From Lactobacillus sp. ESL0677 (GTDB lineage: Bacteria; Bacillota; Bacilli; Lactobacillales; Lactobacillaceae), in the NCBI RefSeq assembly GCF_029392875.1, contig NZ_CP113946.1:1736001-1800000 (forward strand): a stretch of DNA of 64,000 nt, given 5' to 3'. This document shows, one piece after another, positions 1 through 64,000 of this stretch. The notes under the pieces are model-generated. The model was not told the DNA's origin. It saw only the letters and a program-made list of their open reading frames with translations, and searched no databases. A program made the translations under genes and the position numbers. The first letter of the stretch is position 1, and the number at the start of each line of letters is the position of its first letter.

Positions 1-356
1 TCAATGCGAAATTTCGATGCATTTAAATAGTCGGATGCAGTCTCAAAGTAAATATTAACTGGATAATCTTTACCCTCTTCAAAAAAGTTAGCAATCTTTT
101 TATAGTTACTGTAAGGCAAATTAATAATATTGGATTCCAAGGCGAAAGTTACTGGCCGCTGGCCCGTTACTTCCAACGCGATATGACTCAACGAGCCTTT
201 TTTAACGGCCATCGCCGTCTCTTGTACCATTTTGGCAGCAGCCTCTTTAATCTTTGCCTTTGACTTACTTAAATCGGCATACTTGATGCTCGCCAAATCT
301 TGTAAATAATCTTCTTGTTCAATTTTTTCAGTTAAACTTTTTAAATTAATCTTCAA
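1..356 (-). CDS. Hypothetical protein, 3' part outside the window
   Basis: A reading frame on the minus strand starts at a TTG codon (354-356) preceded by an AAGGAA-type ribosome binding site and stays open to the left edge, so only the first 118 residues are visible. The visible part is soluble, rich in Lys, Glu and Ala, with a helical start (MKINLKSLTEKIEQ) and no signal peptide or membrane segment. A promoter candidate, TTTACA-17 bp-TATAGA, lies upstream (425-430 and 402-407 on the minus strand). I do not recognise the family and propose no function. The start choice is fairly secure because no ATG lies near the ribosome binding site. Confidence 0.6.
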   Translation of the reverse strand, partial: MKINLKSLTEKIEQEDYLQDLASIKYADLSKSKAKIKEAAAKMVQETAMAVKKGSLSHIALEVTGQRPVTFALESNIINLPYSNYKKIANFFEEGKDYPVNIYFETASDYLNASKFRI

Positions 357-711
357 ACTAAAAATTCCTTTTTTTCGCTTTATAACCTAATTCATTATTC
401 TTCTATACGATACTCAAAATTGGCTGTAAAAACAATTTATTTATTTTTATTTTTAAAAAACGTTAATCTTTAGTAAGTAACTATGTAAGCAAATAGGACA
501 AGCATTTTCAAGCAAAAATGCCACTACTTTTAACGCATTTTAGTTTATAATTAAATAACATTTGTCACGATTTTTTCTGAAAACGAGTTTATTTTATAAT
601 ATTGGCATAAAATCATGATTTTAACCACTTTACAAGCGTTTTCATCAAGAGTAAATTTAAGGCGTAATGAAATTTTTTTACTAAAATTTTTTAACTGAAA
701 GGTAGACGAAT
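357..711. promoter_or_regulatory. Divergent intergenic region with a cre-like site
   Basis: AT-rich region between two divergent genes. It contains the leftward promoter described for the first gene, TATAAT hexamers at 546-551 and 595-600 that could serve the oxidase (their -35 boxes are weak), and a cre-like sequence TACAAGCGTTTTCA at 631-644 that matches the CcpA consensus at about 12 of 14 positions. A site between promoter and start codon would suit carbon catabolite repression of the oxidase; this is inference. No further gene is visible here. Confidence 0.35.
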
Positions 712-2289
712 ATGTCAGATAAAGTTTACACAGATTATTTCTATAATTCAGAGGACTTTGACAAGAATCATGGAATGGGTTACAAAGAACTCCATATTCC
801 TGAAGGCGTTGAAGCTTCTCCGTTAATTGTTCCACCAGTATTGGAGCCAGATAAGGTTGAAAACAACGATGTTTGGTACACCATTGAATCCCAAGAAGGC
901 GACTTTCAATTTTTACCAGGCAAAAAGACCCATACTTGGGGCTACAACTTCCCAGTTCTTGGTAAGACAATGGTCTTAACCAAGGGACAACATGTCCACG
1001 TAACTTTGAAGAACAGCTTGCCAGAATTGACTACTTACCACTGGCATGGTATGGAAGTTTCAGGACCAGGTAACGATGGTGCTTGCCACTCACCTGTATA
1101 CCCAGGCGAAGAAAAGCACATTGACTTCGTTGTTAACCAACCAGCAGCTCTTACTTGGTTACATGCTCACCCATGTCCATCAACTGCTGCTCAAGTATGG
1201 ATGGGATTAGCTATGGGTGTTGTTGTTACTGACGCCAACGAAGCTAAATTGCCAATTCCTAAGAGTTACGGTAAAGATGAATTTCCAATCATCTTACAAG
1301 ACCGGATCTTCCATGAAGACAACCAATTCGACTACAAGGCAGACTACAATGCAATGGGTATCTTTGGTGATACTCCAGTTATCAACGCTACTATCAAGCC
1401 TTACGTTGATGTTACTACTCAAAAAGTACGTTTGATCTTCTTAGGTGGTTCTAACCGTCGTGAATGGAGATTACACTTCACTGATGATTTGGTTATGACT
1501 CAAATCGCTGGTGACGATTCATTCTTGGAGCATCCAGTTAAGATGACCAAGATTTTAATCGGGCCAGGTGAACGTCAACAAGTAGTTGTTGATTTCAAGG
1601 ACTACAAGGAAGGCGACGTTGTTAACCTTTACACTGATGACTTCAAATTAGTTGAATTCAGAATTCACAAGTATGAAAAAGATGACAGTGTAATTCCTGA
1701 CACATTGTTCAAGCCATATGACCCAGTTGTAAATCCAAACAAGGAAATCCGCAAGGTCACAATGGACAACCACAACGAAATCAACGGTAGGCAATTCGCT
1801 ATGAACAGAATTGATATGAAGCAAACCTTGATGAGTGCTGAATACTGGGATGTAACCAACACTAACGACAAGAAGAATGGTATGCTTCACCCATTCCACG
1901 TTCACGGTGCTCACTTCTTAGTTGTATCACGTGATGGTCATGCCCCATATCCAAACGAACAAGGCGTTTACAAGGACACTGTTGAAGTTGCTCCTCAAGA
2001 AACTGTTCGGATTAAGGTTTACTTCCAAAACACTGGTGTCTTCATGTACCACTGCCACATCATCGAACACGAAGATGCTGGTATGATGGCTCAAATTCAA
2101 ATTGTTGATCCTAAAGACCCAGACAAGAAGTACCACTTGATGGACATGGAAACTTTGACTAAGGCTTTTGCTGAAGAAAAAGGCATTCCAATGGACGAAG
2201 TTTACTGCCCAGGTATGGACGTTGAAGGTATGGATGTTAAAGGCGAAGACCACACCATGGATGCATTTTCAGGTGCAAGTCATCACTAA
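712..2289 (+). CDS. Multicopper oxidase (CotA/bilirubin-oxidase type), cytoplasmic
   Basis: Three-cupredoxin multicopper oxidase of 525 residues. All copper-binding motifs are present: HWHG (110-113), HAHP (151-154), HPFHVHG (393-399), and HCH-IIE-H-EDAGM (447-458), with Met458 as the probable axial ligand of type 1 copper. Such enzymes oxidise phenols, amines, bilirubin or Cu(I)/Mn(II) while reducing oxygen to water; the substrate cannot be told here. There is no Sec or Tat signal, so the protein should be cytoplasmic. The C-terminal 25 residues are rich in Met, His and Asp and may bind copper. The ATG follows GAAAGGTAG. It is monocistronic, closed by a strong terminator. Neither a copper pump nor a chaperone is next to it. 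Confidence 0.9.
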   Translation: MSDKVYTDYFYNSEDFDKNHGMGYKELHIPEGVEASPLIVPPVLEPDKVENNDVWYTIESQEGDFQFLPGKKTHTWGYNFPVLGKTMVLTKGQHVHVTLKNSLPELTTYHWHGMEVSGPGNDGACHSPVYPGEEKHIDFVVNQPAALTWLHAHPCPSTAAQVWMGLAMGVVVTDANEAKLPIPKSYGKDEFPIILQDRIFHEDNQFDYKADYNAMGIFGDTPVINATIKPYVDVTTQKVRLIFLGGSNRREWRLHFTDDLVMTQIAGDDSFLEHPVKMTKILIGPGERQQVVVDFKDYKEGDVVNLYTDDFKLVEFRIHKYEKDDSVIPDTLFKPYDPVVNPNKEIRKVTMDNHNEINGRQFAMNRIDMKQTLMSAEYWDVTNTNDKKNGMLHPFHVHGAHFLVVSRDGHAPYPNEQGVYKDTVEVAPQETVRIKVYFQNTGVFMYHCHIIEHEDAGMMAQIQIVDPKDPDKKYHLMDMETLTKAFAEEKGIPMDEVYCPGMDVEGMDVKGEDHTMDAFSGASHH

Positions 2290-2306
2290 TTCATTTTTCA
2301 ATTAAT

Positions 2307-2347
2307 AACCAAAAAAAGCACTCATTAAATTGAGCGCTTTTTTTGGT
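2307..2347. terminator. Terminator of the multicopper oxidase gene
   Basis: Stem AGCACTCA/TGAGCGCT with loop TTAAAT, flanked by AACCAAAAAA and TTTTTTGGTT, which extend the pairing. It should work in both directions. Confidence 0.85.
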
Positions 2348-2379
2348 TATATATAGCTTTTTATGATTAAATAGCAACT

Positions 2380-3087
2380 ATGAAGAATACAAAATCATTT
2401 AAAAAATTTTTAACTTTACTAATGATGCTCCTACTTCTTGGAGTTATTATTTTTGCCTTTAATTCCAAAAGCCTGTGTAACCAATATGACTGGTTAACCT
2501 TAAAGTCTGAGCAAAAACTCGATGTGCCACTTGAAAATCAGTACCCTGACCTGCCTAATGGTTGTGAAGTTACTTCTTTAAGTATGCTTTTAAACTATTA
2601 TGGTATAAAAGTTACCAAGCTGGAGCTATCGCAAAACATTGCTCACGTTGCTTCATTTACTGATAATGGTCAATATCGCGGTAATCCTCACAAGGGGTTT
2701 GTCGGTTACATGAGTCAGGCCAATGCCGGCTGGTGCGTTTATAATGAGCCACTTGAGCAGGTAGCACGAAAATATACTAATCGTATTCAAAATTTCACTG
2801 GGCATGACTTTATTCAAACAATGAAGTTAGTTTCAACTGGTCATCCTGTCATGATTATTACAACAACTAACTTTAATCATGTTAGTGACATGCAGACTTG
2901 GCGGACAGCTCAAGGCAACGTTCACGTTACCCCCTCTTCCCACGCCTGTGTTATCACTGGCTTTAATAAAAAAGCACGAATTGTTTATGTCAATGACCCA
3001 TTCGGACATAAAAATGAACAAATTCCGTGGGCTAATTTAGAGCGAAGCTATAATCAGCAAGGAAAACAAGCGTTATACATCAAATAA
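2380..3087 (+). CDS. C39-like cysteine peptidase, membrane-anchored or secreted
   Basis: 235 residues. An uncleaved-looking N-terminal hydrophobic segment (about residues 10-28) anchors or exports the protein; the rest is a Peptidase_C39_2-type papain-fold domain. The probable catalytic Cys is in NGCEVTSLSMLLNYYG, the His in SSHACVITGF, and the polar third residue in VNDPFG. The family includes bacteriocin leader peptidase-like domains and secreted proteins of unknown substrate. No bacteriocin gene or ABC exporter is nearby, so maturation of a bacteriocin is unlikely. The ribosome binding site in front of the ATG is poor. The gene shares its terminator with the RNA on the other strand. Confidence 0.75.
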   Translation: MKNTKSFKKFLTLLMMLLLLGVIIFAFNSKSLCNQYDWLTLKSEQKLDVPLENQYPDLPNGCEVTSLSMLLNYYGIKVTKLELSQNIAHVASFTDNGQYRGNPHKGFVGYMSQANAGWCVYNEPLEQVARKYTNRIQNFTGHDFIQTMKLVSTGHPVMIITTTNFNHVSDMQTWRTAQGNVHVTPSSHACVITGFNKKARIVYVNDPFGHKNEQIPWANLERSYNQQGKQALYIK

Positions 3088-3094
3088 TAAATAA

Positions 3095-3272
3095 AAAAAG
3101 AGCAAGTTCAATTAAGAACTTGCTCTTTTTAGTCAAGACCATTTTTCACAAAAATGGTTGGCTACTTCTGTTCACATCAGGTAGGCCAAACGCCAACACT
3201 TCCCGTGCCTGTCAGTTAAGACGGGTGTCCTTGTAACAAAATTACGCATCTCGCGTTTTTTGTCGGCTCGTA
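3095..3272 (-). ncRNA. Candidate structured small RNA gene, about 175 nt
   Basis: A complete minus-strand transcription unit without an open reading frame. The promoter is TTGCAC (3301-3306), 16 bp, TATAAT (3279-3284), giving a start near 3272; the end is the strong terminator at 3099-3126. The RNA can form at least three local hairpins: ACGC-GAGAT-GCGT near the 5' end, GGCCTAC/GTAGCC in the middle, and ACCATTTTT-GTG-AAAAATGGT just before the terminator, plus a CACCCGT/ACGGG-GTG pairing. Size and layout resemble housekeeping RNAs such as 6S, but I could not match conserved SRP, tmRNA, RNase P or T-box motifs, so its identity is open. The adjacent IS abuts its -35 box. Confidence 0.55.
3096..3130. 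terminator. Bidirectional terminator (C39 gene / minus-strand RNA)
   Basis: Perfect stem AGAGCAAGTTC/GAACTTGCTCT with loop AATTAA, a T-run to the right and an A-run to the left, so it can end transcripts from both sides. Confidence 0.9.
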
Positions 3273-3306
3273 GTATTTATTATACATGTTTCTCAATCAA
3301 GTGCAA
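3273..3306 (-). promoter_or_regulatory. Promoter of the small RNA
   Basis: TTGCAC-16 bp-TATAAT on the minus strand. The direct repeat that borders the insertion sequence begins inside the -35 hexamer (around 3305-3307), so the IS junction touches this promoter and anything upstream of it has been replaced by IS DNA. Confidence 0.7.
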
Positions 3307-3384
3307 CTTTCTTACAGTTAGTGTCAACTTTTTGTGGGTAATAAACTTTAAGCCTTTACCTGCTGCTATTTGTAGTTTTCGCTT

Positions 3385-4782
3385 TTAAATTATTTGCTCG
3401 GGTAAATCAAATATCTGCCCGCCATTAATGATCCCTTGATTCCAATAATGTGTCTTGGCCGTTTCGCCAAAGTCTGCTTGAAAATACTCATAATACGGTC
3501 TGTTCTTTGCCTTAAAACGATGGTCTACTTGCCTAATTCTTTGCTCTTTAGCAGCTTTTCGTTGCTCGTTAAGCAAATATTGGCTAATATCGCCGCCATT
3601 TAACTGGAAGATAATGCTTCTGGCTACACTTTCAGCTCCTACCTTACTCCAGCCCATTGGTCTTGAACTCAGCCGCTCTGACAAATAATGACTGATGTGG
3701 CCTTCAGCGGTGCAACGCTGATAAGCTGCTTCTTGCGTATTTAAAATTGCCTGCCAATTACCTAATAGATAAGTTTTAGCTTGGTTAAGAGCGGCAATTT
3801 GCGTTGATGTTAAGTCGGGATCACTAAAGCGAGTTTCAAAGTATAATTCTACTTTGTCCCGCTGACCGGTTAAAGCCCAATGATATAAGCGATAAGCAGC
3901 AGCTGCCTTAGTATTAACAGCGGCTTGACGGCAATACTTTAACAAATGAAAGCGATCCAAGACAAACTTACAGTTAGGTAAATATTTAGCGCCCGCCTTA
4001 ATCCAAGGCGCGCCATCACCAGCAAGATAAAACTGCTTAGCTTGCGGATAATTAGCTTCTAAATAACATAGCACCTCGTCCCACAGTTGTTCATTGGCCA
4101 TACCAGCATAAGTACCAGTAAAATATTTAGGCTTAATTAAGTGATGGCGCTTCTGGCTTTCATCATAGCCTTCGTGTAAGTACACTAACTTCATAAAATG
4201 GTTACTGCCATCTTGAAAGGCGACATGATCTTCATCTGCTTCTAAATAAACAATTTGCTTATTTCGTGCTTGCACCTGATCAGGTTGATTAGGCAATAGC
4301 TGGCCTGCACGATGAACAATATTCATGACTGTTGTTTTAGAATGGATTTCACTGTATTTAAGCAAATCAATGGCTGCCTGATAATGATATTTAGCTACGT
4401 TTTCTAAAACAGCCGCCTTAAAGCCTAAGGTCATCCGGCTATACTTGGTGAAAGCTAAGGCTTGATCAAGCCAAAAGAAATAATGTTGGTCTTGTTTATC
4501 TTGGTAATAAGTACGCTTAAAAGTTAATTGCCCATACAAAGTCTGCTTAATACATGTACGCATGGCTTTAACTTCATACTGCTTTTTGCGACTAGGCAAC
4601 TGCTTATAACTAGCATCAAGCTGCTCAAGATAAGAACCAATTAGCTTTAAACCCCAATGGCGCAATTTCTGCATGAATGCTTCTAAGACATCATCGAAAG
4701 TAAGCTGACAGTCCAGCAGCTTATTAGTATCAGTAGTTAAATTATCTAACAAAAGCTGTAAATCTTGTAGTAAACTAGTCAT
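3385..4782 (-). CDS. ISLre2-family (UPF0236) transposase
   Basis: 465 residues, full length for the family, without frameshift. It has the typical sequences LEADEDHVAFQDG, LAGDGAPWIKAG, FVLDRFHLLKYC and a C-terminal region with RPMGWSKVGAESVARS. The acidic residues in EADEDH and GDG are likely to belong to the catalytic centre, based on their conservation in such proteins. The ATG has the ribosome binding site AGAAAGG, but this is buried in a long hairpin (see 4783-4849), which probably limits translation and keeps transposition rare. Confidence 0.9.
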   Translation of the reverse strand: MTSLLQDLQLLLDNLTTDTNKLLDCQLTFDDVLEAFMQKLRHWGLKLIGSYLEQLDASYKQLPSRKKQYEVKAMRTCIKQTLYGQLTFKRTYYQDKQDQHYFFWLDQALAFTKYSRMTLGFKAAVLENVAKYHYQAAIDLLKYSEIHSKTTVMNIVHRAGQLLPNQPDQVQARNKQIVYLEADEDHVAFQDGSNHFMKLVYLHEGYDESQKRHHLIKPKYFTGTYAGMANEQLWDEVLCYLEANYPQAKQFYLAGDGAPWIKAGAKYLPNCKFVLDRFHLLKYCRQAAVNTKAAAAYRLYHWALTGQRDKVELYFETRFSDPDLTSTQIAALNQAKTYLLGNWQAILNTQEAAYQRCTAEGHISHYLSERLSSRPMGWSKVGAESVARSIIFQLNGGDISQYLLNEQRKAAKEQRIRQVDHRFKAKNRPYYEYFQADFGETAKTHYWNQGIINGGQIFDLPEQII

Positions 4783-4849
4783 ATAGAAGAAAACCTTTCT
4801 GAATGTAAATTTTGTTCAAACTACATTTTAGCAGAAGGTTCTCTTCTAT
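4783..4849 (-). promoter_or_regulatory. Long hairpin covering the transposase ribosome binding site
   Basis: In the minus-strand RNA, ATAGAAGA...CCTTCTG pairs with CAGAAAGG...TCTTCTAT, with an inner AATGTA/TACATT stem. The AGAAAGG ribosome binding site lies within the descending arm directly before the ATG. The same hairpin is kept in the IS remnant near 7225-7300. Sequestration by read-through RNA is a known way for IS elements to limit transposase production; here it is inference. Confidence 0.55.
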
Positions 4850-4901
4850 TTTTTATTTTCCCCACAAATACTTTACGCTAACTTTCTTACAAGTACCTAC
4901 C

Positions 4902-5648
4902 TTACCACGGCTGTGTCGTTGCGCCAACAGTAATGTCACCTATATTAGTATCCTCAGGCTGATCAATTGCAAAAGCTACGATATTCGCAATTCTTTCAGG
5001 ACTAATTTGATAGTTATTGTATGTCTGGTGTAATGCTTTCGCCGCTTGCTCATCAGAAATTGTATTCAACAACTCTGTTTGAATTGCTGCTGGATAAATC
5101 GTTGTTGTGCGAATATTGGCCTTGTCAGTTGCAGATTCCATGCGCAATACCGACATCAAATCCCGCACTGCATATTTAGTCGCACCATAAACCCCTGTAT
5201 TAAGATAGGGTTTCACTCCTGCAACAGATGACATTGCAATAATTTGCCCAGACTTTTGTTTGTTAAACTGTGGCAAAACTGAAGCTAAGCCATTTAATAC
5301 GCCTTTCAAATTAACATCGATCATTTTATTCCACTCAGCGGTCTTTAATGCTGACAATCGTGAACTGGGCATCAAGCCTGCATTAAGAAACATTACGTCA
5401 ACTTGGCCATATTTTGCCAAAGCCAACTGAACCAACTTTTGATTGTCATTTTCGCTGGTAACATCTGTTACCTGATAACTTGCCCTGCCACCAGCTGCTG
5501 AAATTTCTGCAGTTAGTGCCTGCAATTTTGCTTCTCTTCTGGCTGCGAGTACCACTTTGGCACCTTTTTGCGCTAACAACTTTGCTGTAGCCTCCCCAAT
5601 ACCAGACGAGGCACCTGTAATAATAACTACTTTATTTTTAATTGCCAT
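4902..5648 (-). CDS. Short-chain dehydrogenase/reductase (SDR)
   Basis: 248-residue classical SDR that should reduce or oxidise a carbonyl/alcohol with NAD(P)H. Seen: TGASSGIGEA nucleotide-binding motif (about 11-20), NAG at about 89, catalytic Ser in SSVAGV, and YGATK (Tyr/Lys pair) near 155-159. The Arg-Arg after the second beta strand (AARRE) suggests preference for NADP. It is the last gene of a three-gene minus-strand operon, 17 bp after the decarboxylase/cupin gene, and probably acts on the same unknown substrate or on an aldehyde stress product. The insertion sequence starts about 12 bp beyond its stop codon, so any original terminator was displaced. Confidence 0.85.
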   Translation of the reverse strand: MAIKNKVVIITGASSGIGEATAKLLAQKGAKVVLAARREAKLQALTAEISAAGGRASYQVTDVTSENDNQKLVQLALAKYGQVDVMFLNAGLMPSSRLSALKTAEWNKMIDVNLKGVLNGLASVLPQFNKQKSGQIIAMSSVAGVKPYLNTGVYGATKYAVRDLMSVLRMESATDKANIRTTTIYPAAIQTELLNTISDEQAAKALHQTYNNYQISPERIANIVAFAIDQPEDTNIGDITVGATTQPW

Positions 5649-5665
5649 TTTTCTCTTCCTTATCG

Positions 5666-6391
5666 TTAAGGTAACTTGGCATATTCTTTAGGATCTACCG
5701 GCTCTAGCCATTCGGCCTCGCCAGTTGTAATTGCAAGATGACTAAACCAACTATCCTTAGCTGCACCATGCCAGTGTTTAACGCCATCATGCACCACAAC
5801 TACAGATCCTGGAGTTAATTCTTGTGGCTCCTTGCCCCACTCTTGATACCAACCGCGACCACCTGTGGCTAGCAGAACTTGGCTGCCATCATGGTGAATA
5901 TGCCAATTGTTATAGCACCCAGGCTCAAATGTAACGTTATTAACGGGAACACTGCTGCCATTTTCTTCTGGCTTAACTAACGAATTGTTGTAACTTTGCC
6001 CGACAAAATATTGGTCATAAGCACTATTTTTGGCCCCTGTTGCAAAAACTCCTGGCTGTTTAACTTGATCTTCTTGACTTGACCAAATTTCTTTAGCCCG
6101 ATTAAAGGTTGACCACGCCTTCGGCCAGCCGACATAGAAAGCCAAGTGAGTGATTTCGGCTACTATTTCTTCTTTAGTAATGCCATTAATTTTGCCAATG
6201 TTTAAGTGAGCGCCAATCTGCTCTGTATTTCCCATCGCCATTAACGCGGCAATCGTAATCAACGAGCGATCGCGTGCTGACAACTCCTGTTCTTTTGACC
6301 AAACTTGTCCGAATAAAACATCATCGTTTAATGCGGCAAATTGAGGCGCAAAATCGCCTAAATTCTTCCTGCCTGCTGTTTGTTTTTTCAT
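5666..6391 (-). CDS. Carboxymuconolactone decarboxylase-like / cupin fusion protein
   Basis: 241 residues with two domains. Residues 1-115 form an AhpD/CMD-like helical domain (LFGQVWSKEQELSARDRSLITIAALMAMG, then EIVAEITHLAFYVGWPKAW). Residues 130-230 form a cupin with metal-ligand motif HIHHDGSQVLLATGGRG and a second motif around HDGVKHWHG. The CMD domain lacks the CxxC of AhpD peroxidase partners, so a redox role through that pair is excluded. Genes of this architecture usually sit in MerR- or LysR-controlled clusters with reductases; the reaction is not established. ATG at 6391 follows GAAAGAGGAC. Confidence 0.8.
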   Translation of the reverse strand: MKKQTAGRKNLGDFAPQFAALNDDVLFGQVWSKEQELSARDRSLITIAALMAMGNTEQIGAHLNIGKINGITKEEIVAEITHLAFYVGWPKAWSTFNRAKEIWSSQEDQVKQPGVFATGAKNSAYDQYFVGQSYNNSLVKPEENGSSVPVNNVTFEPGCYNNWHIHHDGSQVLLATGGRGWYQEWGKEPQELTPGSVVVVHDGVKHWHGAAKDSWFSHLAITTGEAEWLEPVDPKEYAKLP

Positions 6392-6409
6392 AAATATAAG
6401 TCCTCTTTC

Positions 6410-6547
6410 TTATTCTTTTGTAAAAGTTAGGTTAATATCGCCTAAATTTTGCAAAAATTCTACGCCCTGATCAATATGGCCAATCTTTTGTAAATCACCG
6501 ATTATCTCGCCAGTTTGCTTATAAAAATAATGATTTTTATTTGTCAT
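6410..6547 (-). CDS. Small hypothetical protein heading the MerR-controlled operon
   Basis: 45-codon frame starting at ATG 6547 with the ribosome binding site GGTGG 5-6 bases upstream, and ending with TAA 18 bp before the next gene. The product is soluble and shows no motif I know; sequence includes YFYKQTGEIIGDL and IDQGVEFLQNLGD. It lies immediately downstream of the MerR-type promoter, so it is the first translated frame of the operon. It could also be the remnant of a longer gene. Confidence 0.5.
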   Translation of the reverse strand: MTNKNHYFYKQTGEIIGDLQKIGHIDQGVEFLQNLGDINLTFTKE

Positions 6548-6574
6548 TTAACCACCACCTTAATAACTTTATTA

Positions 6575-6605
6575 AGTCTATTACTTCAAGTTAACTTTAA
6601 GTCAA
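6575..6605 (-). promoter_or_regulatory. MerR-type promoter/operator with 19-bp spacer
   Basis: On the minus strand: -35 TTGACT (6600-6605), a 19-bp spacer, -10 TAGACT (6575-6580). The spacer holds a 20-bp near-perfect palindrome (6583-6602, ACTTCAAGTTAACTTTAAGT). Over-long 19-20 bp spacers with a central dyad are the hallmark of promoters that MerR-family regulators activate by untwisting DNA. The divergent merR gene begins 40 bp away. Confidence 0.75.
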
Positions 6606-6644
6606 GAGCGTGTTAAGATATTTTTTGAAAAAAGGTGATAATTA

Positions 6645-7067
6645 ATGACTAAAAAATACACGATTAAGGATTTCAGTGCTATGTTCTCCTTGGCGCCGTC
6701 AACATTGCGGTATTACGAAGATGAAGGGCTGATTAAGCCCCACCGTTTGACTAACCAACAACGTTACTATACTGATGATGATGTTAATTGGATGCGATTT
6801 CTCTTGCACTTGAAAAACACGGGAATGAGCGTCTCTGATCTTAAGAAGTATGTTGCTTGGCGCGCGCAAGGTGAACAAACGATTCCGCAAAGGCTGCAGC
6901 TGTTAAAGCAAACTAGGGTAAAGTTTTTAGAACAAATCAAGCAGCAGCAACACCATTTACAAATTCTCAATGATAAGATTGCCTGGTACGAAGGTAAAAC
7001 CAATGGCAAAATTGCTGACTCTGAAAGTTTTAGCAATTATTTAAAACGATTAAACCACAAAAAATAG
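6645..7067 (+). CDS. MerR-family transcriptional regulator
   Basis: 140 residues. N-terminal winged helix-turn-helix (YTIKDFSAMFSLAPSTLRYYEDEGLI, about 5-30, with RYYTDDDVNWM following) and a C-terminal helix/coiled coil (VKFLEQIKQQQHHLQILNDKIAWYE) for dimerisation. There are no Cys residues, so it is not a metal or thiol sensor of the MerR/CueR type; it resembles the group controlling aldehyde/reductase genes (AdhR/NmlR-like), inference only. It is divergent from the operon it probably controls, with a clear MerR promoter between. Ribosome binding site AAAGGTGA. Confidence 0.85.
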   Translation: MTKKYTIKDFSAMFSLAPSTLRYYEDEGLIKPHRLTNQQRYYTDDDVNWMRFLLHLKNTGMSVSDLKKYVAWRAQGEQTIPQRLQLLKQTRVKFLEQIKQQQHHLQILNDKIAWYEGKTNGKIADSESFSNYLKRLNHKK

Positions 7068-7092
7068 CGGGCATGAGCCCGCTATTTCTGTA
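7062..7092 (+). terminator. Terminator of the merR gene
   Basis: Perfect stem AAATAGCGGGC/GCCCGCTATTT with loop ATGA. The stop codon TAG of merR lies in the ascending arm. Confidence 0.8.
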
Positions 7093-7206
7093 TGTGTTTT
7101 TGATATTTTAAAGATTTAAGACTTATTTTTCTCTGCTCTCGCTAATCCAATCTTCTCATTCTTGATCCGTATCTATTTTTCCAACTGGCAAGCTCTTAAA
7201 AGAATT

Positions 7207-7327
7207 ATCCAAGACAAACTTACAATATAGAAGAAAACCTTTCTAAATGTGAATTTTATTCAAACTACATTTTAGTAGAAGGATTTCTTCTATTTTTTAC
7301 TTTCCCCACAAATACTTCTTACGCTAA
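7207..7327 (-). mobile_element. Decayed, internally deleted relative of the ISLre2 element
   Basis: 7225-7327 is closely similar to the transposase upstream end of the IS at 4781-4880, including the large hairpin and the terminal CCCCACAAATACTT...ACGCTAA. Directly adjoining it, 7207-7224 is identical over 18 bases to an internal transposase segment (3955-3972, codons for CKFVLD). So most of the element has been deleted. The terminal ACGCTAA supplies the stop codon region of the neighbouring ABC gene. Confidence 0.75.
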
Positions 7328-8122
7328 TAACATTGCGTCATCCCTCAACCTAGAACCAACATTCTGTTGAAAGAGTGTCATCAACTTAGGAACCGTTAAT
7401 TGCCGTTTTTCTTCTCCAGCAAGATTTAATGCCACGCGGCCTTCATGGAGCATAATCAAGCGATTGCCATAGCGAATCGCATCTTCCATATTGTGTGTTA
7501 CCATAAAAGCCGTTAATTTTTGCTCAGTAATTAATTTTTCGGTTAAGTGCATGACAGTGATTGAAGTCTGAGGATCAAGTGCTGCTGTGTGCTCATCAAG
7601 CAAAATTAAGTCAGGACGCTTTAGCGTTGCCATTAGCAACGTAATTGCCTGCCTTTGTCCACCTGATAGCAGGCCAATCTCGGTTTGCAAGCGATTCTCC
7701 AAGTTTAACCCTAATTGTGCTAATTCTTTTTGAAAAAATTTGCGTTCTGAACGCTTAACTCCAGGTAAAAAGCCACGATGCTGGCCACGCTTCATCGCCA
7801 AAGCCAGGTTTTCTTCAACCGTTAACCTCACTGCCGTCCCCATTTTAGGGTCCTGAAAGACGCGACTAATATTTTTAGAACGCTTGGTCACCGATAACTT
7901 AGTAATATCTTGATTGTTTAAAAAAATCTGCCCCTCTTGAACGGGCAATGTTCCCGCCAAACTATTTAATAACGTTGACTTACCAGCACCATTACTACCA
8001 ATTACCGTAACAAAGTCACCCGCCGCAAGCTCAAGATTAATTCCGCGCAGCACCCGATTTTCGTTAACCGTGTCACGACCAAAAGTTTGGTGTAAATTCT
8101 TAATTTTTAATACTTGCGTCAT
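7319..8122 (-). CDS. ABC importer ATP-binding protein (TrpZ-like)
   Basis: 267 residues. Walker A GSNGAGKS (about 42-49), Q-loop VFQDP, signature LSGGQRQA, Walker B LILLDEHTAALD and switch His in VTHN are all intact. Note E-H-T instead of the more common E-P-T after Walker B. It should energise the permease encoded just upstream, with which it overlaps by 23 bp. Together with the lipoprotein it forms a TrpXYZ-like importer for an amino acid or related solute. The TAA stop lies in the end of the IS remnant, so the last residues may have been altered by that insertion. Confidence 0.85.
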   Translation of the reverse strand: MTQVLKIKNLHQTFGRDTVNENRVLRGINLELAAGDFVTVIGSNGAGKSTLLNSLAGTLPVQEGQIFLNNQDITKLSVTKRSKNISRVFQDPKMGTAVRLTVEENLALAMKRGQHRGFLPGVKRSERKFFQKELAQLGLNLENRLQTEIGLLSGGQRQAITLLMATLKRPDLILLDEHTAALDPQTSITVMHLTEKLITEQKLTAFMVTHNMEDAIRYGNRLIMLHEGRVALNLAGEEKRQLTVPKLMTLFQQNVGSRLRDDAMLLA

Positions 8123-9014
8123 TATTAGTTTCTCCTTTTTTCTTACCAGTTAAGTGAAAATTAGGCAGTGCCAAACAAACAACTAATACCAGCGCCGAAG
8201 CCAATTTAGCATCAGACGGTTCCACGTTCATTTGGAATACTAAAGCTAAAATCAACCGGTAGATAATTGCTCCCACAATTAGTGTTAATAGCCGTTTACC
8301 AATTGACAGATTACGAACCAAAACTTCGGCGATAATAATTGAAGCTAATCCAATAACCAAAGTTCCCACGCCGGAATTAAGGTCGGCAAAGCCATTGTTT
8401 TGGGCTAATAATGCACCAGAAAGTGCAATACAACCATTGGAAATCATAAAGCCTAAAATTTTCATTTGTTCAGTCTTAATACCGTTAGCAGCACTCATCT
8501 GCGGGTTATCCCCCGTTGCTCTCATTGCCAAGCCAATTTCAGTTTTAAAAAAGACATCAAGTAAGATAATCACCAATAGGCTAATTATCAGGCCCATCAC
8601 AATCACTGCATTATTATGTGACAAGCCCCAGCCCTGCACACTGGTAAAAATAGTTGCTTTACCTAAAAGAGAGACATTAGCAGCGTTGCCCATTACTCGC
8701 GAAGTAATTGAATATAACCCTGTCATCGTAATAATCCCCGCCAATAATGCTGGTATGCGCAACTTGGTATTCAAAATTCCGGTAACAAGCCCTGCAATTA
8801 AGCCACCGCCAAAAGCAGCAATTGTCGCTATAAAGGGATTGACTCCTTTTACTAAACAAATTACGGTAATCGCGCCGCCCAGCGGGAAGCTGCCTTCTGC
8901 TGTCATATCGGCTAAGTCTAAGATACGAAAAGTAAGATAAACACCAATTGCCATTAGCGACCATAACAGCCCCTGTGAAGTAGCTGATAAAAATAAATCT
9001 TGGAAAGTACTCAT
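8100..9014 (-). CDS. ABC importer permease (TrpY-like)
   Basis: About 304 residues, start taken at ATG 9014 rather than the TTG one codon earlier. Hydrophobic throughout, 8-9 predicted membrane helices, BPD_transp_2 type as in branched-chain and Trp importers (GNAANVSLLGKATIF, MRATGDNPQMSAANGI as the ATPase-coupling loop). It forms the channel of the importer with the proteins encoded on either side. The C-terminal tail is polar (KKKGETNNDASIKN), encoded in the overlap with the ATPase gene. Confidence 0.85.
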   Translation of the reverse strand: MSTFQDLFLSATSQGLLWSLMAIGVYLTFRILDLADMTAEGSFPLGGAITVICLVKGVNPFIATIAAFGGGLIAGLVTGILNTKLRIPALLAGIITMTGLYSITSRVMGNAANVSLLGKATIFTSVQGWGLSHNNAVIVMGLIISLLVIILLDVFFKTEIGLAMRATGDNPQMSAANGIKTEQMKILGFMISNGCIALSGALLAQNNGFADLNSGVGTLVIGLASIIIAEVLVRNLSIGKRLLTLIVGAIIYRLILALVFQMNVEPSDAKLASALVLVVCLALPNFHLTGKKKGETNNDASIKN

Positions 9015-9032
9015 CAACGTTAAACTGCCTTT

Positions 9033-10001
9033 CTATTTAGGAGCTTTAATCGAATTCGGGTTAATACCTAAAGCCTTAGCCATCTTTTTGTTTACAACTA
9101 ATTTCAAATTCTTTGCCCGTTGAACCGGCATATCTGCTGGCTTAGCCTTACCTGACAAAATTTTGGCTGCCATTTTACCAGTTTGGCGACCTAATGCTTC
9201 GTAATCAATTCCAATTGAAGCCAAACCACCAACTTTTACTTGGTCAATTGAGCCAGCTACTAACGGCACCTTCTTTTCCTTGACTACCTTACCTACAAGT
9301 GAAGCCGCAGAATCAAAAGTATTGTCGGTTGGCAAGAAGATCCCTTGAACCTTGCTTGCTAAAGTTTCGGTAACTTGTTGAACATCATTGGTTGTATTCG
9401 CGGTTTTAACTAAAACTTTTACCCCAGCCTTCTTTAAAGCAGCAATTGCCAAATCAGCCTGAATTTTTGAGTTCGATTCACCAGCGTTGTACATAATTCC
9501 AATTGTCTTAGCGTGCGGTACTATTGACAGCAATAATTTTATTTGCTTATCAATTGAAACCATATCGGTGGTTCCCGTCACGTTCTTGCCCGGCTTGGCA
9601 TCAGACTTAACCAACTTGGCCGCCTTTAAATCAGTCACTGCAGTTACAACCATCGGAATATCCTGAGATGTATTAGCCAAACTTTGCGCAGCAGGTGTAG
9701 CTATTCCCAAAATCAGGTCAGATTTTTCATTAACTAATTTTTCACTCATACTTTTGAGGTTGTCCTGACTATTCTGAGCATTTTGGTAATCAATCTTCAG
9801 ATTTTTTCCTTCAACGTAGCCCTCTTCTTTTAATCCTTCCTTGAAGCCTTTGTAGGCCTTATCAAGCGATGGGTGCTGGACAACTTGCAGAACACCAACA
9901 TGCTTTACCGCCGTACTTGTTCCCGCTTTTTTACTACTGCAACCACCTAAAAGCAATAAGCCAATCAAACTAATTCCTGCCGCTAATTTTTTAATATTCA
10001 T
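9033..10001 (-). CDS. Substrate-binding lipoprotein of the TrpXYZ-like ABC importer
   Basis: 322 residues, ABC_sub_bind family (periplasmic-binding fold similar to TrpX). A longer frame is open upstream to 10070, but the start is ATG 10001, which has the ribosome binding site GGAGG and directly begins a lipoprotein signal (MNIKKLAAGISLIGLLLLGGC, lipidated Cys21). The extra upstream codons run through the terminator hairpin of the leader. Members of this family bind Trp or other amino acids; the Tyr-rich leader peptide upstream makes an aromatic amino acid plausible here, as inference. First gene of a three-gene operon. Confidence 0.85.
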   Translation of the reverse strand: MNIKKLAAGISLIGLLLLGGCSSKKAGTSTAVKHVGVLQVVQHPSLDKAYKGFKEGLKEEGYVEGKNLKIDYQNAQNSQDNLKSMSEKLVNEKSDLILGIATPAAQSLANTSQDIPMVVTAVTDLKAAKLVKSDAKPGKNVTGTTDMVSIDKQIKLLLSIVPHAKTIGIMYNAGESNSKIQADLAIAALKKAGVKVLVKTANTTNDVQQVTETLASKVQGIFLPTDNTFDSAASLVGKVVKEKKVPLVAGSIDQVKVGGLASIGIDYEALGRQTGKMAAKILSGKAKPADMPVQRAKNLKLVVNKKMAKALGINPNSIKAPK

Positions 10002-10033
10002 GGTTTTTCCTCCAACTTCCAAAAATATTGCCA

Positions 10034-10300
10034 AATAAAAACACCCACTTATCTCTAAGTGGGTGCTCAAAAATTAACTTTAATCTGATTAAACTATCGC
10101 GATTAGCCACTTAGAAGTATGTGGCTAATCAATGTCAAATAACCTTAGCCATCATAGATAAACTCAAACTGTGCTCGGTTTGAATTCATCCTGATGAATC
10201 CAAACACTATCTAAAATAGCTAAGATAATAGCAGTTATTCAATTGTAATTCTCGTTTATGATTAATCTCATTCATTGAAAACTACCTCCGACCTTTGATG
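10034..10300 (-). promoter_or_regulatory. Candidate leader-peptide transcription attenuator of the ABC importer operon
   Basis: The leader RNA can form alternative structures. Stem A: 10208-10224 (inside the leader-peptide codons) with 10144-10160, 14 Watson-Crick plus 2 GU pairs, enclosing a 13-bp hairpin at 10178-10205. Hairpin B: 10101-10110/10121-10130, 10 bp. Terminator: CACCCACTTA/TAAGTGGGTG at 10042-10065 followed by a U-run. Competing pairs: the 3' arm of stem A (TGGCTAA) with the 5' arm of hairpin B (TTAGCCA), and the 3' arm of hairpin B (TCTAAGTGG) with the terminator arm (CCACTTAGA). A ribosome stalled on the leader peptide would break stem A and through this chain prevent the terminator. 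No T-box motif is present. Confidence 0.65.
10207..10275 (-). CDS. Putative 22-residue leader peptide (Tyr codons)
   Basis: ATG 10275 has an excellent ribosome binding site, GGAGGT, eight bases upstream. The peptide reads MNEINHKRELQLNNCYYLSY followed by FR and TAG. Three of its 22 codons are TAT (Tyr), two in tandem, and one is Phe, in the segment that forms the 5' arm of stem A of the attenuator. There is no Trp codon. This placement is what a ribosome-mediated attenuator requires: stalling at the Tyr codons would unmask downstream pairing. Confidence 0.6.
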   Translation of the reverse strand: MNEINHKRELQLNNCYYLSYFR

Positions 10301-10305
10301 ACAAA

Positions 10306-10334
10306 ATTATAAAATATTTAAAAATTAATGTCAA
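10306..10334 (-). promoter_or_regulatory. Promoter of the ABC importer operon
   Basis: Consensus promoter on the minus strand: TTGACA (10329-10334), 17 bp, TATAAT (10306-10311). It begins only 20 bp beyond the lepA2 stop codon. Strength suggests control is exerted after initiation, fitting the attenuator. Confidence 0.85.
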
Positions 10335-10353
10335 CACCATTTTAAAATTTTAA

Positions 10354-12141
10354 CTATAATTCCAAAATCACGTTAAATACTTCTTGCGGTAATTTAACTT
10401 CTCCTTGAGTTGCGCGGCGTTTATTTAAACTTTGCCGTCTTAGTAGCGCTGCTTTTTTGGAGACACTACGTTGCTTGCCGTCAACCGCCGCATTTTTACG
10501 CAGTGGCGGAACATCAACGCGAGCAATTGCTTTACCTTCAACAATTGCTTGCACCGGTGTCGGATAAAGCCGGCGCGGTACCGTGTACTTTAATTCTTTG
10601 ACCAACTTTTGTGCCATTTGCGGTGCATCCCCGCGGTGAACAACAAATGATAGTGAATCGACCGGCGCATAGTTAATATCCACCTCAATTTTAACTAGGT
10701 CAGCATCCTCATAATCCAAAAACTCCGTATTAAGTGTGGCATAACCATGCGATACCGACTTTAACTCGGAGAAGAAATGGTAGGCAACTTCAGACAGCGG
10801 CATCTTAACGGTCACCAAAATTTGTGCTTCATCATTGTCTAAATCAAGCAACGTGCCCTGATGCTGCTCCACTAATTTTAAAATGGCATTCAAAGTATCA
10901 CTGGGTGTCATAATTTCGGCTTTAATAAAGGGTTCTGTTACGTGATCAATCAAGCCAAAAGCAGGATATTGCGCTGGATTATTGATTTTCATCGTTTGGC
11001 CATTTTTGAGGTAGACGAAGTACGTCACGTTCGGCGCTGTTGTCAAAACATCAATCCCATACTCATCTTGCAACCGTTCACGAATAATTTCCAAATGAAA
11101 AGTCCCCAAAAAGCCACAACGAAAGCCTTGTCCTAAGGCTTCTGACCGCTCTTCGACAAAAGAAAATGACGTATCGTTTAAACTCAATTTATTCAGTGCC
11201 TGCTTTAATGCTGGAAAGTCATTATTTTTAGGATAAATTCCAGCAAAAACTAACTGTTTAGCTGGTTCATATCCCGGCAGGACCTCTTTAGTTGGTGTCA
11301 TTTTAGTTGTAACCGTATCGCCAACACGAATTTTTTTTGGATCCTTAATGCCCGTAACAATGTAACCAACCTCACCTGCGTGCAAGTCCTTTTGGGCCTG
11401 CATATTCGGAGTTAGTACTCCGATGCCCTTAGGTCGAAACGACAAGTCAGCTTGCATTAATTGCAAATCAGATGCGGCTGTTAACTGACCATCAACCAGG
11501 CACACATTAATAATCACTCCTTGGTAAGCATCATAAATTGAATCAAATACTAAGGCTTTAAGCGGCGCGCTACTATCACCACTAGGTGCCGGAATCCGCG
11601 TTCTAATGGCCTCAAGTAATTCGGGAACCCCCTGACCAGTTTTAGCAGAAATTAGCAGTGTTTGTGCCGGCGTAAAGGATTTATCCAGCTCAAGTAATTG
11701 CTGCTGTGTACGGGCAACATCGGCCGAAGCAATATCCACCTTATTAATCACCGGAATTAAGGCTAAATTGTTTTTCTTAGCAATGCGATAGTTGGCAATC
11801 GTCTGCGCCTGAATCCCCTGAGTTGCATCTACTAACAGCAGTGCCCCTTCGGTTGCGGCCAAGCTTTTGGCAACTTCATAATTGAAATCAACATGGCCAG
11901 GTGTGTCAATCAGATTATATTCATATTCCTGCCCATCCTGTGCCCGATAAAAATTACGTACAGTCCGCGCCTTAACAGTGACGCCGTGCTCCTGCTCAAC
12001 TTCCATATCATCCAACATCTGGTCGCTGCGTTCACGCTCACTAACCGTTTTGGTTAACGCCATAATTTGGTCGGCCAAGGTCGACTTGCCGTGATCAATA
12101 TGAGCAATAATTGCAAAATTACGAATTTGTGCTTGTTTCAT
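10354..12141 (-). CDS. lepA2: Elongation factor 4 (LepA) paralogue
   Basis: 595-residue translational GTPase, the usual LepA length and domain order: G domain (AHIDHGKST P-loop, DTPGHVDF, NKVD), then domains II, III, V and the Lys-rich LepA C-terminal domain (VDGKQRSVSKKAALLRRQSLNKRR). The switch I region reads VEQEHGVTVK where canonical LepA has RERGITIK, so this is probably the second LepA copy known from several lactobacilli (basis for the symbol). A TTG at 12159 is possible, but ATG 12141 has the better spaced GAGGA. It overlaps the tetR gene by 23 bp, so the two are translationally coupled. EF4 remobilises stalled ribosomes; the special task of the paralogue is unknown. Confidence 0.8.
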   Translation of the reverse strand: MKQAQIRNFAIIAHIDHGKSTLADQIMALTKTVSERERSDQMLDDMEVEQEHGVTVKARTVRNFYRAQDGQEYEYNLIDTPGHVDFNYEVAKSLAATEGALLLVDATQGIQAQTIANYRIAKKNNLALIPVINKVDIASADVARTQQQLLELDKSFTPAQTLLISAKTGQGVPELLEAIRTRIPAPSGDSSAPLKALVFDSIYDAYQGVIINVCLVDGQLTAASDLQLMQADLSFRPKGIGVLTPNMQAQKDLHAGEVGYIVTGIKDPKKIRVGDTVTTKMTPTKEVLPGYEPAKQLVFAGIYPKNNDFPALKQALNKLSLNDTSFSFVEERSEALGQGFRCGFLGTFHLEIIRERLQDEYGIDVLTTAPNVTYFVYLKNGQTMKINNPAQYPAFGLIDHVTEPFIKAEIMTPSDTLNAILKLVEQHQGTLLDLDNDEAQILVTVKMPLSEVAYHFFSELKSVSHGYATLNTEFLDYEDADLVKIEVDINYAPVDSLSFVVHRGDAPQMAQKLVKELKYTVPRRLYPTPVQAIVEGKAIARVDVPPLRKNAAVDGKQRSVSKKAALLRRQSLNKRRATQGEVKLPQEVFNVILEL

Positions 12142-12799
12142 TGTGTTTTTGTTCCTCAAAAAATCCTATTAAATAATAACGCATTTGGGCTTCAGCTTCC
12201 GCGACTAAATCAATCGTAAAATCGGGATAAGTCAAAGCAACTTGGTGGTGGTTAAAGCTGGCAAGCGAGGACATATTCATCAAGCCACTGATAATTGCGC
12301 TTTGGATAATAAATAAATGACTAAATTGTCCTTGAGTTAACAGCTGCTTACTTTTAGTTGCCAGCAATGTTCCCAATTCCTGACTAACCGCATACAACTG
12401 GTTGCGGCGCTTAATCGTCTCCGCCATATTGGCTTTACCTTCTAGCACCGGCCCGCGAATGGCATTTAAGCGCACCAATTCCGCATGCCCATTAATTAAC
12501 TCTCGCGTTGAACTAATCATTAAGTTAGTAAAGTCCGACTGGGTTACTTCACGTTTGAGACTAACCTGCTTGATGATTTTAGTAAAAAAGGCGCAGTAGT
12601 CTTCCAGCAAGACACTCATAAATAGGTCTTCCTTGGTTGCAAAATAGTTGAAAACCGTGCCCTTAGCCATTCCCGCTGCATCGGCAATTTGTTTCATCGT
12701 AATTTGGGTATAACTTTGCTTGGCAAAAAGCTGCATGGCCGCCTGCATAATTAGTTGGCGTTTGGCACGTTTTTGCTGGACTGTATGAATATTTGGCAT
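12119..12799 (-). CDS. TetR-family transcriptional regulator
   Basis: 226 residues. N-terminal helix-turn-helix (ITMKQIADAAGMAKGTVFNYFATKEDLF, about 33-60) typical of TetR repressors; the C-terminal helices form the ligand-binding and dimer domain with no recognisable specificity. It is co-transcribed with, and overlaps, the LepA paralogue. A palindrome TGACC-AAA-GGTCA (12838-12850) overlaps its own -35 box, suggesting autoregulation of the pair. A GTPase gene is an unusual partner for a TetR gene; drug pumps are more common. Confidence 0.85.
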   Translation of the reverse strand: MPNIHTVQQKRAKRQLIMQAAMQLFAKQSYTQITMKQIADAAGMAKGTVFNYFATKEDLFMSVLLEDYCAFFTKIIKQVSLKREVTQSDFTNLMISSTRELINGHAELVRLNAIRGPVLEGKANMAETIKRRNQLYAVSQELGTLLATKSKQLLTQGQFSHLFIIQSAIISGLMNMSSLASFNHHQVALTYPDFTIDLVAEAEAQMRYYLIGFFEEQKHNETSTNS

Positions 12800-12822
12800 T
12801 TTTTCACCTCTAACTTAAAGGT

Positions 12823-12851
12823 ATTATTACGCAAAACTGACCAAAGGTCAA
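12823..12851 (-). promoter_or_regulatory. tetR-lepA2 promoter with TetR-type operator
   Basis: Minus strand -35 TTGACC (12846-12851), 17 bp, AATAAT (12823-12828). The perfect inverted repeat TGACC-N3-GGTCA (12838-12850) covers the -35, a typical position for a TetR operator. Confidence 0.5.
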
Positions 12852-12864
12852 TTTTAATTAATTA

Positions 12865-12890
12865 AAAAAGATCAGCTTAACTGATCCTTT
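12865..12890 (-). terminator. Terminator of the ABC-F gene
   Basis: Minus-strand stem AAAGGATCAG/CTGATCTTTTT with loop TTAAG followed by a U-rich tail; lies four bases beyond the stop codon. Confidence 0.75.
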
Positions 12891-12893
12891 TAC

Positions 12894-14438
12894 TTATTGG
12901 TTCATCGTTTCAATATCAATTGTCTTATCAACCCAGTCACCTTGGAAAAAGTCGCGCTCGTGACTAACAATAATCACGCCTCCAGGAAAATTAACAATTG
13001 CCTTGCGCAGTGCATCCTTAGTATCACGATCCAAGTGGTTGGTCGGCTCATCTAAGAACAACAAGTTGGCTGGTTCAAACTGCATCTTTGCCAGCTTAAC
13101 CTTTTCTTGTTCACCACCAGACAATTTTTTCAATGGACTCATTGCCTGCTGTGCCGTCACACCCATGCGAGCCAAAGCACCACGTAATTCCTTTGGCTTT
13201 TGCCGCTCAAATTCTTCCTGCAAATATTGCAGCGGCGTCATATTGTTATTCGGCCACGTCAAATCCTGCTTAAAATAGGCTAATTTCGCCGTTGTTGATA
13301 ACTCAAAGTCACCAAAAATTGGTTTTAGTTGCCCTAGCAGAGTTTTAAGCAAAGTAGTTTTCCCAATTCCGTTAAAACCAGTGATGGCCACTTTTTCATT
13401 ACCGCCAACTGAAAAGTTAAATGCCTCTTTAACAAGAGCGTGGTCATAACCGATTACCAAATCTTGTGTCTGCAGCAATAAGTTAGAAGCCGTTGCAACG
13501 TAGGGAAATTCAAATCGCGCACGTCGATTAGACTTCGGTGGTGTCAGAACATCCATGTGGGCTAACTGACGTTCACGTGACTTAGCACTTTTAGAACGTG
13601 TTCCCGCCTTATTCTTACGGATATAGGCTTCAGTTTTGGCAATTTTGCGCTGCTGATTAGCATAAGCCTTGAGATAGGTTTCACGATTAGCTTCTTTTTG
13701 GCGCATTGCTTGCTTTAAAGTTCCCGTATAGCGCGTGATTGTGCCGACATCAACGTCAATAATGCAGTTGGTAATTCGACCCAAAAAGTCATAGTCGTGG
13801 CTAACGACAATAAACGCACCTGCGAAGTCATTTAGATAATCAACCAACCAGTCAATATGTGACACATCAAGATAGTTAGTCGGCTCATCAAGCAGCAAGA
13901 CATCAGGGTTCTGCAATAATAATTTGGCCAGAATAATTTTCGAACGTTGACCACCAGAAAGCTGCGCCACATCATGATCGTAACCTAGTTCTGCCAAACC
14001 AAGTCCCGACGCAACACGCTCGATTTCCGTATCAATACCATAGAAATTATTTTCTTCTAAGTAAGTCTGAACTTTACCGGCCTTTTCAAGTAACTCGGCA
14101 GCACCATTCTCGGCATATTTGGCATAAAGCTCATTTAATTCTCGTTCTTTTTGATATAGTGGTGCAAATGCCGTTCGCAAAAAGCCGCGGATTGTTTCAC
14201 CCGGTGTTAATTTGGCATACTGATCAAGGTAGCCAACATCAACCTTATTCTGCCACTTAACTTGCCCTTCGTCCGGCAACATTTCTCCCGTTAAAATCTT
14301 AATTAAGGTTGATTTACCAACCCCATTTTGTCCCGTGACCCCCATGTGATCCTCTTTATTAAGGACAAAATTCGCATTCTCGTACAAAGTTTTATCAACA
14401 AAACTTTGACCCAGATTTTTAACCGTTAGTAAACTCAT
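12894..14438 (-). CDS. ABC-F family ATPase (YkpA/YbiT-like)
   Basis: 514 residues with two ATP-binding cassettes and no membrane segment. First cassette: Walker A GQNGVGKS (about 37-44), LSGGQRSK, LLLDEPTNYLD; second: GFNGIGKT, LSGGEQEK, LFLDEPTNHLD. A charged linker rich in Lys/Arg lies between them. The start is ATG 14438 (AAAGGGATGG upstream), not the frame opening at 14555. ABC-F proteins act at the ribosomal E site; the YkpA-like branch is housekeeping rather than clearly antibiotic-protective. Promoter candidate TTGAGC-17-TATATA just upstream. Single-gene unit. Confidence 0.85.
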   Translation of the reverse strand: MSLLTVKNLGQSFVDKTLYENANFVLNKEDHMGVTGQNGVGKSTLIKILTGEMLPDEGQVKWQNKVDVGYLDQYAKLTPGETIRGFLRTAFAPLYQKERELNELYAKYAENGAAELLEKAGKVQTYLEENNFYGIDTEIERVASGLGLAELGYDHDVAQLSGGQRSKIILAKLLLQNPDVLLLDEPTNYLDVSHIDWLVDYLNDFAGAFIVVSHDYDFLGRITNCIIDVDVGTITRYTGTLKQAMRQKEANRETYLKAYANQQRKIAKTEAYIRKNKAGTRSKSAKSRERQLAHMDVLTPPKSNRRARFEFPYVATASNLLLQTQDLVIGYDHALVKEAFNFSVGGNEKVAITGFNGIGKTTLLKTLLGQLKPIFGDFELSTTAKLAYFKQDLTWPNNNMTPLQYLQEEFERQKPKELRGALARMGVTAQQAMSPLKKLSGGEQEKVKLAKMQFEPANLLFLDEPTNHLDRDTKDALRKAIVNFPGGVIIVSHERDFFQGDWVDKTIDIETMNQ

Positions 14439-14789
14439 CGTCCATCCCTTTCGAACTAAAACAACTCGCTCTAGTATATAATAAAGTCGCACTTTTGGCT
14501 CAAACAAGAAGCTGGCAGCTAAAAATTGTGCCAGCAATCTGAAAATAACTAGCAATAATTACCGTAGCAGACCAACATTAATCATTATGTCACTGCATGT
14601 CACTGCATAATAATTAATATTTTTACAATTAGTATTGAATTTCACAATTAATTATGCTTTAATTTATTATATCAAGAAAAGAAAAAATACTAACTATACT
14701 ATTTTAAAATCTAATAATTTATCAAACTTATAAAATTACTAAATATATAAGTTTTTGCAGTTAAGATCTTGATATTATTAAGTTTATTA

Positions 14790-14892
14790 CCTGCTAGATT
14801 AAACACCTAGCAGGATTGAGCAAGATAATATGCTCTATTCATTAAATCACTTACAGAAGCATGCTAGGTTTTAAGCCTAGCATGTTTTCTTT
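14790..14892 (+). ncRNA. Orphan terminator/antiterminator-like RNA element
   Basis: Plus strand: hairpin 1 CCTGCTAG/CTAGCAGG (14790-14814) and hairpin 2 CATGCTAGG/CCTAGCATG (14860-14884) followed by TTTTCTTTT. The 3' arm of hairpin 1 (ACCTAGCA) is exactly complementary over 8 bases to the 5' arm of hairpin 2 (TGCTAGGT), so the two hairpins are mutually exclusive with the joint pairing. That is how attenuators and riboswitch platforms look, but no plus-strand gene follows for 2.9 kb. It may be a free small RNA or the relic of a regulated gene. The promoter is not clear. Confidence 0.4.
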
Positions 14893-14919
14893 TATAACTA
14901 ATTCACTAATTACAAAAAA

Positions 14920-14954
14920 GCCACTGGAATCTTTAAATTCTAGTGGACTTTTTA
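14920..14954. terminator. Terminator of the lysC-dapF operon
   Basis: Stem CCACTAGAAT/ATTCCAGTGG (one mismatch, minus-strand reading) with a 6-base loop and T-runs on both sides; 37 bp downstream of dapF. Confidence 0.75.
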
Positions 14955-14991
14955 TTTATATCTGCGTTGTTAAAACAGAAAGCATTGCTTC

Positions 14992-15984
14992 TTAACCATT
15001 ATTTTTAAAAGTAGACACAAACTTTAAATAAGCTTCCTGCTCGCCAGTTGCGGCAATCTTAATCTGATCATGCGCAAATTCTGCTTCATGCAAGCATTCT
15101 TCGGGTAGCGATATCTGGTGGGTCACGGTCGCATTACCAATTAACTCGATCCAGTAACGATTAGCATCAGAGTGGATTTTTGTCTGTACCAATCCCCCAG
15201 GATTATAAACTGTCAACAGCTCATCCAGCCCAACCTGCTCTGGATAAGTTAAGTGCCCAGCTAAGCTAGTCGCCGACATTCCCGTTCCACAGGCGTTGGT
15301 AAAGCCAACGCCGCGCTCATAAGTCTCCACAAACAACCGATTAGGCGCCAAAATTTGGGCAAAGCTAACATTCACCCCATCTGGAAAATACGGATTAGGT
15401 TGATTTAATTGCCGGCCCAACCGGCGCAGTGCTTCGTGAGCCCCATGAACATCATCGACAAAACTGATTAAGTGCGGATTAGGAACCGCTAGCGCAGTAA
15501 ACTTCAATTTAGCAGCCAGCTTCGGGATCGACTGATTAATAATTTTCGTTAAGGACAAATTATGCCAACCAACTTCACTTGCTGCAAACGACACTGGCGC
15601 AATTTCAACACTAAAAGCCGGCACATTAGGGGCCAAGTCTGGATATTGCTGCACATGCAAATTTGCCGCAGCCGTTTGTACTAAAAACTTGCGCTTGTGC
15701 AGTTTACTAACTAAATATCGGGTAACTGTGCGCAAACCATTGCCACACATCAATGCTTGTGACCCGTCCTTGTTAAAAATACGCATTCGCGCGACAGCAG
15801 TCTGGTTAGTTGCCGGTTCGACAACCAATAGACCGTCGCTGCCACCAAGTAATCCTGTTTTGGTGTCCGTGATTTTAACAGCCAGATGCTCTAATTCAGA
15901 CGTTGTTAGTGGCTGCACTAGTTTTGTTTGGTCTAGTAAAAAGAAGCTGTTTTGTGACCCATGAACTTTTTCTATATTAATCAT
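14992..15984 (-). CDS. dapF: Diaminopimelate epimerase
   Basis: 330 residues. DapF interconverts LL- and meso-diaminopimelate, the last step before peptidoglycan use or decarboxylation to lysine. Both catalytic Cys are present: MCGNGLR (near residue 79) and NACGTGMSA (near 232), in the two mirror-related halves typical of the fold. The protein is 50 or so residues longer than enterobacterial DapF. Its ATG overlaps the stop codon of lysC by one base (TAATG), so the two genes are translationally coupled. The pair stands divergent from the main lysine operon. Confidence 0.92.
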   Translation of the reverse strand: MINIEKVHGSQNSFFLLDQTKLVQPLTTSELEHLAVKITDTKTGLLGGSDGLLVVEPATNQTAVARMRIFNKDGSQALMCGNGLRTVTRYLVSKLHKRKFLVQTAAANLHVQQYPDLAPNVPAFSVEIAPVSFAASEVGWHNLSLTKIINQSIPKLAAKLKFTALAVPNPHLISFVDDVHGAHEALRRLGRQLNQPNPYFPDGVNVSFAQILAPNRLFVETYERGVGFTNACGTGMSATSLAGHLTYPEQVGLDELLTVYNPGGLVQTKIHSDANRYWIELIGNATVTHQISLPEECLHEAEFAHDQIKIAATGEQEAYLKFVSTFKNNG

Positions 15985-17351
15985 TATTCTTTTGCTTTCT
16001 GTGTGAAAAAATTATTATAAATTTGTCTAACAGCTGCTGGAGCATCCTTACGTTTAGTTCCCAGCATAATTGAAATTCGTGATGCCCCCTGGTTAATCAT
16101 GTGAACACCAATATTTCGGGCTGCAAGTGGCTCAATGATTTTAGCCATCACGCCAACTTTGTTCCGCATTCCTTCGCCGACCACCATGATAATGGCATAA
16201 TCATCAATCCATTCCAGACTATCCGGTTGCAATTCCGTCCGAATTTCCTGACACATCTTTTCGCGAACACCAGCGGTAAATTGGCGATTATCAAAAATCA
16301 CTGTCAAGTCATCAATTCCTGACGGCATATGCTCGTATGAAATGTGATATTTATAAAAAATTTGCAGCAATTTTAGGGTAAAACCCACCTCTTTGTTTAA
16401 CAAATATCGGTGTAAGTAAAGTGCCGAAAAGTGGGTTGCAGTCGCTACTCCCGTGATCACGTTGACTGGTTGAAAGTTCTTTGTCGGAACAATCATTGTT
16501 CCCTTAAGACGAGGATGGTTAGTATTTTTAACATTAATCGGAATATTAGCCGCAATTGCCGGTAAAATCGCTTCATCGTGAAAAACAGAAAAGCCCGCGT
16601 ATGATAGTTCTCGCATTTCGCGATAAGTCATTTTGTTAATCGCCCTTGGATGCGCAACAATTGCCGGGTTAGCCGCATAAATTGCGTCAACATCGGTAAA
16701 GTTTTCGTACACATCCGCATGAAAGCCGCGAGCTAAAACAGCACCAGTAATATCCGAGCCACCACGAGAAAACGTAGCAATTTGTTTTTGCTTCGTTAAG
16801 CCATAAAAGCCCGGCACAATTAGATAGCCAGTTGGCAGATGATACCGCGCTAAATTGTCATAAGTGTCCGGTAAAATCATGGCCGCTTGAGGATTATCTG
16901 TCACTTTAATCCCCAATTCTTCACTACCAGCAAAATGTGCATTTAAGTTTAATTTTTGTAATATTAGCGTTAATAAGTGTGCATTTAAGATTTCACCATG
17001 TGCTTTAAAAATTGCTAATAAATAATCATCAGTTTGGTATTCTTTTTTTGGTAAGTCCAATAAAATTTGCTTTAGTCTTGTCAATTCTTCACTTGGCACG
17101 GAAAAATGATTGCCGATTTCGGCATAGCGTTGCCAAATTTGCTCCTGAATAGCAGACAAACTTTGATTAGCCAGCGTTCTATGCGCGTATTCTATTAGTA
17201 AATCTGTTATTTTATAATCATTTTTGTCCCGCTTGCCTGGTGCCGAAGTCACAATGACTTTGCGCTCTGGATCTGCGGTAATAATCTTAATAATTTTTTC
17301 AAAATGTGGGCCATCTGCTAATGAACTGCCGCCAAACTTAACTACTTTCAT
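15984..17351 (-). CDS. lysC: Aspartate kinase (monofunctional, ACT domains)
   Basis: 455 residues, close to B. subtilis YclM in length and layout. It phosphorylates aspartate, the entry reaction to lysine/DAP, threonine and methionine. Seen: KFGGSSLAD at residues 5-13, FSRGGSDITGA near 205-215, and two C-terminal ACT-type modules (VGFTLKLLQIF, VGEGMRNKVGVMAKI...MINQGASRISIML) that normally give feedback control. The frame is open upstream to 17420, but ATG 17351 has AAAGGATT upstream and begins the conserved strand. Its leader of about 50 nt has no riboswitch, so lysine control here is probably allosteric. Confidence 0.92.
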   Translation of the reverse strand: MKVVKFGGSSLADGPHFEKIIKIITADPERKVIVTSAPGKRDKNDYKITDLLIEYAHRTLANQSLSAIQEQIWQRYAEIGNHFSVPSEELTRLKQILLDLPKKEYQTDDYLLAIFKAHGEILNAHLLTLILQKLNLNAHFAGSEELGIKVTDNPQAAMILPDTYDNLARYHLPTGYLIVPGFYGLTKQKQIATFSRGGSDITGAVLARGFHADVYENFTDVDAIYAANPAIVAHPRAINKMTYREMRELSYAGFSVFHDEAILPAIAANIPINVKNTNHPRLKGTMIVPTKNFQPVNVITGVATATHFSALYLHRYLLNKEVGFTLKLLQIFYKYHISYEHMPSGIDDLTVIFDNRQFTAGVREKMCQEIRTELQPDSLEWIDDYAIIMVVGEGMRNKVGVMAKIIEPLAARNIGVHMINQGASRISIMLGTKRKDAPAAVRQIYNNFFTQKAKE

Positions 17352-17410
17352 TTTTTGGTCTAATCCTTTTTTATAAAAACTACTGGTAAATTTTTGAAAG
17401 ATTAGTTGCA

Positions 17411-17438
17411 ATTCTAGCATTTATTTTTTAATCTGCAA
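17411..17438 (-). promoter_or_regulatory. Promoter of lysC-dapF
   Basis: Minus strand TTGCAG (17433-17438), 16 bp, TAGAAT (17411-17416). Confidence 0.6.
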
Positions 17439-17488
17439 GAAAAATATTTTTGGGATTATCAACTGGTTTGATTTTTTAATTAAAATTA

Positions 17489-17517
17489 TTGACAGGTTTC
17501 TAAAAATAATATAATAT
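17489..17517 (+). promoter_or_regulatory. Promoter of the lysine operon
   Basis: TTGACA (17489-17494), 17 bp, TAATAT (17512-17517); an alternative TATAAT lies two bases earlier. The lysine riboswitch starts just downstream. Confidence 0.8.
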
Positions 17518-17520
17518 TTA

Positions 17521-17756
17521 GGCAATCGAAGAGGTCGCGGTGACCATTAGTAAATTAGCTGAGTTTTGCTAAAACTATGAAGCTAATTAAAAGGGGAAAC
17601 TGCCGAAGCATTAATTTGCAAGCAAAAATTAATAGCTGGGCCATGATTGAACAAATCATGGACTGTCGTAGAAAATCTACGGAGCGCTTCCGACAATTTG
17701 ATACCAGATATTAATTCAGGTTCTTTTGTTTCAGCGCAAACAAAAGAACCTTTTTT
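17521..17756 (+). promoter_or_regulatory. Lysine riboswitch (L-box) with terminator
   Basis: The aptamer shows the conserved L-box elements in order: GAGGTCGCG (17530s), AGTAA, AAAGGGGAAACTGCCGAAGC (around 17590-17610), AGCTGGGCC (17635-17643), GGACTGTCG and GGAGCG. It is followed by a 13-bp terminator stem, GGTTCTTTTGTTT/AAACAAAAGAACC (17719-17750), and TTTTTT. When lysine binds, the terminator should form and shut off the seven genes downstream. A long frame runs through the element, but it is not the coding start (see lysA). Confidence 0.93.
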
Positions 17757-17781
17757 GTTAGCTAATTTGGGAGGAATCAAC

Positions 17782-19071
17782 TTGGTTAACGTTAACTCAC
17801 AAGGACACTTATCAATTGGCAATTGCGACACACTTGAGCTCGCTAAGGACTTTGGTACGCCGCTTTATGTTTATGATGTCAGCATGATTAGGCAGCAATT
17901 ACGACACTTTCACAAAGCTTTTGACAAAACCGGTGTCAAATACGCCATCAGTTATGCTAGCAAAGCCTTTGCCATCAGAGCAATCGACCAAGTTATCGCA
18001 CAAGAAAACGGGCATTTAGATGTTGTTTCAGCCGGCGAATTAATAACTGCTGTTCAAGCTGGATTCCCAATGGAACATGTTAGCTTTCACGGCAACAACA
18101 AGTCCCTTGCGGAACTGCAGTTAGCCCTTGACAATCACGTCGGCACAATCATTGTTGATAATTTTTACGAATTAGAATTGTTAAACAAGCTGCTGCCCCA
18201 GCAAAAGCAGCCGGTTAACATCATGCTGCGAATTGCGCCCGGTATTTCGGCACATACTCACCGCTACATTCAAACCGGTCAGGTCGACAGCAAATTCGGC
18301 TTTGACGTTCAGTCAGGTCAGGCAGAACAAGCACTAAAACAGGTATTACAAAATCCTAAACTGAACTTGCGCGGCTATCACGCTCACATCGGCTCCCAAA
18401 TTATGGCAGTTGCGGGCTTTACGGCTCTAGTACAAAGAATGGTTCAGCTAGCAGCCACTTGGCAGGAAAAATTTCATTATCAGCCACAGGTTTTAAATTT
18501 TGGTGGCGGTTTTGGTATTAAATACACCAACGCCGACCACCCATTAGCCCCGCAGGAGTTTGTTTACGACATGATTCAAACGCTGAAAAAAGAAATCGCT
18601 CAAACTAACTTGACTATGCCAGAAGTTTGGCTAGAGCCGGGGCGCTCGATCGTTGGTGAAGCTGGCTACAGCCTCTATACAATCGGGGCGCGCAAAATAA
18701 TTCCCGGTATTCGCACTTACCTTAGCGTTGACGGTGGCATGGGTGACAATATTCGCCCCGCCCTTTACCAAGCCGAATATCAAGCAGTTTTAGCTGCTAG
18801 ACCAGAGGCTACGCCAACAGAAACCGTGACAATTGCTGGGCGCTATTGTGAGTCCGGTGACATTCTGATTAAAGATCAGCCGCTACCTGAAAGTACACCC
18901 GGTGACATTTTGGCAGTGCTTGCAACGGGAGCTTACGGCTACTCGATGGCTTCCAACTACAATCGTGTAGGTCGTCCAGCCGTTGTCTTTGTGAAAAACG
19001 GCCACGCTAAACTCGTCGTCAAGCGCGAATCAATTACGGATTTAACCAGTCTAGACCTAAATTATCTTTAA
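17782..19071 (+). CDS. lysA: Diaminopimelate decarboxylase
   Basis: 429 residues, fold III PLP enzyme that decarboxylates meso-DAP to L-lysine. Seen: PLP Lys in YASKAF (near residue 58), HIGSQI, GGGFGI phosphate-binding loop, EPGRSIV, and CESGD of the active site. The start is TTG 17782 with GGGAGGAATC upstream; the open frame begins 45 codons earlier inside the riboswitch, but those codons belong to the aptamer and terminator. First gene of the operon, controlled by the L-box. Confidence 0.92.
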   Translation: MVNVNSQGHLSIGNCDTLELAKDFGTPLYVYDVSMIRQQLRHFHKAFDKTGVKYAISYASKAFAIRAIDQVIAQENGHLDVVSAGELITAVQAGFPMEHVSFHGNNKSLAELQLALDNHVGTIIVDNFYELELLNKLLPQQKQPVNIMLRIAPGISAHTHRYIQTGQVDSKFGFDVQSGQAEQALKQVLQNPKLNLRGYHAHIGSQIMAVAGFTALVQRMVQLAATWQEKFHYQPQVLNFGGGFGIKYTNADHPLAPQEFVYDMIQTLKKEIAQTNLTMPEVWLEPGRSIVGEAGYSLYTIGARKIIPGIRTYLSVDGGMGDNIRPALYQAEYQAVLAARPEATPTETVTIAGRYCESGDILIKDQPLPESTPGDILAVLATGAYGYSMASNYNRVGRPAVVFVKNGHAKLVVKRESITDLTSLDLNYL

Positions 19072-19089
19072 GTAACATGAGGAAAAGCA

Positions 19090-19797
19090 ATGAAGCAAAC
19101 TGCACAAGAAATTATTGATTTTATTAGTAACGCACCCAAAAAGACGCCGGTTAAGGTTTACATCCAAGGAAATTTAACTAACCTAACTGTCCCCGAAAGC
19201 ATTCAGGCTTTTTTAGACGATAAAATTGGGCTTCTGTTTGGTGACTGGGCCGAGATTGAGCCATTTTTAACCGAAAATAAAGCACAAATTACTCACTATC
19301 GTCTTGAAAACAATGCTCGTAACTCCGCCGTGCCGCTACTCGACTACACCAAGATTAACGCCCGCATTGAACCCGGTGCGATTATTCGCGACCACGTCAA
19401 AATCGGCAAGCAAGCCGTAATTATGATGGGCGCGGTGATTAATATCGGGGCAGAAATTGGCGCTAATACGATGATTGATATGGGAACGGTGATTGGCGGC
19501 CGAGCAATTATTGGGCAAAACGTCCACGTCGGCGCTAACGCAGTGGTAGCTGGCGTAATTGAACCAGCATCGGCCGAGCCCGTCAGAATTGGCGACAATG
19601 TTCTAGTTGGCGCTGGGGCCACGATACTTGAAGGCATCCAAATTGGCACTGGAGCCGTAATTGGTGCTGGGGCTGTGGTGACCAAAGATGTTGCTCCTAA
19701 TACCGTCGTTATCGGCGTCCCGGCCAAAGTAATTAAGCAAGTTGACGACCAGACAAAGAGTAAAACTGGTCTGGAAACTAGCTTGCGAAAGCTGTGA
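19090..19797 (+). CDS. dapD: Tetrahydrodipicolinate N-acetyltransferase
   Basis: 235 residues. Left-handed beta-helix acyltransferase with hexapeptide repeats ([43 protein letters not shown]...), preceded by an N-terminal helical domain. In Gram-positives this DapH-type protein (also annotated dapD) acetylates tetrahydrodipicolinate, which sets the pathway as the acetylase variant. Consistent partners follow: an N-acetyl-DAP deacetylase and a PatA-like aminotransferase. Nineteen bases separate it from lysA; ribosome binding site TGAGGAAA. Confidence 0.92.
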
Positions 19798-19801
19798 CTG
19801 C

Positions 19802-20956
19802 ATGACCCAATTTAATGAACAAGATTTAATTAAAATTAGACGCCAATTGCACCAAATTCCTGAATTGGCACTAAAAGAAACGGCAACCCAAAAATTATTG
19901 TTGCAGCTAATTGATGAATTACCACAGCAATTTTTAACAATCAAGACTTTTCCGCAATTACCAACTGCAATCATGGTTTTTGTTAAAGGGAAAAACACCC
20001 AAAAGACAATCGGTTATCGCGCAGACATTGACGGCCTGCCTATTACTGAACAAAACGACCTGTCCTACCAATCGCAGCATCCCGGCATCATGCACGCTTG
20101 CGGTCACGACTTACACATGACCATTGCCCTTGGCGCTTTGAGTTATTTTGCCAATCATCAGCCACAAGATAATTTGGTTTTCTTCTTTCAGCCGGCTGAA
20201 GAAAGTGAAAGTGGCGCTAAAATCGCGTATGATCAGCACCTGTTTACCGGGCAATTTGCCTTAGACGAAATTTACGCGCTCCACGATACACCGCAATTAC
20301 CAGTAGGAACAATCGGAACTAGACAGGGAACATTATTTGCTGGAACTACCGAAGTTGACGTTGGTTTCACTGGGCAAGATGGCCATGCCGCCTACCCGCA
20401 AAACGCTAACGACATGATTGTTGCCGCTGCGCAATTCATCAGCCAAGTACAAACAATTATTTCACGTAGTATTGATCCGTTAAAAGCCGGTGTTATTACC
20501 TTAGGCAAAATGACGGCGGGCAATATTCGTAACGCTATTGCTGGCACGGCACACATTGAGGGGACAATTCGCGGGTTAACTCAAGACATGATTACTTTAA
20601 TTAAGCAGCGATTGCGCGAAGTAGCTGCTGGCGTGGCCACAAGCTATGGGGCCGACATTAGAATTTGCTTCAATCAAAGCGGCTATTTTCCAGTCGTGAA
20701 TGACCCACAACTAACTGCAGATTTGATTACTTTTCTTAAGCAATCACCTCAAGTCAACTTTGTCGCAACTGAGCCAGCAATGACCGGCGAAGACTTCGGT
20801 TATTTAACCAGCCAAATTCCGGGTGCAATGTTCTGGTTAGGCGTTGGTCAGCACGGCTCGCTGCATTCCGCTACTTTTAATCCTGACGAAGGGGCCATCT
20901 TAATAGGCGTCAAAACAGTTACTGGCTTTTTAAAAAGACGAATGAAGAACAATTAA
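19802..20956 (+). CDS. N-acetyldiaminopimelate deacetylase (M20 family)
   Basis: 384 residues, M20D amidohydrolase. Metal-site residues: HACGHDLHM (near 97), QPAEESESGA (near 130), and the C-terminal MTGEDFGY and SLHSATFNPDE. It should remove acetate from N-acetyl-LL-DAP. The frame is open from 19742, overlapping dapD, but the natural start is ATG 19802, five bases after the dapD stop; the ribosome binding site is weak, which suggests translational coupling to dapD. It corresponds to YkuR of B. subtilis. Paralogues with other roles are at 32600 and 45985. Confidence 0.88.
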   Translation: MTQFNEQDLIKIRRQLHQIPELALKETATQKLLLQLIDELPQQFLTIKTFPQLPTAIMVFVKGKNTQKTIGYRADIDGLPITEQNDLSYQSQHPGIMHACGHDLHMTIALGALSYFANHQPQDNLVFFFQPAEESESGAKIAYDQHLFTGQFALDEIYALHDTPQLPVGTIGTRQGTLFAGTTEVDVGFTGQDGHAAYPQNANDMIVAAAQFISQVQTIISRSIDPLKAGVITLGKMTAGNIRNAIAGTAHIEGTIRGLTQDMITLIKQRLREVAAGVATSYGADIRICFNQSGYFPVVNDPQLTADLITFLKQSPQVNFVATEPAMTGEDFGYLTSQIPGAMFWLGVGQHGSLHSATFNPDEGAILIGVKTVTGFLKRRMKNN

Positions 20957-20973
20957 TATAGAAAGGATTAACA

Positions 20974-21900
20974 ATGTTATTACAAAATGCAGAGATTTTA
21001 ACAGCCATCGTCACGCCATTTAACGATGATGGCACAATCAATTATCACGGCCTTGAAGAGTTAGTCAATCACTTAATAGCTCATGGCAGTCAAGGCTTTG
21101 TCGTTGGTGGCACCACTGGCGAAGTTGCCACCCTATCTAATGAAGAAAAGCTGGCACTTTATCAAAAATTTGTTGAGATTGCGGCGGGTCGCGTACCGGT
21201 TATCGCTGGCACGGGTTCAAACAACACGCAAGCAACAATTGAATTGAGCAAGCAAGTCAGTCAAATCAAGGGACTGGCAGCTCAACTCGTAGTGGTTCCT
21301 TACTACAACAAGCCCAACCAACGCGGGATGATCGCCCACTTTACCGCAGTTGCAGCACACTCGAGTTTACCAATCATTATTTATAACATCCCTGGCCGCA
21401 CCGGTGTCACGATGAGCAATCAGACGATTTTGGAATTAGCTAAAAATCCCCAAATTATCGGCGTTAAGCAGTGCACAACCGTTGAGGACTTGGAATACTT
21501 GGTTGAACATGCACCCCATAATTTTCTCATTTTCAGTGGCGAAGACGCGCAAAGTTTAGCAGCCAAAGCAGTCGGTGCTCAAGGGATAATTTCCGTTGCT
21601 TCTCACCTCTACGGTGACCAAATGAGCCAAATGTACGCGGCGCTCGATGCTGGGAACATTGCCGAAGCTGGAGCTTGGCAGCGTAAGCTAACACCTAAGA
21701 TGGCAGCACTATTTATGTTTCCATCGCCATCTGGCGTTAAAGCAGCACTCAATGCCCAAGGCTTTCATACTGGCAGTTGTCGCTTACCCATCGTTAACTT
21801 AAATGATGATGAACAAAGGCAACTTGCACACGCTCTTGGAATCGCAAACGGTGACTTAAGTCAGCCAATTAATTTGCAGTTAGGAGTCAACCATGATTAG
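20974..21900 (+). CDS. dapA: 4-Hydroxy-tetrahydrodipicolinate synthase
   Basis: 308 residues, (beta/alpha)8 lyase that condenses pyruvate with aspartate semialdehyde. Family motifs: [15 protein letters not shown] (pyruvate-binding TT), [10 protein letters not shown] (catalytic Tyr), YNIPGRTGV, and Schiff-base Lys in GVKQCT (near 160). Ribosome binding site GAAAGGATT. Its end overlaps dapB by 8 bp. Confidence 0.93.
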
Positions 21901-22660
21901 AGTTTTAATCGCCGGTTTTAACGGGGCAATGGGTCAAAGAGCAGTCAAGTTAGTGCAAAAAGTGCCCAACTACAAGCTAGCTGCAGTCTTATCGCCGCAC
22001 TTGCATAGCCTAAACCCAAATGACTATAACTTAGACCCTGATGCCGCAGTGTTTACCAGTCTGGCAGACATAACTGGTCAAATTGACATCTGGCTTGATT
22101 TCACTACTCCTAGTGCTGTTTATGCTAATACAAAATTCGCACTTGAGCATCAGATGCGGCCAGTTATCGGAACTTCAGGATTAACCGATAAGCAAGTTAC
22201 CGAACTACAAGACTTGGCTAAGCAACTAAAAGTCGGCGGCATTATTGCACCCAACTTTGGTTTGTCAGCAGTCTTATTAATGAAGTTTGCCAAAATGGCG
22301 GCAGCTTACTTCCCTAACGCAGAAATCATCGAAATGCACCACGCTGATAAAAAAGATGCCCCATCGGGCACGGCAATTAAAACTGCTCAGGAAATCGCGC
22401 AAAGTCGTGCTTCCCAAGTAGCTGCCAACTTTAACGACAACCCCGCGCGTGGCGGTGACTATTACGGTGTACCAATTCACGCGGTGCGTTTACCCGGTTA
22501 TGTCGCCCACGAGCAAGTCTTGTTTGGCGGTGCTGGTGAAGCCCTAACTATCAGACAGGACTCATTTGACCGCAACTCATTTATGTCCGGTGTAGAACTA
22601 GCTTTAAAGCAAGTTATGCAACTCGACGAGCTGATTGTCGGTCTTGAAAATTTAATTTAA
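21893..22660 (+). CDS. dapB: 4-Hydroxy-tetrahydrodipicolinate reductase
   Basis: 255 residues. N-terminal Rossmann loop [11 protein letters not shown] (8-18) and the family signature [15 protein letters not shown] (near 145-160) with catalytic His and Lys. It reduces the DapA product with NAD(P)H. Translation is coupled to dapA by an 8-bp overlap with ribosome binding site TTAGGAG inside dapA. Confidence 0.93.
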
Positions 22661-22677
22661 CCTAAGGAGTGTATTTT

Positions 22678-23856
22678 ATGCCAGAACTAGCTGCTAATTT
22701 AGAACCAATTGTCAATCGCCGGTTATTAACCACGACACCATCAGCCATTCGGAAGTTTGACCAAGAAATCTCTGGAATTCCCGGGATTGTCAAATTAACT
22801 GTGGGGGAACCGGACCTAAACACGCCGGAGCACGTTAAACAAGCTGCTATTAACAGTATCAACAATAACGAGTCACACTACGGCAGGCAAATGGGTTCTC
22901 TCAAGTTAGATCAGGCAATCAGCGCATACCTAAAACGGAAACAAAATCTAGTTTACGACCCTGAAACAGAAATTATTGTTACAGTTGGCGCAACTGAAGC
23001 CATTGCCACCACCATTATTTCTCTCTTTAATGCTGGCGATGAAGTCATTGTCCCTACGCCTACCTTTGCCCTTTACTTTTCGCTGCTGCACCTCTTTGGC
23101 ATTAAGGCAGTCACCATTAACACGGCCCAAGATGATTTTTTATTGCAGCCAGAGAGATTGACAAAAACGCTAGCAGCTCATCCCCATGCTAAAGGAATTA
23201 TCTTGAATTATCCTAATAATCCAACTGGCCGTGAATATCCCGAGACTTTGATAAAAAAGCTGGCCGTAATCCTTGAGCAGCACCAGCTCTATGTGCTTTC
23301 TGATGAAATTTACAGCGAATTAACGTACGGCACCAAGCATTACTCAATCGCGCGCTGCCTTCCTGAACAAACAATCCTCATCAGCGGTCTGTCAAAGTCC
23401 CACGCTATGACCGGCTACCGCGTCGGCTATCTCGCCGCCCCACAAAAAGTAATCAAATTGCTTACGACCACGCACGCGTTACTGGTAACGGCTGTTCCCA
23501 ATATGACACAAGCTGCCGCCTGCGAGGCATTATCCGTGCGCGGGGATGCCGATCCACAAAAGGCTAACAAAATTTACGCTGAACGCAAAGATCTAATCAG
23601 TACCGGGTTAAGTCAATTAGGATTTGAGATTATTCCGCCAGAAGGTGCCTTTTACCTGTTCGCTAAAATCCCCGCTAAGTACGGCACTAACGACTTAACG
23701 TTTGCCCGTGAATTAGCACACAGTGCTCGCGTTGGCTGTATACCTGGTAGTGCTTTTGGCGATGGCGGGATTGGTTATGTGCGTTTTTCCTATGCCGCTA
23801 GTCCTGAAAAAATTCGTGAAGCACTCAAAAGAATAGCTGATTTTTTAAATAATTAA
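22678..23856 (+). CDS. patA: Aminotransferase, probable N-acetyl-LL-diaminopimelate aminotransferase
   Basis: 392 residues, fold I class I/II PLP aminotransferase. Seen: YGRQMGSLKLDQAI, NYPNNPTGRE, SDEIYSEL (Asp and Tyr contacting PLP), and the Schiff-base Lys in SGLSKSHAMTGYRVGY. The position in the operon between dapB and asd, with DapD and the deacetylase present, supports the DAP aminotransferase role. The start is ATG 22678 (AAGGAGTG six bases upstream); the GTG at 22669 is part of the ribosome binding site. Confidence 0.88.
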   Translation: MPELAANLEPIVNRRLLTTTPSAIRKFDQEISGIPGIVKLTVGEPDLNTPEHVKQAAINSINNNESHYGRQMGSLKLDQAISAYLKRKQNLVYDPETEIIVTVGATEAIATTIISLFNAGDEVIVPTPTFALYFSLLHLFGIKAVTINTAQDDFLLQPERLTKTLAAHPHAKGIILNYPNNPTGREYPETLIKKLAVILEQHQLYVLSDEIYSELTYGTKHYSIARCLPEQTILISGLSKSHAMTGYRVGYLAAPQKVIKLLTTTHALLVTAVPNMTQAAACEALSVRGDADPQKANKIYAERKDLISTGLSQLGFEIIPPEGAFYLFAKIPAKYGTNDLTFARELAHSARVGCIPGSAFGDGGIGYVRFSYAASPEKIREALKRIADFLNN

Positions 23857-23869
23857 GGAAGTAATCATC

Positions 23870-24919
23870 ATGAATGGATATAATGTTGCAATTTTAGGCG
23901 CCACTGGGGCTGTCGGTGGCCGCCTGATTAGTCAGTTGGCAGAATCGAATATCCCTGTTAAAAATTTACGGCTGCTTGCATCCGCAAGATCGGCTGGCAA
24001 AGTTCTAAAATTTAAAAATGAACCCTTAACGGTGGAAGAAACCACCCCGGATTCATTTAAAAATATTGATTTAGTTTTGGCTTCCGCCGGTGGAAGTGTC
24101 TCACAGAAGTTCCTCCCCATTGCCGTTCAAAATGGCGCCGTTTGCGTCGACAACACCAGTGCCTTCCGCATGGAACCCGATGTTCCACTAGTAATCCCAG
24201 AAGTTAATCGTGCAGCGCTGAAAAAACATCACGGGATTATTGCCAACCCCAACTGCTCAACCATCCAAATGGTAATCGCCTTAGCGCCAATCTACCATGC
24301 CTTCGGCCTGAAACAGGTTATCGTTTCAACCTACCAAGCGGTTTCTGGCGCAGGTCAAGCGGCGTGGAACGAAATGTTGCACCAAGCACAGCAGCGCCTG
24401 AACAATGAACCAATGACTGCCGACATTACACCGGTTAAAGGCGAGCCGCACCATTATCCATTAGCCTTTAACCTCCTACCGCAAATCGACGTTTTTGAAG
24501 ATAATGGCTACACGCACGAAGAATGGAAGATGATTCATGAAACTAAAAAGATTCTGCTGGACGACATGGACAGTCCCGACATTAAGGTCACAGCAACCTG
24601 CGTTAGAGTTCCCGTCGAATTAGGCCATGGCGAGTCGGTCTACATTGAAGTCGCTGATCAACACGCAACTGCTGCCGACTTACGGCAGCAACTAGCACAG
24701 ATGCCAGGGGTTGTTGTTCAAGATAATCCGGCAGAGCAGCTCTACCCACAACCATTAACTGCAGCTGGCAAACGTGAAACCTTTGTCGGCCGTCTACGTG
24801 CCGATGAAGAAAATCCCGGTGCCTTCAATATGTGGGTTGTTTCCGATAATTTGCTTAAAGGCGCGGCATGGAACACAGTCGAAATCGCTGAATGCTTAGT
24901 CGAAGACAATTTAATTTAA
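23870..24919 (+). CDS. asd: Aspartate-semialdehyde dehydrogenase
   Basis: 349 residues. NADP-binding GATGAVGGRL (10-19), catalytic Cys in NPNCSTIQ (near 128), and the active-site His in RVPVELGHGESV (near 250). It supplies aspartate semialdehyde to DapA and to the threonine/methionine branches. It is the last gene of the lysine operon and ends directly at a strong terminator. Confidence 0.92.
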   Translation: MNGYNVAILGATGAVGGRLISQLAESNIPVKNLRLLASARSAGKVLKFKNEPLTVEETTPDSFKNIDLVLASAGGSVSQKFLPIAVQNGAVCVDNTSAFRMEPDVPLVIPEVNRAALKKHHGIIANPNCSTIQMVIALAPIYHAFGLKQVIVSTYQAVSGAGQAAWNEMLHQAQQRLNNEPMTADITPVKGEPHHYPLAFNLLPQIDVFEDNGYTHEEWKMIHETKKILLDDMDSPDIKVTATCVRVPVELGHGESVYIEVADQHATAADLRQQLAQMPGVVVQDNPAEQLYPQPLTAAGKRETFVGRLRADEENPGAFNMWVVSDNLLKGAAWNTVEIAECLVEDNLI

Positions 24920-24922
24920 TCA

Positions 24923-24963
24923 AAAAAGCAATACCTGATTCAAAATCAGATATTGCTTTTTAT
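24923..24963. terminator. Bidirectional terminator (asd / surface protein)
   Basis: Stem AAAAGCAATACCTGATT/AATCAGATATTGCTTTT (one mismatch) with loop CAA; A- and T-runs on the two sides serve both converging genes. Confidence 0.88.
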
Positions 24964-24973
24964 ATGTGGCTAA

Positions 24974-27589
24974 TTAATCTGCATAAACATACGAAACATA
25001 AATTTGACCATTATCCAGTACATGAGCACCAATTCCAATTGATTTCATATCTGTTATCAAACACTTTTTTAATAATGCAAAAGCAGCATCAGCTGTTGTC
25101 ACAGAAGACCCATCAAATGACAGTGCTCCACTAGCTCCACCATAACCTTCAAGGTTATGCTGATCAAGATAGTAATCAATATCATGAGCTACTTCATCAT
25201 CATAAGCATGATATTGATCCACATATTCTTGTACTGCATTATCATAATCAGAATTATCTGTTAATACTGCTAATCCCTGGTTCTTACGTTCAGCATTAAT
25301 ATCTTTTAATAGTTCTTGTCTAAAGTCATTGATAGAAAACTTTTTGGCAACACTATCGCCTATATTTGATACAACAATCTGCTTACCATCTGCATCTTTG
25401 CCTGGATTGAAGGTGTTGCCGTTACTATCTGCTCCATTAATGAAATAGGATGATACATGAACATAATGAATACTATATTCTGTTCCATTATTCGGATCAT
25501 CAAGTCTTGTTACACTAAGACCAAAGTAAAATTCTTCATCATCAAATGAACTTGATCCCATAGTTCCAAGTAAATCACCAGCATGATGCCATTCGCAATT
25601 TTGTAGATTACTTGGAGTAGTTTCAGCATTAACACGACCAAAAAGCATCATTGTTAAGCCTTGATAAATATGCTTCTTGAGCTCAGACAATGACATCTGC
25701 TTACTTCCGTAACCCCAGCCAGTCATATCTTCAATCCAATTATCTTTTATGGTATTTAAACCATTTTCTTTACAGGCAGCAACGATTCCTGGAATATCAT
25801 GTTTACCATCAAATACTGAAGTACCATGAGCATTATATTGAGCAGCTATGTCCTCAGCTAACTTTTGCACACCTGTACTTTGAATCCATGGCTTTAAGCC
25901 TACGTCTGCTCGTGCTTCATTAATTAATCTTAAAGTATAAGAAATTACTTTTTGTGCTTGTTCTGGAGTTAAATTAGTTGGATCAACAATTGTAGTATCA
26001 TCGCCTACTTCATCAATCACATCCGTACTATCAAAATCATTAGTCTTCATACCCTCTTGACATGCCTTAATGAATGCAGCATTTGTATGACCTTCATACG
26101 CCTTACGCAATTCATCTCTAGTATAGCCTGCAGGTAATTTAATTGTAGCTTTTGGACTATTATTTGGCTTATTAGGCGTTGTAGTGCCACTACCTGGTTT
26201 ATTGTTGTCACTTGGCATTGTTGTACCGGAGTTATTGCCATTACCTGGTTTATCGCTGTTGCCTGGTGTCGTACTGCCGGAGTTACTACCATTGCCTGGC
26301 TTATTGTTGTCACCTGGCGTTGCACTGCCAGAGTTACTGCCATTACTTGGCTTGTTGCCGTCACTCGGTTTACTACTGCCAGAGCTGTTGCCGTTACTTG
26401 GCTTGTTGTTGTCACTTGGCTTATTACTACCGGAGTTGTTACTATTACCCGGTTTATTGCCGTCACTTGGCTTATTATTATCGGAGTTGTTACCATTGCT
26501 TGGTTTATTGCTGTCACTTGGCTTATTACTGCCGTTACTTGGTTTGTTATTGTCTCCTGGCGTTGTACCGGAGTTGCTACCATTGCTTGGCTTGTTATTA
26601 TCGCCTGGCGTTGTACCGGAGTTGCTACCATTGCTTGGCTTGTTATTATCGCCTGGCGTTGTACTACCTGAGTTACTGCCATTACTTGGTTTGTTATTGT
26701 CGCCTGGGGTGGTGCTGCCAGAGTTGCTACCATTGCTTGGCTTGCTGTTATCACTTGGCTTATTACTGCCAGAGTTATTGCCGTTACTTGGTTTGTTATT
26801 GTCTCCTGGCGTTGTACCGGAGTTGCTACCATTGCTTGGTTTATTACTATTACTTGAAGTAGTGCCAGAGTTATTACCACCTGCTGGTGCACTGCTGCCA
26901 CTTGGTGTGGTAGTACCAGAAGTGTTGCCAGATGTACTACCATTGCCTAGTATGGTAGTACTGCCTGAAGTATTGCCACTAGCTGGAGTATTACTATCAC
27001 TTGGTGTTGTGTTACCAGCTGGTGCTGGAGTCATATTCACCGTTGAGCTATTTTTAGCTGGTATGTACTTGCCGTTACCTAAAGAATAGTACTTCTTGCC
27101 TTTGATGGTCTTAGTACCATAGACTTTGACAGTTTTCCCCTTCTTAACTGACTTTTTGCCAATACGCTTGCCCTTGCTACTGTAAATTGCAGAGGTCTTA
27201 ATTACCTTAACTTTTTGTGCAATCTTAACTTTACTTGCCAAAACATATTTACCATTACCTAAATTGTAATATGTCTTACCCTTAATTACTTTAGTACCAT
27301 AAACTTTAATAGTTTTGTTCTTCTTTAAAGACTTCTTGCCAATCTTTTTACCTTTACTGTTGTAAAGATATGACTTCTTAATCATCTTGGCAGTCTTTGA
27401 AGCTGTCTTGGCCTTTTTTACATCAGTTTGCGTGGTCTTAGGAGCTGCATTAACTACAGTGTTGTTAGTCAATGCCAATCCACCCAGCATCCCGCCAAGC
27501 GCTGCAGTTCCTACTAATACATTACGAGTTACTTTTTTGTTATTTCTCAAGAAAGTTTTTATCAACTTTTTCTTTCCCTGATAATTCAA
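24974..27589 (-). CDS. SLAP-anchored surface protein with SEC10/PgrA-type domain and long Ser/Asn/Gly/Pro repeat
   Basis: 871 residues. A Sec signal with a YSIRK-like basic start (IKTFLRNNKKVTRNVLVGTAALGG) is likely cleaved near Ala48. Two SLAP domains follow (about 65-120 and 125-180), which bind the protein non-covalently to the wall; there is no LPxTG. Residues 195-480 are a low-complexity stalk of 16-residue units such as NNKPSNGSNSGTTPGD. The C-terminal 390 residues carry a SEC10/PgrA-like helical domain with two related halves (LRLINEARADVGLKPW..., LLKDINAERKNQGLAVL...). Start is TTG 27589 with GGAGGG. Function in adhesion or aggregation is inference from the family. Confidence 0.8.
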   Translation of the reverse strand: MNYQGKKKLIKTFLRNNKKVTRNVLVGTAALGGMLGGLALTNNTVVNAAPKTTQTDVKKAKTASKTAKMIKKSYLYNSKGKKIGKKSLKKNKTIKVYGTKVIKGKTYYNLGNGKYVLASKVKIAQKVKVIKTSAIYSSKGKRIGKKSVKKGKTVKVYGTKTIKGKKYYSLGNGKYIPAKNSSTVNMTPAPAGNTTPSDSNTPASGNTSGSTTILGNGSTSGNTSGTTTPSGSSAPAGGNNSGTTSSNSNKPSNGSNSGTTPGDNNKPSNGNNSGSNKPSDNSKPSNGSNSGSTTPGDNNKPSNGSNSGSTTPGDNNKPSNGSNSGTTPGDNNKPSNGSNSGTTPGDNNKPSNGSNKPSDSNKPSNGNNSDNNKPSDGNKPGNSNNSGSNKPSDNNKPSNGNSSGSSKPSDGNKPSNGSNSGSATPGDNNKPGNGSNSGSTTPGNSDKPGNGNNSGTTMPSDNNKPGSGTTTPNKPNNSPKATIKLPAGYTRDELRKAYEGHTNAAFIKACQEGMKTNDFDSTDVIDEVGDDTTIVDPTNLTPEQAQKVISYTLRLINEARADVGLKPWIQSTGVQKLAEDIAAQYNAHGTSVFDGKHDIPGIVAACKENGLNTIKDNWIEDMTGWGYGSKQMSLSELKKHIYQGLTMMLFGRVNAETTPSNLQNCEWHHAGDLLGTMGSSSFDDEEFYFGLSVTRLDDPNNGTEYSIHYVHVSSYFINGADSNGNTFNPGKDADGKQIVVSNIGDSVAKKFSINDFRQELLKDINAERKNQGLAVLTDNSDYDNAVQEYVDQYHAYDDEVAHDIDYYLDQHNLEGYGGASGALSFDGSSVTTADAAFALLKKCLITDMKSIGIGAHVLDNGQIYVSYVYAD
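26150..27007. repeat. Coding tandem repeat, 48-bp units
   Basis: Encodes the stalk of the surface protein. Units of 48 bp (16 codons) are near identical around 26570-26700, where the same unit occurs twice in a row; others are diverged or missing segments. The array probably changes length by slippage or recombination. Confidence 0.8.
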
Positions 27590-27728
27590 TACTAAACCCT
27601 CCTATACGAATATTTAATTACAATTTAATTTTAATCTTTTTGTTTCCTTAATCAATAGGATTTTTAATTAAATAATATCGAATAATCTTGCAAAATTATT
27701 CAGGTTATAAAATTACTATTTATGCCAA

Positions 27729-27761
27729 GTAAAAAGTGCTTAGTCCATAAACTAAACACTT
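27729..27761 (-). terminator. Terminator of the LCP/small membrane protein operon
   Basis: Minus strand AAGTGTTTAGT/ACTAAGCACTT with loop TTATGG followed by TTTACTT. Confidence 0.75.
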
Positions 27762-27786
27762 CTTAAAATATCTATTGATTTTTATA

Positions 27787-28158
27787 TTATAATCCTGCCT
27801 GCTTACGCTCTTTCTCATACTTTTGCAGCGCCTGCAAGACTTGCGGCCAGTAACGTTTAGGCAAAATTAATTGCAATTTGTCCTGATAAATAGGGAAATC
27901 ACTGGCTTTCATGCCGGTAATCCGTGCTAAATCCTGGTCAGACAAGTGATATTCTCTGGTAATTCGCTTAATTTCAACGGATGCATGTCCACGAAACCAC
28001 GACCAGACAAAGAAGGCCAGTGCAAAGCCGCCTGCGGTTAAGACTGCATTCGGGAGCGTCCAACCAAAGCTACGCAAACAGATAAAAAAAGCGGCAATAA
28101 AGGCAACTAACGCCGAAGCGATGCCATAAATAACGGGAAAAAGTGAGTTCTTATGCAT
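27787..28158 (-). CDS. Small membrane protein with cytoplasmic tail, unknown function
   Basis: 123 residues. Two membrane helices (about 8-30 and 36-55) are followed by a charged soluble tail (residues 56-123, HASVEIKRITREYHLSDQDL..., ending KYEKERKQAGL). The tail contains an LSDQDLARITGM segment that looks helix-turn-helix-like, but this is not conclusive. The gene follows the LCP gene by 18 bp and has an excellent AGGAGGG ribosome binding site, so it is co-transcribed and may assist the LCP protein. I do not recognise the family. Confidence 0.75.
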   Translation of the reverse strand: MHKNSLFPVIYGIASALVAFIAAFFICLRSFGWTLPNAVLTAGGFALAFFVWSWFRGHASVEIKRITREYHLSDQDLARITGMKASDFPIYQDKLQLILPKRYWPQVLQALQKYEKERKQAGL

Positions 28159-28176
28159 TTTGCCCTCCTAAAAGTC

Positions 28177-29397
28177 TTAATTGCCAAAAATACTATTGTT
28201 GCCATTACTTGAATTACTGCTATTATTCGAATTAGCATCAGTTGAATTATTTGCGTCATTACCATTATCGGTCTCACCAGAAACAACAGAAGAATAAATC
28301 TGATAATTAGTGAAGGCATTAGGGTCCTTCCAATTAATGCGATTGCGCTGCTCATTCAACTTATTAAGCCGCGTTTCATCGTTATCCAGAATTTCTGTAT
28401 CAAGACCCAAGTTCGTTCGCAGCTGATTCGATATTTTTTGCAAAGTATCAGTTGAAGCAACTTGAATTGAAGAGCCATTAATCCATGCATCGTGTCCTTG
28501 GATATAACCACTCTTTAGATTGTCCATGCAGCCGCGATAGTTCATCGCCAGAGCAAGCATGTCATTGAAAGTCAAATTGGTCTTCACATACTTAGTAAAG
28601 ATTTTAACCAACTTGCGATAATTGGTAAGGGTATTGATTGACATTGCCTTATGAACAACTGCCGTTATTACCTGACGCTGCCGCATCTGCCGGCCATAAT
28701 CGCCGCGAGGGTCATCATGGCGCATTCTAACATAAGCAACTGCGTGCCGCCCATTCAAATGTTGCTTTCCTTTATGAAAGTCACACCAATCATACGAAAA
28801 TTTAAATGGCACGTTAACTTCAACACCACCAACGGCATTAACCAGATTCTTCAGTGCCTTCATATTGACTTCGACATAGTAATTAATTGGCACATTGACA
28901 AGAGCAGAAACCGTCTGCATCGATGCGTTGCTGCCACCAATCCCGTAGGCCGAATTGATGCGGAACATGTTGTACTTGTTGCCGGGATCGCCCAAAATAT
29001 TAACCAACGTATCACGTGGAATCGAGGTCATCGTTGCCTTATTTTTATCAGGATTAGCCGTTGCCAAGATTAAGGTATCGGAATTCCCCTTATCATGCCG
29101 ACCTTCAATCCCCTGGTCAACACCAAGAATTAAAACCGAAATCGGTTGTTTATTAGCAATCCTAGCTGACGTCGCTGTGTTGCCGCCCGGGCCGTCAATT
29201 GCACTATGCAAGCTAAAATACATGTGTGCTGCCCAAGCCAAGCCGCAACTAACACACAAGACCGCAACAATCCCGACAATGCGCATAAAGGCATTTCCTG
29301 TTAAAGTAGCGGCCGGGGCCGCGAAGGCATGATTGCGATGAAGTTTTAAAGAAGATTGACGACGATAATCTTCTCTTCGTTTAGAGTTTGGATTCAT
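28177..29397 (-). CDS. LytR-CpsA-Psr (LCP) family cell-wall glycopolymer ligase
   Basis: 406 residues. A short cytoplasmic tail, one membrane helix (about 37-60) and an extracellular LCP domain with the family signatures: VLILGVDQGIEGRHDKGNSDTLIL, SIPRDTLV, INSAYGIGG, and YVRMRHDDPRGDYGRQMRQRQV, including the Arg and Asp residues that hold the polyprenyl-pyrophosphate. LCP enzymes attach teichoic acids or polysaccharides to peptidoglycan. The C-terminus is a Ser/Asn tail. ATG 29397 is chosen because the upstream part of the open frame has no ribosome binding site; GGAAGGG lies about 12 bases before it. Confidence 0.88.
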   Translation of the reverse strand: MNPNSKRREDYRRQSSLKLHRNHAFAAPAATLTGNAFMRIVGIVAVLCVSCGLAWAAHMYFSLHSAIDGPGGNTATSARIANKQPISVLILGVDQGIEGRHDKGNSDTLILATANPDKNKATMTSIPRDTLVNILGDPGNKYNMFRINSAYGIGGSNASMQTVSALVNVPINYYVEVNMKALKNLVNAVGGVEVNVPFKFSYDWCDFHKGKQHLNGRHAVAYVRMRHDDPRGDYGRQMRQRQVITAVVHKAMSINTLTNYRKLVKIFTKYVKTNLTFNDMLALAMNYRGCMDNLKSGYIQGHDAWINGSSIQVASTDTLQKISNQLRTNLGLDTEILDNDETRLNKLNEQRNRINWKDPNAFTNYQIYSSVVSGETDNGNDANNSTDANSNNSSNSSNGNNSIFGN

Positions 29398-29556
29398 TCC
29401 TTTATCTATTCCCTTCCAATAACTGTCCAAATGTATTTGTAACACTTTTAAACTTGAATTAAAATATTATCAAATATAATTAATAATATCTTATTTTTTT
29501 GCATTTTCGCACAATCATTATTAACATTAATTAGATATATAAAAGGAGAATTTTTA

Positions 29557-31362
29557 ATGACAATTCCAAAAAGAACCGCCGTTCCTGAAGAACTCAAATG
29601 GGATTTAACCCGCGTGTTTAAATCTGATACTGACTGGGAACACGAATATACAACAGTTAAAACAAAAATACAAACCTTAAGCAATTTACAGGCGAATTTT
29701 GCCAAATCAGGACATGATTTATATGACGGCTTAACCAAAATTTTAGCAGTTGGTCGCCAGCTGGAAAAACTCTACGCCTATGCGACATTAGCAAGTGACG
29801 TTGACACGAGTAACACCCATTATTTAGGGTATGTTGCGCAAGTCCAATCCTTAGCTAGTAAATTTGAGGCCGTAACATCTTTTATCAATCCCGCAATTTT
29901 AGGTATTTCGGAAGCAGAATTAAAGCAATTTAGGCAAGACGAGCCGCAACTCAAAAATTACGACCACTGGCTTGACCAGATTACGCAAATGCGGCCACAT
30001 ACATTGTCTGCTAAAGAAGAAAAATTAGTGGCAGACGCGGGTGACGCAATGGGCGTTTCCGAGAATACCTTCAACGTCCTCACTAATTCTGACATGGAGT
30101 ACGGCTACGTTCAAAACGATGATGGCGAGATGGTGCAGCTCTCTGATGGTTTGTACTCACTATTAATCCAATCGCAAAATCGCGACGTGCGCCAAGATGC
30201 CTTTGACTCAATGTACGCAACTTACGGTCAATTCGAAAATTCACTGGCTTCCACTCTTTCCGGCGTTGTTAAGGAACACAATTACAACGCGCAGGTTCAT
30301 AATTATGACTCTGCACGCAGCGCAGCCTTACACGAAAATGGTGTACCAACTGTGGTTTACGACACTTTAATTAATGAAGTTGACTCCCACCTTGACTTGC
30401 TTCACCGCTACGTTGCTTTACGTAAAAAGATCCTCGGCCTAGATGATTTACAAATGTGGGACATGTACGTGCCATTGACTGGTAAGCCAGCAATGGCGTA
30501 CACCTTTGATGAAGCTAAGGAAGAAGCCAAAAAGGCCTTGGCTCCACTAGGTGCTGACTACCTGAAGCACGTTGACTATATTTTTAACAATCGTGTAATT
30601 GATGTTGTTGAATCACAAAATAAGGTCACAGGTGCATATTCTGGTGGCTCTTACGATACTGACCCTTATGAACTGCTCAATTGGGAAGACAATATTGACT
30701 CACTCTACACACTGGTTCACGAAACCGGCCACTCGGTTCACAGTATGTATACCAGAGAAACTCAACCATACGTGTACGGTGATTACCCGATTTTCGTTGC
30801 GGAAATCGCGTCAACAACTAACGAAAATATTTTAACAGAATACTTCTTAGATCATGTTACTGACCCTAAGACACGGGCCTTTGTCCTTAACTACTACCTT
30901 GACTCCTTCAAGGGCACACTATTTAGACAAACACAATTTGCGGAATTTGAACAATATGTCCATGAGCAAGACGCCAAGGGGGAACCGCTGACTGCTGACC
31001 GCCTTAACGAATTTTATGGCCAATTGAATCAACGCTATTATGGTGACAGCGTTGAGCCTGGAGGCGATATTGCCAAGGAATGGGCACGCATCCCGCACTT
31101 TTACTACAACTTCTACGTTTATCAATACGCCACTGGCTTTGCGGCTGCAACTGCCCTTGCCAATAATGTTGTTCACGGGACAGATGCACAACGTGAAGCC
31201 TATCTTGGCTACCTCAAGTCTGGTTCAAGCGATTATCCTGTAGAAATCATGAAACGCGCCGGCGTTGACATGACTAAGAGTGCTTATTTGGAAGACGCAT
31301 TTGCCACTTTTGCCAAGCGCTTGGATGAGCTTGAGAAAATTATCGCAAATAATTTCAAATAA
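29557..31362 (+). CDS. pepF: Oligoendopeptidase F (M3B family)
   Basis: 601 residues, the usual length. The zinc site HETGHSVHSMY (near 390) with the downstream Glu (EIASTTNE) defines the M3B family. PepF is a cytoplasmic metallopeptidase that cleaves 7-17-residue peptides taken up by Opp systems. Start ATG 29557 follows AAAGGAG. Single-gene unit divergent from the LCP gene. Confidence 0.93.
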   Translation: MTIPKRTAVPEELKWDLTRVFKSDTDWEHEYTTVKTKIQTLSNLQANFAKSGHDLYDGLTKILAVGRQLEKLYAYATLASDVDTSNTHYLGYVAQVQSLASKFEAVTSFINPAILGISEAELKQFRQDEPQLKNYDHWLDQITQMRPHTLSAKEEKLVADAGDAMGVSENTFNVLTNSDMEYGYVQNDDGEMVQLSDGLYSLLIQSQNRDVRQDAFDSMYATYGQFENSLASTLSGVVKEHNYNAQVHNYDSARSAALHENGVPTVVYDTLINEVDSHLDLLHRYVALRKKILGLDDLQMWDMYVPLTGKPAMAYTFDEAKEEAKKALAPLGADYLKHVDYIFNNRVIDVVESQNKVTGAYSGGSYDTDPYELLNWEDNIDSLYTLVHETGHSVHSMYTRETQPYVYGDYPIFVAEIASTTNENILTEYFLDHVTDPKTRAFVLNYYLDSFKGTLFRQTQFAEFEQYVHEQDAKGEPLTADRLNEFYGQLNQRYYGDSVEPGGDIAKEWARIPHFYYNFYVYQYATGFAAATALANNVVHGTDAQREAYLGYLKSGSSDYPVEIMKRAGVDMTKSAYLEDAFATFAKRLDELEKIIANNFK

Positions 31363-31425
31363 GACTTGCAAGTTGCGAGCACAAATAATATAACTATTAA
31401 GGAAACAAAAAAGTTTCTCACATCA

Positions 31426-31456
31426 AAAAACGACTTCTTATTGAGGGGTCGTTTTT
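31426..31456 (+). terminator. Terminator of pepF
   Basis: Stem AAAACGAC/GTCGTTTT with inner TTC/GGG pairs and a T-rich tail. Confidence 0.65.
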
Positions 31457-31577
31457 AGTTTGCAAATAATTTAGGCGTTTTAGTTGGCTACTTACTAATT
31501 AACTTAATGTCAAATTGAGGCTATATTCACAATTATCATTACGTTCTGGATAGTAATCTACATTTTATATACTTATT

Positions 31578-31626
31578 AAAAACACCTCTGATACTCAATT
31601 TTGAAATCTTATCTCAAAGGTGTTTT
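31578..31626 (-). terminator. Terminator of the 31644 membrane protein gene
   Basis: Minus strand AAAACACCTTTGA/TCAGAGGTGTTTT with a large loop and a TTTTTAAT tail. Confidence 0.6.
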
Positions 31627-31643
31627 AAGTAATAGTAAGCTTA

Positions 31644-32480
31644 TCATTTGTTTGCTTTGGCTTCGACATAATGGTTAAAAAGCCAAAGATCGGTCGCTAG
31701 TGCGATGATGTCATAAAATAAGAAGACCCAAAAGTCACCCATTAAGCTAATTCTGGGGACTGTTACTTCCATGTCTTGATAAGAACTTCCAAATAGAAAA
31801 TGATTGATATTGGCATATACATCCCACCAAATGCTGTAACTAATTACTAACAACCAGCTAACTAGCACAATCATCAACAGCCGTACTAGCCAAGTGATGA
31901 TTTTATGCGACTTACCCGGCCAAAAGTCAATCACAGCATGACTGCTGAAATTTAAAAGACTGACAGTCAGATAAACAGCTAGGCCAACCAGCAACAATAA
32001 TAGTGCGGCCAAGAATAATTTTTCTACATTTAATAATGTTAAATGCGATAGCCAATAACCCAAGTCACGCACCTGCCGCCAAGTATCTTTATCAAATGGA
32101 GAAAGCATCCCTAACATAATTGCCAACTCAATCCCTAATAAAAGGTCAAGGTAAATAAACGAAAACCCAGAAGAAATTGTGTTAGCTAAATATAATTCGC
32201 TATCGTGCATTGGTACCAAGCGCCAAGTTTGTTCTCGGTTAAACTTTTCATTCTGCCAACAAGTAATTCCTAGATAAATTAAATTTGCTAGCAAACTGAA
32301 CAAAATAAAGGCTGTTTGCAAGCAGTTGGAATATAAGTTTACCCGCTTGGCAGCTGCCGTTGTAAAAAACATAATTAACGAAAAAACTACCGTTGCAAAT
32401 AACTGCACGCCGATCGTTCGGTGTGTCAACCGACTTTTTTGCTTAAAGAGTACTTTAAATACAGACCAAGAACTTCTCAT
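31644..32480 (-). CDS. Six-helix membrane protein, ABC-2-permease-like, orphan
   Basis: 278 residues with about six membrane helices (near 25-45, 53-75, 105-125, 150-180, 200-225, 250-270) and a basic N-terminus. Layout (N-terminal MRSSWSVFKVLFKQKS, then helices in pairs) resembles ABC-2-type exporter subunits, but no ATPase gene is adjacent and no clear signature is present. It stands alone with its own terminator. Function unknown; the assignment to the ABC-2 group is tentative. Confidence 0.6.
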   Translation of the reverse strand: MRSSWSVFKVLFKQKSRLTHRTIGVQLFATVVFSLIMFFTTAAAKRVNLYSNCLQTAFILFSLLANLIYLGITCWQNEKFNREQTWRLVPMHDSELYLANTISSGFSFIYLDLLLGIELAIMLGMLSPFDKDTWRQVRDLGYWLSHLTLLNVEKLFLAALLLLLVGLAVYLTVSLLNFSSHAVIDFWPGKSHKIITWLVRLLMIVLVSWLLVISYSIWWDVYANINHFLFGSSYQDMEVTVPRISLMGDFWVFLFYDIIALATDLWLFNHYVEAKANK

Positions 32481-32563
32481 GAATATTCTCCAATTTCACA
32501 TGATTATGACTAATCATAGCATTATTATGGTTATAATTTTTTTGTGAAATTATTAAGAAAAAT

Positions 32564-32597
32564 AAAAAGATCCAGTATTTTTCATACTGGGTCTTTT
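32564..32597 (-). terminator. Terminator of the T-box operon
   Basis: Minus strand AAAAGACCCAGTAT/ATACTGGATCTTTT with loop GAAAA and a T-rich tail; three bases beyond the stop codon of the deacylase gene. Confidence 0.82.
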
Positions 32598-32599
32598 CT

Positions 32600-33748
32600 C
32601 TATTTTGCGTATTCCTGCCAAAACTTCCAAGCTAAATCTTGATAAAGCTTGCAGCCGTCTAAATAATTACTTACCGGTGTGTATTCGTTAGGTTCGTGAG
32701 CAACATCTCCCGGTGCTGGGCCCATAATTATGATGGGAAAGTTCCCTTTAGCTCGGATGTATTCCGAAGCATCGGTTGCTCCTGTATCAGCAACAAAATT
32801 ACCACCGTAATTCATCTTTTCCTTAATAACAGACTGCGCTAATTTAGCAAGTTTAGTGTGCTTTTGGTTAGGTAGTGGCACCTCTGGGAAACTATAACGA
32901 ATTGTGAGTTCTGCTCCCTGTTGGTTTAACTCTGCCACAATCTCTTCAAGCTCTTGATAAATTTGGTCATTCGGGTAAAGCGGCGTTGTTCTAATATTGC
33001 CCGAAAGCCAGGCGCTATCTGGAACTGAATTAATTTGACTGCCGCCTTGGATTTGACTAATTACATGTGTTAAAGGCCCTAATACTGGGTCTACTTGATC
33101 ATGGCTATCCATCTTGGCTTGGGCTTGCTCAGCAAACTTAATCAGCGGCATGATTGCATTTTTACCTTTTTCAGGTGTTGAAGAATGAACGGTCACGCCC
33201 TTGGAAGTTACATAATAATCAATTACGCCTTTGTGCGTCACCACAACATCACAATTAGACGACTCACCAATAATTAAGCCATCAAGGTCATCGGCATAGC
33301 CTTCCTTAGTTAGTTGCGCCGCACCATATTCGCCAGTTTCTTCACCAACTGATGCTAGTAAACGAATGCGGCCTGGTAGTTCCTGACCACTTTCTAATAA
33401 GTCAAGCATCGCCACGACCATTGCAGCAAGTCCTGACTTCATGTCGCTAGCGCCGCGCCCATATAAATTACCGTCTTTAATTGTCGCGGTAAATGGTGGT
33501 GTATGCCAATTATCCAAGCTGCCCGCAGAAACCACATCTTCGTGACCAGAAAAGCCTAACAGTGGCCCCTGCTGACCCATATCAATCACCAAATTATCAC
33601 GATCTTCGGCATACTGTACTCGCGTGATTTTTACCGGATAATCCTTAAATAAGTTGGCTAAGTAATCAGCCACCGCTGTTTCATGATCGTTAGCCGATTC
33701 GATTCCAATTAAATCAGACAATATTTTGAGTGCTTTTTTATCTTCCAT
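32600..33748 (-). CDS. ArgE/DapE-family deacylase or dipeptidase (M20A)
   Basis: 382 residues, di-zinc M20 peptidase. Motifs: GFSGHEDVVSAG (first metal His and Asp region), GRGASDMKSG, GEETGEYGA (catalytic Glu pair) and DTGATDASEY. The protein has the inserted dimerisation domain (VTSKGVTVHSSTPEKGKNAI). It is often annotated succinyl-DAP desuccinylase, but the lysine pathway here uses acetylated intermediates with its own deacetylase, and this gene is in a T-box-controlled transporter operon. So it more likely releases an amino acid from an imported acylated or dipeptide form. Eleven bp separate it from the ATPase gene. Confidence 0.8.
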   Translation of the reverse strand: MEDKKALKILSDLIGIESANDHETAVADYLANLFKDYPVKITRVQYAEDRDNLVIDMGQQGPLLGFSGHEDVVSAGSLDNWHTPPFTATIKDGNLYGRGASDMKSGLAAMVVAMLDLLESGQELPGRIRLLASVGEETGEYGAAQLTKEGYADDLDGLIIGESSNCDVVVTHKGVIDYYVTSKGVTVHSSTPEKGKNAIMPLIKFAEQAQAKMDSHDQVDPVLGPLTHVISQIQGGSQINSVPDSAWLSGNIRTTPLYPNDQIYQELEEIVAELNQQGAELTIRYSFPEVPLPNQKHTKLAKLAQSVIKEKMNYGGNFVADTGATDASEYIRAKGNFPIIIMGPAPGDVAHEPNEYTPVSNYLDGCKLYQDLAWKFWQEYAK

Positions 33749-33759
33749 AATATTTGCCT

Positions 33760-34509
33760 CTATGCTTCCAAAACCTTGGCTAAAAATTCTTGTGCCCGCG
33801 CCGTCTTTGGCTTTGCAAAAAATTCAGTTGGTGCTGCTTTTTCCTGAATATAGCCATCTGCCATAAACCAAACTTGATCGGCCACATTCTTGGCAAAGCC
33901 CATTTCATGGGTAACAACAACCATTGTCATCCCTTTTTGGGCTAAATCCTGCATAACCTTCAATACCTCACCGACCATTTCCGGATCAAGTGCACTAGTT
34001 GGCTCATCAAAGAGCATCATTTCTGGATCCATTGCTAGTGCCCGGGCAATCGCCACCCGCTGCTGTTGACCGCCGGAAAGGCTAGCTGGGAACGCATCAG
34101 CCTTATCAGCTAAGCCAACTTGTGCAAGTAATTCCTTGCCTTTTGCCGTAGCCGCTTCTTCTGTAACGTGCTTAACTTTCATCGGTGCCAATTTCAGATT
34201 TTCCAAGACACTCATGTGTGGGAACAGGTTAAATTGTTGGAACACCATGCCCATCTTTTCCCGCAAAGTATTCAGCTCGTCTTCACTCAAAGAGGTCAGT
34301 TCTTTATTTTCAAAAATCACTTTGCCAGAAGTTGGCTGGTCGAGCAAGTTCAAGCAACGTAAAAAGGTACTCTTACCAGCGCCTGAAGGTCCAATTAAAC
34401 AGATAACCTGACCATCTTTAACTTCGGCGTTAATATCTTTTAAAACTTCGTTATTGCCAAAAGTCTTTTTTAAATGTTCAACCTTAATTAATGGTTCCTC
34501 GTTATTCAT
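33760..34509 (-). CDS. Polar amino-acid ABC importer ATPase (GlnQ-like)
   Basis: 249 residues. Walker A GPSGAGKS (about 37-44), Q-loop [11 protein letters not shown], signature LSGGQQQR, Walker [13 protein letters not shown], and switch His VVTHEMGFA: the full PAAT-family pattern. It overlaps the gene of its fused receptor/permease partner by 8 bp. Substrate would be a polar amino acid; the T-box upstream says it is one whose tRNA charging is sensed. Confidence 0.92.
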
Positions 34510-36001
34510 GCTTCATCTTCCCCTCAAATACTTTCATCAAGCTGGACAAGCCAAATGTAATGATAAAGTACAAAATCATCGTAATTACAAGTGGCATCAC
34601 GCCCCGGTAAGTATCAGCCTGCACAATTCTTGATTGGTAAATCAGATCTTTAACCCCGATAACTGACACAATCGAACTTTCCTTAATTAAGGAAACAAAT
34701 TCGTTCCCCAAAGCTGGCCAAATATTTTTCATTGCCTGTGGCATGATAACGTAACGCATCGTCTCTGTCCGCGACAGTCCCAAGGACCGCGATGCTTCAG
34801 TCTGGCCCAGTGCAATTGAGTTAATCCCTGAACGAATGACCTCCGCAACATAGGACGCCGAATTAAGCGAAACTGCAATAATACCAGATAGTAATGCGGG
34901 AATATTGACCACTAACCCCAAGCCAAAGTAGATAAAGAGCAGTTGAACCATCAAAGGTGTGCCCCGAACAAACTCAATATAAGCTGTTGCAATTGAGTGT
35001 GCAATTTTATTACGACTTAACCGCATCAAGGCAAGGATAGCACCTAATAAGAAACCGAAGAAGACAGAAATTGCAGAAATGAATAATGTATAGCCTACGC
35101 CAGCAACGAAGAAGTCTTTGTATGCCCACATAGAATTATCAACCTTAGCTGCCTTTTGGGATTTGCCAGCTGTTGCCAGATACTTACCTGCTTTTGGCAA
35201 ATACTGCTTTTTAATCAAGTTCTTTGCTTTAATTTCATCGATTGACTTGTTAGCCGCATTGACTAGGCTCTGTGCTCCTTTATGAAAAGCAATCGCTGAA
35301 CCAACTGACTTATCCTTAAAGCCTGAAGGAATATTGATAATGCCCGTTGTATTTTTAACGTAAGCATCAGCCGAAGCTGAGTCAACTGCAACTGCATCAA
35401 ACTTGTGTGTCTGCAATGCCAGGATTAAGTCGCTATCCTTGTCCATTGTTTTTAGTGTTGCTTTTGGCGCTTGCTTTTTAATTAAATCACTTTGCAAACT
35501 ACCTGTTTGTGCTGCAATTGTCTTGCCGGCAAAAGAATGATAATCGTGATACTTTTTGGCATCGGCCTTTCTGATAATCAAGTCCTGACCACTAGCATAA
35601 TAGACTTGACTAAAGGCAACACTCTTTGCCCTCTTAGGTGAAGCCGACATCCCAGCGATTACCATATCGATTTTGCCAGTTTCTAGAGCAACAAGTAACG
35701 AGTCAAAGTCCATTGTCTTCACGACCAGCTTTACTCCCATGTCGTGAGCAATTTTTTTACCGACCTCAATGTCCATGCCAAGTACCTTGGACTTGCCGTT
35801 AATATTCTTAACAAATTCATAGGGCGGGAAGTCGGGACTCGTCCCCATGACTAATTCGCCCTTTTGTTTAACCTGTTTTAAATAATTATCTGTTGCTTGC
35901 GGTGCTTGTGCTGCCTGCACGCCACTAACACAATTGACTAGCATTGTCAGTGTTGCCAGCATCACTAAGGCAGCCTTGAGCCATTTAATTGCCTTTTTCA
36001 T
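34502..36001 (-). CDS. Fused substrate-binding / permease protein of an amino-acid ABC importer
   Basis: 499 residues. A signal-anchor segment (about 9-30), a type 3 solute-binding domain (residues 40-280, [43 protein letters not shown]) and a C-terminal BPD_transp_1 permease domain of about four to five helices with the ATPase-coupling loop [22 protein letters not shown]. This GlnP-type fusion is common in lactobacilli. The start is ATG 36001 with GAGG six bases upstream, a site that overlaps the stop codon of a small upstream frame. First large gene of the T-box operon. Confidence 0.92.
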
Positions 36002-36009
36002 ATTATTCC

Positions 36010-36081
36010 TCACTTCTTGATATTAATGCGATTAAAAAATGAATTGCCCAAATCACATCGTCGTTTACTTATTAAATTCAT
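36010..36081 (-). CDS. Putative 23-residue upstream peptide between T-box and transporter
   Basis: ATG 36081 has a very strong ribosome binding site (TAGGAGGTT, five bases). The frame encodes MNLISKRRCDLGNSFFNRIN then IKK and TGA. The stop overlaps the ribosome binding site of the transporter gene, so ribosomes ending here could restart there. The peptide is basic and has no known family. Confidence 0.45.
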   Translation of the reverse strand: MNLISKRRCDLGNSFFNRINIKK

Positions 36082-36094
36082 TTTTAACCTCCTA

Positions 36095-36300
36095 AATAAA
36101 AAACTCGCCCCTTCTTACATTCTCGTAAGAAGAGACGAGTTTTTACCCGCGGTACCACTCTTGTTGATACAAAGTATCCGCTTATTAATTGACTGCATTA
36201 TCGCCTAAGCACGCCTTCATTCACCCTCTAATTTGCCTCCCACTCTATGCAAACTCGCTTAATAAAGAAATGAATTACTACTCCTAAGCTATTTAAATAG
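36095..36300 (-). promoter_or_regulatory. T-box riboswitch of the amino-acid importer operon
   Basis: The T-box itself, AGAGTGGTACCGCGGGT, is at 36145-36161 (minus strand), followed by an 18-bp terminator stem (36101-36118 / 36125-36142) and a T-run. Stem I is recognisable: lower pairing GCTTAGG with CTTAGGC, a 5' loop side AGTAGTA and a 3' side GAAGGCGTG, upper pairing ATTCATT with GGTGAAT. The triplet after GAA is GGC, which would specify tRNA-Gly; this reading is tentative. Promoter TGGACA-16-TATAAT (36303-36308) is just upstream. Confidence 0.88.
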
Positions 36301-36402
36301 AAATTATAGCAGAAAAATCTAGATTGTCCATTATTTTTTGCTTAAAAATTAAAAAACAATGATTAAAAAGTTAGATTAAGCCTATTTTACAATGATTGCA
36401 AA

Positions 36403-36438
36403 CAAAAACTGGTGAAGAAATAACTTCCACATCAGTTT
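36403..36438 (-). terminator. Terminator of the lactate oxidase gene
   Basis: Minus strand AACTGATGTGGAAG/CTTCACCAGTT (bulged) with loop TTATTT, then TTTTG. Confidence 0.65.
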
Positions 36439-36462
36439 CTGCTTTTTTAAAAGATATTATCT

Positions 36463-37692
36463 TTAAGCTTGTGAAGCACCAGAAGTGGCATCTGAGTCGT
36501 CTTCCTTAATTTGATTATCCTTAGTTACAGGGTAAGGCTTAATTCTTGAAGGATCAGTGTTTGACTTCAAGTTATCAGCAGTGTAGTTAAAGTGAGTTAA
36601 TCTTGCATGCTTAACGTCTTCAATTGTCTTGCAACCAGTTAATTGCATGTCAATAATCAATTCATCATTTAATTGCTTGATAACCGATTCAACACCCTTA
36701 GCACCACCAAGAGCCAAAGCGTAAAGGTAAGGACGGCCAATACCAACAATATCAGCACCCAATGCCAAAGCCTTAAAGACATGAGAACCACGACGAACAC
36801 CTGAGTCAAAGAAGATTGGAACACGGTGATTAACTGCCTTAGCAACTTCTGGCAACATGTCAATAGTAGCTGGACCTGAATCAACTTCACGACCACCATG
36901 GTTAGTAACATAAATACCGTCAGCACCGGCACCCATTGCAAGGTATGCATCTTCAGCACATACTACACCCTTAACAATAACCGGTAAGCCTGAAATTTCC
37001 TTAATCCGACGAACATCATCTGGACCAATCTTTTGTGCAGATGAAGCATACATTTGAGCAACAGTTTGACCTTCACCCTTACCACCTTGGTAACGAGTAA
37101 AGAAGTCTAGTGGCACTGGGTAAGCAAACTTAGTTCTAAGGTTAGCTTCACGATAACCAGATACCAAAGCATCAACAGTCAAGAAGATACCCTTGTAGCC
37201 TGCCTTCTTAACAGCAGTCAAAACCATCTTGTTGAATTCCCAATCCTTACTTAAGTAAAGTTGGAAGAAACGTGGTGAATCTGGAGCAGCTGCAGCAATA
37301 TCTTCAACACTCTTGTTGCCGTAAGTACTTGATGCAAACAAAGCACCAGCAGCTGCAGCACCCTTTTGCGTAGCAACTTCGGCATCTTTATGAGCAATAC
37401 CGTGACATGCAATTGGTGAAATCATAATTGGCGTCTTCAATTTCATCCCCATAAATTCCATATCAGTTTGCGGATCTGACATATTTGTCAATGCCCGTGG
37501 AACAATTTGGAAATGGTTGAAGGCTGTGGTGTTGTTACGCCATGTCCATTCATTTTCTGAACCAGAAGCAATGTAGTAGTATGCACCTTCTGGCATAACA
37601 CTCTTAGCACGTTCCTCAAGTTCATCAAGATTAATCATATTAATTGCTTCATCACGGTCACTTTGTGGAAAACCATTATAATAAGCTGTCAT
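36463..37692 (-). CDS. lctO: L-lactate oxidase (FMN-dependent)
   Basis: 409 residues, alpha-hydroxyacid oxidase family. It oxidises L-lactate to pyruvate with oxygen, producing hydrogen peroxide. Visible: N-terminal YYIASGSENEWTWRNN with the catalytic Tyr region, PIACHGIAH, the QLY segment at the flavin, Lys in VIVKGV, catalytic NHGGREVDSGPA (His and Arg), and DSGVRRGSHVFKALALGAD for FMN phosphate. These are closer to streptococcal/aerococcal LctO than to membrane lactate dehydrogenases. The Ser/Asp-rich C-terminal tail is extra. ATG follows AAAAGGAG. Monocistronic. Confidence 0.9.
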   Translation of the reverse strand: MTAYYNGFPQSDRDEAINMINLDELEERAKSVMPEGAYYYIASGSENEWTWRNNTTAFNHFQIVPRALTNMSDPQTDMEFMGMKLKTPIMISPIACHGIAHKDAEVATQKGAAAAGALFASSTYGNKSVEDIAAAAPDSPRFFQLYLSKDWEFNKMVLTAVKKAGYKGIFLTVDALVSGYREANLRTKFAYPVPLDFFTRYQGGKGEGQTVAQMYASSAQKIGPDDVRRIKEISGLPVIVKGVVCAEDAYLAMGAGADGIYVTNHGGREVDSGPATIDMLPEVAKAVNHRVPIFFDSGVRRGSHVFKALALGADIVGIGRPYLYALALGGAKGVESVIKQLNDELIIDMQLTGCKTIEDVKHARLTHFNYTADNLKSNTDPSRIKPYPVTKDNQIKEDDSDATSGASQA

Positions 37693-37823
37693 TTTAATAA
37701 CTCCTTTTCTCCTACATAAATTATCTACACCCCCTATTATACATGGAAATGCTTACAATAGTTAGTGAAATTTTTAAAGAATGTTAAATTAACGCCAACA
37801 AAAGTGCTTATTTTTTCACAAGC

Positions 37824-37852
37824 AAAAAGGAAGCAACTTAACATTACTTCCC
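37824..37852 (-). terminator. Terminator of the metal-uptake operon
   Basis: Minus strand GGAAGTAA/TTGCTTCC with loop TGTTAAG and TTTTTG. Confidence 0.75.
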
Positions 37853-37867
37853 AAATTGGTTATTTTC

Positions 37868-38665
37868 CTATAAATTATGCCTGACTAGATGAGTGAAGTA
37901 AGTAACAAGATAAATAAAAACTTCGATCACTGCAATAAAAAAAGTTACAGGTAAATTAGTGGCAAAGCCCAAATATAGTCCTAGCCAGACACCAATTAGA
38001 GCAAAAAAGACCGACCACGCAATCATTGAACCGACAGTTCTACCAAGATAATTAGCCGTTGCTGGTGGCAAAGTCAATAGGATAAACACGAGCAATGAGC
38101 CAACAATCTGCGCACCAACTGAAACAGACATGGCTAACGCGATTAAGAAAATCACACTAACCAGACCGGTTTTAACGCCATGCGCTAAGGCACCAATGTG
38201 GTCAAACGAATCAAAATTAAGTTGTCTTTGAATTAAAAAAATCATTAACAACACAATAATTGATAATCCTACTAACTGAATAACTCCCTGCCTGTCAACA
38301 CCGATAATACTGCCGAATAAAATATTCGTTGCATAATTGCTATTAGCACCAGAAATAGCCAAAAACAAGACGCCAAGACCAATAAATAATGCAGAGATGG
38401 CACTAATTGATGATTCTTTCTGCTCACTATGCAGTGATAATTCGCCAACACTAATTGAACCTAGCAGGGTAAACAGGAGCATCCCCCACAAGGGACCGAT
38501 CCCCAGCCATACGGCAAAAGCCGCACCAGCAAAGCCAATTTCAGACAAGGTGTGTGCCAAAAAGCTAAAATTGCGCGCCACGACATAAACCCCAACTGTT
38601 CCGCAAGTAATTGCAATAAACGTGCTAGCCAAAAAGGCGTTGCGCATAAATGGTAATGCAAACAT
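37868..38665 (-). CDS. znuB: Metal (Zn/Mn) ABC transporter permease
   Basis: 265 residues, ABC-3 family with about 7-8 membrane helices and a coupling motif HTLSEIGFAGAAFA (near 35). It is the channel for Zn2+ or Mn2+ import with the ATPase upstream, whose stop codon it overlaps by one base. The symbol is by family and context; Mn specificity (MntB-like) cannot be excluded. Confidence 0.82.
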   Translation of the reverse strand: MFALPFMRNAFLASTFIAITCGTVGVYVVARNFSFLAHTLSEIGFAGAAFAVWLGIGPLWGMLLFTLLGSISVGELSLHSEQKESSISAISALFIGLGVLFLAISGANSNYATNILFGSIIGVDRQGVIQLVGLSIIVLLMIFLIQRQLNFDSFDHIGALAHGVKTGLVSVIFLIALAMSVSVGAQIVGSLLVFILLTLPPATANYLGRTVGSMIAWSVFFALIGVWLGLYLGFATNLPVTFFIAVIEVFIYLVTYFTHLVRHNL

Positions 38666-39318
38666 TATTCGTACGCCTCCTCAAACTGAGACATCTTCCC
38701 CTGCTCAATCGAACCGTGATTTAAATACAGATAATCCTTCATATATTTACGAGCTAGTGGCACATCATGGGTCACAAACAAAACTGTAATTCGGTGCTTC
38801 TCATTCAAATGCCTAATTAGACCCATTAGTTCATCTTTAGCCGCAGGGTCAAGACTGGCTGTTGCTTCATCCAGAATAATCACATTAGGATTATCAAGTA
38901 AAGTCTGAGCCAAATAAGCGCGCTGCTTTTGACCGCCAGAAGCTTCACCCATCCGCGTATTTTTAATAGCGTACAAGTTAGTTTCTTCAAGCTGAGTCTT
39001 AATCGCCTGCTTGACTTTTTTTGTTTTAATCACCGGCGCATTCAAGGCAATGAAGGCCTCAATTGACAATGGATACTCTACGTCAATATTTCGAAATTGC
39101 GGCACGTAACCCAAGCGAACCCCTTGAGTAAACGCAAATGCCCCGCTTGTTGGCGTTAGCATCTTCATCAGGACGTTAATCAGCGTCGTTTTACCAGCAC
39201 CATTCGGCCCCAAAAGTGCTGTCATCGATCCTTCTTTCAATTTGAAATTCAGGTCAGTAAAAACCGCCTGCTTATCAAATTTCATACTAAGATTATTTAC
39301 TTCTAAAATATCGGTCAC
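38665..39318 (-). CDS. znuC: Metal (Zn/Mn) ABC transporter ATPase
   Basis: 217 residues, ABC ATPase with Walker A GPNGAGKT (37-44), signature SGGQKQRA, Walker B VIILDEATASLD, and switch His in FVTHDVP. Length is short for the family (usually 230-250), lacking a C-terminal extension. The start codon is GTG (39318). It lies 24 bp downstream of the amidase gene and overlaps the permease gene. Confidence 0.85.
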   Translation of the reverse strand: MTDILEVNNLSMKFDKQAVFTDLNFKLKEGSMTALLGPNGAGKTTLINVLMKMLTPTSGAFAFTQGVRLGYVPQFRNIDVEYPLSIEAFIALNAPVIKTKKVKQAIKTQLEETNLYAIKNTRMGEASGGQKQRAYLAQTLLDNPNVIILDEATASLDPAAKDELMGLIRHLNEKHRITVLFVTHDVPLARKYMKDYLYLNHGSIEQGKMSQFEEAYE

Positions 39319-39342
39319 ACTTGCACTTCTTTCTGGTTTACC

Positions 39343-40479
39343 TTAAAAGTTGCCAACTTTGACAAATTCGTTAACATCAATTTGGTAATACTTATGACCT
39401 GCAATCTTCACTCTACCGCCGTAAGTTCTAATATAAGTACGCCGATAAAGCTTGCCCTTGCCAATTCGGTAGCCGTTAGCATTGTATAAATAAGCATTAT
39501 GCTTAACTTTACGCAATTTACCGTCAACGTTGCTAGCAACGACAAATTGATTTAAGCCGATTTGCAAATACTTTTTACCAGCAATCGTCTTATAGCCATA
39601 CAAAGTTAATTTAGTACCGGCCGTTTTAGTTGCTGCTGAAGTAGTGTCGCCATTTTCATCATAAACCAAGGCATCATGCATTAAGGTTTTAGTACCAGTA
39701 GGCTTCGGTAAGGTTGCAGCCGGCTTATCAGCTTCCGGTGTATCGCTTGGCTTGTTAGCTGGTGTATTAGTAGTTGAGTTGTTATCAGCTGTAGTCCCAT
39801 TTTGGTTATCATAGTAATACTTCACAAGGTTATAAAAATCATCCATCGTATAACCCCATTTAGCGAAATAGCCGTCGGGATCAGTATGATCCGTGCCGCC
39901 TAAATATTGGCTGACTGCATGGTGCGACCAGATCGTTCCTTGCCCATCATGCACAGCATTATCTGGCTGCAAGCCATAATGGTGTAATAGCGCTGCTGCA
40001 TAAATTGCATCATTATTAACGCCCTTAGCAAAGTCAGCGGCGTTATTTTCCTCACATAATTCTACTTGAATAAACCGATCGTTGGCTTGTGGTCCAGCAC
40101 CCCAAGTCCCACTATCAGGTGACATCATCTGGATGACACCGGTCTTATCAACAAAGGCATGCACATAAGCGTAAATATTCTTCCATTCACGATTGAAATA
40201 AATCGCTTCATCATGAGCCGTTGCGTTTGGCGTTGCCGTCTCATGAATAACGATTCCTTCTGGCTTGCCATTACGGTATGGAATTGCGTTTTCAGCAAAA
40301 GAATTATACTTAATTCCTTCTTGAGCTAGCATATTATCTGCATAAGTAACGCCGCCATAACTGTCTTGCTTGGCTAAGTCATTAATTGAACTAGCATGAA
40401 CTTGTACTGCCAATGGTGCTGCTTGAATTGGCACGGCAATCATTGTTGCTAATGTCAATGCTGTAATTAATTTTTTCAT
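39343..40479 (-). CDS. N-acetylmuramoyl-L-alanine amidase with SLAP domains
   Basis: 378 residues. Signal peptide (cleavage near HA-SS, residue 30); amidase_2/PGRP-type zinc amidase domain (about 50-215) with probable zinc ligands in IVIHETA and in SHHAVS...HTDPDGY; an Asn/Thr/Pro-rich linker; two SLAP domains (about 265-320 and 325-378) for wall attachment. It would cut the bond between muramic acid and the stem peptide. The gene sits inside the metal ABC operon, between the receptor gene (19 bp) and the ATPase gene (24 bp), so it should be induced with metal uptake. That is unusual and fits a zinc-dependent enzyme, as inference. Confidence 0.85.
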   Translation of the reverse strand: MKKLITALTLATMIAVPIQAAPLAVQVHASSINDLAKQDSYGGVTYADNMLAQEGIKYNSFAENAIPYRNGKPEGIVIHETATPNATAHDEAIYFNREWKNIYAYVHAFVDKTGVIQMMSPDSGTWGAGPQANDRFIQVELCEENNAADFAKGVNNDAIYAAALLHHYGLQPDNAVHDGQGTIWSHHAVSQYLGGTDHTDPDGYFAKWGYTMDDFYNLVKYYYDNQNGTTADNNSTTNTPANKPSDTPEADKPAATLPKPTGTKTLMHDALVYDENGDTTSAATKTAGTKLTLYGYKTIAGKKYLQIGLNQFVVASNVDGKLRKVKHNAYLYNANGYRIGKGKLYRRTYIRTYGGRVKIAGHKYYQIDVNEFVKVGNF

Positions 40480-40498
40480 TTTTTAATTTCTCCTCTAA

Positions 40499-41386
40499 TT
40501 ATTTGTGAGCTATTCGGGCTAACTTTTGATAATTTGTCGTCATCCAAGTTAAGTACGTCATACTATCAGGCAACGTTTCACGGATTTTCAAAATTGGAAT
40601 CTGTTGTTCCTGAGCTAGCTTAACAAAATTATTAACGGTTGAACTTGAAGTTTGTTCATTATCAACAAAGAATGCAATCTTATGCTCTTTTATCCCCGTT
40701 GTCATTTTTTGAACTGTCGCTGGACTCGGATCAGTATTGTTCTGGATTGCTTGTTCAAAGTCTTGATTGGCAACCTTTAGATGAGCTGCTGTCAAGGCAT
40801 AATCAAAAACGGGTTCACTAACATACACCGGTTTGCTACTTTGGCCGTTAATTTTAGCAGCTATTCTCTTAATTTTAGCTACTTTAGTTAAATAATGCTG
40901 ACCTCGATTGCGATAATACGCCGCATGCTTGGGGTCCTCCTTACTTAACCTCGTAACTAGATAATTAACGTATTTGACCGGCATCGTTAGGTTATACCAA
41001 ATATGCGGGTTAGCACCCTTTTTCAAGCCCATCAAGTCTTCACCGACCCAAACCGGCTTCTTTTCAACTGCGGAAGCCAGCTTGTCCATCCAACTATCGT
41101 ACCCCAAACCGTTAGCTACAACAATATCGGCAGTTGATAATTCCTTGGCATCGTTAGTCGTTGGCTCAAAGTCATGCGGGTCCATTGCCGCCTTTTTGAT
41201 GAGTGCGTCAGCTTTGCCATATTTACCCACAACATTTTGAGCAATATCTGCATAAATATTTGTTGTCGTGACAATTGTTATCTTTGAACTCTTGAGTGGC
41301 TTTTGCACACAAGCACTAAGCGTCAATATTAGGACGGCTAATAAACCTATCACGGTACCCCATTTTTGTAATTTTTTCATATCCAT
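40499..41386 (-). CDS. znuA: Metal-binding lipoprotein of the Zn/Mn ABC importer
   Basis: 295 residues, cluster A-I solute-binding protein. Lipoprotein signal LILTLSAC (Cys at about 26). Likely metal ligands: His in MDPHDFEPT, His in KGANPHIWYNL, Glu/His region VSEPVFDYA and Asp in DNEQTSSS. The His-rich loop of many zinc-specific ZnuA proteins is missing, so manganese is possible. ATG 41386 is given; ATG 41380 is an equal candidate. First gene of a four-gene operon. Confidence 0.82.
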   Translation of the reverse strand: MDMKKLQKWGTVIGLLAVLILTLSACVQKPLKSSKITIVTTTNIYADIAQNVVGKYGKADALIKKAAMDPHDFEPTTNDAKELSTADIVVANGLGYDSWMDKLASAVEKKPVWVGEDLMGLKKGANPHIWYNLTMPVKYVNYLVTRLSKEDPKHAAYYRNRGQHYLTKVAKIKRIAAKINGQSSKPVYVSEPVFDYALTAAHLKVANQDFEQAIQNNTDPSPATVQKMTTGIKEHKIAFFVDNEQTSSSTVNNFVKLAQEQQIPILKIRETLPDSMTYLTWMTTNYQKLARIAHK

Positions 41387-41746
41387 CTCTTTTCTGATGC
41401 TTAATCTTGTTATTAGTAATTTTTATTCAATCTATATAAGTATTAATCATAATTAATAAACATTATACACTAAAATCCAGAGTACTATTACCTTGACATT
41501 TAATCAAAAATCAGAAACAATTCCTATTGCTCTTAATCGTAATTAATCCTATTTAAGTTAACCGCTATTTAAATTTTTTGTCAACAACCATAAATTTTAA
41601 TTGCTATTAAGCCAGGTTATTACCTTCAAATTATTAATTTTTAAATCGTAACAAAGTCTATTTATTATCAAGTAAATTAGTTTTTTATAAATAAAGATGG
41701 TAAACTAGTAATGCTAAATTTTACGCATAAAACAGGAGTATGACAG
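41387..41746. promoter_or_regulatory. Divergent control region with Zur-box-like repeats
   Basis: Between the metal operon and its Fur-family gene. Candidate sites: ATTAATCATAATTAAT (41442-41457) just downstream of a leftward TATAAT (41462-41467), TTAATCGTAATTAATC (41533-41548), and a half-site AAATCGTAA (41643-41651). They resemble the bacillary Zur box (TCGTAAT-N-ATTACGA) but none is a full match. The rest is AT-rich with no gene visible. Confidence 0.4.
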
Positions 41747-42175
41747 ATGGATAAATTAACAATTGCGTTAAATATTTTAAAAACTAACCATTATAAGATA
41801 ACTAAGCAGCGCCAAGAGCTGCTTAGTTATCTCTATCAGTACTCTGACTACTATCTTTCCTTAACCCAACTTGATAAGCACTTGCGACAGCATTTTTCTA
41901 AAATGAGTCATGACACCATTTACCGCAACGTTAAGGAAATGCAGGAAATTGGCATTGTCGAAACCAAAATGTTCCCTAATGGGTTACGGGTGAAGTTCCA
42001 GTGCGATTTTATCGCTTCTAATCACAGTCACTTCATCTGCCAAGAATGCGGCCGCACAATTGAGTTGCCGTTACCCGACTTTAACAAGGTTAACGTCCAG
42101 CTTGTCGGCTTTCAGATTAATGATTACCAGGTGGAAATTCATGGCTTGTGCGACCATTGTCATAAGCAATCATAA
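41747..42175 (+). CDS. Fur-family metalloregulator, probably Zur
   Basis: 142 residues. N-terminal winged helix (ITKQRQELLSYLYQYSDYYLSLTQLDKHL...ISHDTIYRNVKEMQEIGIV) and C-terminal metal domain with SHFICQECGRTIEL and HGLCDHCHK, giving two CxxC pairs for structural zinc and several His ligands. Its divergent position to the Zn/Mn importer argues for Zur, but PerR or Mur-type metal specificity cannot be excluded from sequence alone. Ribosome binding site CAGGAG. Ends at a terminator shared with the PTS operon. Confidence 0.82.
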   Translation: MDKLTIALNILKTNHYKITKQRQELLSYLYQYSDYYLSLTQLDKHLRQHFSKMSHDTIYRNVKEMQEIGIVETKMFPNGLRVKFQCDFIASNHSHFICQECGRTIELPLPDFNKVNVQLVGFQINDYQVEIHGLCDHCHKQS

Positions 42176-42208
42176 AAATAGAGCAGTAAGAATACTGCTC
42201 TATTTTTT
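42174..42208. terminator. Bidirectional terminator (fur-type gene / fruA)
   Basis: Perfect stem AATAGAGCAGTA/TACTGCTCTATT with loop AGAA, A-run left and T-run right. Confidence 0.88.
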
Positions 42209-42219
42209 ACTGTTAAATT

Positions 42220-44157
42220 TTACTTATCCACCGGTTTTTTCCATAAGCCTAGGATCACTCCGGCTACAATCGAACCAATAATTGTTGCAACAAAGTACAA
42301 AACAATGTGGTTAGCTAACGGCGATACCCATAAGCCACCGTGAGGTGCAGGGACACCAATCCGCCAAAAGCCAACTAAGGCGCCACCAACGGCTGAACCA
42401 ATGATACATGACGGAATAACGTGACCAGCATCAGCTGCGGCAAACGGAATTGCACCTTCGGTAATGAAGGAAAAGCCTAAAATCCAGTTGGTCACACCAG
42501 CCCGACGCTCATCTTCCGTGTACTTATTCTTAAAGAATGCAGTCCCTATGGCAGTTGCAAACGGTGGTACCATCCCGCCGACCATTACAGCAGCCATCAT
42601 TACAGCGGCAACAGTTGAATGAGGGTCATTAGCAAAGGCGCCAGAAGCAAAGACATAAGCCGCCTTGTTGAAAGGTCCACCCATATCAATGGACATCATC
42701 GCTGCCAAAATTGTAGTTAAGACAACTAGGTTGCCCGTTCCCATTTGGTTTAAGAAGTTAGTAATCGCAAAGTTAATGGTACTGAAAATTGGGTTAACAA
42801 TGTAATACATAATTAAAGCAATGAATAGCAGACTTAAAATCGGGTAGATCAGCATTGGCTTCATTCCCTCAAGCGATTTTGGCATCTTAGCACATAATTT
42901 CTTCAGACCAACTACCAAATAACCGGCAATAAATCCTGAAGCTAAGCCACCCAAGAATCCGGCCGGTGACTTGGCATTAGTGACCACGTTAGCAACATAG
43001 GCGCCACCGTAAGAACCACTATAAACGGTCGCCATAAACCCACCAACAAAACCGGGCATCAATGCCGGCAAATCGCCGATGGATTCGGCAATATAACCTG
43101 ACAATATCGGCACCATAAAGGCAAAGGCCATATTCCCGGCATTATTAAGGAAAATGAAGGCTGGTGATTTCGGCCCGCCGGCATAGTTTTCCACAATAAA
43201 GGAAATCGCCATCAAAATCCCGCCGCCGATAACAAACGGCAACATGTGCGAAACACCATTCATCAGGTTTTTATAAATTGAACCCCAGACGCCTTGCTTT
43301 GAACTGTCACCGGCGTCAGCAATTTTACTGTCTGAATGATAAACACTGGCCTTGCCATCCAGAACGGTTGCAACTAACTCATCAGGTTTATTAATTCCGT
43401 CAACTACCGGCCGACTAACCAATGGCTTGCCATCAAAGCGTGGCATATCAACCTTTTTATCGGAAGCAATCACGACACCTTGAGCACGGCTAATTTCTTC
43501 AGGAGTCAGTCGGTCCTTAACCCCTTCTGAACCGTTAGTCTCAATTCTGACATCAACGCCGCGCTTTTTACCGGCTTTAATCAACGCTTCTTGTGCCATG
43601 TAAGTGTGCGCAATCCCGTTAATGCAGGCTGTTACCCCAACAATCAGCGGCTTCTCGCCAGTATTTGCTGCCTGAGTTTCAGACCGCTTTTCGGCATCAC
43701 TCTTAGCCTCAGCTTGTTCAAATAAGGCAATTACTTCCTTAGGCGATTGGGCTAACTTAAGTGCACTGACCAAATCCGGATTAATCAATAGTCCAGACAA
43801 TTTTGCCAAAGCTTCAAGGTGTGTATTATCAGCGCCAGCCGGTGCAGTAATCATGAAGAATAGGTAAACTGGCTTACCATCAAGTGAATTGAAGTCAATC
43901 CCTTTTTCACTTTTAGCAAACAAAACCCGCGCTTTGTTAATTGACTTATTACGAGCGTGTGGCATTGCAATGCCATCACCAATTCCTGTTGTTGATTCAT
44001 CTTCGCGTGCCCAAATTGACTTAATGAATTCATCTTCATTATTGACAATTCCTGTTTGCACTTCGAGATCGGCCATCTCCTTAATCGCGTCTTCCTTATT
44101 CGTCGCCTTCAGCGACATAATCATGGATTCAGGAGCTAAAATATCTTTGATTTTCAT
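42220..44157 (-). CDS. fruA: Fructose PTS transporter EIIABC
   Basis: 645 residues with IIA, IIB and IIC in one chain. IIA (1-150): active His in AMPHARNKS (near 68). IIB (165-265): phospho-Cys in VGVTACINGIAHTYMAQEAL (near 173). IIC (290-640): about nine helices with LMPGFVGGFMA and the sugar-site GGPFNKAAY segment. It imports fructose as fructose 1-phosphate. Last gene of fruR-fruK-fruA, 16 bp after fruK. Confidence 0.92.
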   Translation of the reverse strand: MKIKDILAPESMIMSLKATNKEDAIKEMADLEVQTGIVNNEDEFIKSIWAREDESTTGIGDGIAMPHARNKSINKARVLFAKSEKGIDFNSLDGKPVYLFFMITAPAGADNTHLEALAKLSGLLINPDLVSALKLAQSPKEVIALFEQAEAKSDAEKRSETQAANTGEKPLIVGVTACINGIAHTYMAQEALIKAGKKRGVDVRIETNGSEGVKDRLTPEEISRAQGVVIASDKKVDMPRFDGKPLVSRPVVDGINKPDELVATVLDGKASVYHSDSKIADAGDSSKQGVWGSIYKNLMNGVSHMLPFVIGGGILMAISFIVENYAGGPKSPAFIFLNNAGNMAFAFMVPILSGYIAESIGDLPALMPGFVGGFMATVYSGSYGGAYVANVVTNAKSPAGFLGGLASGFIAGYLVVGLKKLCAKMPKSLEGMKPMLIYPILSLLFIALIMYYIVNPIFSTINFAITNFLNQMGTGNLVVLTTILAAMMSIDMGGPFNKAAYVFASGAFANDPHSTVAAVMMAAVMVGGMVPPFATAIGTAFFKNKYTEDERRAGVTNWILGFSFITEGAIPFAAADAGHVIPSCIIGSAVGGALVGFWRIGVPAPHGGLWVSPLANHIVLYFVATIIGSIVAGVILGLWKKPVDK

Positions 44158-44173
44158 AGCTAACTCTCCTTTT

Positions 44174-45088
44174 TTATGAAATCTGCTCTACTTCGATTTG
44201 CGGCAAAACCGCATCAATCTGACTTTTAACCGCAATATCCTTAGTAAAGGCAGTCGCGGCGCCACAAGCCATCCCCATCCGGAAACTTTCTTTTGGATTG
44301 CCACTCTTAACATAAGTACCGACAAAGCCGGCAATCATCGAGTCACCAGCACCAACTGAATTAACAGCGGTGCCAACTGCGGCTGGGGCATGATACACAT
44401 GCTCTGGTGTTACCAAGTAGCCACCCTTAGCCGCCATCGACACCATGACATTTTGTGCGCCCTTATCTAACAACTGCTGTGCACAAGTAAGCATCTCTTG
44501 CTCACTATTAAAGGTCGTGTTGAACAAGTCCGCTAATTCGTGATGATTGGGTTTAATCACTAGCGGCTTGTAGCTTAATGTATCTAGCAAAGCACGCCCT
44601 GTGGTATCGACCACAAATTCGGCATCAGCTTCTTTAATTAGCGGCAACAATTTTTGATAAAAATCTGCCGGTAAATTCGCCGCTAACGAACCACTTAAAA
44701 CTACAAGATCGCCTGATTGTAAGTCACTAAGCCTGTCTTCAAAGGCGGTAACTTCTGCTGGGGCAACCGCTGGCCCCGCCGCATTAATTTCTGTTTCCTG
44801 TCCGGCATGCACCTTGACATTCACCCGTGTAGTTTCCTTAATTGTCACAAAATCATTGACAATTCGGCGCTGGTTTAGTTGGCGCACCAGTTCTTTACCG
44901 GTAAAACCACCAGCAAAGCCCCAAGCCGTGTTTTCAATTCCTAACTGGTTAAGAATTTGGGAAACGTTAATTCCTTTCCCACCAGCCAAAAAGACCGCAT
45001 TGGGTGTTCGATTGACAGCACCGGGAGTGACTTCACTCAGTTGCATGACATAATCCAAAGCTGGATTAACTGTAACTGTATAAATCAT
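44174..45088 (-). CDS. fruK: 1-Phosphofructokinase
   Basis: 304 residues, PfkB ribokinase fold. N-terminal VNPALDYVM, GGKGINVSQIL, and the C-terminal signature VNSVGAGDSMIAGFV with the catalytic Asp (near 250). It phosphorylates fructose 1-phosphate from the PTS to the 1,6-bisphosphate. Overlaps fruR by 4 bp (ATGA). Confidence 0.93.
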   Translation of the reverse strand: MIYTVTVNPALDYVMQLSEVTPGAVNRTPNAVFLAGGKGINVSQILNQLGIENTAWGFAGGFTGKELVRQLNQRRIVNDFVTIKETTRVNVKVHAGQETEINAAGPAVAPAEVTAFEDRLSDLQSGDLVVLSGSLAANLPADFYQKLLPLIKEADAEFVVDTTGRALLDTLSYKPLVIKPNHHELADLFNTTFNSEQEMLTCAQQLLDKGAQNVMVSMAAKGGYLVTPEHVYHAPAAVGTAVNSVGAGDSMIAGFVGTYVKSGNPKESFRMGMACGAATAFTKDIAVKSQIDAVLPQIEVEQIS

Positions 45089-45843
45089 TGCTTTGCCTCC
45101 TTTAAATTAATTTTAGTTGGTAATAATTGCCGCTGCTCCTTTGTCAGGTCAGCCGTAATTACATTAACATCTTGACTATCAGCAAAAATCGCAAAGTTGC
45201 GTTCGCCGATTTTAGAAGCATCAGTTAGCACATAGGCATGCCGTGCCTGCATAATCTCTAATTTCTTCATCGCGGCTTCTTCTGGGTCAGGCGTGGTTAA
45301 ATTACCTTCCTGATCCAAGCCGTTAGTCCCGACAAAGCTAGCCGCAAATTTCATCCCTTGCAGCTGAGTAATCGCAGACTGGCCAACAACAGCGTGAGTA
45401 TCCTCCTTGATGCGACCACCTAACAGGATCGTATCAATCTCGTGATTTAATGCTCCCAGCGCCGTTTCAAGGCCGTTAGTCACAACCGTCACGTGAGGAA
45501 TATCTGCTAAAAAAGGCACCATTTCGTAAGCAGTTGTTCCCGCATCAATAAAAATATAGTCATTTTCATGAACAAAATGTTCAACTGCATAACGAGCAAT
45601 CTTAATCTTGGCTTCATGGTTCATACTAAAGCGAATATGTTGCGATACGTCATGGGCAAAATTCTTCACGGATTGCGCACCACCATGAATTCGCTTCAGC
45701 AGCCCCTGCTGCTCCAATTGAATTAAATCGCGGCGAATTGTCGATTCTGACGTGTTAGTAATCGTCGATAGGTCCTTGACCTGGCACAATTCGTGTTGAT
45801 TAACATAATTCTCAATGATTTTTTGCCTTTCTTGCGTTAACAT
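45085..45843 (-). CDS. fruR: DeoR-family repressor of the fructose operon
   Basis: 252 residues. N-terminal helix-turn-helix (CQVKDLSTITNTSESTIRRDLIQLEQQGLLKRIHGGA) and the DeoR C-terminal sensor (FIDAGTTAYEMVPFL, VVTNGLETA, GGRIKEDTHAVVG). It probably senses fructose 1-phosphate. Start is ATG 45843 (GAGGTGG upstream) rather than the upstream in-frame codon. Autoregulated operon, repeats upstream. Confidence 0.9.
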   Translation of the reverse strand: MLTQERQKIIENYVNQHELCQVKDLSTITNTSESTIRRDLIQLEQQGLLKRIHGGAQSVKNFAHDVSQHIRFSMNHEAKIKIARYAVEHFVHENDYIFIDAGTTAYEMVPFLADIPHVTVVTNGLETALGALNHEIDTILLGGRIKEDTHAVVGQSAITQLQGMKFAASFVGTNGLDQEGNLTTPDPEEAAMKKLEIMQARHAYVLTDASKIGERNFAIFADSQDVNVITADLTKEQRQLLPTKINLKEAKQ

Positions 45844-45945
45844 TCTATCCACCTCTTGCAACTATTGTATTCGGTTCCATCGTCAAAAGCAATCATTTTT
45901 TGTCAAAAATATTCATTTTTATTCATAAGCACGCATGAATAGCTA
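45844..45945 (-). promoter_or_regulatory. fruRKA promoter and probable FruR operators
   Basis: Minus strand promoter TTGCTT-17-TACAAT close to the start. Upstream, ATTCAT occurs at 45911 and 45921 (10 bp apart) and inverted ATGAAT at 45935, likely FruR contacts. Confidence 0.45.
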
Positions 45946-45948
45946 TCA

Positions 45949-45982
45949 AAAAAGCACTAACTAAAGAAGCTAGTGCTTTTTG
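45949..45982 (-). terminator. Terminator of the M20 amidohydrolase gene
   Basis: Minus strand AAAAAGCACTA.../...TAGTGCTTTTTT; two bases beyond the stop codon. Confidence 0.82.
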
Positions 45983-45984
45983 GG

Positions 45985-47175
45985 TTAAGCCAATAAATAT
46001 TGCACGGTTGCCGTACCTGCAGCTTTAGCCGCAATTAATAGAGAGCGTTCGTCTAACATAAAGTTAGGACTATGGTGCGGATGAGTCTGACCATCGGCAA
46101 TATCACAGCCAACATATAAAAAGGTACATGGCTTTTGCAAAGCGTAATAAGAAAAGTCTTCTGACGGATCTTGAGCGCCAAAATCCGTTACTTCGTTAAT
46201 TTCCGGAATATTCGGCACTTCTTTTTGTAAACCAGCGACTACCCGCTTGGTAAAATCTGGGTCATTGTACAAAACAGGTACATCCTTCGTGATTTCATAT
46301 TCAGCCTTGACACCAAACATTGCCTCAGTTCCTTCAATTAATTGCTTGAGGCGCTCATGAATAACCTGACGCGTGCTTTCCTTCATAATACGAATATCAC
46401 CCTTAAGTGTGACTGACTCCTTAATGGCGTTACTGGTGCCAACGCCGTCAAACGAGCCAACGGTAATACTTGCATGATCAGCCGGCTCAATGCGCCGCGA
46501 GACAATCGTTTGCAAAGCAGTTACAAAATAAGAACCAGCAACAATGGCATCATTTGACAATTGCGGCATTGAGCCATGACCGCCCTTACCAATGAACTTA
46601 ATCGTAAAGTTTGAGCGTCCCGTCTGACTTTCACCTAGATGATAGGCAACTGAACCAACGGGCATGGTTGACATCACGTGAATGCCAATGACATTATCAA
46701 CATTATCTAAGACGCCGCCAGCAATCATCGCTTGGGCACCACTTGGTGCCTTTTCCTCGGCTGGCTGGTGGATAATTCTAACTGAACCGCGCAATTTGTC
46801 TTTCACCGCAATCAGATTTTTAGCTAACACCATTAAGTAAGCAGTATGGGCATCATGACCACAAGCATGCATTACTCCGGCATTTTGCGATTTAAATGGT
46901 AAATCGTTGTCCTCTTGAACGGCCAAGCCATCAAAGTCAGCTCTAAGACCCAGCTTAGGCCCGGGCTTGCCGCTATCAATATCCACGGTAATGCCATAAC
47001 CTGAGCCACAATCTTTAACCGTGCAGTCTAACCCATCATAGAAATGCTTAATATAATCATGCGTTTGCTTTTCCTGATTTGATAATTCGGGATGAGCATG
47101 TAAGTGACGCCGAATCTTAATCATTTCATCTTGATCATCATCCAAGCGCTTCATTAATTCTTCTTCAACTGTCAT
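45985..47175 (-). CDS. M20D amidohydrolase (N-acyl amino-acid / hippurate hydrolase type)
   Basis: 396 residues. Motifs GLRADFDGLAVQE, HACGHDAHTAYLM (metal His), QPAEEKAPSGAQAMI, the dimer-domain FIGKGGHGSMP and C-terminal DPSEDFSYY. Related to but distinct from the DAP deacetylase at 19802 and not in the lysine operon. Members remove acyl groups from amino acids; the acyl group is unknown. Single gene with own terminator and a GGAG-type ribosome binding site. Confidence 0.82.
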   Translation of the reverse strand: MTVEEELMKRLDDDQDEMIKIRRHLHAHPELSNQEKQTHDYIKHFYDGLDCTVKDCGSGYGITVDIDSGKPGPKLGLRADFDGLAVQEDNDLPFKSQNAGVMHACGHDAHTAYLMVLAKNLIAVKDKLRGSVRIIHQPAEEKAPSGAQAMIAGGVLDNVDNVIGIHVMSTMPVGSVAYHLGESQTGRSNFTIKFIGKGGHGSMPQLSNDAIVAGSYFVTALQTIVSRRIEPADHASITVGSFDGVGTSNAIKESVTLKGDIRIMKESTRQVIHERLKQLIEGTEAMFGVKAEYEITKDVPVLYNDPDFTKRVVAGLQKEVPNIPEINEVTDFGAQDPSEDFSYYALQKPCTFLYVGCDIADGQTHPHHSPNFMLDERSLLIAAKAAGTATVQYLLA

Positions 47176-47311
47176 TTTATTCTCCTTATAGCTCTAGCAC
47201 ATTACAATTAATTCAATTATACAACACAATTTTGCTAGTACTAAAAATGGACTGGATCTTGTGCTAAAATTAAAAGGTTGTCTTTGATAAAGAAGTAAGG
47301 GAGTTTAATTA

Positions 47312-48667
47312 ATGGAAGAAAACGAACCACAGATACGACGACACCACATTTCTGCTAGTCACCACATGAAAATTCAATGGAAAGAATTTTTTAAAAGTCC
47401 TGACGACACCTTAATTAAGGACACAACCTTGGTTGAAAAAGGGTCATTAGTCGGCAGAATCGGCATTATGCTGCTGGAGTGCGGAACGGGAGCTTGGCGC
47501 GTGCGCGACTCAATGAACACCGTAGCGCGAGCACTTGATATTACTTGCTCGGTTGATATTGGGCTGATTTCGATTGAATATACCTGCTTTGATATTAACA
47601 ACAAGTCATATTCGCAGACCCTGACTTTGGCAACAACCGAAGTTAATATGAATAAACTAAACAAAATGGAACAGTTTGTTCGTAAATTTGAGAAAAATCA
47701 TGACCACTTATCCATTGGGGCAATCCACCATAGTTTAAACGAAATTGAACGGCACACAGTTAATTATCCCGTCACTATTTCGGCTTTAAGTGCAGGAATT
47801 GCGTGCTGCAGTTTCATTTTTCTGCTAGGTGGCGGCCTGCCAGAGATGATCTGTACCTTTTTTGGCGCATTAATTGGAAATTATGTGCGTGGTGAAATGG
47901 GCAAACGCAAAATTACCCTTGTGGCAAAAATTGCCGTGGGAGTTGCCATTTCTTGTGCAGTTTACTTTTTATGCTTTATGCTGGGCCAAAAATTATTGGG
48001 CTGGAACCATGATCACGCATACGGTTATATTGGCGCGATGCTCTATGTTATTCCCGGTTTTCCTTTCATTACTTCTGGTCTTGACATGTCGAAGCTCGAT
48101 ATGCGTTCGGGATTAGAGCGACTAGCCTACGCTTGCTTGGTAATCATGACGGCAACGATGGTTGGGTGGGGAATTGCTATCGCTCTTAACCTGACGCCAG
48201 GTGCCATGCCTAAGCTCAATCTCGCGCCAGGCATTCTAACTTTTTGTCGAATTTTAGCAAGCTTTGGCGGCGTCTTCGGTTTCTCCGTGATGTTTAACGC
48301 TAAGCCGCAAATGGCATTTGTAGCAGCCTTAATTGGTGCCCTTGCCAACACCTTACGCCTCAGTCTAGTTGACTATAATCACTTACCGGCAGCACTTGCC
48401 GCCTTTATCGGCGCCCTATTAGCAGGGCTGCTTGCCAGCTTTGTCCGTGAAAAAGTTGGTTTTCCAAGAATTGCAATTACTGTACCGGCAATCGTGATTA
48501 TGGTGCCCGGACTTTATATGTACCGAGCCGTGTTCAACTTTGGTGTCACAAATATTAATGTCGGTGCCTATTGGATTATGAATGCCTTAATGATTGTGAT
48601 CGCTCTGCCAATTGGCCTATTGACGGCCCGCATCTTAACCGACACCAAGTGGCGCCATGCTGATTAA
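47312..48667 (+). CDS. Threonine/serine exporter (ThrE family)
   Basis: 451 residues. A soluble N-terminal domain (LMLLECGTGAWRVRDSMNTVARALDI type motif, residues 45-140) is followed by about ten membrane helices in two halves (ThrE and ThrE_2), a one-chain version of the YjjP/YjjB pair. It would export Thr, Ser or small organic acids. Start ATG follows AAGGGAG. Monocistronic with own terminator. Confidence 0.82.
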   Translation: MEENEPQIRRHHISASHHMKIQWKEFFKSPDDTLIKDTTLVEKGSLVGRIGIMLLECGTGAWRVRDSMNTVARALDITCSVDIGLISIEYTCFDINNKSYSQTLTLATTEVNMNKLNKMEQFVRKFEKNHDHLSIGAIHHSLNEIERHTVNYPVTISALSAGIACCSFIFLLGGGLPEMICTFFGALIGNYVRGEMGKRKITLVAKIAVGVAISCAVYFLCFMLGQKLLGWNHDHAYGYIGAMLYVIPGFPFITSGLDMSKLDMRSGLERLAYACLVIMTATMVGWGIAIALNLTPGAMPKLNLAPGILTFCRILASFGGVFGFSVMFNAKPQMAFVAALIGALANTLRLSLVDYNHLPAALAAFIGALLAGLLASFVREKVGFPRIAITVPAIVIMVPGLYMYRAVFNFGVTNINVGAYWIMNALMIVIALPIGLLTARILTDTKWRHAD

Positions 48668-48725
48668 TTTTAGATAAAAACAAACTAAATTTAAATTTAT
48701 TAATCAACAAAAATACTAGTATGTA

Positions 48726-48760
48726 AAAGGCTCTTTCATGTTATTTATGAAAGAGCCTTT
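48726..48760 (+). terminator. Terminator of the thrE-like gene
   Basis: Perfect 14-bp stem AAAGGCTCTTTCAT/ATGAAAGAGCCTTT with a T-rich tail; may work in both directions. Confidence 0.85.
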
Positions 48761-48794
48761 ATCTATCTTTGCTTATTCAAGACATATTTTTTAC

Positions 48795-48888
48795 ATAAAA
48801 AAGTCCTTGACAGCAGAGTCAAAGACTTTAACAAGAAAATATTTACAAGCTGGTTAGTGCTTGTAGGTGTTACCTTGATACATTCCAT
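48795..48888 (-). ncRNA. Candidate antitoxin RNA
   Basis: A compact minus-strand unit: TTGAAC (48918-48923), 17 bp, TATAAT (48895-48900), start near 48888, and a 12-bp terminator stem AAAGTCTTTGAC/GTCAAGGACTTT (48800-48829) followed by TTTTT. Length is about 94 nt with no frame. It carries the complement of sequences repeated in the toxin mRNA: TACCTTGAT-(N2-3)-TTCC at 48871-48886 matches 49004-49020 at the toxin start codon, and the GGTTA...TGCTT block (48852-48862) matches parts of the toxin 5' region. So it should base-pair with the toxin mRNA. Confidence 0.65.
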
Positions 48889-48894
48889 AAAGTA

Positions 48895-48947
48895 ATTATA
48901 TCGTATTTGTTTTTTGTGTTCAACTTAAACTTCTTTTACGGTAAAAT
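48895..48947. promoter_or_regulatory. Back-to-back promoters with overlapping -35 boxes
   Basis: Left: TTGAAC/TATAAT with 17 bp, near consensus (antitoxin). Right: TTCAAC (48919-48924), 17 bp, TAAAAT (48942-48947), weaker (toxin). The -35 hexamers share five bases, so the two promoters should compete for RNA polymerase; the antitoxin promoter is the stronger one, as expected for such loci. Confidence 0.6.
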
Positions 48948-49007
48948 GTTAAAGAAGCACGAAGGTTGGTTACCTTTAATACTGTGCTTCAAAGAAGGTG
49001 AAATACC

Positions 49008-49070
49008 TTGATCACGTTCCTGAAACAACTAGCAGTATTGGTGTTGTTGTGCATTTGGTTAATAAGTTAA
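49008..49070 (+). CDS. Putative type I toxin, 20-residue hydrophobic peptide
   Basis: TTG-initiated frame with ribosome binding site AAGGTGA eight bases upstream. It encodes MITFLKQLAVLVLLCIWLIS: a short basic start and one strongly hydrophobic segment long enough to enter the membrane, like Ibs, Fst/Ldr and other type I toxins. The mRNA starts with a stem GAAGCAC/GTGCTTC (48954-48990), and after the stop codon carries TTAATAAGTTAA/TTAACTTATTAA (49059-49101), then the terminator. GTTAAAGAAGC near the 5' end is complementary to GCTTCTTTAAC (49084-49094), a possible 5'-3' lock. The start-codon region is repeated in the divergent RNA. Confidence 0.6.
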   Translation: MITFLKQLAVLVLLCIWLIS

Positions 49071-49108
49071 TTGATAAAAATAGGCTTCTTTAACTTATTA
49101 AGTATGCT

Positions 49109-49138
49109 AAAAGACACGGATAAAACCGTGTCTTTTTT
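49109..49138 (+). terminator. Terminator of the toxin mRNA
   Basis: Perfect stem AAAGACACGG/CCGTGTCTTT with loop ATAAAA and TTTT. Confidence 0.85.
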
Positions 49139-49159
49139 GAATTAATTTATTTTTAGCCA

Positions 49160-49195
49160 AAATAAAAACAGACAAGACTCCTATCTTGTCTGTTT
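49160..49195 (-). terminator. Terminator of lrgAB
   Basis: Minus strand AACAGACAAGA/TCTTGTCTGTT with loop TAGGAG and TTTATTTT tail. Confidence 0.85.
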
Positions 49196-49268
49196 CTGTG
49201 TAAGTAAACATTAGCTATTAAATATTAATAAAACCAATAAATTTTTACAACCTATTTGCTTGTCCCAA

Positions 49269-49994
49269 CTATAAGCCCAACATATGAGCAAAAACTGGAA
49301 CAAGTAAATTATCAACTAGGCCTGTAGCTACCACCGCAACTGCAGCCATTGCACCTTGAACAGAGCCGAGTTCTAGACCAAAAGCTGAACCGATTGTGTG
49401 ACCAGCAGCACCTAGACCTAAACCTGTACCCATTGGGTCACTATCAAGTCTAAACCATTTAACCATTTGCTTACCTAAAGCATAGATCACAACCGCATTC
49501 AAGATGCAGGCCATTGCAGTAATTGAAGCATTACCACCAATTGATGTCGTTAATGGCATTGCAATTGCTGTTGTTGCTGATTGACTAAGCATTGATCTAA
49601 TCCCAACTTCATCAAGTCCAACTGCCTTAGAAACTAAAGTAATCAGGATTAATGAAATAAAGGTACCAATGATTAGGCTCAATAAGATGATAACCCAATT
49701 TTTCTTTACAACATCATTACGTTTATACAATGGTACCGCAAAGGCAATCGTGGCCGGTGTGATAAACCAAAAGATGATATCGCCACCTGGCTTGTAAGCC
49801 TTAGCATAAACTTGAGCTGTTGAAACATCAAAGAACTTGCCCAAAACTACTAAAATCGCAATTCCCAAAACCATTGCAACAAACAAAGGTTGGAAAATAA
49901 ATAGTCCATGAGACTTTTTAAATAACCACTTACCAATTAAAAAGACGAGCAGTGATAAAAAGACACCGAATAAAGGATTACTGATATAAGCCAT
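49269..49994 (-). CDS. lrgB: LrgB-family membrane protein
   Basis: 241 residues, about seven membrane helices, with LrgB/YohK signatures (MLSQSATTAIAMPLTTSIGG, LGLGAAGHTIGSAFGLELG). With LrgA it was first described as an antiholin-like modulator of autolysis; B. subtilis and streptococcal relatives are needed for pyruvate uptake. It overlaps lrgA by one base. Controlled by the adjacent LytSR pair. Confidence 0.9.
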   Translation of the reverse strand: MAYISNPLFGVFLSLLVFLIGKWLFKKSHGLFIFQPLFVAMVLGIAILVVLGKFFDVSTAQVYAKAYKPGGDIIFWFITPATIAFAVPLYKRNDVVKKNWVIILLSLIIGTFISLILITLVSKAVGLDEVGIRSMLSQSATTAIAMPLTTSIGGNASITAMACILNAVVIYALGKQMVKWFRLDSDPMGTGLGLGAAGHTIGSAFGLELGSVQGAMAAVAVVATGLVDNLLVPVFAHMLGL

Positions 49995-50437
49995 TATTTT
50001 CCATCTCCAGTCTTAACATCATTAGAAACTGAACCCAACTTAACTGAGGTCAACTTCTTCTTTAACCAAAGCAATGCTCTAGTTGTGTAGGCAGTTACAA
50101 CTAATAGAATAATTGTTGATAGTAAAATTACTAAGACTAGTTGCACACCCTGGGCCTTCATAATGTCAAGGTTAGCTGCAATGGAAATTCCTGATGGAAC
50201 AAACATAAAGCTGATTAATGAAATTAGTGCACTGCCAAATGAGTCAACCCACTCAAGCTTAATAACATGAGTTGTTAATAATACGTATAATAGGACTAAA
50301 CCGATAACTGGTGTTGGTACCGGGAAGTTCTTTGGCATTGTTTCTGAAATTAACTGTGATGCAAACAAGATTGCTGCATAAACCAACATTTGAAATAAAA
50401 GTGGGGCTGATTTATGTTCGGGTTCTTTATTTTTCAT
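49994..50437 (-). CDS. lrgA: LrgA-family holin-like membrane protein
   Basis: 147 residues with four membrane helices (LVYAAILFASQLISETMP..., VIGLVLLYVLLTTHVI, FMFVPSGISIAANL, VLVILLSTIILLVVTAYTTRALLWLKKKL), the CidA/LrgA pattern. The start is set at ATG 50437 because AAAGGATG lies six bases before it; ATG 50446 is too close to that site. Partner of lrgB. Confidence 0.88.
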   Translation of the reverse strand: MKNKEPEHKSAPLLFQMLVYAAILFASQLISETMPKNFPVPTPVIGLVLLYVLLTTHVIKLEWVDSFGSALISLISFMFVPSGISIAANLDIMKAQGVQLVLVILLSTIILLVVTAYTTRALLWLKKKLTSVKLGSVSNDVKTGDGK

Positions 50438-50516
50438 CTTACTCATCCTTTCTCGTTTCCTTATCTTCACTGATAAAGATACTAGGTAAAAGGCATTTTG
50501 TGAGCAAAATTATGCC

Positions 50517-50545
50517 GAACTGCAAAAATCGGCCGGTGAACTGCA
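50517..50545 (-). promoter_or_regulatory. Probable LytR (LytTR) binding site upstream of lrgA
   Basis: Two direct repeats TGCAGTTC (minus strand, 50517-50524 and 50538-50545) spaced 21 bp, two helical turns, as LytTR-domain regulators need. A CATAAT -10-like sequence follows, so the site sits where an activator contacts RNA polymerase. Confidence 0.6.
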
Positions 50546-50582
50546 TGTGAGTAAAAGTAAAAGTTATTTCTTGTTGTAGCGC

Positions 50583-51326
50583 TTACATCCCTAAACGCTG
50601 ACTTAAATCCTTTCTATATGAGCGGCCAACCTGGACCTTTTCGCCATTACTCATAACTAACAAAAGTGTGTTATTAAACCACGGCTGTACTTCTTTGACT
50701 TCCTCAACGTTAATGATTGCATTGCGATGAACCTGCATAAACTTAGCTTGATTGAGCCGCTCCTTTAACCAAGCCAAAGTTTCGCGAGTTTTATAATGCT
50801 CTTGAGCTGTTGAGATTGTTAGAACTCCACTATTGATTGTCGCCGTAATTAAATCGTTCTTTTTAATGACGATATTACGATCATCGAGTTCAATACTGAG
50901 CATCTCATTAACTACATGAGGCTGCTCCTTACTAATCCGCGTTTGTACTCGCGACTCGATAACATTACGTGCTTTAGTTAGGGCCTGGTCTATTCGTTCC
51001 TGCTCAAATGGTTTCAAAACATAATCCACGGCGCCAACATCAAACGCCTTGACTGCATACTCATCATAAGCAGTTGAAAAGATAATAATCGGTGAATAAT
51101 CTGCTGGCTTCAATTCACTGGCTAACTCAAAGCCATTTTCTTCATTAAGTGAAATATCCAAAAACAGCAAGTCAATTTTATTTTTAAGCAGTTCCATTTG
51201 GGCCTGCTTAATATCTTCTGCTTGATAGATATTGACTGCCATACCAGCAAGACTTGGGCTTTTTGTAATTAAATATTCCAATTCTGTTCTCGCTAGTGGC
51301 TCATCGTCAACCAATAAAATCTTCAT
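50583..51326 (-). CDS. lytR: LytR-type response regulator (REC-LytTR)
   Basis: 247 residues. Receiver domain (1-120: ILLVDDEPLAR, phospho-Asp in LLFLDISL near 57, FSTAYDEYAVKAF, Lys in LKPF) and C-terminal LytTR DNA-binding domain (MSIELDDRNIVIKKNDLITATI..., FMQVHRNAIINVEEVKEVQPWFNN). It should activate lrgAB. ATG 51326 is preferred (AGAGGAT upstream); the frame opens at 51347. Lies 17 bp after lytS. Confidence 0.9.
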   Translation of the reverse strand: MKILLVDDEPLARTELEYLITKSPSLAGMAVNIYQAEDIKQAQMELLKNKIDLLFLDISLNEENGFELASELKPADYSPIIIFSTAYDEYAVKAFDVGAVDYVLKPFEQERIDQALTKARNVIESRVQTRISKEQPHVVNEMLSIELDDRNIVIKKNDLITATINSGVLTISTAQEHYKTRETLAWLKERLNQAKFMQVHRNAIINVEEVKEVQPWFNNTLLLVMSNGEKVQVGRSYRKDLSQRLGM

Positions 51327-51343
51327 TCTCTGTATCCTCTTTT

Positions 51344-53098
51344 TCAATTATTACCAATCAAATTCGCTGTCGCCTTATTTTTTAATGGAATATTCGTCTT
51401 AAAAATCGTACCGTTGTCATCAGTCTCAATCTGCAGCTGACTACTGGTACCATACAAACCTTTGAGACGCATATTTAAATTATACAATGCTGTCCCGCTG
51501 CCTTTGGACTCACTAATTGGTTCTTTGCCTAAATGCTTAAAGACAATTGGATCAATCCCGTTGCCATTATCAATAACGGCGATTTCCATGTACTCATTGT
51601 CTAGCTGCTTAAGGCGAATAATAATCCGATTGCCCTGCTTACGTCCCTTGAAAGCATGACGAACCGCATTTTCAACAAAAATTTGCAGGCAAAATGATGG
51701 CAGTAATGTATCATCAGGAACACCAACTTGGTAGTCAATTGTAAATTTATTCGGAAAACGCAGCTTTTCAATACTCATGTACGAATCAACATGACGTCTT
51801 TCTTCCTTGAGCGTTACCTCTTTTTCCTGACCATTGCGTAAGCTTGACCTAAAGAAGACACTCAGCTGCATTAATGCTTGGTGCGCCTTCTCCACATTAA
51901 CCCGCATTAACGCACTAATTGTATTAATCGCATTAAAGAAGAAGTGCGGATTTATCTGTACCTGTAAGGCTCTAATTTCTGCTTCATTAAGTAAACTTGT
52001 CTGCTGCTCAGCGATTCCGATGGCTAATTGCCCTGAAAAAATCATGGCGAGACCGCGAACCAAATTTTCTTCAACCACCGTCATTTTACTACCCTCACAG
52101 AAATAAACTTTAAGTGCACCGATTGTTTGGTCATTGACACGCAAAGGAAAAACAATTGCGGAAGTTAACGGACAGGATGGTTCCGGACAGCCAATTTCCT
52201 CTTTGGTATATGCCAGCTTTTCTTTTCCTGTTAAAATCGCGCTCTTGGATAAGTCCGTCATTACGGGCTCGCCAGCTATATGATGATCCTCGCCAGCTCC
52301 AATATTTGACAGAACATTTACGCGGTCGGTCAAACCCACCGCATCAAAATTAGTATACTTTTTAATAATTCGACACACATGGTCGGCTGAGTCAAAGTCT
52401 AAGCCATTACGAAAATACGGCAATGTTTTATTCGTTAATTCCAAAACATCCTTAGTCTGAACCGCCTTTAACTGCCGTTCATTAGATAGATACGTCCGCA
52501 GAATTTCAATAAATAAACTCGCACCGATTGTATTCAGCAGAACCATTGGCACAAAAATCAGCTTGATCAGGCCATACCCGTGGAAAGTAAAGATGAATGC
52601 CATTTGAATCAATTCCGCAAAGAAGGCCAAGACAGCAACCCAAGGCGTTGATGGGTAAAGATTATCGCCCTTAACGCGGTCGCCGCAGATACCAACAAGA
52701 TAACCGATTAGAACTGAACTAACAATATAAAAATAATCGGAAAAGCCACCAAAAATAACCCGGTGCAAGCCGCCAACCAGACCAACCAGCATCCCGACGT
52801 AGGGGCCACCTGTCAAACTAGCTGCAGTAATCACCAAAATCCGCGTATTCGCTATTGAATCCGATTGCGGCAAACCTGTAATAATCAATGGTGTCACTAC
52901 TTCCTTAGAACTAGAAATCTCAACACCAGTCAAATTAGCCATCACAACAAAAAGTGCAAAAATAATTGTCAGCCAAATTTGCGACTTAACTGTTCTTTTT
53001 TCAATTAAATTTCTAAAAAAGCTCATGTTAACAAGCAAAAATGCTAGCAACATAATAATGCCTAGCCGTTCCATCAGCAAAATCAATAAGTTAAACAT
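51344..53098 (-). CDS. lytS: LytS-type sensor histidine kinase
   Basis: 584 residues. N-terminal 5TMR_LYT membrane sensor (about 1-200, six helices), a GAF-like domain (225-360, with CPEPSCPL), His_kinase domain with phospho-His in QINPHFFFNAINTISAL (near 393) and HATPase (LQIFVENAVRHAF, VIDNGNGID, GSGTALYNLNMRL). LytS relatives sense extracellular pyruvate or membrane potential changes. Co-transcribed with lytR. Confidence 0.9.
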   Translation of the reverse strand: MFNLLILLMERLGIIMLLAFLLVNMSFFRNLIEKRTVKSQIWLTIIFALFVVMANLTGVEISSSKEVVTPLIITGLPQSDSIANTRILVITAASLTGGPYVGMLVGLVGGLHRVIFGGFSDYFYIVSSVLIGYLVGICGDRVKGDNLYPSTPWVAVLAFFAELIQMAFIFTFHGYGLIKLIFVPMVLLNTIGASLFIEILRTYLSNERQLKAVQTKDVLELTNKTLPYFRNGLDFDSADHVCRIIKKYTNFDAVGLTDRVNVLSNIGAGEDHHIAGEPVMTDLSKSAILTGKEKLAYTKEEIGCPEPSCPLTSAIVFPLRVNDQTIGALKVYFCEGSKMTVVEENLVRGLAMIFSGQLAIGIAEQQTSLLNEAEIRALQVQINPHFFFNAINTISALMRVNVEKAHQALMQLSVFFRSSLRNGQEKEVTLKEERRHVDSYMSIEKLRFPNKFTIDYQVGVPDDTLLPSFCLQIFVENAVRHAFKGRKQGNRIIIRLKQLDNEYMEIAVIDNGNGIDPIVFKHLGKEPISESKGSGTALYNLNMRLKGLYGTSSQLQIETDDNGTIFKTNIPLKNKATANLIGNN

Positions 53099-53222
53099 TG
53101 TTATACTCCCAAATCTTTATCTTATTACATTATTATTGCACAAAATGAAATTAAATTGCTGCAAACTGCTATCAAAAAAAGCTTCATTAAGTTATAACTT
53201 AACAAAACTTTTTAATTAATAT

Positions 53223-54626
53223 TTATTTATTTTCTTCCTTAGCTGTTGGCAAGCCAAACGAGCCAATTAAACCAATTACCGCAAAGACTAACATCAGAAT
53301 AAAGCCCCAATGATAACCTGTTGCCAAAGCCGCACCATTGTTCACACCGGCATTAGCTGACCCCAAGGTTACAACTAGCATTGCTAGGGCTGTTCCCAGC
53401 GACCCGCCAATTTGCCGGATTGTTGATGAACCTGCATTAGCATGAGCAGTCATGTTTGCCTGAACCTGATTAATTCCGGCAGTGAAAGTCGTCATCATCG
53501 TAAAGGAAATCCCGACCATTCGCAATGCATAACACAGACCGATTACTACCAAACTAGTCTGCGTGCTGAACGTTAACATTGGCAAGGTCCCAATTACTAG
53601 CATTGCAAAGCCAAATAACGATAGCTTTTTAATCCCTAATTTGTCATACAAAGTTCCTGATACCGGATTGCAAATAATCATTAACAATGCTCCCGGCATC
53701 ATTACCAACCCAGAAGTCAGAGCTGATTCGCCACGCGTTGTTTGCAAATATAGTGGCAGCACCAATTCAATCCCGACCATCGCTAAGTTACTAAGCGTGC
53801 TTAATAGAGTACATAAATCAAATTTGAGATTTTTAAACACCCGAATATCAAGCAAAGGATCTTGCATGTGTAATTGCCGCAGACAAAAGAGATAGATAAT
53901 TATGATACCCACAATTAAGACTAAGCCTAACATCAACGTGATTTTGCCAGTATTACCGATTTCTGACAAAGCATACAAGATTAAGCCAAACCCAAAAATT
54001 GATTCTAAAAATGAAATCACATCTGTTGTGCTCATGTGTGGGGTAGTAATATTTTGCACCGCAAAAATTGCACAAACAGTCACTATTCCACTAGTTACAC
54101 TCAAAATGATAAAAAGCATCTGCCAGCCAGAATATTTTAAAATTAACCCAGAAATTGTTGGGCCAACAGCTGGACCAAAGCCAATGACTAAGCCGGTGAT
54201 TCCCATTGCCATGCCCCGCTTTTCAGGTGGGAACATCATCAAAATCACATTCTGAATAAACGGCATCAATCCACCTGCTGCAATTGCTTCAATAATCCGC
54301 CCAGTCAGCAAAACGTAAAAATTAGGTGCAAAAACACAAATTATAGAACCGATGAAGAAGATGCCCATCATCATTAAATAATTTTGCTTCATATTAAATG
54401 ATTCAAAAATCCAAGCCGACATTGGAATCATTAGCCCAACCACCAATAAGTACGCTGTCGTCAGCCATTGCGCCGTCGATTGACTAACGCCAAAAGCGCG
54501 CATAATTGTTGGCAAGGCATTATTCAAGAAGGTCTCTGCTAACAGTGCCACAAAGGCACCAAATAGCAGAACCGCCATCATTAAATTTCGCTTTTTTGTC
54601 GAAATTTGTTTTATTTCTTGCGTCAT
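53223..54626 (-). CDS. MFS multidrug exporter (DHA2/EmrB family)
   Basis: 467 residues, 13-14 membrane helices, with family motifs: SQSTAQWLTTAYLLVVGLMIPMSAW (helices 1-2), GRIIEAIAAGGLMPFIQNVILMMFPPEKRGMAMGI (motif A/B region), GFGPAVGPTISGLIL (motif C of exporters). It pumps drugs or toxic metabolites using the proton gradient. The operator TGTAGTAAGCTACA in front of its start matches the one in front of the upstream marR gene, so MarR probably represses both. Confidence 0.88.
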   Translation of the reverse strand: MTQEIKQISTKKRNLMMAVLLFGAFVALLAETFLNNALPTIMRAFGVSQSTAQWLTTAYLLVVGLMIPMSAWIFESFNMKQNYLMMMGIFFIGSIICVFAPNFYVLLTGRIIEAIAAGGLMPFIQNVILMMFPPEKRGMAMGITGLVIGFGPAVGPTISGLILKYSGWQMLFIILSVTSGIVTVCAIFAVQNITTPHMSTTDVISFLESIFGFGLILYALSEIGNTGKITLMLGLVLIVGIIIIYLFCLRQLHMQDPLLDIRVFKNLKFDLCTLLSTLSNLAMVGIELVLPLYLQTTRGESALTSGLVMMPGALLMIICNPVSGTLYDKLGIKKLSLFGFAMLVIGTLPMLTFSTQTSLVVIGLCYALRMVGISFTMMTTFTAGINQVQANMTAHANAGSSTIRQIGGSLGTALAMLVVTLGSANAGVNNGAALATGYHWGFILMLVFAVIGLIGSFGLPTAKEENK

Positions 54627-54640
54627 ATTTTCTCCTTTTA

Positions 54641-54654
54641 TGTAGTAAGCTACA
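54641..54654. promoter_or_regulatory. MarR operator upstream of the MFS gene
   Basis: TGTAGTAAGCTACA, an inverted repeat TGTAG-N4-CTACA, 15 bp before the MFS start codon. Confidence 0.65.
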
Positions 54655-54674
54655 TTTTTAGCAATAATAAGAAA

Positions 54675-55127
54675 TTAGAAGTTAGCGATAATCTGATTTA
54701 AAAATGTTTCTAATTGGTTAACATCTTGCGCACTAAGACCAGCGACAATTTGACCATTGATTTTATCCATAATCATATGAATCTCCGTAATGTTTTCATC
54801 AATTAGTTTAAATCCAGCGGCCGACAAGGTCAGTACAATTTGCCGTTGATCACTCTGCAAATGTGCTGTTTGAATAAAATCATTATCTGCTAATCGTTTT
54901 ACAATTCCGCGAATTGTCGGGTGGCTAAGTACAAAAGTATCAGCGATTTCTTTTTGCGTAATTGTTCTGCCCTTGGAATCATATAAATAAACCAAAAGCG
55001 AAATTTGCGCTCCAGTTAAGGAATAATTTTGAAATAGACTGGCAAAATGATTGTTTAGTTCCTTCTCAATTAATGTATTGGCAATTTTTATCTTAGGTCC
55101 TAAGCGATTTAAAAGTTTATCAGACAT
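54675..55127 (-). CDS. MarR-family repressor
   Basis: 150 residues, start ATG 55127 with AAGGAAG; the longer upstream frame runs through the operator and is not used. Winged helix: TGAQISLLVYLYDSKGRTITQKEIADTFVLSHPTIRGIVKRLADNDFIQTAHLQSDQRQIVLTLSAAG. It is transcribed toward the MFS exporter and probably controls both genes through twin operators. Ligand unknown. Confidence 0.87.
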   Translation of the reverse strand: MSDKLLNRLGPKIKIANTLIEKELNNHFASLFQNYSLTGAQISLLVYLYDSKGRTITQKEIADTFVLSHPTIRGIVKRLADNDFIQTAHLQSDQRQIVLTLSAAGFKLIDENITEIHMIMDKINGQIVAGLSAQDVNQLETFLNQIIANF

Positions 55128-55147
55128 ACTTAGCTTCCTTTCCGTTA

Positions 55148-55161
55148 TGTAGTATACTACA
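55148..55161. promoter_or_regulatory. MarR operator overlapping its own promoter
   Basis: Perfect 14-bp palindrome TGTAGTATACTACA. Its TATACT centre is also the -10 box of a promoter with TTGATT upstream (18 bp), so binding would block the polymerase. Confidence 0.75.
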
Positions 55162-55326
55162 TTTTTATCATGACAATCAACACGCTCAATAATAAAAACA
55201 ATCATAAGCATTCAGGTAAATAATTTTTTTAGATCCCAAATTCTCTTTGCTCACCAATATAATTAGATTATAATTAAAATAAAATTGGTTTACCGTTAAT
55301 GATACTACCAAGTTTGAGGTAACTAA

Positions 55327-56247
55327 ATGGACTTATTAACAACTATTCATAACCAAGGATTAATTTTAGACGGCGCAATGTCTGATGAACTTGAAAAGCA
55401 GGGAGTGCCAACAAATAATAGACTATGGACAGCAGCTGCATTAAAGGACAACCTGCAGGCCGTGTATCAAGCACACTGGGACTACCTCCAAGCAGGTGCC
55501 CAACTAATTATTACTGATACCTATCAAGCAAACATTCCAGCCTTCATTAAGGCTGGTTATAATGAACAAGAAGCCAAAGAACTGATCACTAATGCGGTTA
55601 AAATCGCTAAAAAAGCACGTGATAATTTCCAGCGAAAGACTGGCAAACACAACTTTGTCGCTGCTTCCGTTGGCTCTTACGGTGCTTATTTAGCAAACGG
55701 CAATGAGTTCTGCGGTGATTACAACCTCACACCTGACGAATATCTTGACTTTCATTTACCTCGTTTAAAAACAATCATCACACAGCAGCCGGACTGTCTT
55801 GCAATCGAAACCCAACCCAAATTAACAGAAGTTACAGCACTTTTAACTTGGCTAGCCAAAAATGAGCCACAAATTCCCGTTTATGCTAGTTTTACACTGC
55901 ACGATACCGTACGCATTAGCGACGGCACTAGCTTAAAAAAAGTTGTTGAAACCGTTAATAACTATCCACAAGTTTTTGCAGTTGGTGTCAATTGCGTTAA
56001 GCCAACTTTAGTCACACCAGCAATCAAAACAATTCGCCAATTTACTGATAAAGAAATCGTTGTCTATCCTAATCAGGGCTATGCCTATGACTCATTTTCT
56101 AAAACTTGGCTAAAAATCAAACGAACAACCGACTTCTATCAAGGCACCAAAGAATGGTACGAGGCAGGAGCTCATTTAATCGGTGGCTGCTGCACAACTG
56201 GGCCAGAACAAACACGTGAAATTGCTCGTGCTTTTCAAGAAATTTAG
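55327..56247 (+). CDS. mmuM: Homocysteine S-methyltransferase
   Basis: 306 residues, (beta/alpha)8 zinc enzyme. Zinc ligands: Cys in VGVNCVKP (near 218) and the Cys pair in GGCCTTGPEQT (near 285). N-terminal LILDGAMSDELEKQG is typical. MmuM makes methionine from homocysteine with S-methylmethionine or SAM as methyl donor. Start ATG 55327 follows TTGAGGTAA. No S-methylmethionine permease gene is adjacent. Confidence 0.88.
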   Translation: MDLLTTIHNQGLILDGAMSDELEKQGVPTNNRLWTAAALKDNLQAVYQAHWDYLQAGAQLIITDTYQANIPAFIKAGYNEQEAKELITNAVKIAKKARDNFQRKTGKHNFVAASVGSYGAYLANGNEFCGDYNLTPDEYLDFHLPRLKTIITQQPDCLAIETQPKLTEVTALLTWLAKNEPQIPVYASFTLHDTVRISDGTSLKKVVETVNNYPQVFAVGVNCVKPTLVTPAIKTIRQFTDKEIVVYPNQGYAYDSFSKTWLKIKRTTDFYQGTKEWYEAGAHLIGGCCTTGPEQTREIARAFQEI

Positions 56248-56327
56248 TTTAACTTAATTATTTTGTATAGCTTTCTTAAGATATTGCGATTAAACTGACA
56301 ATATATAAATAATCAGGGAGGGCTATA

Positions 56328-56534
56328 ATGGGCTTTATTCTTATGATGGGTGGCTTAATTATCGGTGGTGCTTTAATCTACATCGCACTGTCTGGTACTG
56401 CCAACCATACCTTAAAATATTTAACTTTATCAGTCGGCAGTATAGCTTTATTAGGTGGTCTGGTCCTACTATTAGCGCCAGCATTTTCACATCAAATTTA
56501 TGATTGGTTATATGTATTAATCACAAATCATTAA
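56328..56534 (+). CDS. Small two-helix membrane protein, unknown function
   Basis: 68 residues with an excellent GGGAGGG ribosome binding site. Two hydrophobic helices (about 2-22 and 31-55) and almost no soluble part; Gly-rich first helix. No family recognised. It stands between mmuM and a terminator and may be transcribed separately. Confidence 0.6.
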   Translation: MGFILMMGGLIIGGALIYIALSGTANHTLKYLTLSVGSIALLGGLVLLLAPAFSHQIYDWLYVLITNH

Positions 56535-56543
56535 TTATAAGTA

Positions 56544-56578
56544 TAAAAATAGAGTAGCTTTTAGCTACTCTATTTTGT
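56544..56578. terminator. Bidirectional terminator
   Basis: Perfect stem AAAATAGAGTAGCT/AGCTACTCTATTTT with loop TTT, serving the small membrane protein gene and the flavoprotein operon. Confidence 0.88.
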
Positions 56579-56595
56579 TCCCAATTATTTATATT

Positions 56596-58041
56596 TTAAC
56601 TCTTTTTAGCAATTGCCTTAATTGCATTTCTACCAGAGAAGATACAGTATCCAGCATGCGTACCAGGTACATTAACGCCGTATGTATCACCGTAAAGAAC
56701 GGCTGAACCATCGCTACCAATTGCGTACAAGCCTTCAATTGGACGACCTTTAGTATCCAATACTTCGTTATTAACATTAACACGTAAGCCATCACCAGTA
56801 GTGTATGCACCAACGCCTAATTCAATTGCGTAAAATGGGCCATCACCATCAACAGGCAACATGTACTTAGCTGGCTTATGGAAGTCAGTATCTTCACCTT
56901 TTGCGGCCATCTCATTGTAATGCTTAACGTAAGCTGGCAAGTTTGGCGTATCAATTTCTTTAGCTAATTCTTCAATTGTAGCAGCCTTGTGTAAGAACTT
57001 GCGACCATCTTTTTCAGCCTTTTCAATGTCATCACGCAAAGTTGGGTACCGATCTTCTGGTACCATTGGCTTCATTGAGCGTGGATATGACTTGTCGGTA
57101 AAGTCATCCAGAATCTTTTGGCTAAAGATACAGAAGACACGTCTTTGCCGGTTCATGGCATTACCTTCATTAGCCCAGTTAACAACACAAGCGGCCTCAT
57201 CAACAAAACGCTCGCCAAGTTCGTTAACCCACATTTGTGGTTGGTCACAAACTGAACTCCACATTGCTGTTCCCCACAGCTTAAATGCTGGAATAGTGTC
57301 ATCCTTAAATTGACCACCAAACATCATTGACATTCCAGTGAAGTACTTCTGAGCTCCCAAGTTCCAAGCAAGACGCAGACCATCACCTGTACTCTTACCT
57401 GAGTTAACAGGGATTACATTATCTGGATTTTGGTGAGGGGTACTGCCAAATAATTTCTTATCATTCAGGTAGCCACCGGCAGCTAAGACAACGTTCTTGG
57501 CATTAACAACCTTAGTTGCACCATCTTCAACTGTTGTCAAAGTTACGGAATAAGTATGATCGGCGTTTGGCTCAACGTCCGTAACTTTAGTCAGTGTCTT
57601 AATAACTAGACCCTTACCCTTAGCGTATGGTTCCAAGCCATTATGAATAGCGTCATGGCCCTTACCTTCAAACAAGTGCCAAGTTCTAACACTAGTACCC
57701 ATGTTGACAACCATCCAGAACTTAACACCACGATCTTGCAGCCAAGAAACATTCTTGCCGGCATTATCAATGTAGCGTTGCCACATTCTGCCGTCACCCT
57801 TATAGTGAGAATAATTTAATTCTTCTTCAAGCAGTTCCTTCTTGTCAATTACGGCGTTGTCTTTCTTCTGCAATTCGGAATCAGCAGCAAACACACCTTC
57901 AACATAGTTACCAGTACCACCTGTTGTCTTGCCTTTTTCTACTAATAAGGTCTTCAAGTTGTTATCAACAGCTTCAGTTGCGGCAGCAAAACCAGCAAGA
58001 CCAGCACCAACAATGACAACATCATATTGTTCTTCTGTCAT
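56596..58041 (-). CDS. Fumarate-reductase-like FAD flavoprotein (no FMN domain), third of cluster
   Basis: 481 residues, FAD_binding_2 family. FAD site VVIVGAGLAGFAAATEAV (9-26), ATPase-like LLVEKGKTTGGTGNYVEG, C-terminal FAD contact VNVPGTHAGYCIFSGRNAI. It lacks the FMN-binding and heme domains of full fumarate reductases. The segment after GERFVDE contains no Arg where flavocytochrome c carries the proton-donating Arg (TTRD). The protein has no export signal. It is the last gene of a four-gene operon and probably reduces an unsaturated carboxylic acid or enone, receiving electrons from a free flavin or another protein. Substrate unknown. Confidence 0.8.
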   Translation of the reverse strand: MTEEQYDVVIVGAGLAGFAAATEAVDNNLKTLLVEKGKTTGGTGNYVEGVFAADSELQKKDNAVIDKKELLEEELNYSHYKGDGRMWQRYIDNAGKNVSWLQDRGVKFWMVVNMGTSVRTWHLFEGKGHDAIHNGLEPYAKGKGLVIKTLTKVTDVEPNADHTYSVTLTTVEDGATKVVNAKNVVLAAGGYLNDKKLFGSTPHQNPDNVIPVNSGKSTGDGLRLAWNLGAQKYFTGMSMMFGGQFKDDTIPAFKLWGTAMWSSVCDQPQMWVNELGERFVDEAACVVNWANEGNAMNRQRRVFCIFSQKILDDFTDKSYPRSMKPMVPEDRYPTLRDDIEKAEKDGRKFLHKAATIEELAKEIDTPNLPAYVKHYNEMAAKGEDTDFHKPAKYMLPVDGDGPFYAIELGVGAYTTGDGLRVNVNNEVLDTKGRPIEGLYAIGSDGSAVLYGDTYGVNVPGTHAGYCIFSGRNAIKAIAKKS

Positions 58042-58111
58042 AATTTAATACCTCGTTTTAACAAAAACATGCACAAATTAAATCACCTTTAATCTGCACA
58101 TGTTATTACTT

Positions 58112-59974
58112 TTAATTCTTTTTAGCGGTTTGTGCTGCATCAATTCCGGCTAATCTACCCGAAATATATGCAAAGCCTAAAGTTCCACCTTCAAAGTCAA
58201 CATATGCCTTACCATACATCCCTGAAGCATCAGCACCAGTTACATATAAGTTTGGAACTGGTTCGCCTTCTGGCGTTAAAGCGTGCATCTTTTCATCAAT
58301 TGTTGCACCACCAAGAGTACCCAAATTACGAGCAATATATTTAACTGCGTAAAATGGTCCTTCTTCAACTGGAACCATCCGCTTAGTATCCGAGAAGAAT
58401 AAGTCATCTTCACCCGTCTTCTTAGCGTTATTGTATTGGGCAACAGATTTCTTTAAGTTTTCTTTATCAACGCCCATCTTTTCAGCTAACTCGTCAATTG
58501 TTTGACCAATAAAGACAACATTGGTTGACTCAAGCTTATTCAACAAGCTAGTAAAGTCTGTCTTTTCATGTTCACGCTTAATATTCTCTTCAGTATCTGT
58601 TGGATAATTGAATTCCATGTAGAATTCACGGTGGTTCTTCCACTTGCCATAATGATCTTCAATGGCTACAGTTCCGCCTTCTTTAATCTTGTCAAGCATT
58701 GCTTGGTCAAGAATAACAAATTCAGTTTGCTTAGGTTGCTCAGATAATTCTGCACCGTGAACAGCAAAGTCCAAAGCATGAGTTTCACTAGCATAACGTT
58801 GACCGCGATTATTTACCCGCAAGTTCGGGAAGTCTGCCAAAGCATTGAGTGGCATCCAACCTGGGCCAACGAGTTTAGCCATTGCACCAATATCTTCATT
58901 ACTGAATGTTTGCCAGAAGTAGTGGGTTGAACCATTAATATGGTGAGCAGTACCTGCATCCCAAGCCATGTTCAAACCATCACCGGTGTTTTGCAAAACT
59001 TGTCCTTGTGTGCTGACATCACCCAAATATTCTTTACGCATTTCTGGGTTGCCACCAAAGCCACCTGTAGCGATAATGACCTTTTTAGCATGAACTTCAA
59101 GTTCACTATCATCACCTTGCGCAACAACACCAGTAACTGCACCAGTATCATCTTGCAACAACTTTTTAGCAGCAAAGCCAAAGTACATCTTACCGCCGAT
59201 TGACTTAAACTTCTCAATCAACTTAGTAATTGCTTTAGTACCACCTTCTTGGTAGCCGTGCAAGGTTGCAGGCATCCCAATATGGTCATAGCTACCACCA
59301 GTACCAGCATCAACTAACTTCATGATGGCACCATTTTCGTTCAGCCAGTCAACTGTCTTACCGGATTCATCAATAATCCGACGAACTAAGATTGAGTTCA
59401 TGTAACCTTGAGAAGCATCCATATATTCGTCATACAGCCACTTCTTAGAAACAACTTGGTTCAAATCTTTTTGTTGTTGACTATCAGCTGCAAACATCCC
59501 ACCAGCAAAAGTACCAGCACCAAGTGGTGAAATTGTCTTTTCAAGAAGGGCAACACTTACGCCTTCTTGCTTGGCAGCAAGTGCAGCTGCAGCACCGGCA
59601 GAACCAGCACCAACAACAGCAACATCGACATCAATTACTTCTTTAGCTGTACTTGAATTTTGCGCACTATTTTCTTTTAATGCTTCAAAGTCAACGTCAG
59701 CCTTACTTAAGGCTTCTTTAACACCCTCTAAGATTCCCCGTGAGGTTTCTGAAGCTCCCGATACAACATCGACATCTGCAGATTGCTTTTTCACAATCTT
59801 TTGTGCCATCTTATCAAAAGCATTAGCTTGTAAGCTACCTGGGCTGTATTCGTCAAGCGGTGTTACAGCAGTAATCTTATCAGCACTAACCTCAACTTCA
59901 AGGTTAATGATACTTTCCTTACCTTGACCTGAGCCAGTATACTTACCCGGCTTATCCGTAATTTTCTTTGTCAT
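58112..59974 (-). CDS. FMN- and FAD-containing fumarate-reductase-like flavoprotein
   Basis: 620 residues. Residues 10-92 are an FMN-binding domain with the covalent-flavin type motif DVVSGASETS (near 78). The FAD_binding_2 domain starts at VDVAVVGAGSAGAAAALAA (near 117); the C-terminal motif is VDFEGGTLGFAYISGRLAGIDAA. The architecture matches NADH-dependent or flavin-dependent reductases of the fumarate/urocanate/acrylate type in anaerobic and lactic bacteria. After GQRYASE no Arg is found at the fumarate-reductase acid position (THALDFAV instead). There is no signal peptide, so it should be cytoplasmic. Separated by 70 bp from the third flavoprotein gene. Confidence 0.85.
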   Translation of the reverse strand: MTKKITDKPGKYTGSGQGKESIINLEVEVSADKITAVTPLDEYSPGSLQANAFDKMAQKIVKKQSADVDVVSGASETSRGILEGVKEALSKADVDFEALKENSAQNSSTAKEVIDVDVAVVGAGSAGAAAALAAKQEGVSVALLEKTISPLGAGTFAGGMFAADSQQQKDLNQVVSKKWLYDEYMDASQGYMNSILVRRIIDESGKTVDWLNENGAIMKLVDAGTGGSYDHIGMPATLHGYQEGGTKAITKLIEKFKSIGGKMYFGFAAKKLLQDDTGAVTGVVAQGDDSELEVHAKKVIIATGGFGGNPEMRKEYLGDVSTQGQVLQNTGDGLNMAWDAGTAHHINGSTHYFWQTFSNEDIGAMAKLVGPGWMPLNALADFPNLRVNNRGQRYASETHALDFAVHGAELSEQPKQTEFVILDQAMLDKIKEGGTVAIEDHYGKWKNHREFYMEFNYPTDTEENIKREHEKTDFTSLLNKLESTNVVFIGQTIDELAEKMGVDKENLKKSVAQYNNAKKTGEDDLFFSDTKRMVPVEEGPFYAVKYIARNLGTLGGATIDEKMHALTPEGEPVPNLYVTGADASGMYGKAYVDFEGGTLGFAYISGRLAGIDAAQTAKKN

Positions 59975-60001
59975 AATTAAAATTCCTTTTATTAATTAAA
60001 A

Positions 60002-61219
60002 CTATCTGTGGTGTCTTGCAGCGTTAGCATCAGGCAAAATTGCCATTAAAATTGCTGTTACACCAAAAATTGTACCTTGAATGATAAATGTCAACATGAA
60101 GTTTGCTCCCGCAATTGATGAAATAATTACAGGTACAATGTATGACAATAATAATGAAATAGTACCAACTAAACCACCGGCAGAACCAGCATATTTAGGC
60201 CCGATTTCTGGGAATTGAATTGGTAATGCTTGGATGATTGGTCCTGTAATAGCGCCAAATAATCCACCTAAAATCAAAGCTACTAACAATACTGGACCAA
60301 CTGGAATGTACCAAGTTGCTGCCATCAATACAGCAGATAACAGAGTTACTAAAATCATAACAGGTTTAGCTTTACCAAATTTTGAAACAATCGCTGGGCC
60401 AAACATTGAACCACAAAGACTACCAATAGTAGCAATAGCAGCAACTTGCCCGGCTTGAGCAGGACTCATTCCTTTAGCAGCAAATGCCTGTGGCAAAATT
60501 CCAGAAAAGGCCATCGATGCAGCAGTACCACATCCACCACAAATACCAACGATCCAGGTTTTACCACTCTTAGCGGCAACCTTAAAGTAACTTAATGAAG
60601 ATTCAGGCTTAGCAGCTTGACCGGCTTGCTTAGGAATTTCTTCACCTTTAGGCACATCTCTAACAAATAATACCCAGCAAACAGCTAAAACAAGTAAAAC
60701 AACTGATGAGAAAATGTAAGCTGCTTGAACACTTGGGAACATTGGTCCAGTAATCTGTGACAACATAATCCCGACACTAGCAGCAGCAAAGAAAATACCC
60801 ATCGCTGTATTAGTATCTTGCTTGAACCAGATACCAAAGATTTTAATTGTATTAGCATTTAACAGTGCCATATAAACACCGAACATTAACAGCATTATCA
60901 TTAACGAGATAAAGTTACTAGCCCACAGTCTACCAAAAGCACCGATAACCGAAATTACTAACCCAACAGTAACAACTTTCTTAGCACCATATCTATCTGC
61001 TAATGAACCAGCAGGAATACTCAGGAATACGGCAACTAACATTGGTGCCATTAGTAAACTCGAGAATTGAGCTGGTGTAATATGTAATGCTGGCATAATT
61101 TGTGTTGCCAAAGCAGAAATTTGGAACTGAACATAGTTGCTAATCGCATCAAGTCCAGCAGCGATTGCCAAGATCACCCAACGGTAACTTGTCAATTTTG
61201 GTAATTGTTTTTCTTTCAT
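60002..61219 (-). CDS. MFS transporter of the flavoprotein cluster
   Basis: 405 residues, 12 membrane helices, MFS motif GSLADRYGAKKV between helices 2 and 3. The sequence resembles the organic-anion/oxalate-formate type more than drug exporters. Its place between reductase genes suggests uptake of the electron-accepting acid or exchange for its reduced product. C-terminus is ILPDANAARHHR. ATG 61219; weak ribosome binding site in an AGGGGATTTTAAATA context. Confidence 0.85.
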   Translation of the reverse strand: MKEKQLPKLTSYRWVILAIAAGLDAISNYVQFQISALATQIMPALHITPAQFSSLLMAPMLVAVFLSIPAGSLADRYGAKKVVTVGLVISVIGAFGRLWASNFISLMIMLLMFGVYMALLNANTIKIFGIWFKQDTNTAMGIFFAAASVGIMLSQITGPMFPSVQAAYIFSSVVLLVLAVCWVLFVRDVPKGEEIPKQAGQAAKPESSLSYFKVAAKSGKTWIVGICGGCGTAASMAFSGILPQAFAAKGMSPAQAGQVAAIATIGSLCGSMFGPAIVSKFGKAKPVMILVTLLSAVLMAATWYIPVGPVLLVALILGGLFGAITGPIIQALPIQFPEIGPKYAGSAGGLVGTISLLLSYIVPVIISSIAGANFMLTFIIQGTIFGVTAILMAILPDANAARHHR

Positions 61220-61250
61220 TATTTAAAATCCCCTTACTTTTAAATAAAAA

Positions 61251-62735
61251 CTAATTTTCAGCGGCGTATTGACCGGCTAAACGTCCGAATGTCTGTGCAT
61301 GACTGCATGTCAGACCCGGAACTCTGTCTGGGTAACTGCCCCAGAAGAAGCCACCACTGCAGTTCCCTGCTGCAAACAAATGTGGAATTGGCTTACCGTT
61401 CTTGTCAATAACTTGCATCTTAGTATTAATCCGCAAGCCATCAAGTGTTGCAAGTAAACGGCCACCGTAGACAACACCGTAGTATGGGCCATGCTCAACT
61501 GGGAACAATCTAAATTGTTCCTTACCCAAATCGGTGTCTTCCCCCTTCTTGCACATTTCGTTGTAGCGTTCAACACTATGAACCAAATTATCCTTTGGCA
61601 TGTGTAATTTTTCGGCTAATTCTTCGATTGTGTCAGCCTTTTGAACCATACCGTCATCAATCCGACGTTGAATTTCAGCTTTGTTTTCCTCAGTGTTATA
61701 AATTCCTGGGAAGCCTAAGCGTGAACAGCCTTGCGTATGGAATTGTGCCAAGTGATCCATTGTTTCTTCTGACCAAATTTCAGCTTCCAAATAACCAGGT
61801 TGCTTAGCAGCGGCATTGGTATCAAATTGATAAGGTACGCTTTCGTTTTCGAAACGTTCACCGTTCAAGTTAACCTTGAGCAGTGGATAAGCACCCATCC
61901 AGAAGTAACCTTGACCCTTAAAATCGATGAGATAATGCTCTTCAGCCTTAGTGCCGACCTTCACAGCACCACGGTCAAAGATGATTTCAGCAGGTTCTTC
62001 ATCACGAGCTGCGCCAACTTTCAAACCAGCTAAAATACCTGAACCATCATCACGTGGGCCATCAGAATAAACATTCTTCTTGTAGCCAAGTGGATCCCAC
62101 TTTTGCATTAATTCAGGATTACCACCGTAACCACCGGTACAAATAATGACACCTTTAGTTGCAGCATATTCAGTCTTAGCACCAGAAGCACGATCACTGG
62201 TAATAACGCCAGTAACCTTTCCGCTATCGTCAGTTACTAATTCTTCAAGTTTAGTATTGTACTTCAGCGTTACGCCTAGTTCCTTAACCTTATCAATCAT
62301 CCAGTCACCATAATGAGCCCAATCATTATCTGGAGTTGTTAAGGCTAATTCTGTATTGAAAGCAGTATTAACGATTGTTTCATAATTAGCATCAGGTTGT
62401 ACTCGTAAAACAGCGTTGTGTGGCTTCATGATATTATCTTCAAGCCAGTTAGCTGTTTCATCAGTGTGATTAGCCCATGTCCAAAGCAAACGTTCATCAA
62501 CATTGCCTTGATAGAACAAAGTTAAGAAGTTCATTAACTTAGCTTTATCAACCTTAATTCCTGCTCTTCTTTGAGCATTACTATCCAATGCGGCAAAGAA
62601 TGAACGAAACAAGAACTGTGAACTACCAGACTTGTCAATCAATAATACCTTGGCGCCTTTTTCAGCAGCAGCCATAGCAGCCATAGCGCCGGCATTGCTG
62701 GCACCAGCAACAATTACATCATAACTATTTGCCAT
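61251..62735 (-). CDS. FAD flavoprotein, first gene of the cluster
   Basis: 494 residues, FAD_binding_2 type. FAD motif reads VIVAGASNAGAMAAMAAAEKG, with Ser in place of the second Gly of GxGxxG. Conserved C-terminal half CSGGFFWGSYPDRVPGLTCSHAQTFGRLAGQYAAEN. In the substrate region GERFENESVPYQFD there is a Tyr and no Arg; the sequence is closer to ketosteroid-dehydrogenase-like members than to true fumarate reductase. The FMN domain is absent. It follows a LysR-type palindrome and a strong GGGAG ribosome binding site. Confidence 0.8.
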   Translation of the reverse strand: MANSYDVIVAGASNAGAMAAMAAAEKGAKVLLIDKSGSSQFLFRSFFAALDSNAQRRAGIKVDKAKLMNFLTLFYQGNVDERLLWTWANHTDETANWLEDNIMKPHNAVLRVQPDANYETIVNTAFNTELALTTPDNDWAHYGDWMIDKVKELGVTLKYNTKLEELVTDDSGKVTGVITSDRASGAKTEYAATKGVIICTGGYGGNPELMQKWDPLGYKKNVYSDGPRDDGSGILAGLKVGAARDEEPAEIIFDRGAVKVGTKAEEHYLIDFKGQGYFWMGAYPLLKVNLNGERFENESVPYQFDTNAAAKQPGYLEAEIWSEETMDHLAQFHTQGCSRLGFPGIYNTEENKAEIQRRIDDGMVQKADTIEELAEKLHMPKDNLVHSVERYNEMCKKGEDTDLGKEQFRLFPVEHGPYYGVVYGGRLLATLDGLRINTKMQVIDKNGKPIPHLFAAGNCSGGFFWGSYPDRVPGLTCSHAQTFGRLAGQYAAEN

Positions 62736-62768
62736 TTTTCTCCCTCACTTCTTTTAAAATTTTGTTTT

Positions 62769-62794
62769 TTAATACGCTTTCATAATACTATGAA
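62769..62794 (-). promoter_or_regulatory. LysR-type palindrome and cre-like site before the flavoprotein operon
   Basis: TTCATA-N4-TATGAA (62779-62794), a perfect inverted repeat with T-N11-A geometry, just upstream of the first flavoprotein gene. A cre-like TGAAAGCGTATTAA (minus strand, 62769-62782) overlaps it, matching CcpA consensus at about 12 of 14. Confidence 0.5.
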
Positions 62795-62863
62795 TAACGT
62801 GAACTTCTGCACCATATTTAGAATTGAGGATTACCAAATGGAATAGCCAAACTTTTTAAACAG

Positions 62864-62912
62864 CAAAAAAAGCCTGCCATTGCAATATTTAATTGCATCA
62901 AGCAGACTTTTT
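62864..62912 (-). terminator. Terminator of the lysR gene
   Basis: Minus strand AGTCTGC-TTGATGCAAT / ATTGCAATGG-CAGGCTTTTTTT, long bulged stem with T-run; separates lysR from the flavoprotein operon. Confidence 0.72.
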
Positions 62913-62940
62913 AAAATTCATCAAAATTGTGTTAATTATT

Positions 62941-63840
62941 TTACTTAGGAAGAAATTCCATAATTGATTTCTTAAATATTTCGCAAACCTGTTCCAAAAT
63001 TTTTACATTAGTAAATGATTCCATATAGGCGATGCCATATGGTGAAATTTCATGATAATCAATTGGAATATACTTTGCGCCACTGTTTTGATAATCAGCG
63101 ATGAAGTTAGGCAAAATGCCATAGCCCCAGCCAGCTTTAACATAAATATCCATTGCCAAAAAGTCCTGTACGAACCTGACATGGCGCATTCCCATTTCTT
63201 CAATTAATGAATTTTGGTATTTTATTTGGACGTTCAGTGAACTATTAGGATCTATCAAAAAAATATCCTTCCCCTTTAAATCCTTAAGAGTAATTAACTT
63301 TTTTTGCGCTAATTTAGAATCTTCAGGACAAGCTACCACGAAATGCCCCGATATTAACGGCTCGAACTTAACATCATCGACTATGTCAACATCATCACGA
63401 GCAATTGCACAAATATCAACATGGTGATTAAGCAATTCACTGATTGAATTATTCAACACAAAAACAAACTGAACATGCAAATTACTGCCTGACTCACGCA
63501 ATTTTCGCAAAAACAATGGCAAAACTTCTTGCTCTAACGGCGTATCACAAACACCAATGCGTAATAGATTACCAGCATCATTTTTTTGACTCTGTAAATA
63601 AGCCACAGTATAGTCCATATCATCTAGAACATTGCGCGCAACATGATAAAAATATCTGCCAGCATTAGTTAAAGAAATTCGGTGATGTGCACGATTAATT
63701 AGAGTCACGCCAATAGTATTTTCCAGGTCCTTAATATTCTTAGAAACAGCCGATTGTGAAAAATTTAATTGCTCGGCAGCAATGGTAAAACTGGAATTAT
63801 CAATAGCCTTAATAAAGCAGCGTAATTGGGTAAAATTCAT
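62941..63840 (-). CDS. LysR-family transcriptional regulator
   Basis: 299 residues. N-terminal helix-turn-helix FTQLRCFIKAIDNSSFTIAAEQLNFSQSAVSKNIKDLENTIGVTLINR and a LysR substrate-binding domain (LLRIGVCDTPLEQEVLPLFL...). ATG 63840 is the usual LysR start; ATG 63846 is possible, while the upstream open frame crosses a terminator and is not coding. It lies directly upstream of the flavoprotein operon in the same direction but separated by a terminator, and probably activates it in response to the acid substrate. Confidence 0.88.
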   Translation of the reverse strand: MNFTQLRCFIKAIDNSSFTIAAEQLNFSQSAVSKNIKDLENTIGVTLINRAHHRISLTNAGRYFYHVARNVLDDMDYTVAYLQSQKNDAGNLLRIGVCDTPLEQEVLPLFLRKLRESGSNLHVQFVFVLNNSISELLNHHVDICAIARDDVDIVDDVKFEPLISGHFVVACPEDSKLAQKKLITLKDLKGKDIFLIDPNSSLNVQIKYQNSLIEEMGMRHVRFVQDFLAMDIYVKAGWGYGILPNFIADYQNSGAKYIPIDYHEISPYGIAYMESFTNVKILEQVCEIFKKSIMEFLPK

Positions 63841-63923
63841 TTTCATCATCCATTCAACGTATAGTTTTACTTTATTATACGTTAATTTATAAGGCTTTTC
63901 ATGAAAAGATGAATTTTCAATAT

Positions 63924-63952
63924 AAAAGGGAAGGTATTTTCCCTTCCCTTTT
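63924..63952. terminator. Terminator of the gene at the right edge
   Basis: Perfect 11-bp stem AAAAGGGAAGG/CCTTCCCTTTT with loop TATTTTC. Confidence 0.8.
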
Positions 63953-63971
63953 AACTCTTTTTGATGGTCAA

Positions 63972-64000
63972 TCATCTTTTACCCTTATTCGCATCAGGTA
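63972..64000 (-). CDS. C-terminal end of a gene outside the window, possibly an MFS carrier
   Basis: A minus-strand frame enters from the right edge, ends with PDANKGKR and TGA, and is followed by a terminator. The MFS protein of the flavoprotein cluster ends with LPDANAARHHR, so the same PDAN tail suggests a second carrier of that family. Only nine codons are visible, so this is tentative. Confidence 0.4.

Follow-up and report, generated by a model that had tools for sequence, protein, structure and literature searches.

The regulatory element described here is most probably, with a likelihood of roughly 0.87, a tyrosine-sensing, ribosome-mediated transcription attenuator of a tyrosine importer. 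It is located on the minus strand of the window (the whole stretch of 64,000 nucleotides of Lactobacillus sp. ESL0677 DNA that was analysed), between lepA (10354–12159) and a three-gene ABC importer. When tRNA-Tyr is charged, translation of the leader would run up to its stop codon, stems A and B would form, and the terminator would halt transcription before the importer genes. With uncharged tRNA-Tyr the ribosome would wait on the Tyr codons at position −7, −6 or −3 before the stop, masking the 5′ arm of stem A (A5). With A5 masked and the inner hairpin H still formed, the 3′ arm A3 would pair with B5, the 5′ arm of hairpin B, so that its 3′ arm B3 is freed; free B3 would then pair with the 5′ arm of the terminator (T5), no terminator would arise, and the tyrosine importer would be transcribed. 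With the ribosome at the stop codon H5 would be masked as well, upon which H3 would take part of A3 and termination would be maintained. Sequence comparison brings out the leader frame and its codons, the alternative helices and their conservation, the downstream genes and the residues of the importer pocket, and from these we infer ribosome stalling, the order of refolding and the response to tyrosine.

Organization of the leader region

The leader transcript is preceded by a promoter, TTGACA-17-TATAAT (10306–10334), which agrees with the consensus at 12 of 12 positions, as the preliminary description of this DNA had recognized, and which is the only exact match in the whole window (0.05 expected from shuffled sequences). 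Loose scans of the region 9400–13500 overall revealed no excess of promoter-like sites (10, versus 9.3 in shuffles) or terminator-like sites (4, versus 4.2). The Shine-Dalgarno sequence GGAGGT (10284–10289) stands 8 nucleotides before the ATG of a leader frame of 22 codons (10207–10275), which encodes MNEINHKRELQLNNCYYLSYFR followed by a stop codon; both are read directly, as noted before, and a frame with an aromatic run recurs in 124 of 124 fetched loci of the Rfam family RF02863. Stall modelling with hairpin H held in place puts the sensor codons at −7 to −3 before the stop (10216–10230; Tyr, Tyr, Leu, Ser, Tyr). The element as a mere terminator of lepA is ruled out, since a perfect promoter of the element's own and a conserved leader intervene.

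The pairing segments of the RNA, all on the minus strand, are arranged as a relay. A5 (10207–10226) overlaps the last leader codons and is found in both the minimum free energy (MFE) fold and the consensus fold. A3 (10142–10161) alternatively pairs with B5 (10121–10130), both segments being indicated by the MFE fold and by strand exchange between loci. Hairpin B in the MFE fold pairs 10130–10121 with 10110–10101, and B3 together with the adjacent loop (10101–10115) forms the antiterminator strand, as suggested by its coevolution with T5. The intrinsic terminator (T5/T3, 10039–10068), identified by a terminator scan, has 13 base pairs and runs into a T-rich tail. Stem A, hairpin B and the terminator, all proposed earlier, are thus recovered, and the two chained complementarities proposed with them are exact: TGGCTAA (10151–10145) with TTAGCCA (10128–10122), and TCTAAGTGG (10115–10107) with CCACTTAGA (10062–10054). 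Hairpin H had been overlooked and supplies one more alternative helix. Its 5′ arm (H5, 10194–10205), just past the stop codon, is indicated by the MFE fold, the stall model and strand exchange; H3 (10178–10189) is the partner of H5 or, once H5 is masked, of A3′ (10169–10158), and both pairings show conservation across a set of 107 distinct loci. The leader region has a fold energy of −83.5 kcal/mol, compared to −51.9 ± 4.6 kcal/mol for shuffled sequences (z −6.9; none of 200 shuffles as good).

The earlier statement that no T-box is present at the element holds: the T-box model RF00230 has no gathering-level match anywhere in the window, and no match up to E=5 in the region 9950–10400. T-box control of the leader is ruled out on this ground. 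Elsewhere in the window a T-box-like match scores under the gathering threshold (36128–36295, minus strand; 70.3 versus 93 bits), and a lysine riboswitch (RF00168, 118.8 bits; 17521–17697, plus strand) adjoins a divergent minus-strand reading frame (15984–17420) with amino acid kinase and ACT domains.

An Rfam family annotated as a small RNA

The window element matches the Rfam family RF02863 (sRNA_2410) at 10059–10223 on the minus strand with a covariance-model score of 73.1 bits, which exceeds the gathering score of 61 bits (E 5.7e-10), and the two are the same element. The family is typed as an sRNA in Rfam and called an Enterococcus sRNA; its model starts within the leader frame and lacks both the leader start and the terminator, and the window match stops inside the 5′ arm of the terminator. 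The available part of the study of Enterococcus faecium (PMC5593968) describes sRNA_2410 as a 195-nucleotide RNA by RNA-seq with two transcripts on Northern blots, with a count 2.3-fold higher in the presence of daptomycin (adjusted p 0.03), and that part gives no function for it.

Among 395 genomes sampled from the order Lactobacillales, 215 (52 of 80 genera) have a match to RF02863, only 99 of the 395 being above the gathering score; the 14 control genomes have none. In a class-wide sample 27 of 299 genomes have the family, five of them outside the order (G403, G514, G541, G550 and G560); the occurrences outside Lactobacillales comprise other Bacilli and one Clostridia genome. For detailed comparison 124 loci (32 + 92) were fetched. 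An exact-pattern scan of named genomes gave at least 117 stretches, from which 80 among the matches listed were used and 78 kept, L139 and L185 being discarded as chance-like. Among the matches listed are genomes of Enterococcus, Tetragenococcus, Streptococcus and Lactobacillus (kimbladii, helsingborgensis and uncultured), and further of Ruoffia, Fundicoccus, Aliicoccus and Terrisporobacter.

The next recognized gene in the 124 fetched loci encodes a TrpX-like protein in 74 cases, followed in number by aroE (39, including that of L053, which sits beyond another reading frame), DAHP synthase (6), pheA (2) and aroC (1); in the two others a different transporter gene comes next (L082) or the sequence ends too early (L107). 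Representatives of aroE, DAHP synthase, aroC, prephenate dehydratase (L106) and shikimate kinase (L205) were checked against NCBIfam or Pfam. The operon at L184 reads aroE-DAHP synthase-aroB-aroC-tyrA, with aroE and aroC assigned by eye.

A trans-acting small RNA, as the family name implies, would account for the Rfam typing and for the short E. faecium RNA and its Northern transcripts (PMC5593968, as far as its available part goes). It is nevertheless extremely improbable: a TrpX-like or aromatic-synthesis gene lies downstream in 122 of the 124 loci, the gene is preceded by the leader frame and, in 123 of 124, by a terminator following that frame, premature termination would yield the same short RNA, and the Rfam model itself begins within the leader frame. 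A plain sRNA is rejected on this cis context, and the present data would make RF02863 a cis-acting attenuator.

Several elements precede genes of other kinds. At L138 (Ruoffia halotolerans) a citrate-transporter-like membrane protein (PF03600) follows, and at L082 (G317), judged by eye, a tandem solute-binding protein resembling family 3. A complete-looking element with a terminator and a leader ending in QFNLYYFSYFR is found in Terrisporobacter mayombei (L160, Clostridia) before a gene of a branched-chain amino acid transporter family (PF05525), which suggests transfer and a newly regulated gene. Two weak family matches, L307 (G514) and L308 (G541), have leaders with both Trp and Tyr, ending in RYYYFGWFS and NIWYSYRR, and their downstream genes resemble, by eye, a transketolase and a sodium symporter.

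Conservation of the alternative helices

To evaluate the helices, strands were exchanged between loci, and the pairing energy of native and exchanged combinations was compared for 114 distinct loci out of 122 (L102 and L107 gave no segments); as the loci are related, the resulting p-values are optimistic and only indicative. The antiterminator helix B3:T5 is markedly better in its native combination (−13.95 versus −9.70 kcal/mol; an advantage seen in 109 of 114 loci, p=1.8e-20), and this coevolution indicates that the terminator and antiterminator helices are mutually exclusive. Stem B is better with native strands in 99 of 114 loci, and the H3:A3′ helix in 81 of 107 (p=2e-7). The control pair H5:A3′ shows no native advantage, and for the role-less pairs A3:B3, B5:T5, A3:T5 and A5:B5 the native strands are no better than exchanged ones.

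The helix A3:B5 is far more stable than its shuffled counterparts (−14.92 versus −7.05 kcal/mol, better in 114 of 114) and is nearly invariant across the loci, and for that reason no covariation is claimed for it: strand exchange gives p=0.07 with the longer B5 strands and p=0.03 with truncated B5. RNAalifold analysis of 42 fetched leaders, in many of which the terminator half is missing, recovers A, H and B, with two-sided changes in 13 of 30 pairs; covariation contributes little to the energy (−1.97 kcal/mol), and many stem A pairs show no variation at all. Compensatory changes, proposed as a check in the preliminary description, are seen for B3:T5 and fail to emerge for A3:B5. The order of events proposed there (a stall opens A, A3 takes B5, and B3 is freed) is backed by the conserved aromatic leader and the coevolution of B3 with T5.

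Codon usage of the leader peptides

The second part of the proposed check, conservation of aromatic codons, gives a uniform picture: in the same frame of all 124 fetched loci, Tyr or Phe takes up four or five positions among the six codons −7 to −2. The commonest leader end is [YF]YFSYFR. The stop codon is at the usual place in 114 of the 124 leaders, and in 10 the frame extends slightly. Trp occurs anywhere at −16 to −1 in only one fetched locus (L125). For codon statistics 148 distinct leaders were derived from 202 (the 124 fetched and 78 named loci). Codons −7 to −3 comprise 46.8% Tyr, 30.0% Phe and 0% Trp, compared to 0.9% Tyr, 0.3% Phe and 0.1% Trp at codons −16 to −12.

A segment of the peptide upstream of the aromatic run is conserved as well, which brings in another explanation, in which a nascent peptide (QLNN followed by aromatic residues) would stall the ribosome on a small molecule, such as Tyr, Phe or a pathway intermediate, and not via uncharged tRNA. 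The TnaC peptide stalls the ribosome in response to tryptophan. Leu at −10 is present in 97 of the 148 leaders, encoded by CTG (66), TTG (21), TTA (6) and CTA (4), and the use of four codons indicates that selection there acts on the amino acid; Gln at −11 (89 of 148) is likewise kept with changing codons, and [QK]LN directly precedes the aromatic run in 97 of the 124 fetched loci. However, the other 27 loci (e.g., L079, L106 and L114) lack [QK]LN yet retain the aromatic codons, the identity of these codons tracks the importer pocket, also in leaders that are all Tyr, all Phe or of the Trp kind (see below), and induction by an excess of product would have the wrong sign for genes of import or synthesis. 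Arrest by the nascent peptide is therefore considered unlikely.

Modelling of stalled ribosomes

To understand how a stalled ribosome may affect the fold, the RNA up to the terminator loop was folded with everything upstream, plus 12 nucleotides beginning with the A-site codon, hidden. At equilibrium, the mean antiterminator probability over 122 loci is 0.39 without a ribosome, 0.72–0.80 for stalls at codons −7 to −3, and 0.52 at the stop codon. The window leader itself does not switch in this model (antiterminator ≤0.03 for stalls at −7 to −3), because H3:A3′ outcompetes H5:H3. Values of 0.89–0.96 are obtained for positions past its stop codon, and these were set aside since the leader ends there.

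An additional assumption, introduced after this equilibrium result, is that H remains formed whenever H5 is free, given that H is transcribed first. The mean antiterminator probability over the 122 loci is then 0.31 without a ribosome, 0.86–0.91 with the A site at −7 to −3, and 0.52 at the stop; a stall at codon −5 exceeds the ribosome-free state in 119 loci and the stop state in 117. For the window leader the corresponding values are 0.00 without a ribosome, 0.53–0.80 for stalls at −7 to −3, and 0.02–0.03 from −2 to the stop. The productive codons of the window are thus Tyr, Tyr, Leu, Ser and Tyr, and the Phe codon at −2 falls outside.

Crossing from below to above 0.5 upon stalling is predicted for 78 of the 122 loci. 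In 45 loci the prediction has all three states, with a probability under 0.5 both in the ribosome-free RNA and with the ribosome at the stop, and over 0.5 for a stall at codon −5. Among the exceptions, 34 loci reach 0.5 or more with no ribosome and 61 do so with the ribosome at the stop, and 11 stay below 0.5 when stalled at codon −5; the second copy of the importer in the window genome (L002) has a predicted antiterminator probability of 0.78–0.94 in all states, with no switching. The model backs the placing of the sensor codons on average, and is no proof for each locus. The stall order put forward in the preliminary description agrees with the model on average, and for the window itself in the model with H held, but not at equilibrium. 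Because no more than 45 of 122 loci are predicted to switch through all three states, confidence is reduced slightly in the tyrosine attenuator and further in the wider proposal of an aromatic regulon (see Implications).

Modelled stalls at the Leu and Ser codons within −7 to −3 are as productive as those at Tyr, as would be expected of a general translation sensor, in which any slow translation, caused by an antibiotic or by shortage of other amino acids, would release the importer without amino-acid specificity. The aromatic codons, however, cluster at the productive positions, are hardly ever found upstream of them, and vary among paralogues in step with the pocket, which makes such a general sensor very unlikely.

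Specificity of the importer

The importer consists of a substrate-binding lipoprotein (9033–10001; PF04392), a permease (8100–9017; PF02653) and an ATPase (7319–8122; PF00005), all encoded on the minus strand. The initial designation as a TrpXYZ-like importer is apt in that the binding protein is TrpX-like and accompanied by permease and ATPase, but the protein is not TrpX itself, as its score of 331 bits is below the cut-off of 390 bits of the TrpX equivalog NF041285. The third paralogue of the window genome passes this cut-off (407 bits); the second copy (340 bits) and L045 (328 bits) fail.

According to the accessible portion of Bradshaw et al. (PMC6816091), CD0873 was found with bound Tyr, VC_1101 with Phe and SP1069 with Trp; the deciding pocket residues are Glu263 or Ala at one position and Tyr279 or Gln284 at the other, and in CD0873 the hydroxyl of tyrosine is held by the Glu263 side chain. 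Among relatives with a solved structure, the closest to the window protein in sequence is CD0873 (6hni, 249 bits), followed by SP1069 (3lft, Trp-bound; 220 bits) and VC_1101 (206 bits). The window protein has the Tyr/Phe type of pocket (Ser/Tyr): like CD0873 it has Tyr at position 279, and not the Gln of the Trp pocket (Gln284 of SP1069), whereas Glu263 of CD0873 is replaced by Ser. The Tyr that excludes tryptophan is present at the second pocket position in 76 of 76 rows, which represent 74 distinct RF02863-linked importer genes (the window and L002 genes are counted twice), and Ser occurs at the first position, as in the window, in 67 of the 76. We infer from these residues that the window importer transports tyrosine, and the earlier choice of tyrosine over tryptophan, made from the codons, is backed by the Trp-excluding Tyr.

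Correspondence between leader codons and importer pockets

By comparison of the sequences, the leader codons are matched to the importer pockets, and the three importers of the window genome illustrate this: YYLSY goes with Ser in the window importer, SYFSF with Ala in copy 2, and a Trp codon with Gln in copy 3. The third paralogue (L253, C1:173780), with an Ala/Gln pocket of the Trp type, has its own, different leader, MIQSTSLNMNKSWQGQQD followed by a stop codon, about 250 bases upstream of the binding protein (fold z −8.0), and this leader is a candidate Trp leader-peptide attenuator.

A set of 30 fetched Lactobacillaceae loci with the best-matching Trp-type proteins shows the Gln pocket in all 30 and an upstream reading frame with Trp codons in all 30, 27 by one filter and three more (L262, L263 and L266) by a laxer one. 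The first filter applied to 200 shuffles finds on average 3.0 and at most 8 of 30 loci, and when WQ[SGN], WW or WRR is required the numbers are 27 versus 0.04 in shuffles. None of these 30 loci has an Rfam match at the gathering level, and within this Lactobacillaceae sample the earlier expectation that such transporter operons are usually under T-boxes fails. The named loci add 11 Gln-pocket proteins, of which 8 likewise have Trp-codon leaders, and some Trp leaders, reading QLNNAWWRR, closely resemble QLNN-YYFSYFR.

In 20 Lactobacillaceae loci of the other type, containing 33 proteins, the second pocket position is Tyr in 27, Phe in 6 and Gln in none, and the first genes have Tyr- and/or Phe-rich leaders in 17 of the 20, some all Tyr (YYYGYY) or all Phe (FFFDFF). 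Phe accounts for a share of 0.69 of the sensor codons in leaders of 15 proteins with Ala or Val at the first position, compared to 0.39 for 110 proteins with Ser, Thr, Asp or Glu (p=4e-4), or 0.74 versus 0.35 on distinct combinations (p=0.004). This statistic is based on leaders in the fixed frame plus 23 hand-entered leaders of the 33 Lactobacillaceae proteins of Tyr/Phe type; the ten others had no clear leader or a leader that was unchecked, and the automatic leader picker took wrong reading frames at some loci (e.g., L003, L004 and L101). The same correspondence is found within tandem loci, where Asp goes with YYYGY and Ala with FFAGF (L292), or Thr with YYYGY and Val with FFFGF (L287 and L298). 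The correlation has exceptions, including L283, L284 and L286, where an Ala pocket is paired with a Tyr-rich leader, and L051, L086 and L301, where a Ser pocket is paired with a Phe-rich one.

A tryptophan attenuator at the window locus is ruled out: Trp is absent from the sensor codons of all 127 leaders paired with Tyr/Phe-pocket importers, and the importer has no Trp pocket.

In three leaders Phe is the sole aromatic codon (L296, FFAGFFF; L299, FFFDFF; L301, FAFSFFF), and these are candidate phenylalanine-specific attenuators. Near a second Tyr-type importer locus of a genome of the same genus, a Na+ riboswitch aptamer (RF03071, 45.4 bits) is found at L291 1505–1564 on the plus strand.

Relation to known systems

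Leader-peptide attenuation is a classical mechanism. The nearest known design is that of the his operon attenuator of enterobacteria, a six-segment device that, like the window element, combines repeated regulatory codons in its leader peptide with a relay of alternative hairpins running to the terminator; the likeness is one of design, and the present family differs by its Tyr/Phe codons, the extra H3:A3′ helix near the stop codon and its occurrence in Lactobacillales.

In Firmicutes, the available parts of the respective reports describe a histidine leader peptide for hisZ/hisS paralogues of bacilli (PMC2965389), which resembles the window element in mechanism, as leader-peptide attenuation replacing a T-box, and differs in amino acid and genes, and a Leu-rich attenuator of ilv in S. 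aureus (PMC5794164), likewise an amino-acid leader peptide in a Firmicute, but for Leu and branched-chain synthesis. The trpXYZ operon of Streptococcus suis, a shown Trp importer, is according to the accessible text under a Trp T-box with specifier UGG (PMC9382623). Control of this homologous ABC importer is likewise induced by starvation, but there the RNA reads the uncharged tRNA, whereas in the window element the ribosome would do so.

Song et al. (2005) drew on Merino's database to list putative attenuators upstream of operons with tyrA in Enterococcus faecalis, Streptococcus pneumoniae, Lactobacillus plantarum and Lactococcus lactis (PMC1173090). These attenuators concern the same kind of aro operon, but are predictions of terminators and antiterminators, with no mention of a leader peptide or codon sensor in the available part of that paper. 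A literature search, in which subscription journals were poorly covered, found no leader peptide described for trpXYZ-like or aro operons of the order. The preliminary idea is supported and extended by the sequence data: the kind of mechanism is known, and the family appears to be new and large, with a distinct RNA layout, and to have been hidden under an sRNA label.

Implications

On the best reading of the comparative data, the window element would belong to a large aromatic regulon. A wider proposal, held only slightly above even odds, is that RF02863, rather than being an sRNA family, forms the core of a Lactobacillales-wide aromatic regulon, in which interchangeable Tyr, Phe and Trp leader codons match the importer pocket and the eight-segment RNA reads the position of the ribosome twice. 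As part of this joint proposal, the sensor codons would allow antitermination in the first reading, and in the second the stop codon would place the ribosome over H5, so that H3 locks A3 and termination is restored. For the window genome the importer would be of particular weight: the TyrA, PheA and chorismate synthase families have no match in it, each of them being matched in 14 of 14 control genomes, and import should therefore be essential.

For enterococci, streptococci and lactobacilli the results propose a regulatory function for an Rfam sRNA family, and they predict the substrate specificity of importers that have been annotated toward tryptophan transport. The Tyr, Phe and Trp leaders provide a natural series for testing codon sensing. 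Such a regulon, if true, would presuppose that these Firmicutes couple translation to transcription. Johnson and co-workers are said to have found in 2020 that the two processes are uncoupled in Bacillus subtilis. Whether in Firmicutes other than B. subtilis the ribosome follows RNA polymerase closely enough for translational attenuation is a debated point, which the leaders described here would make testable.
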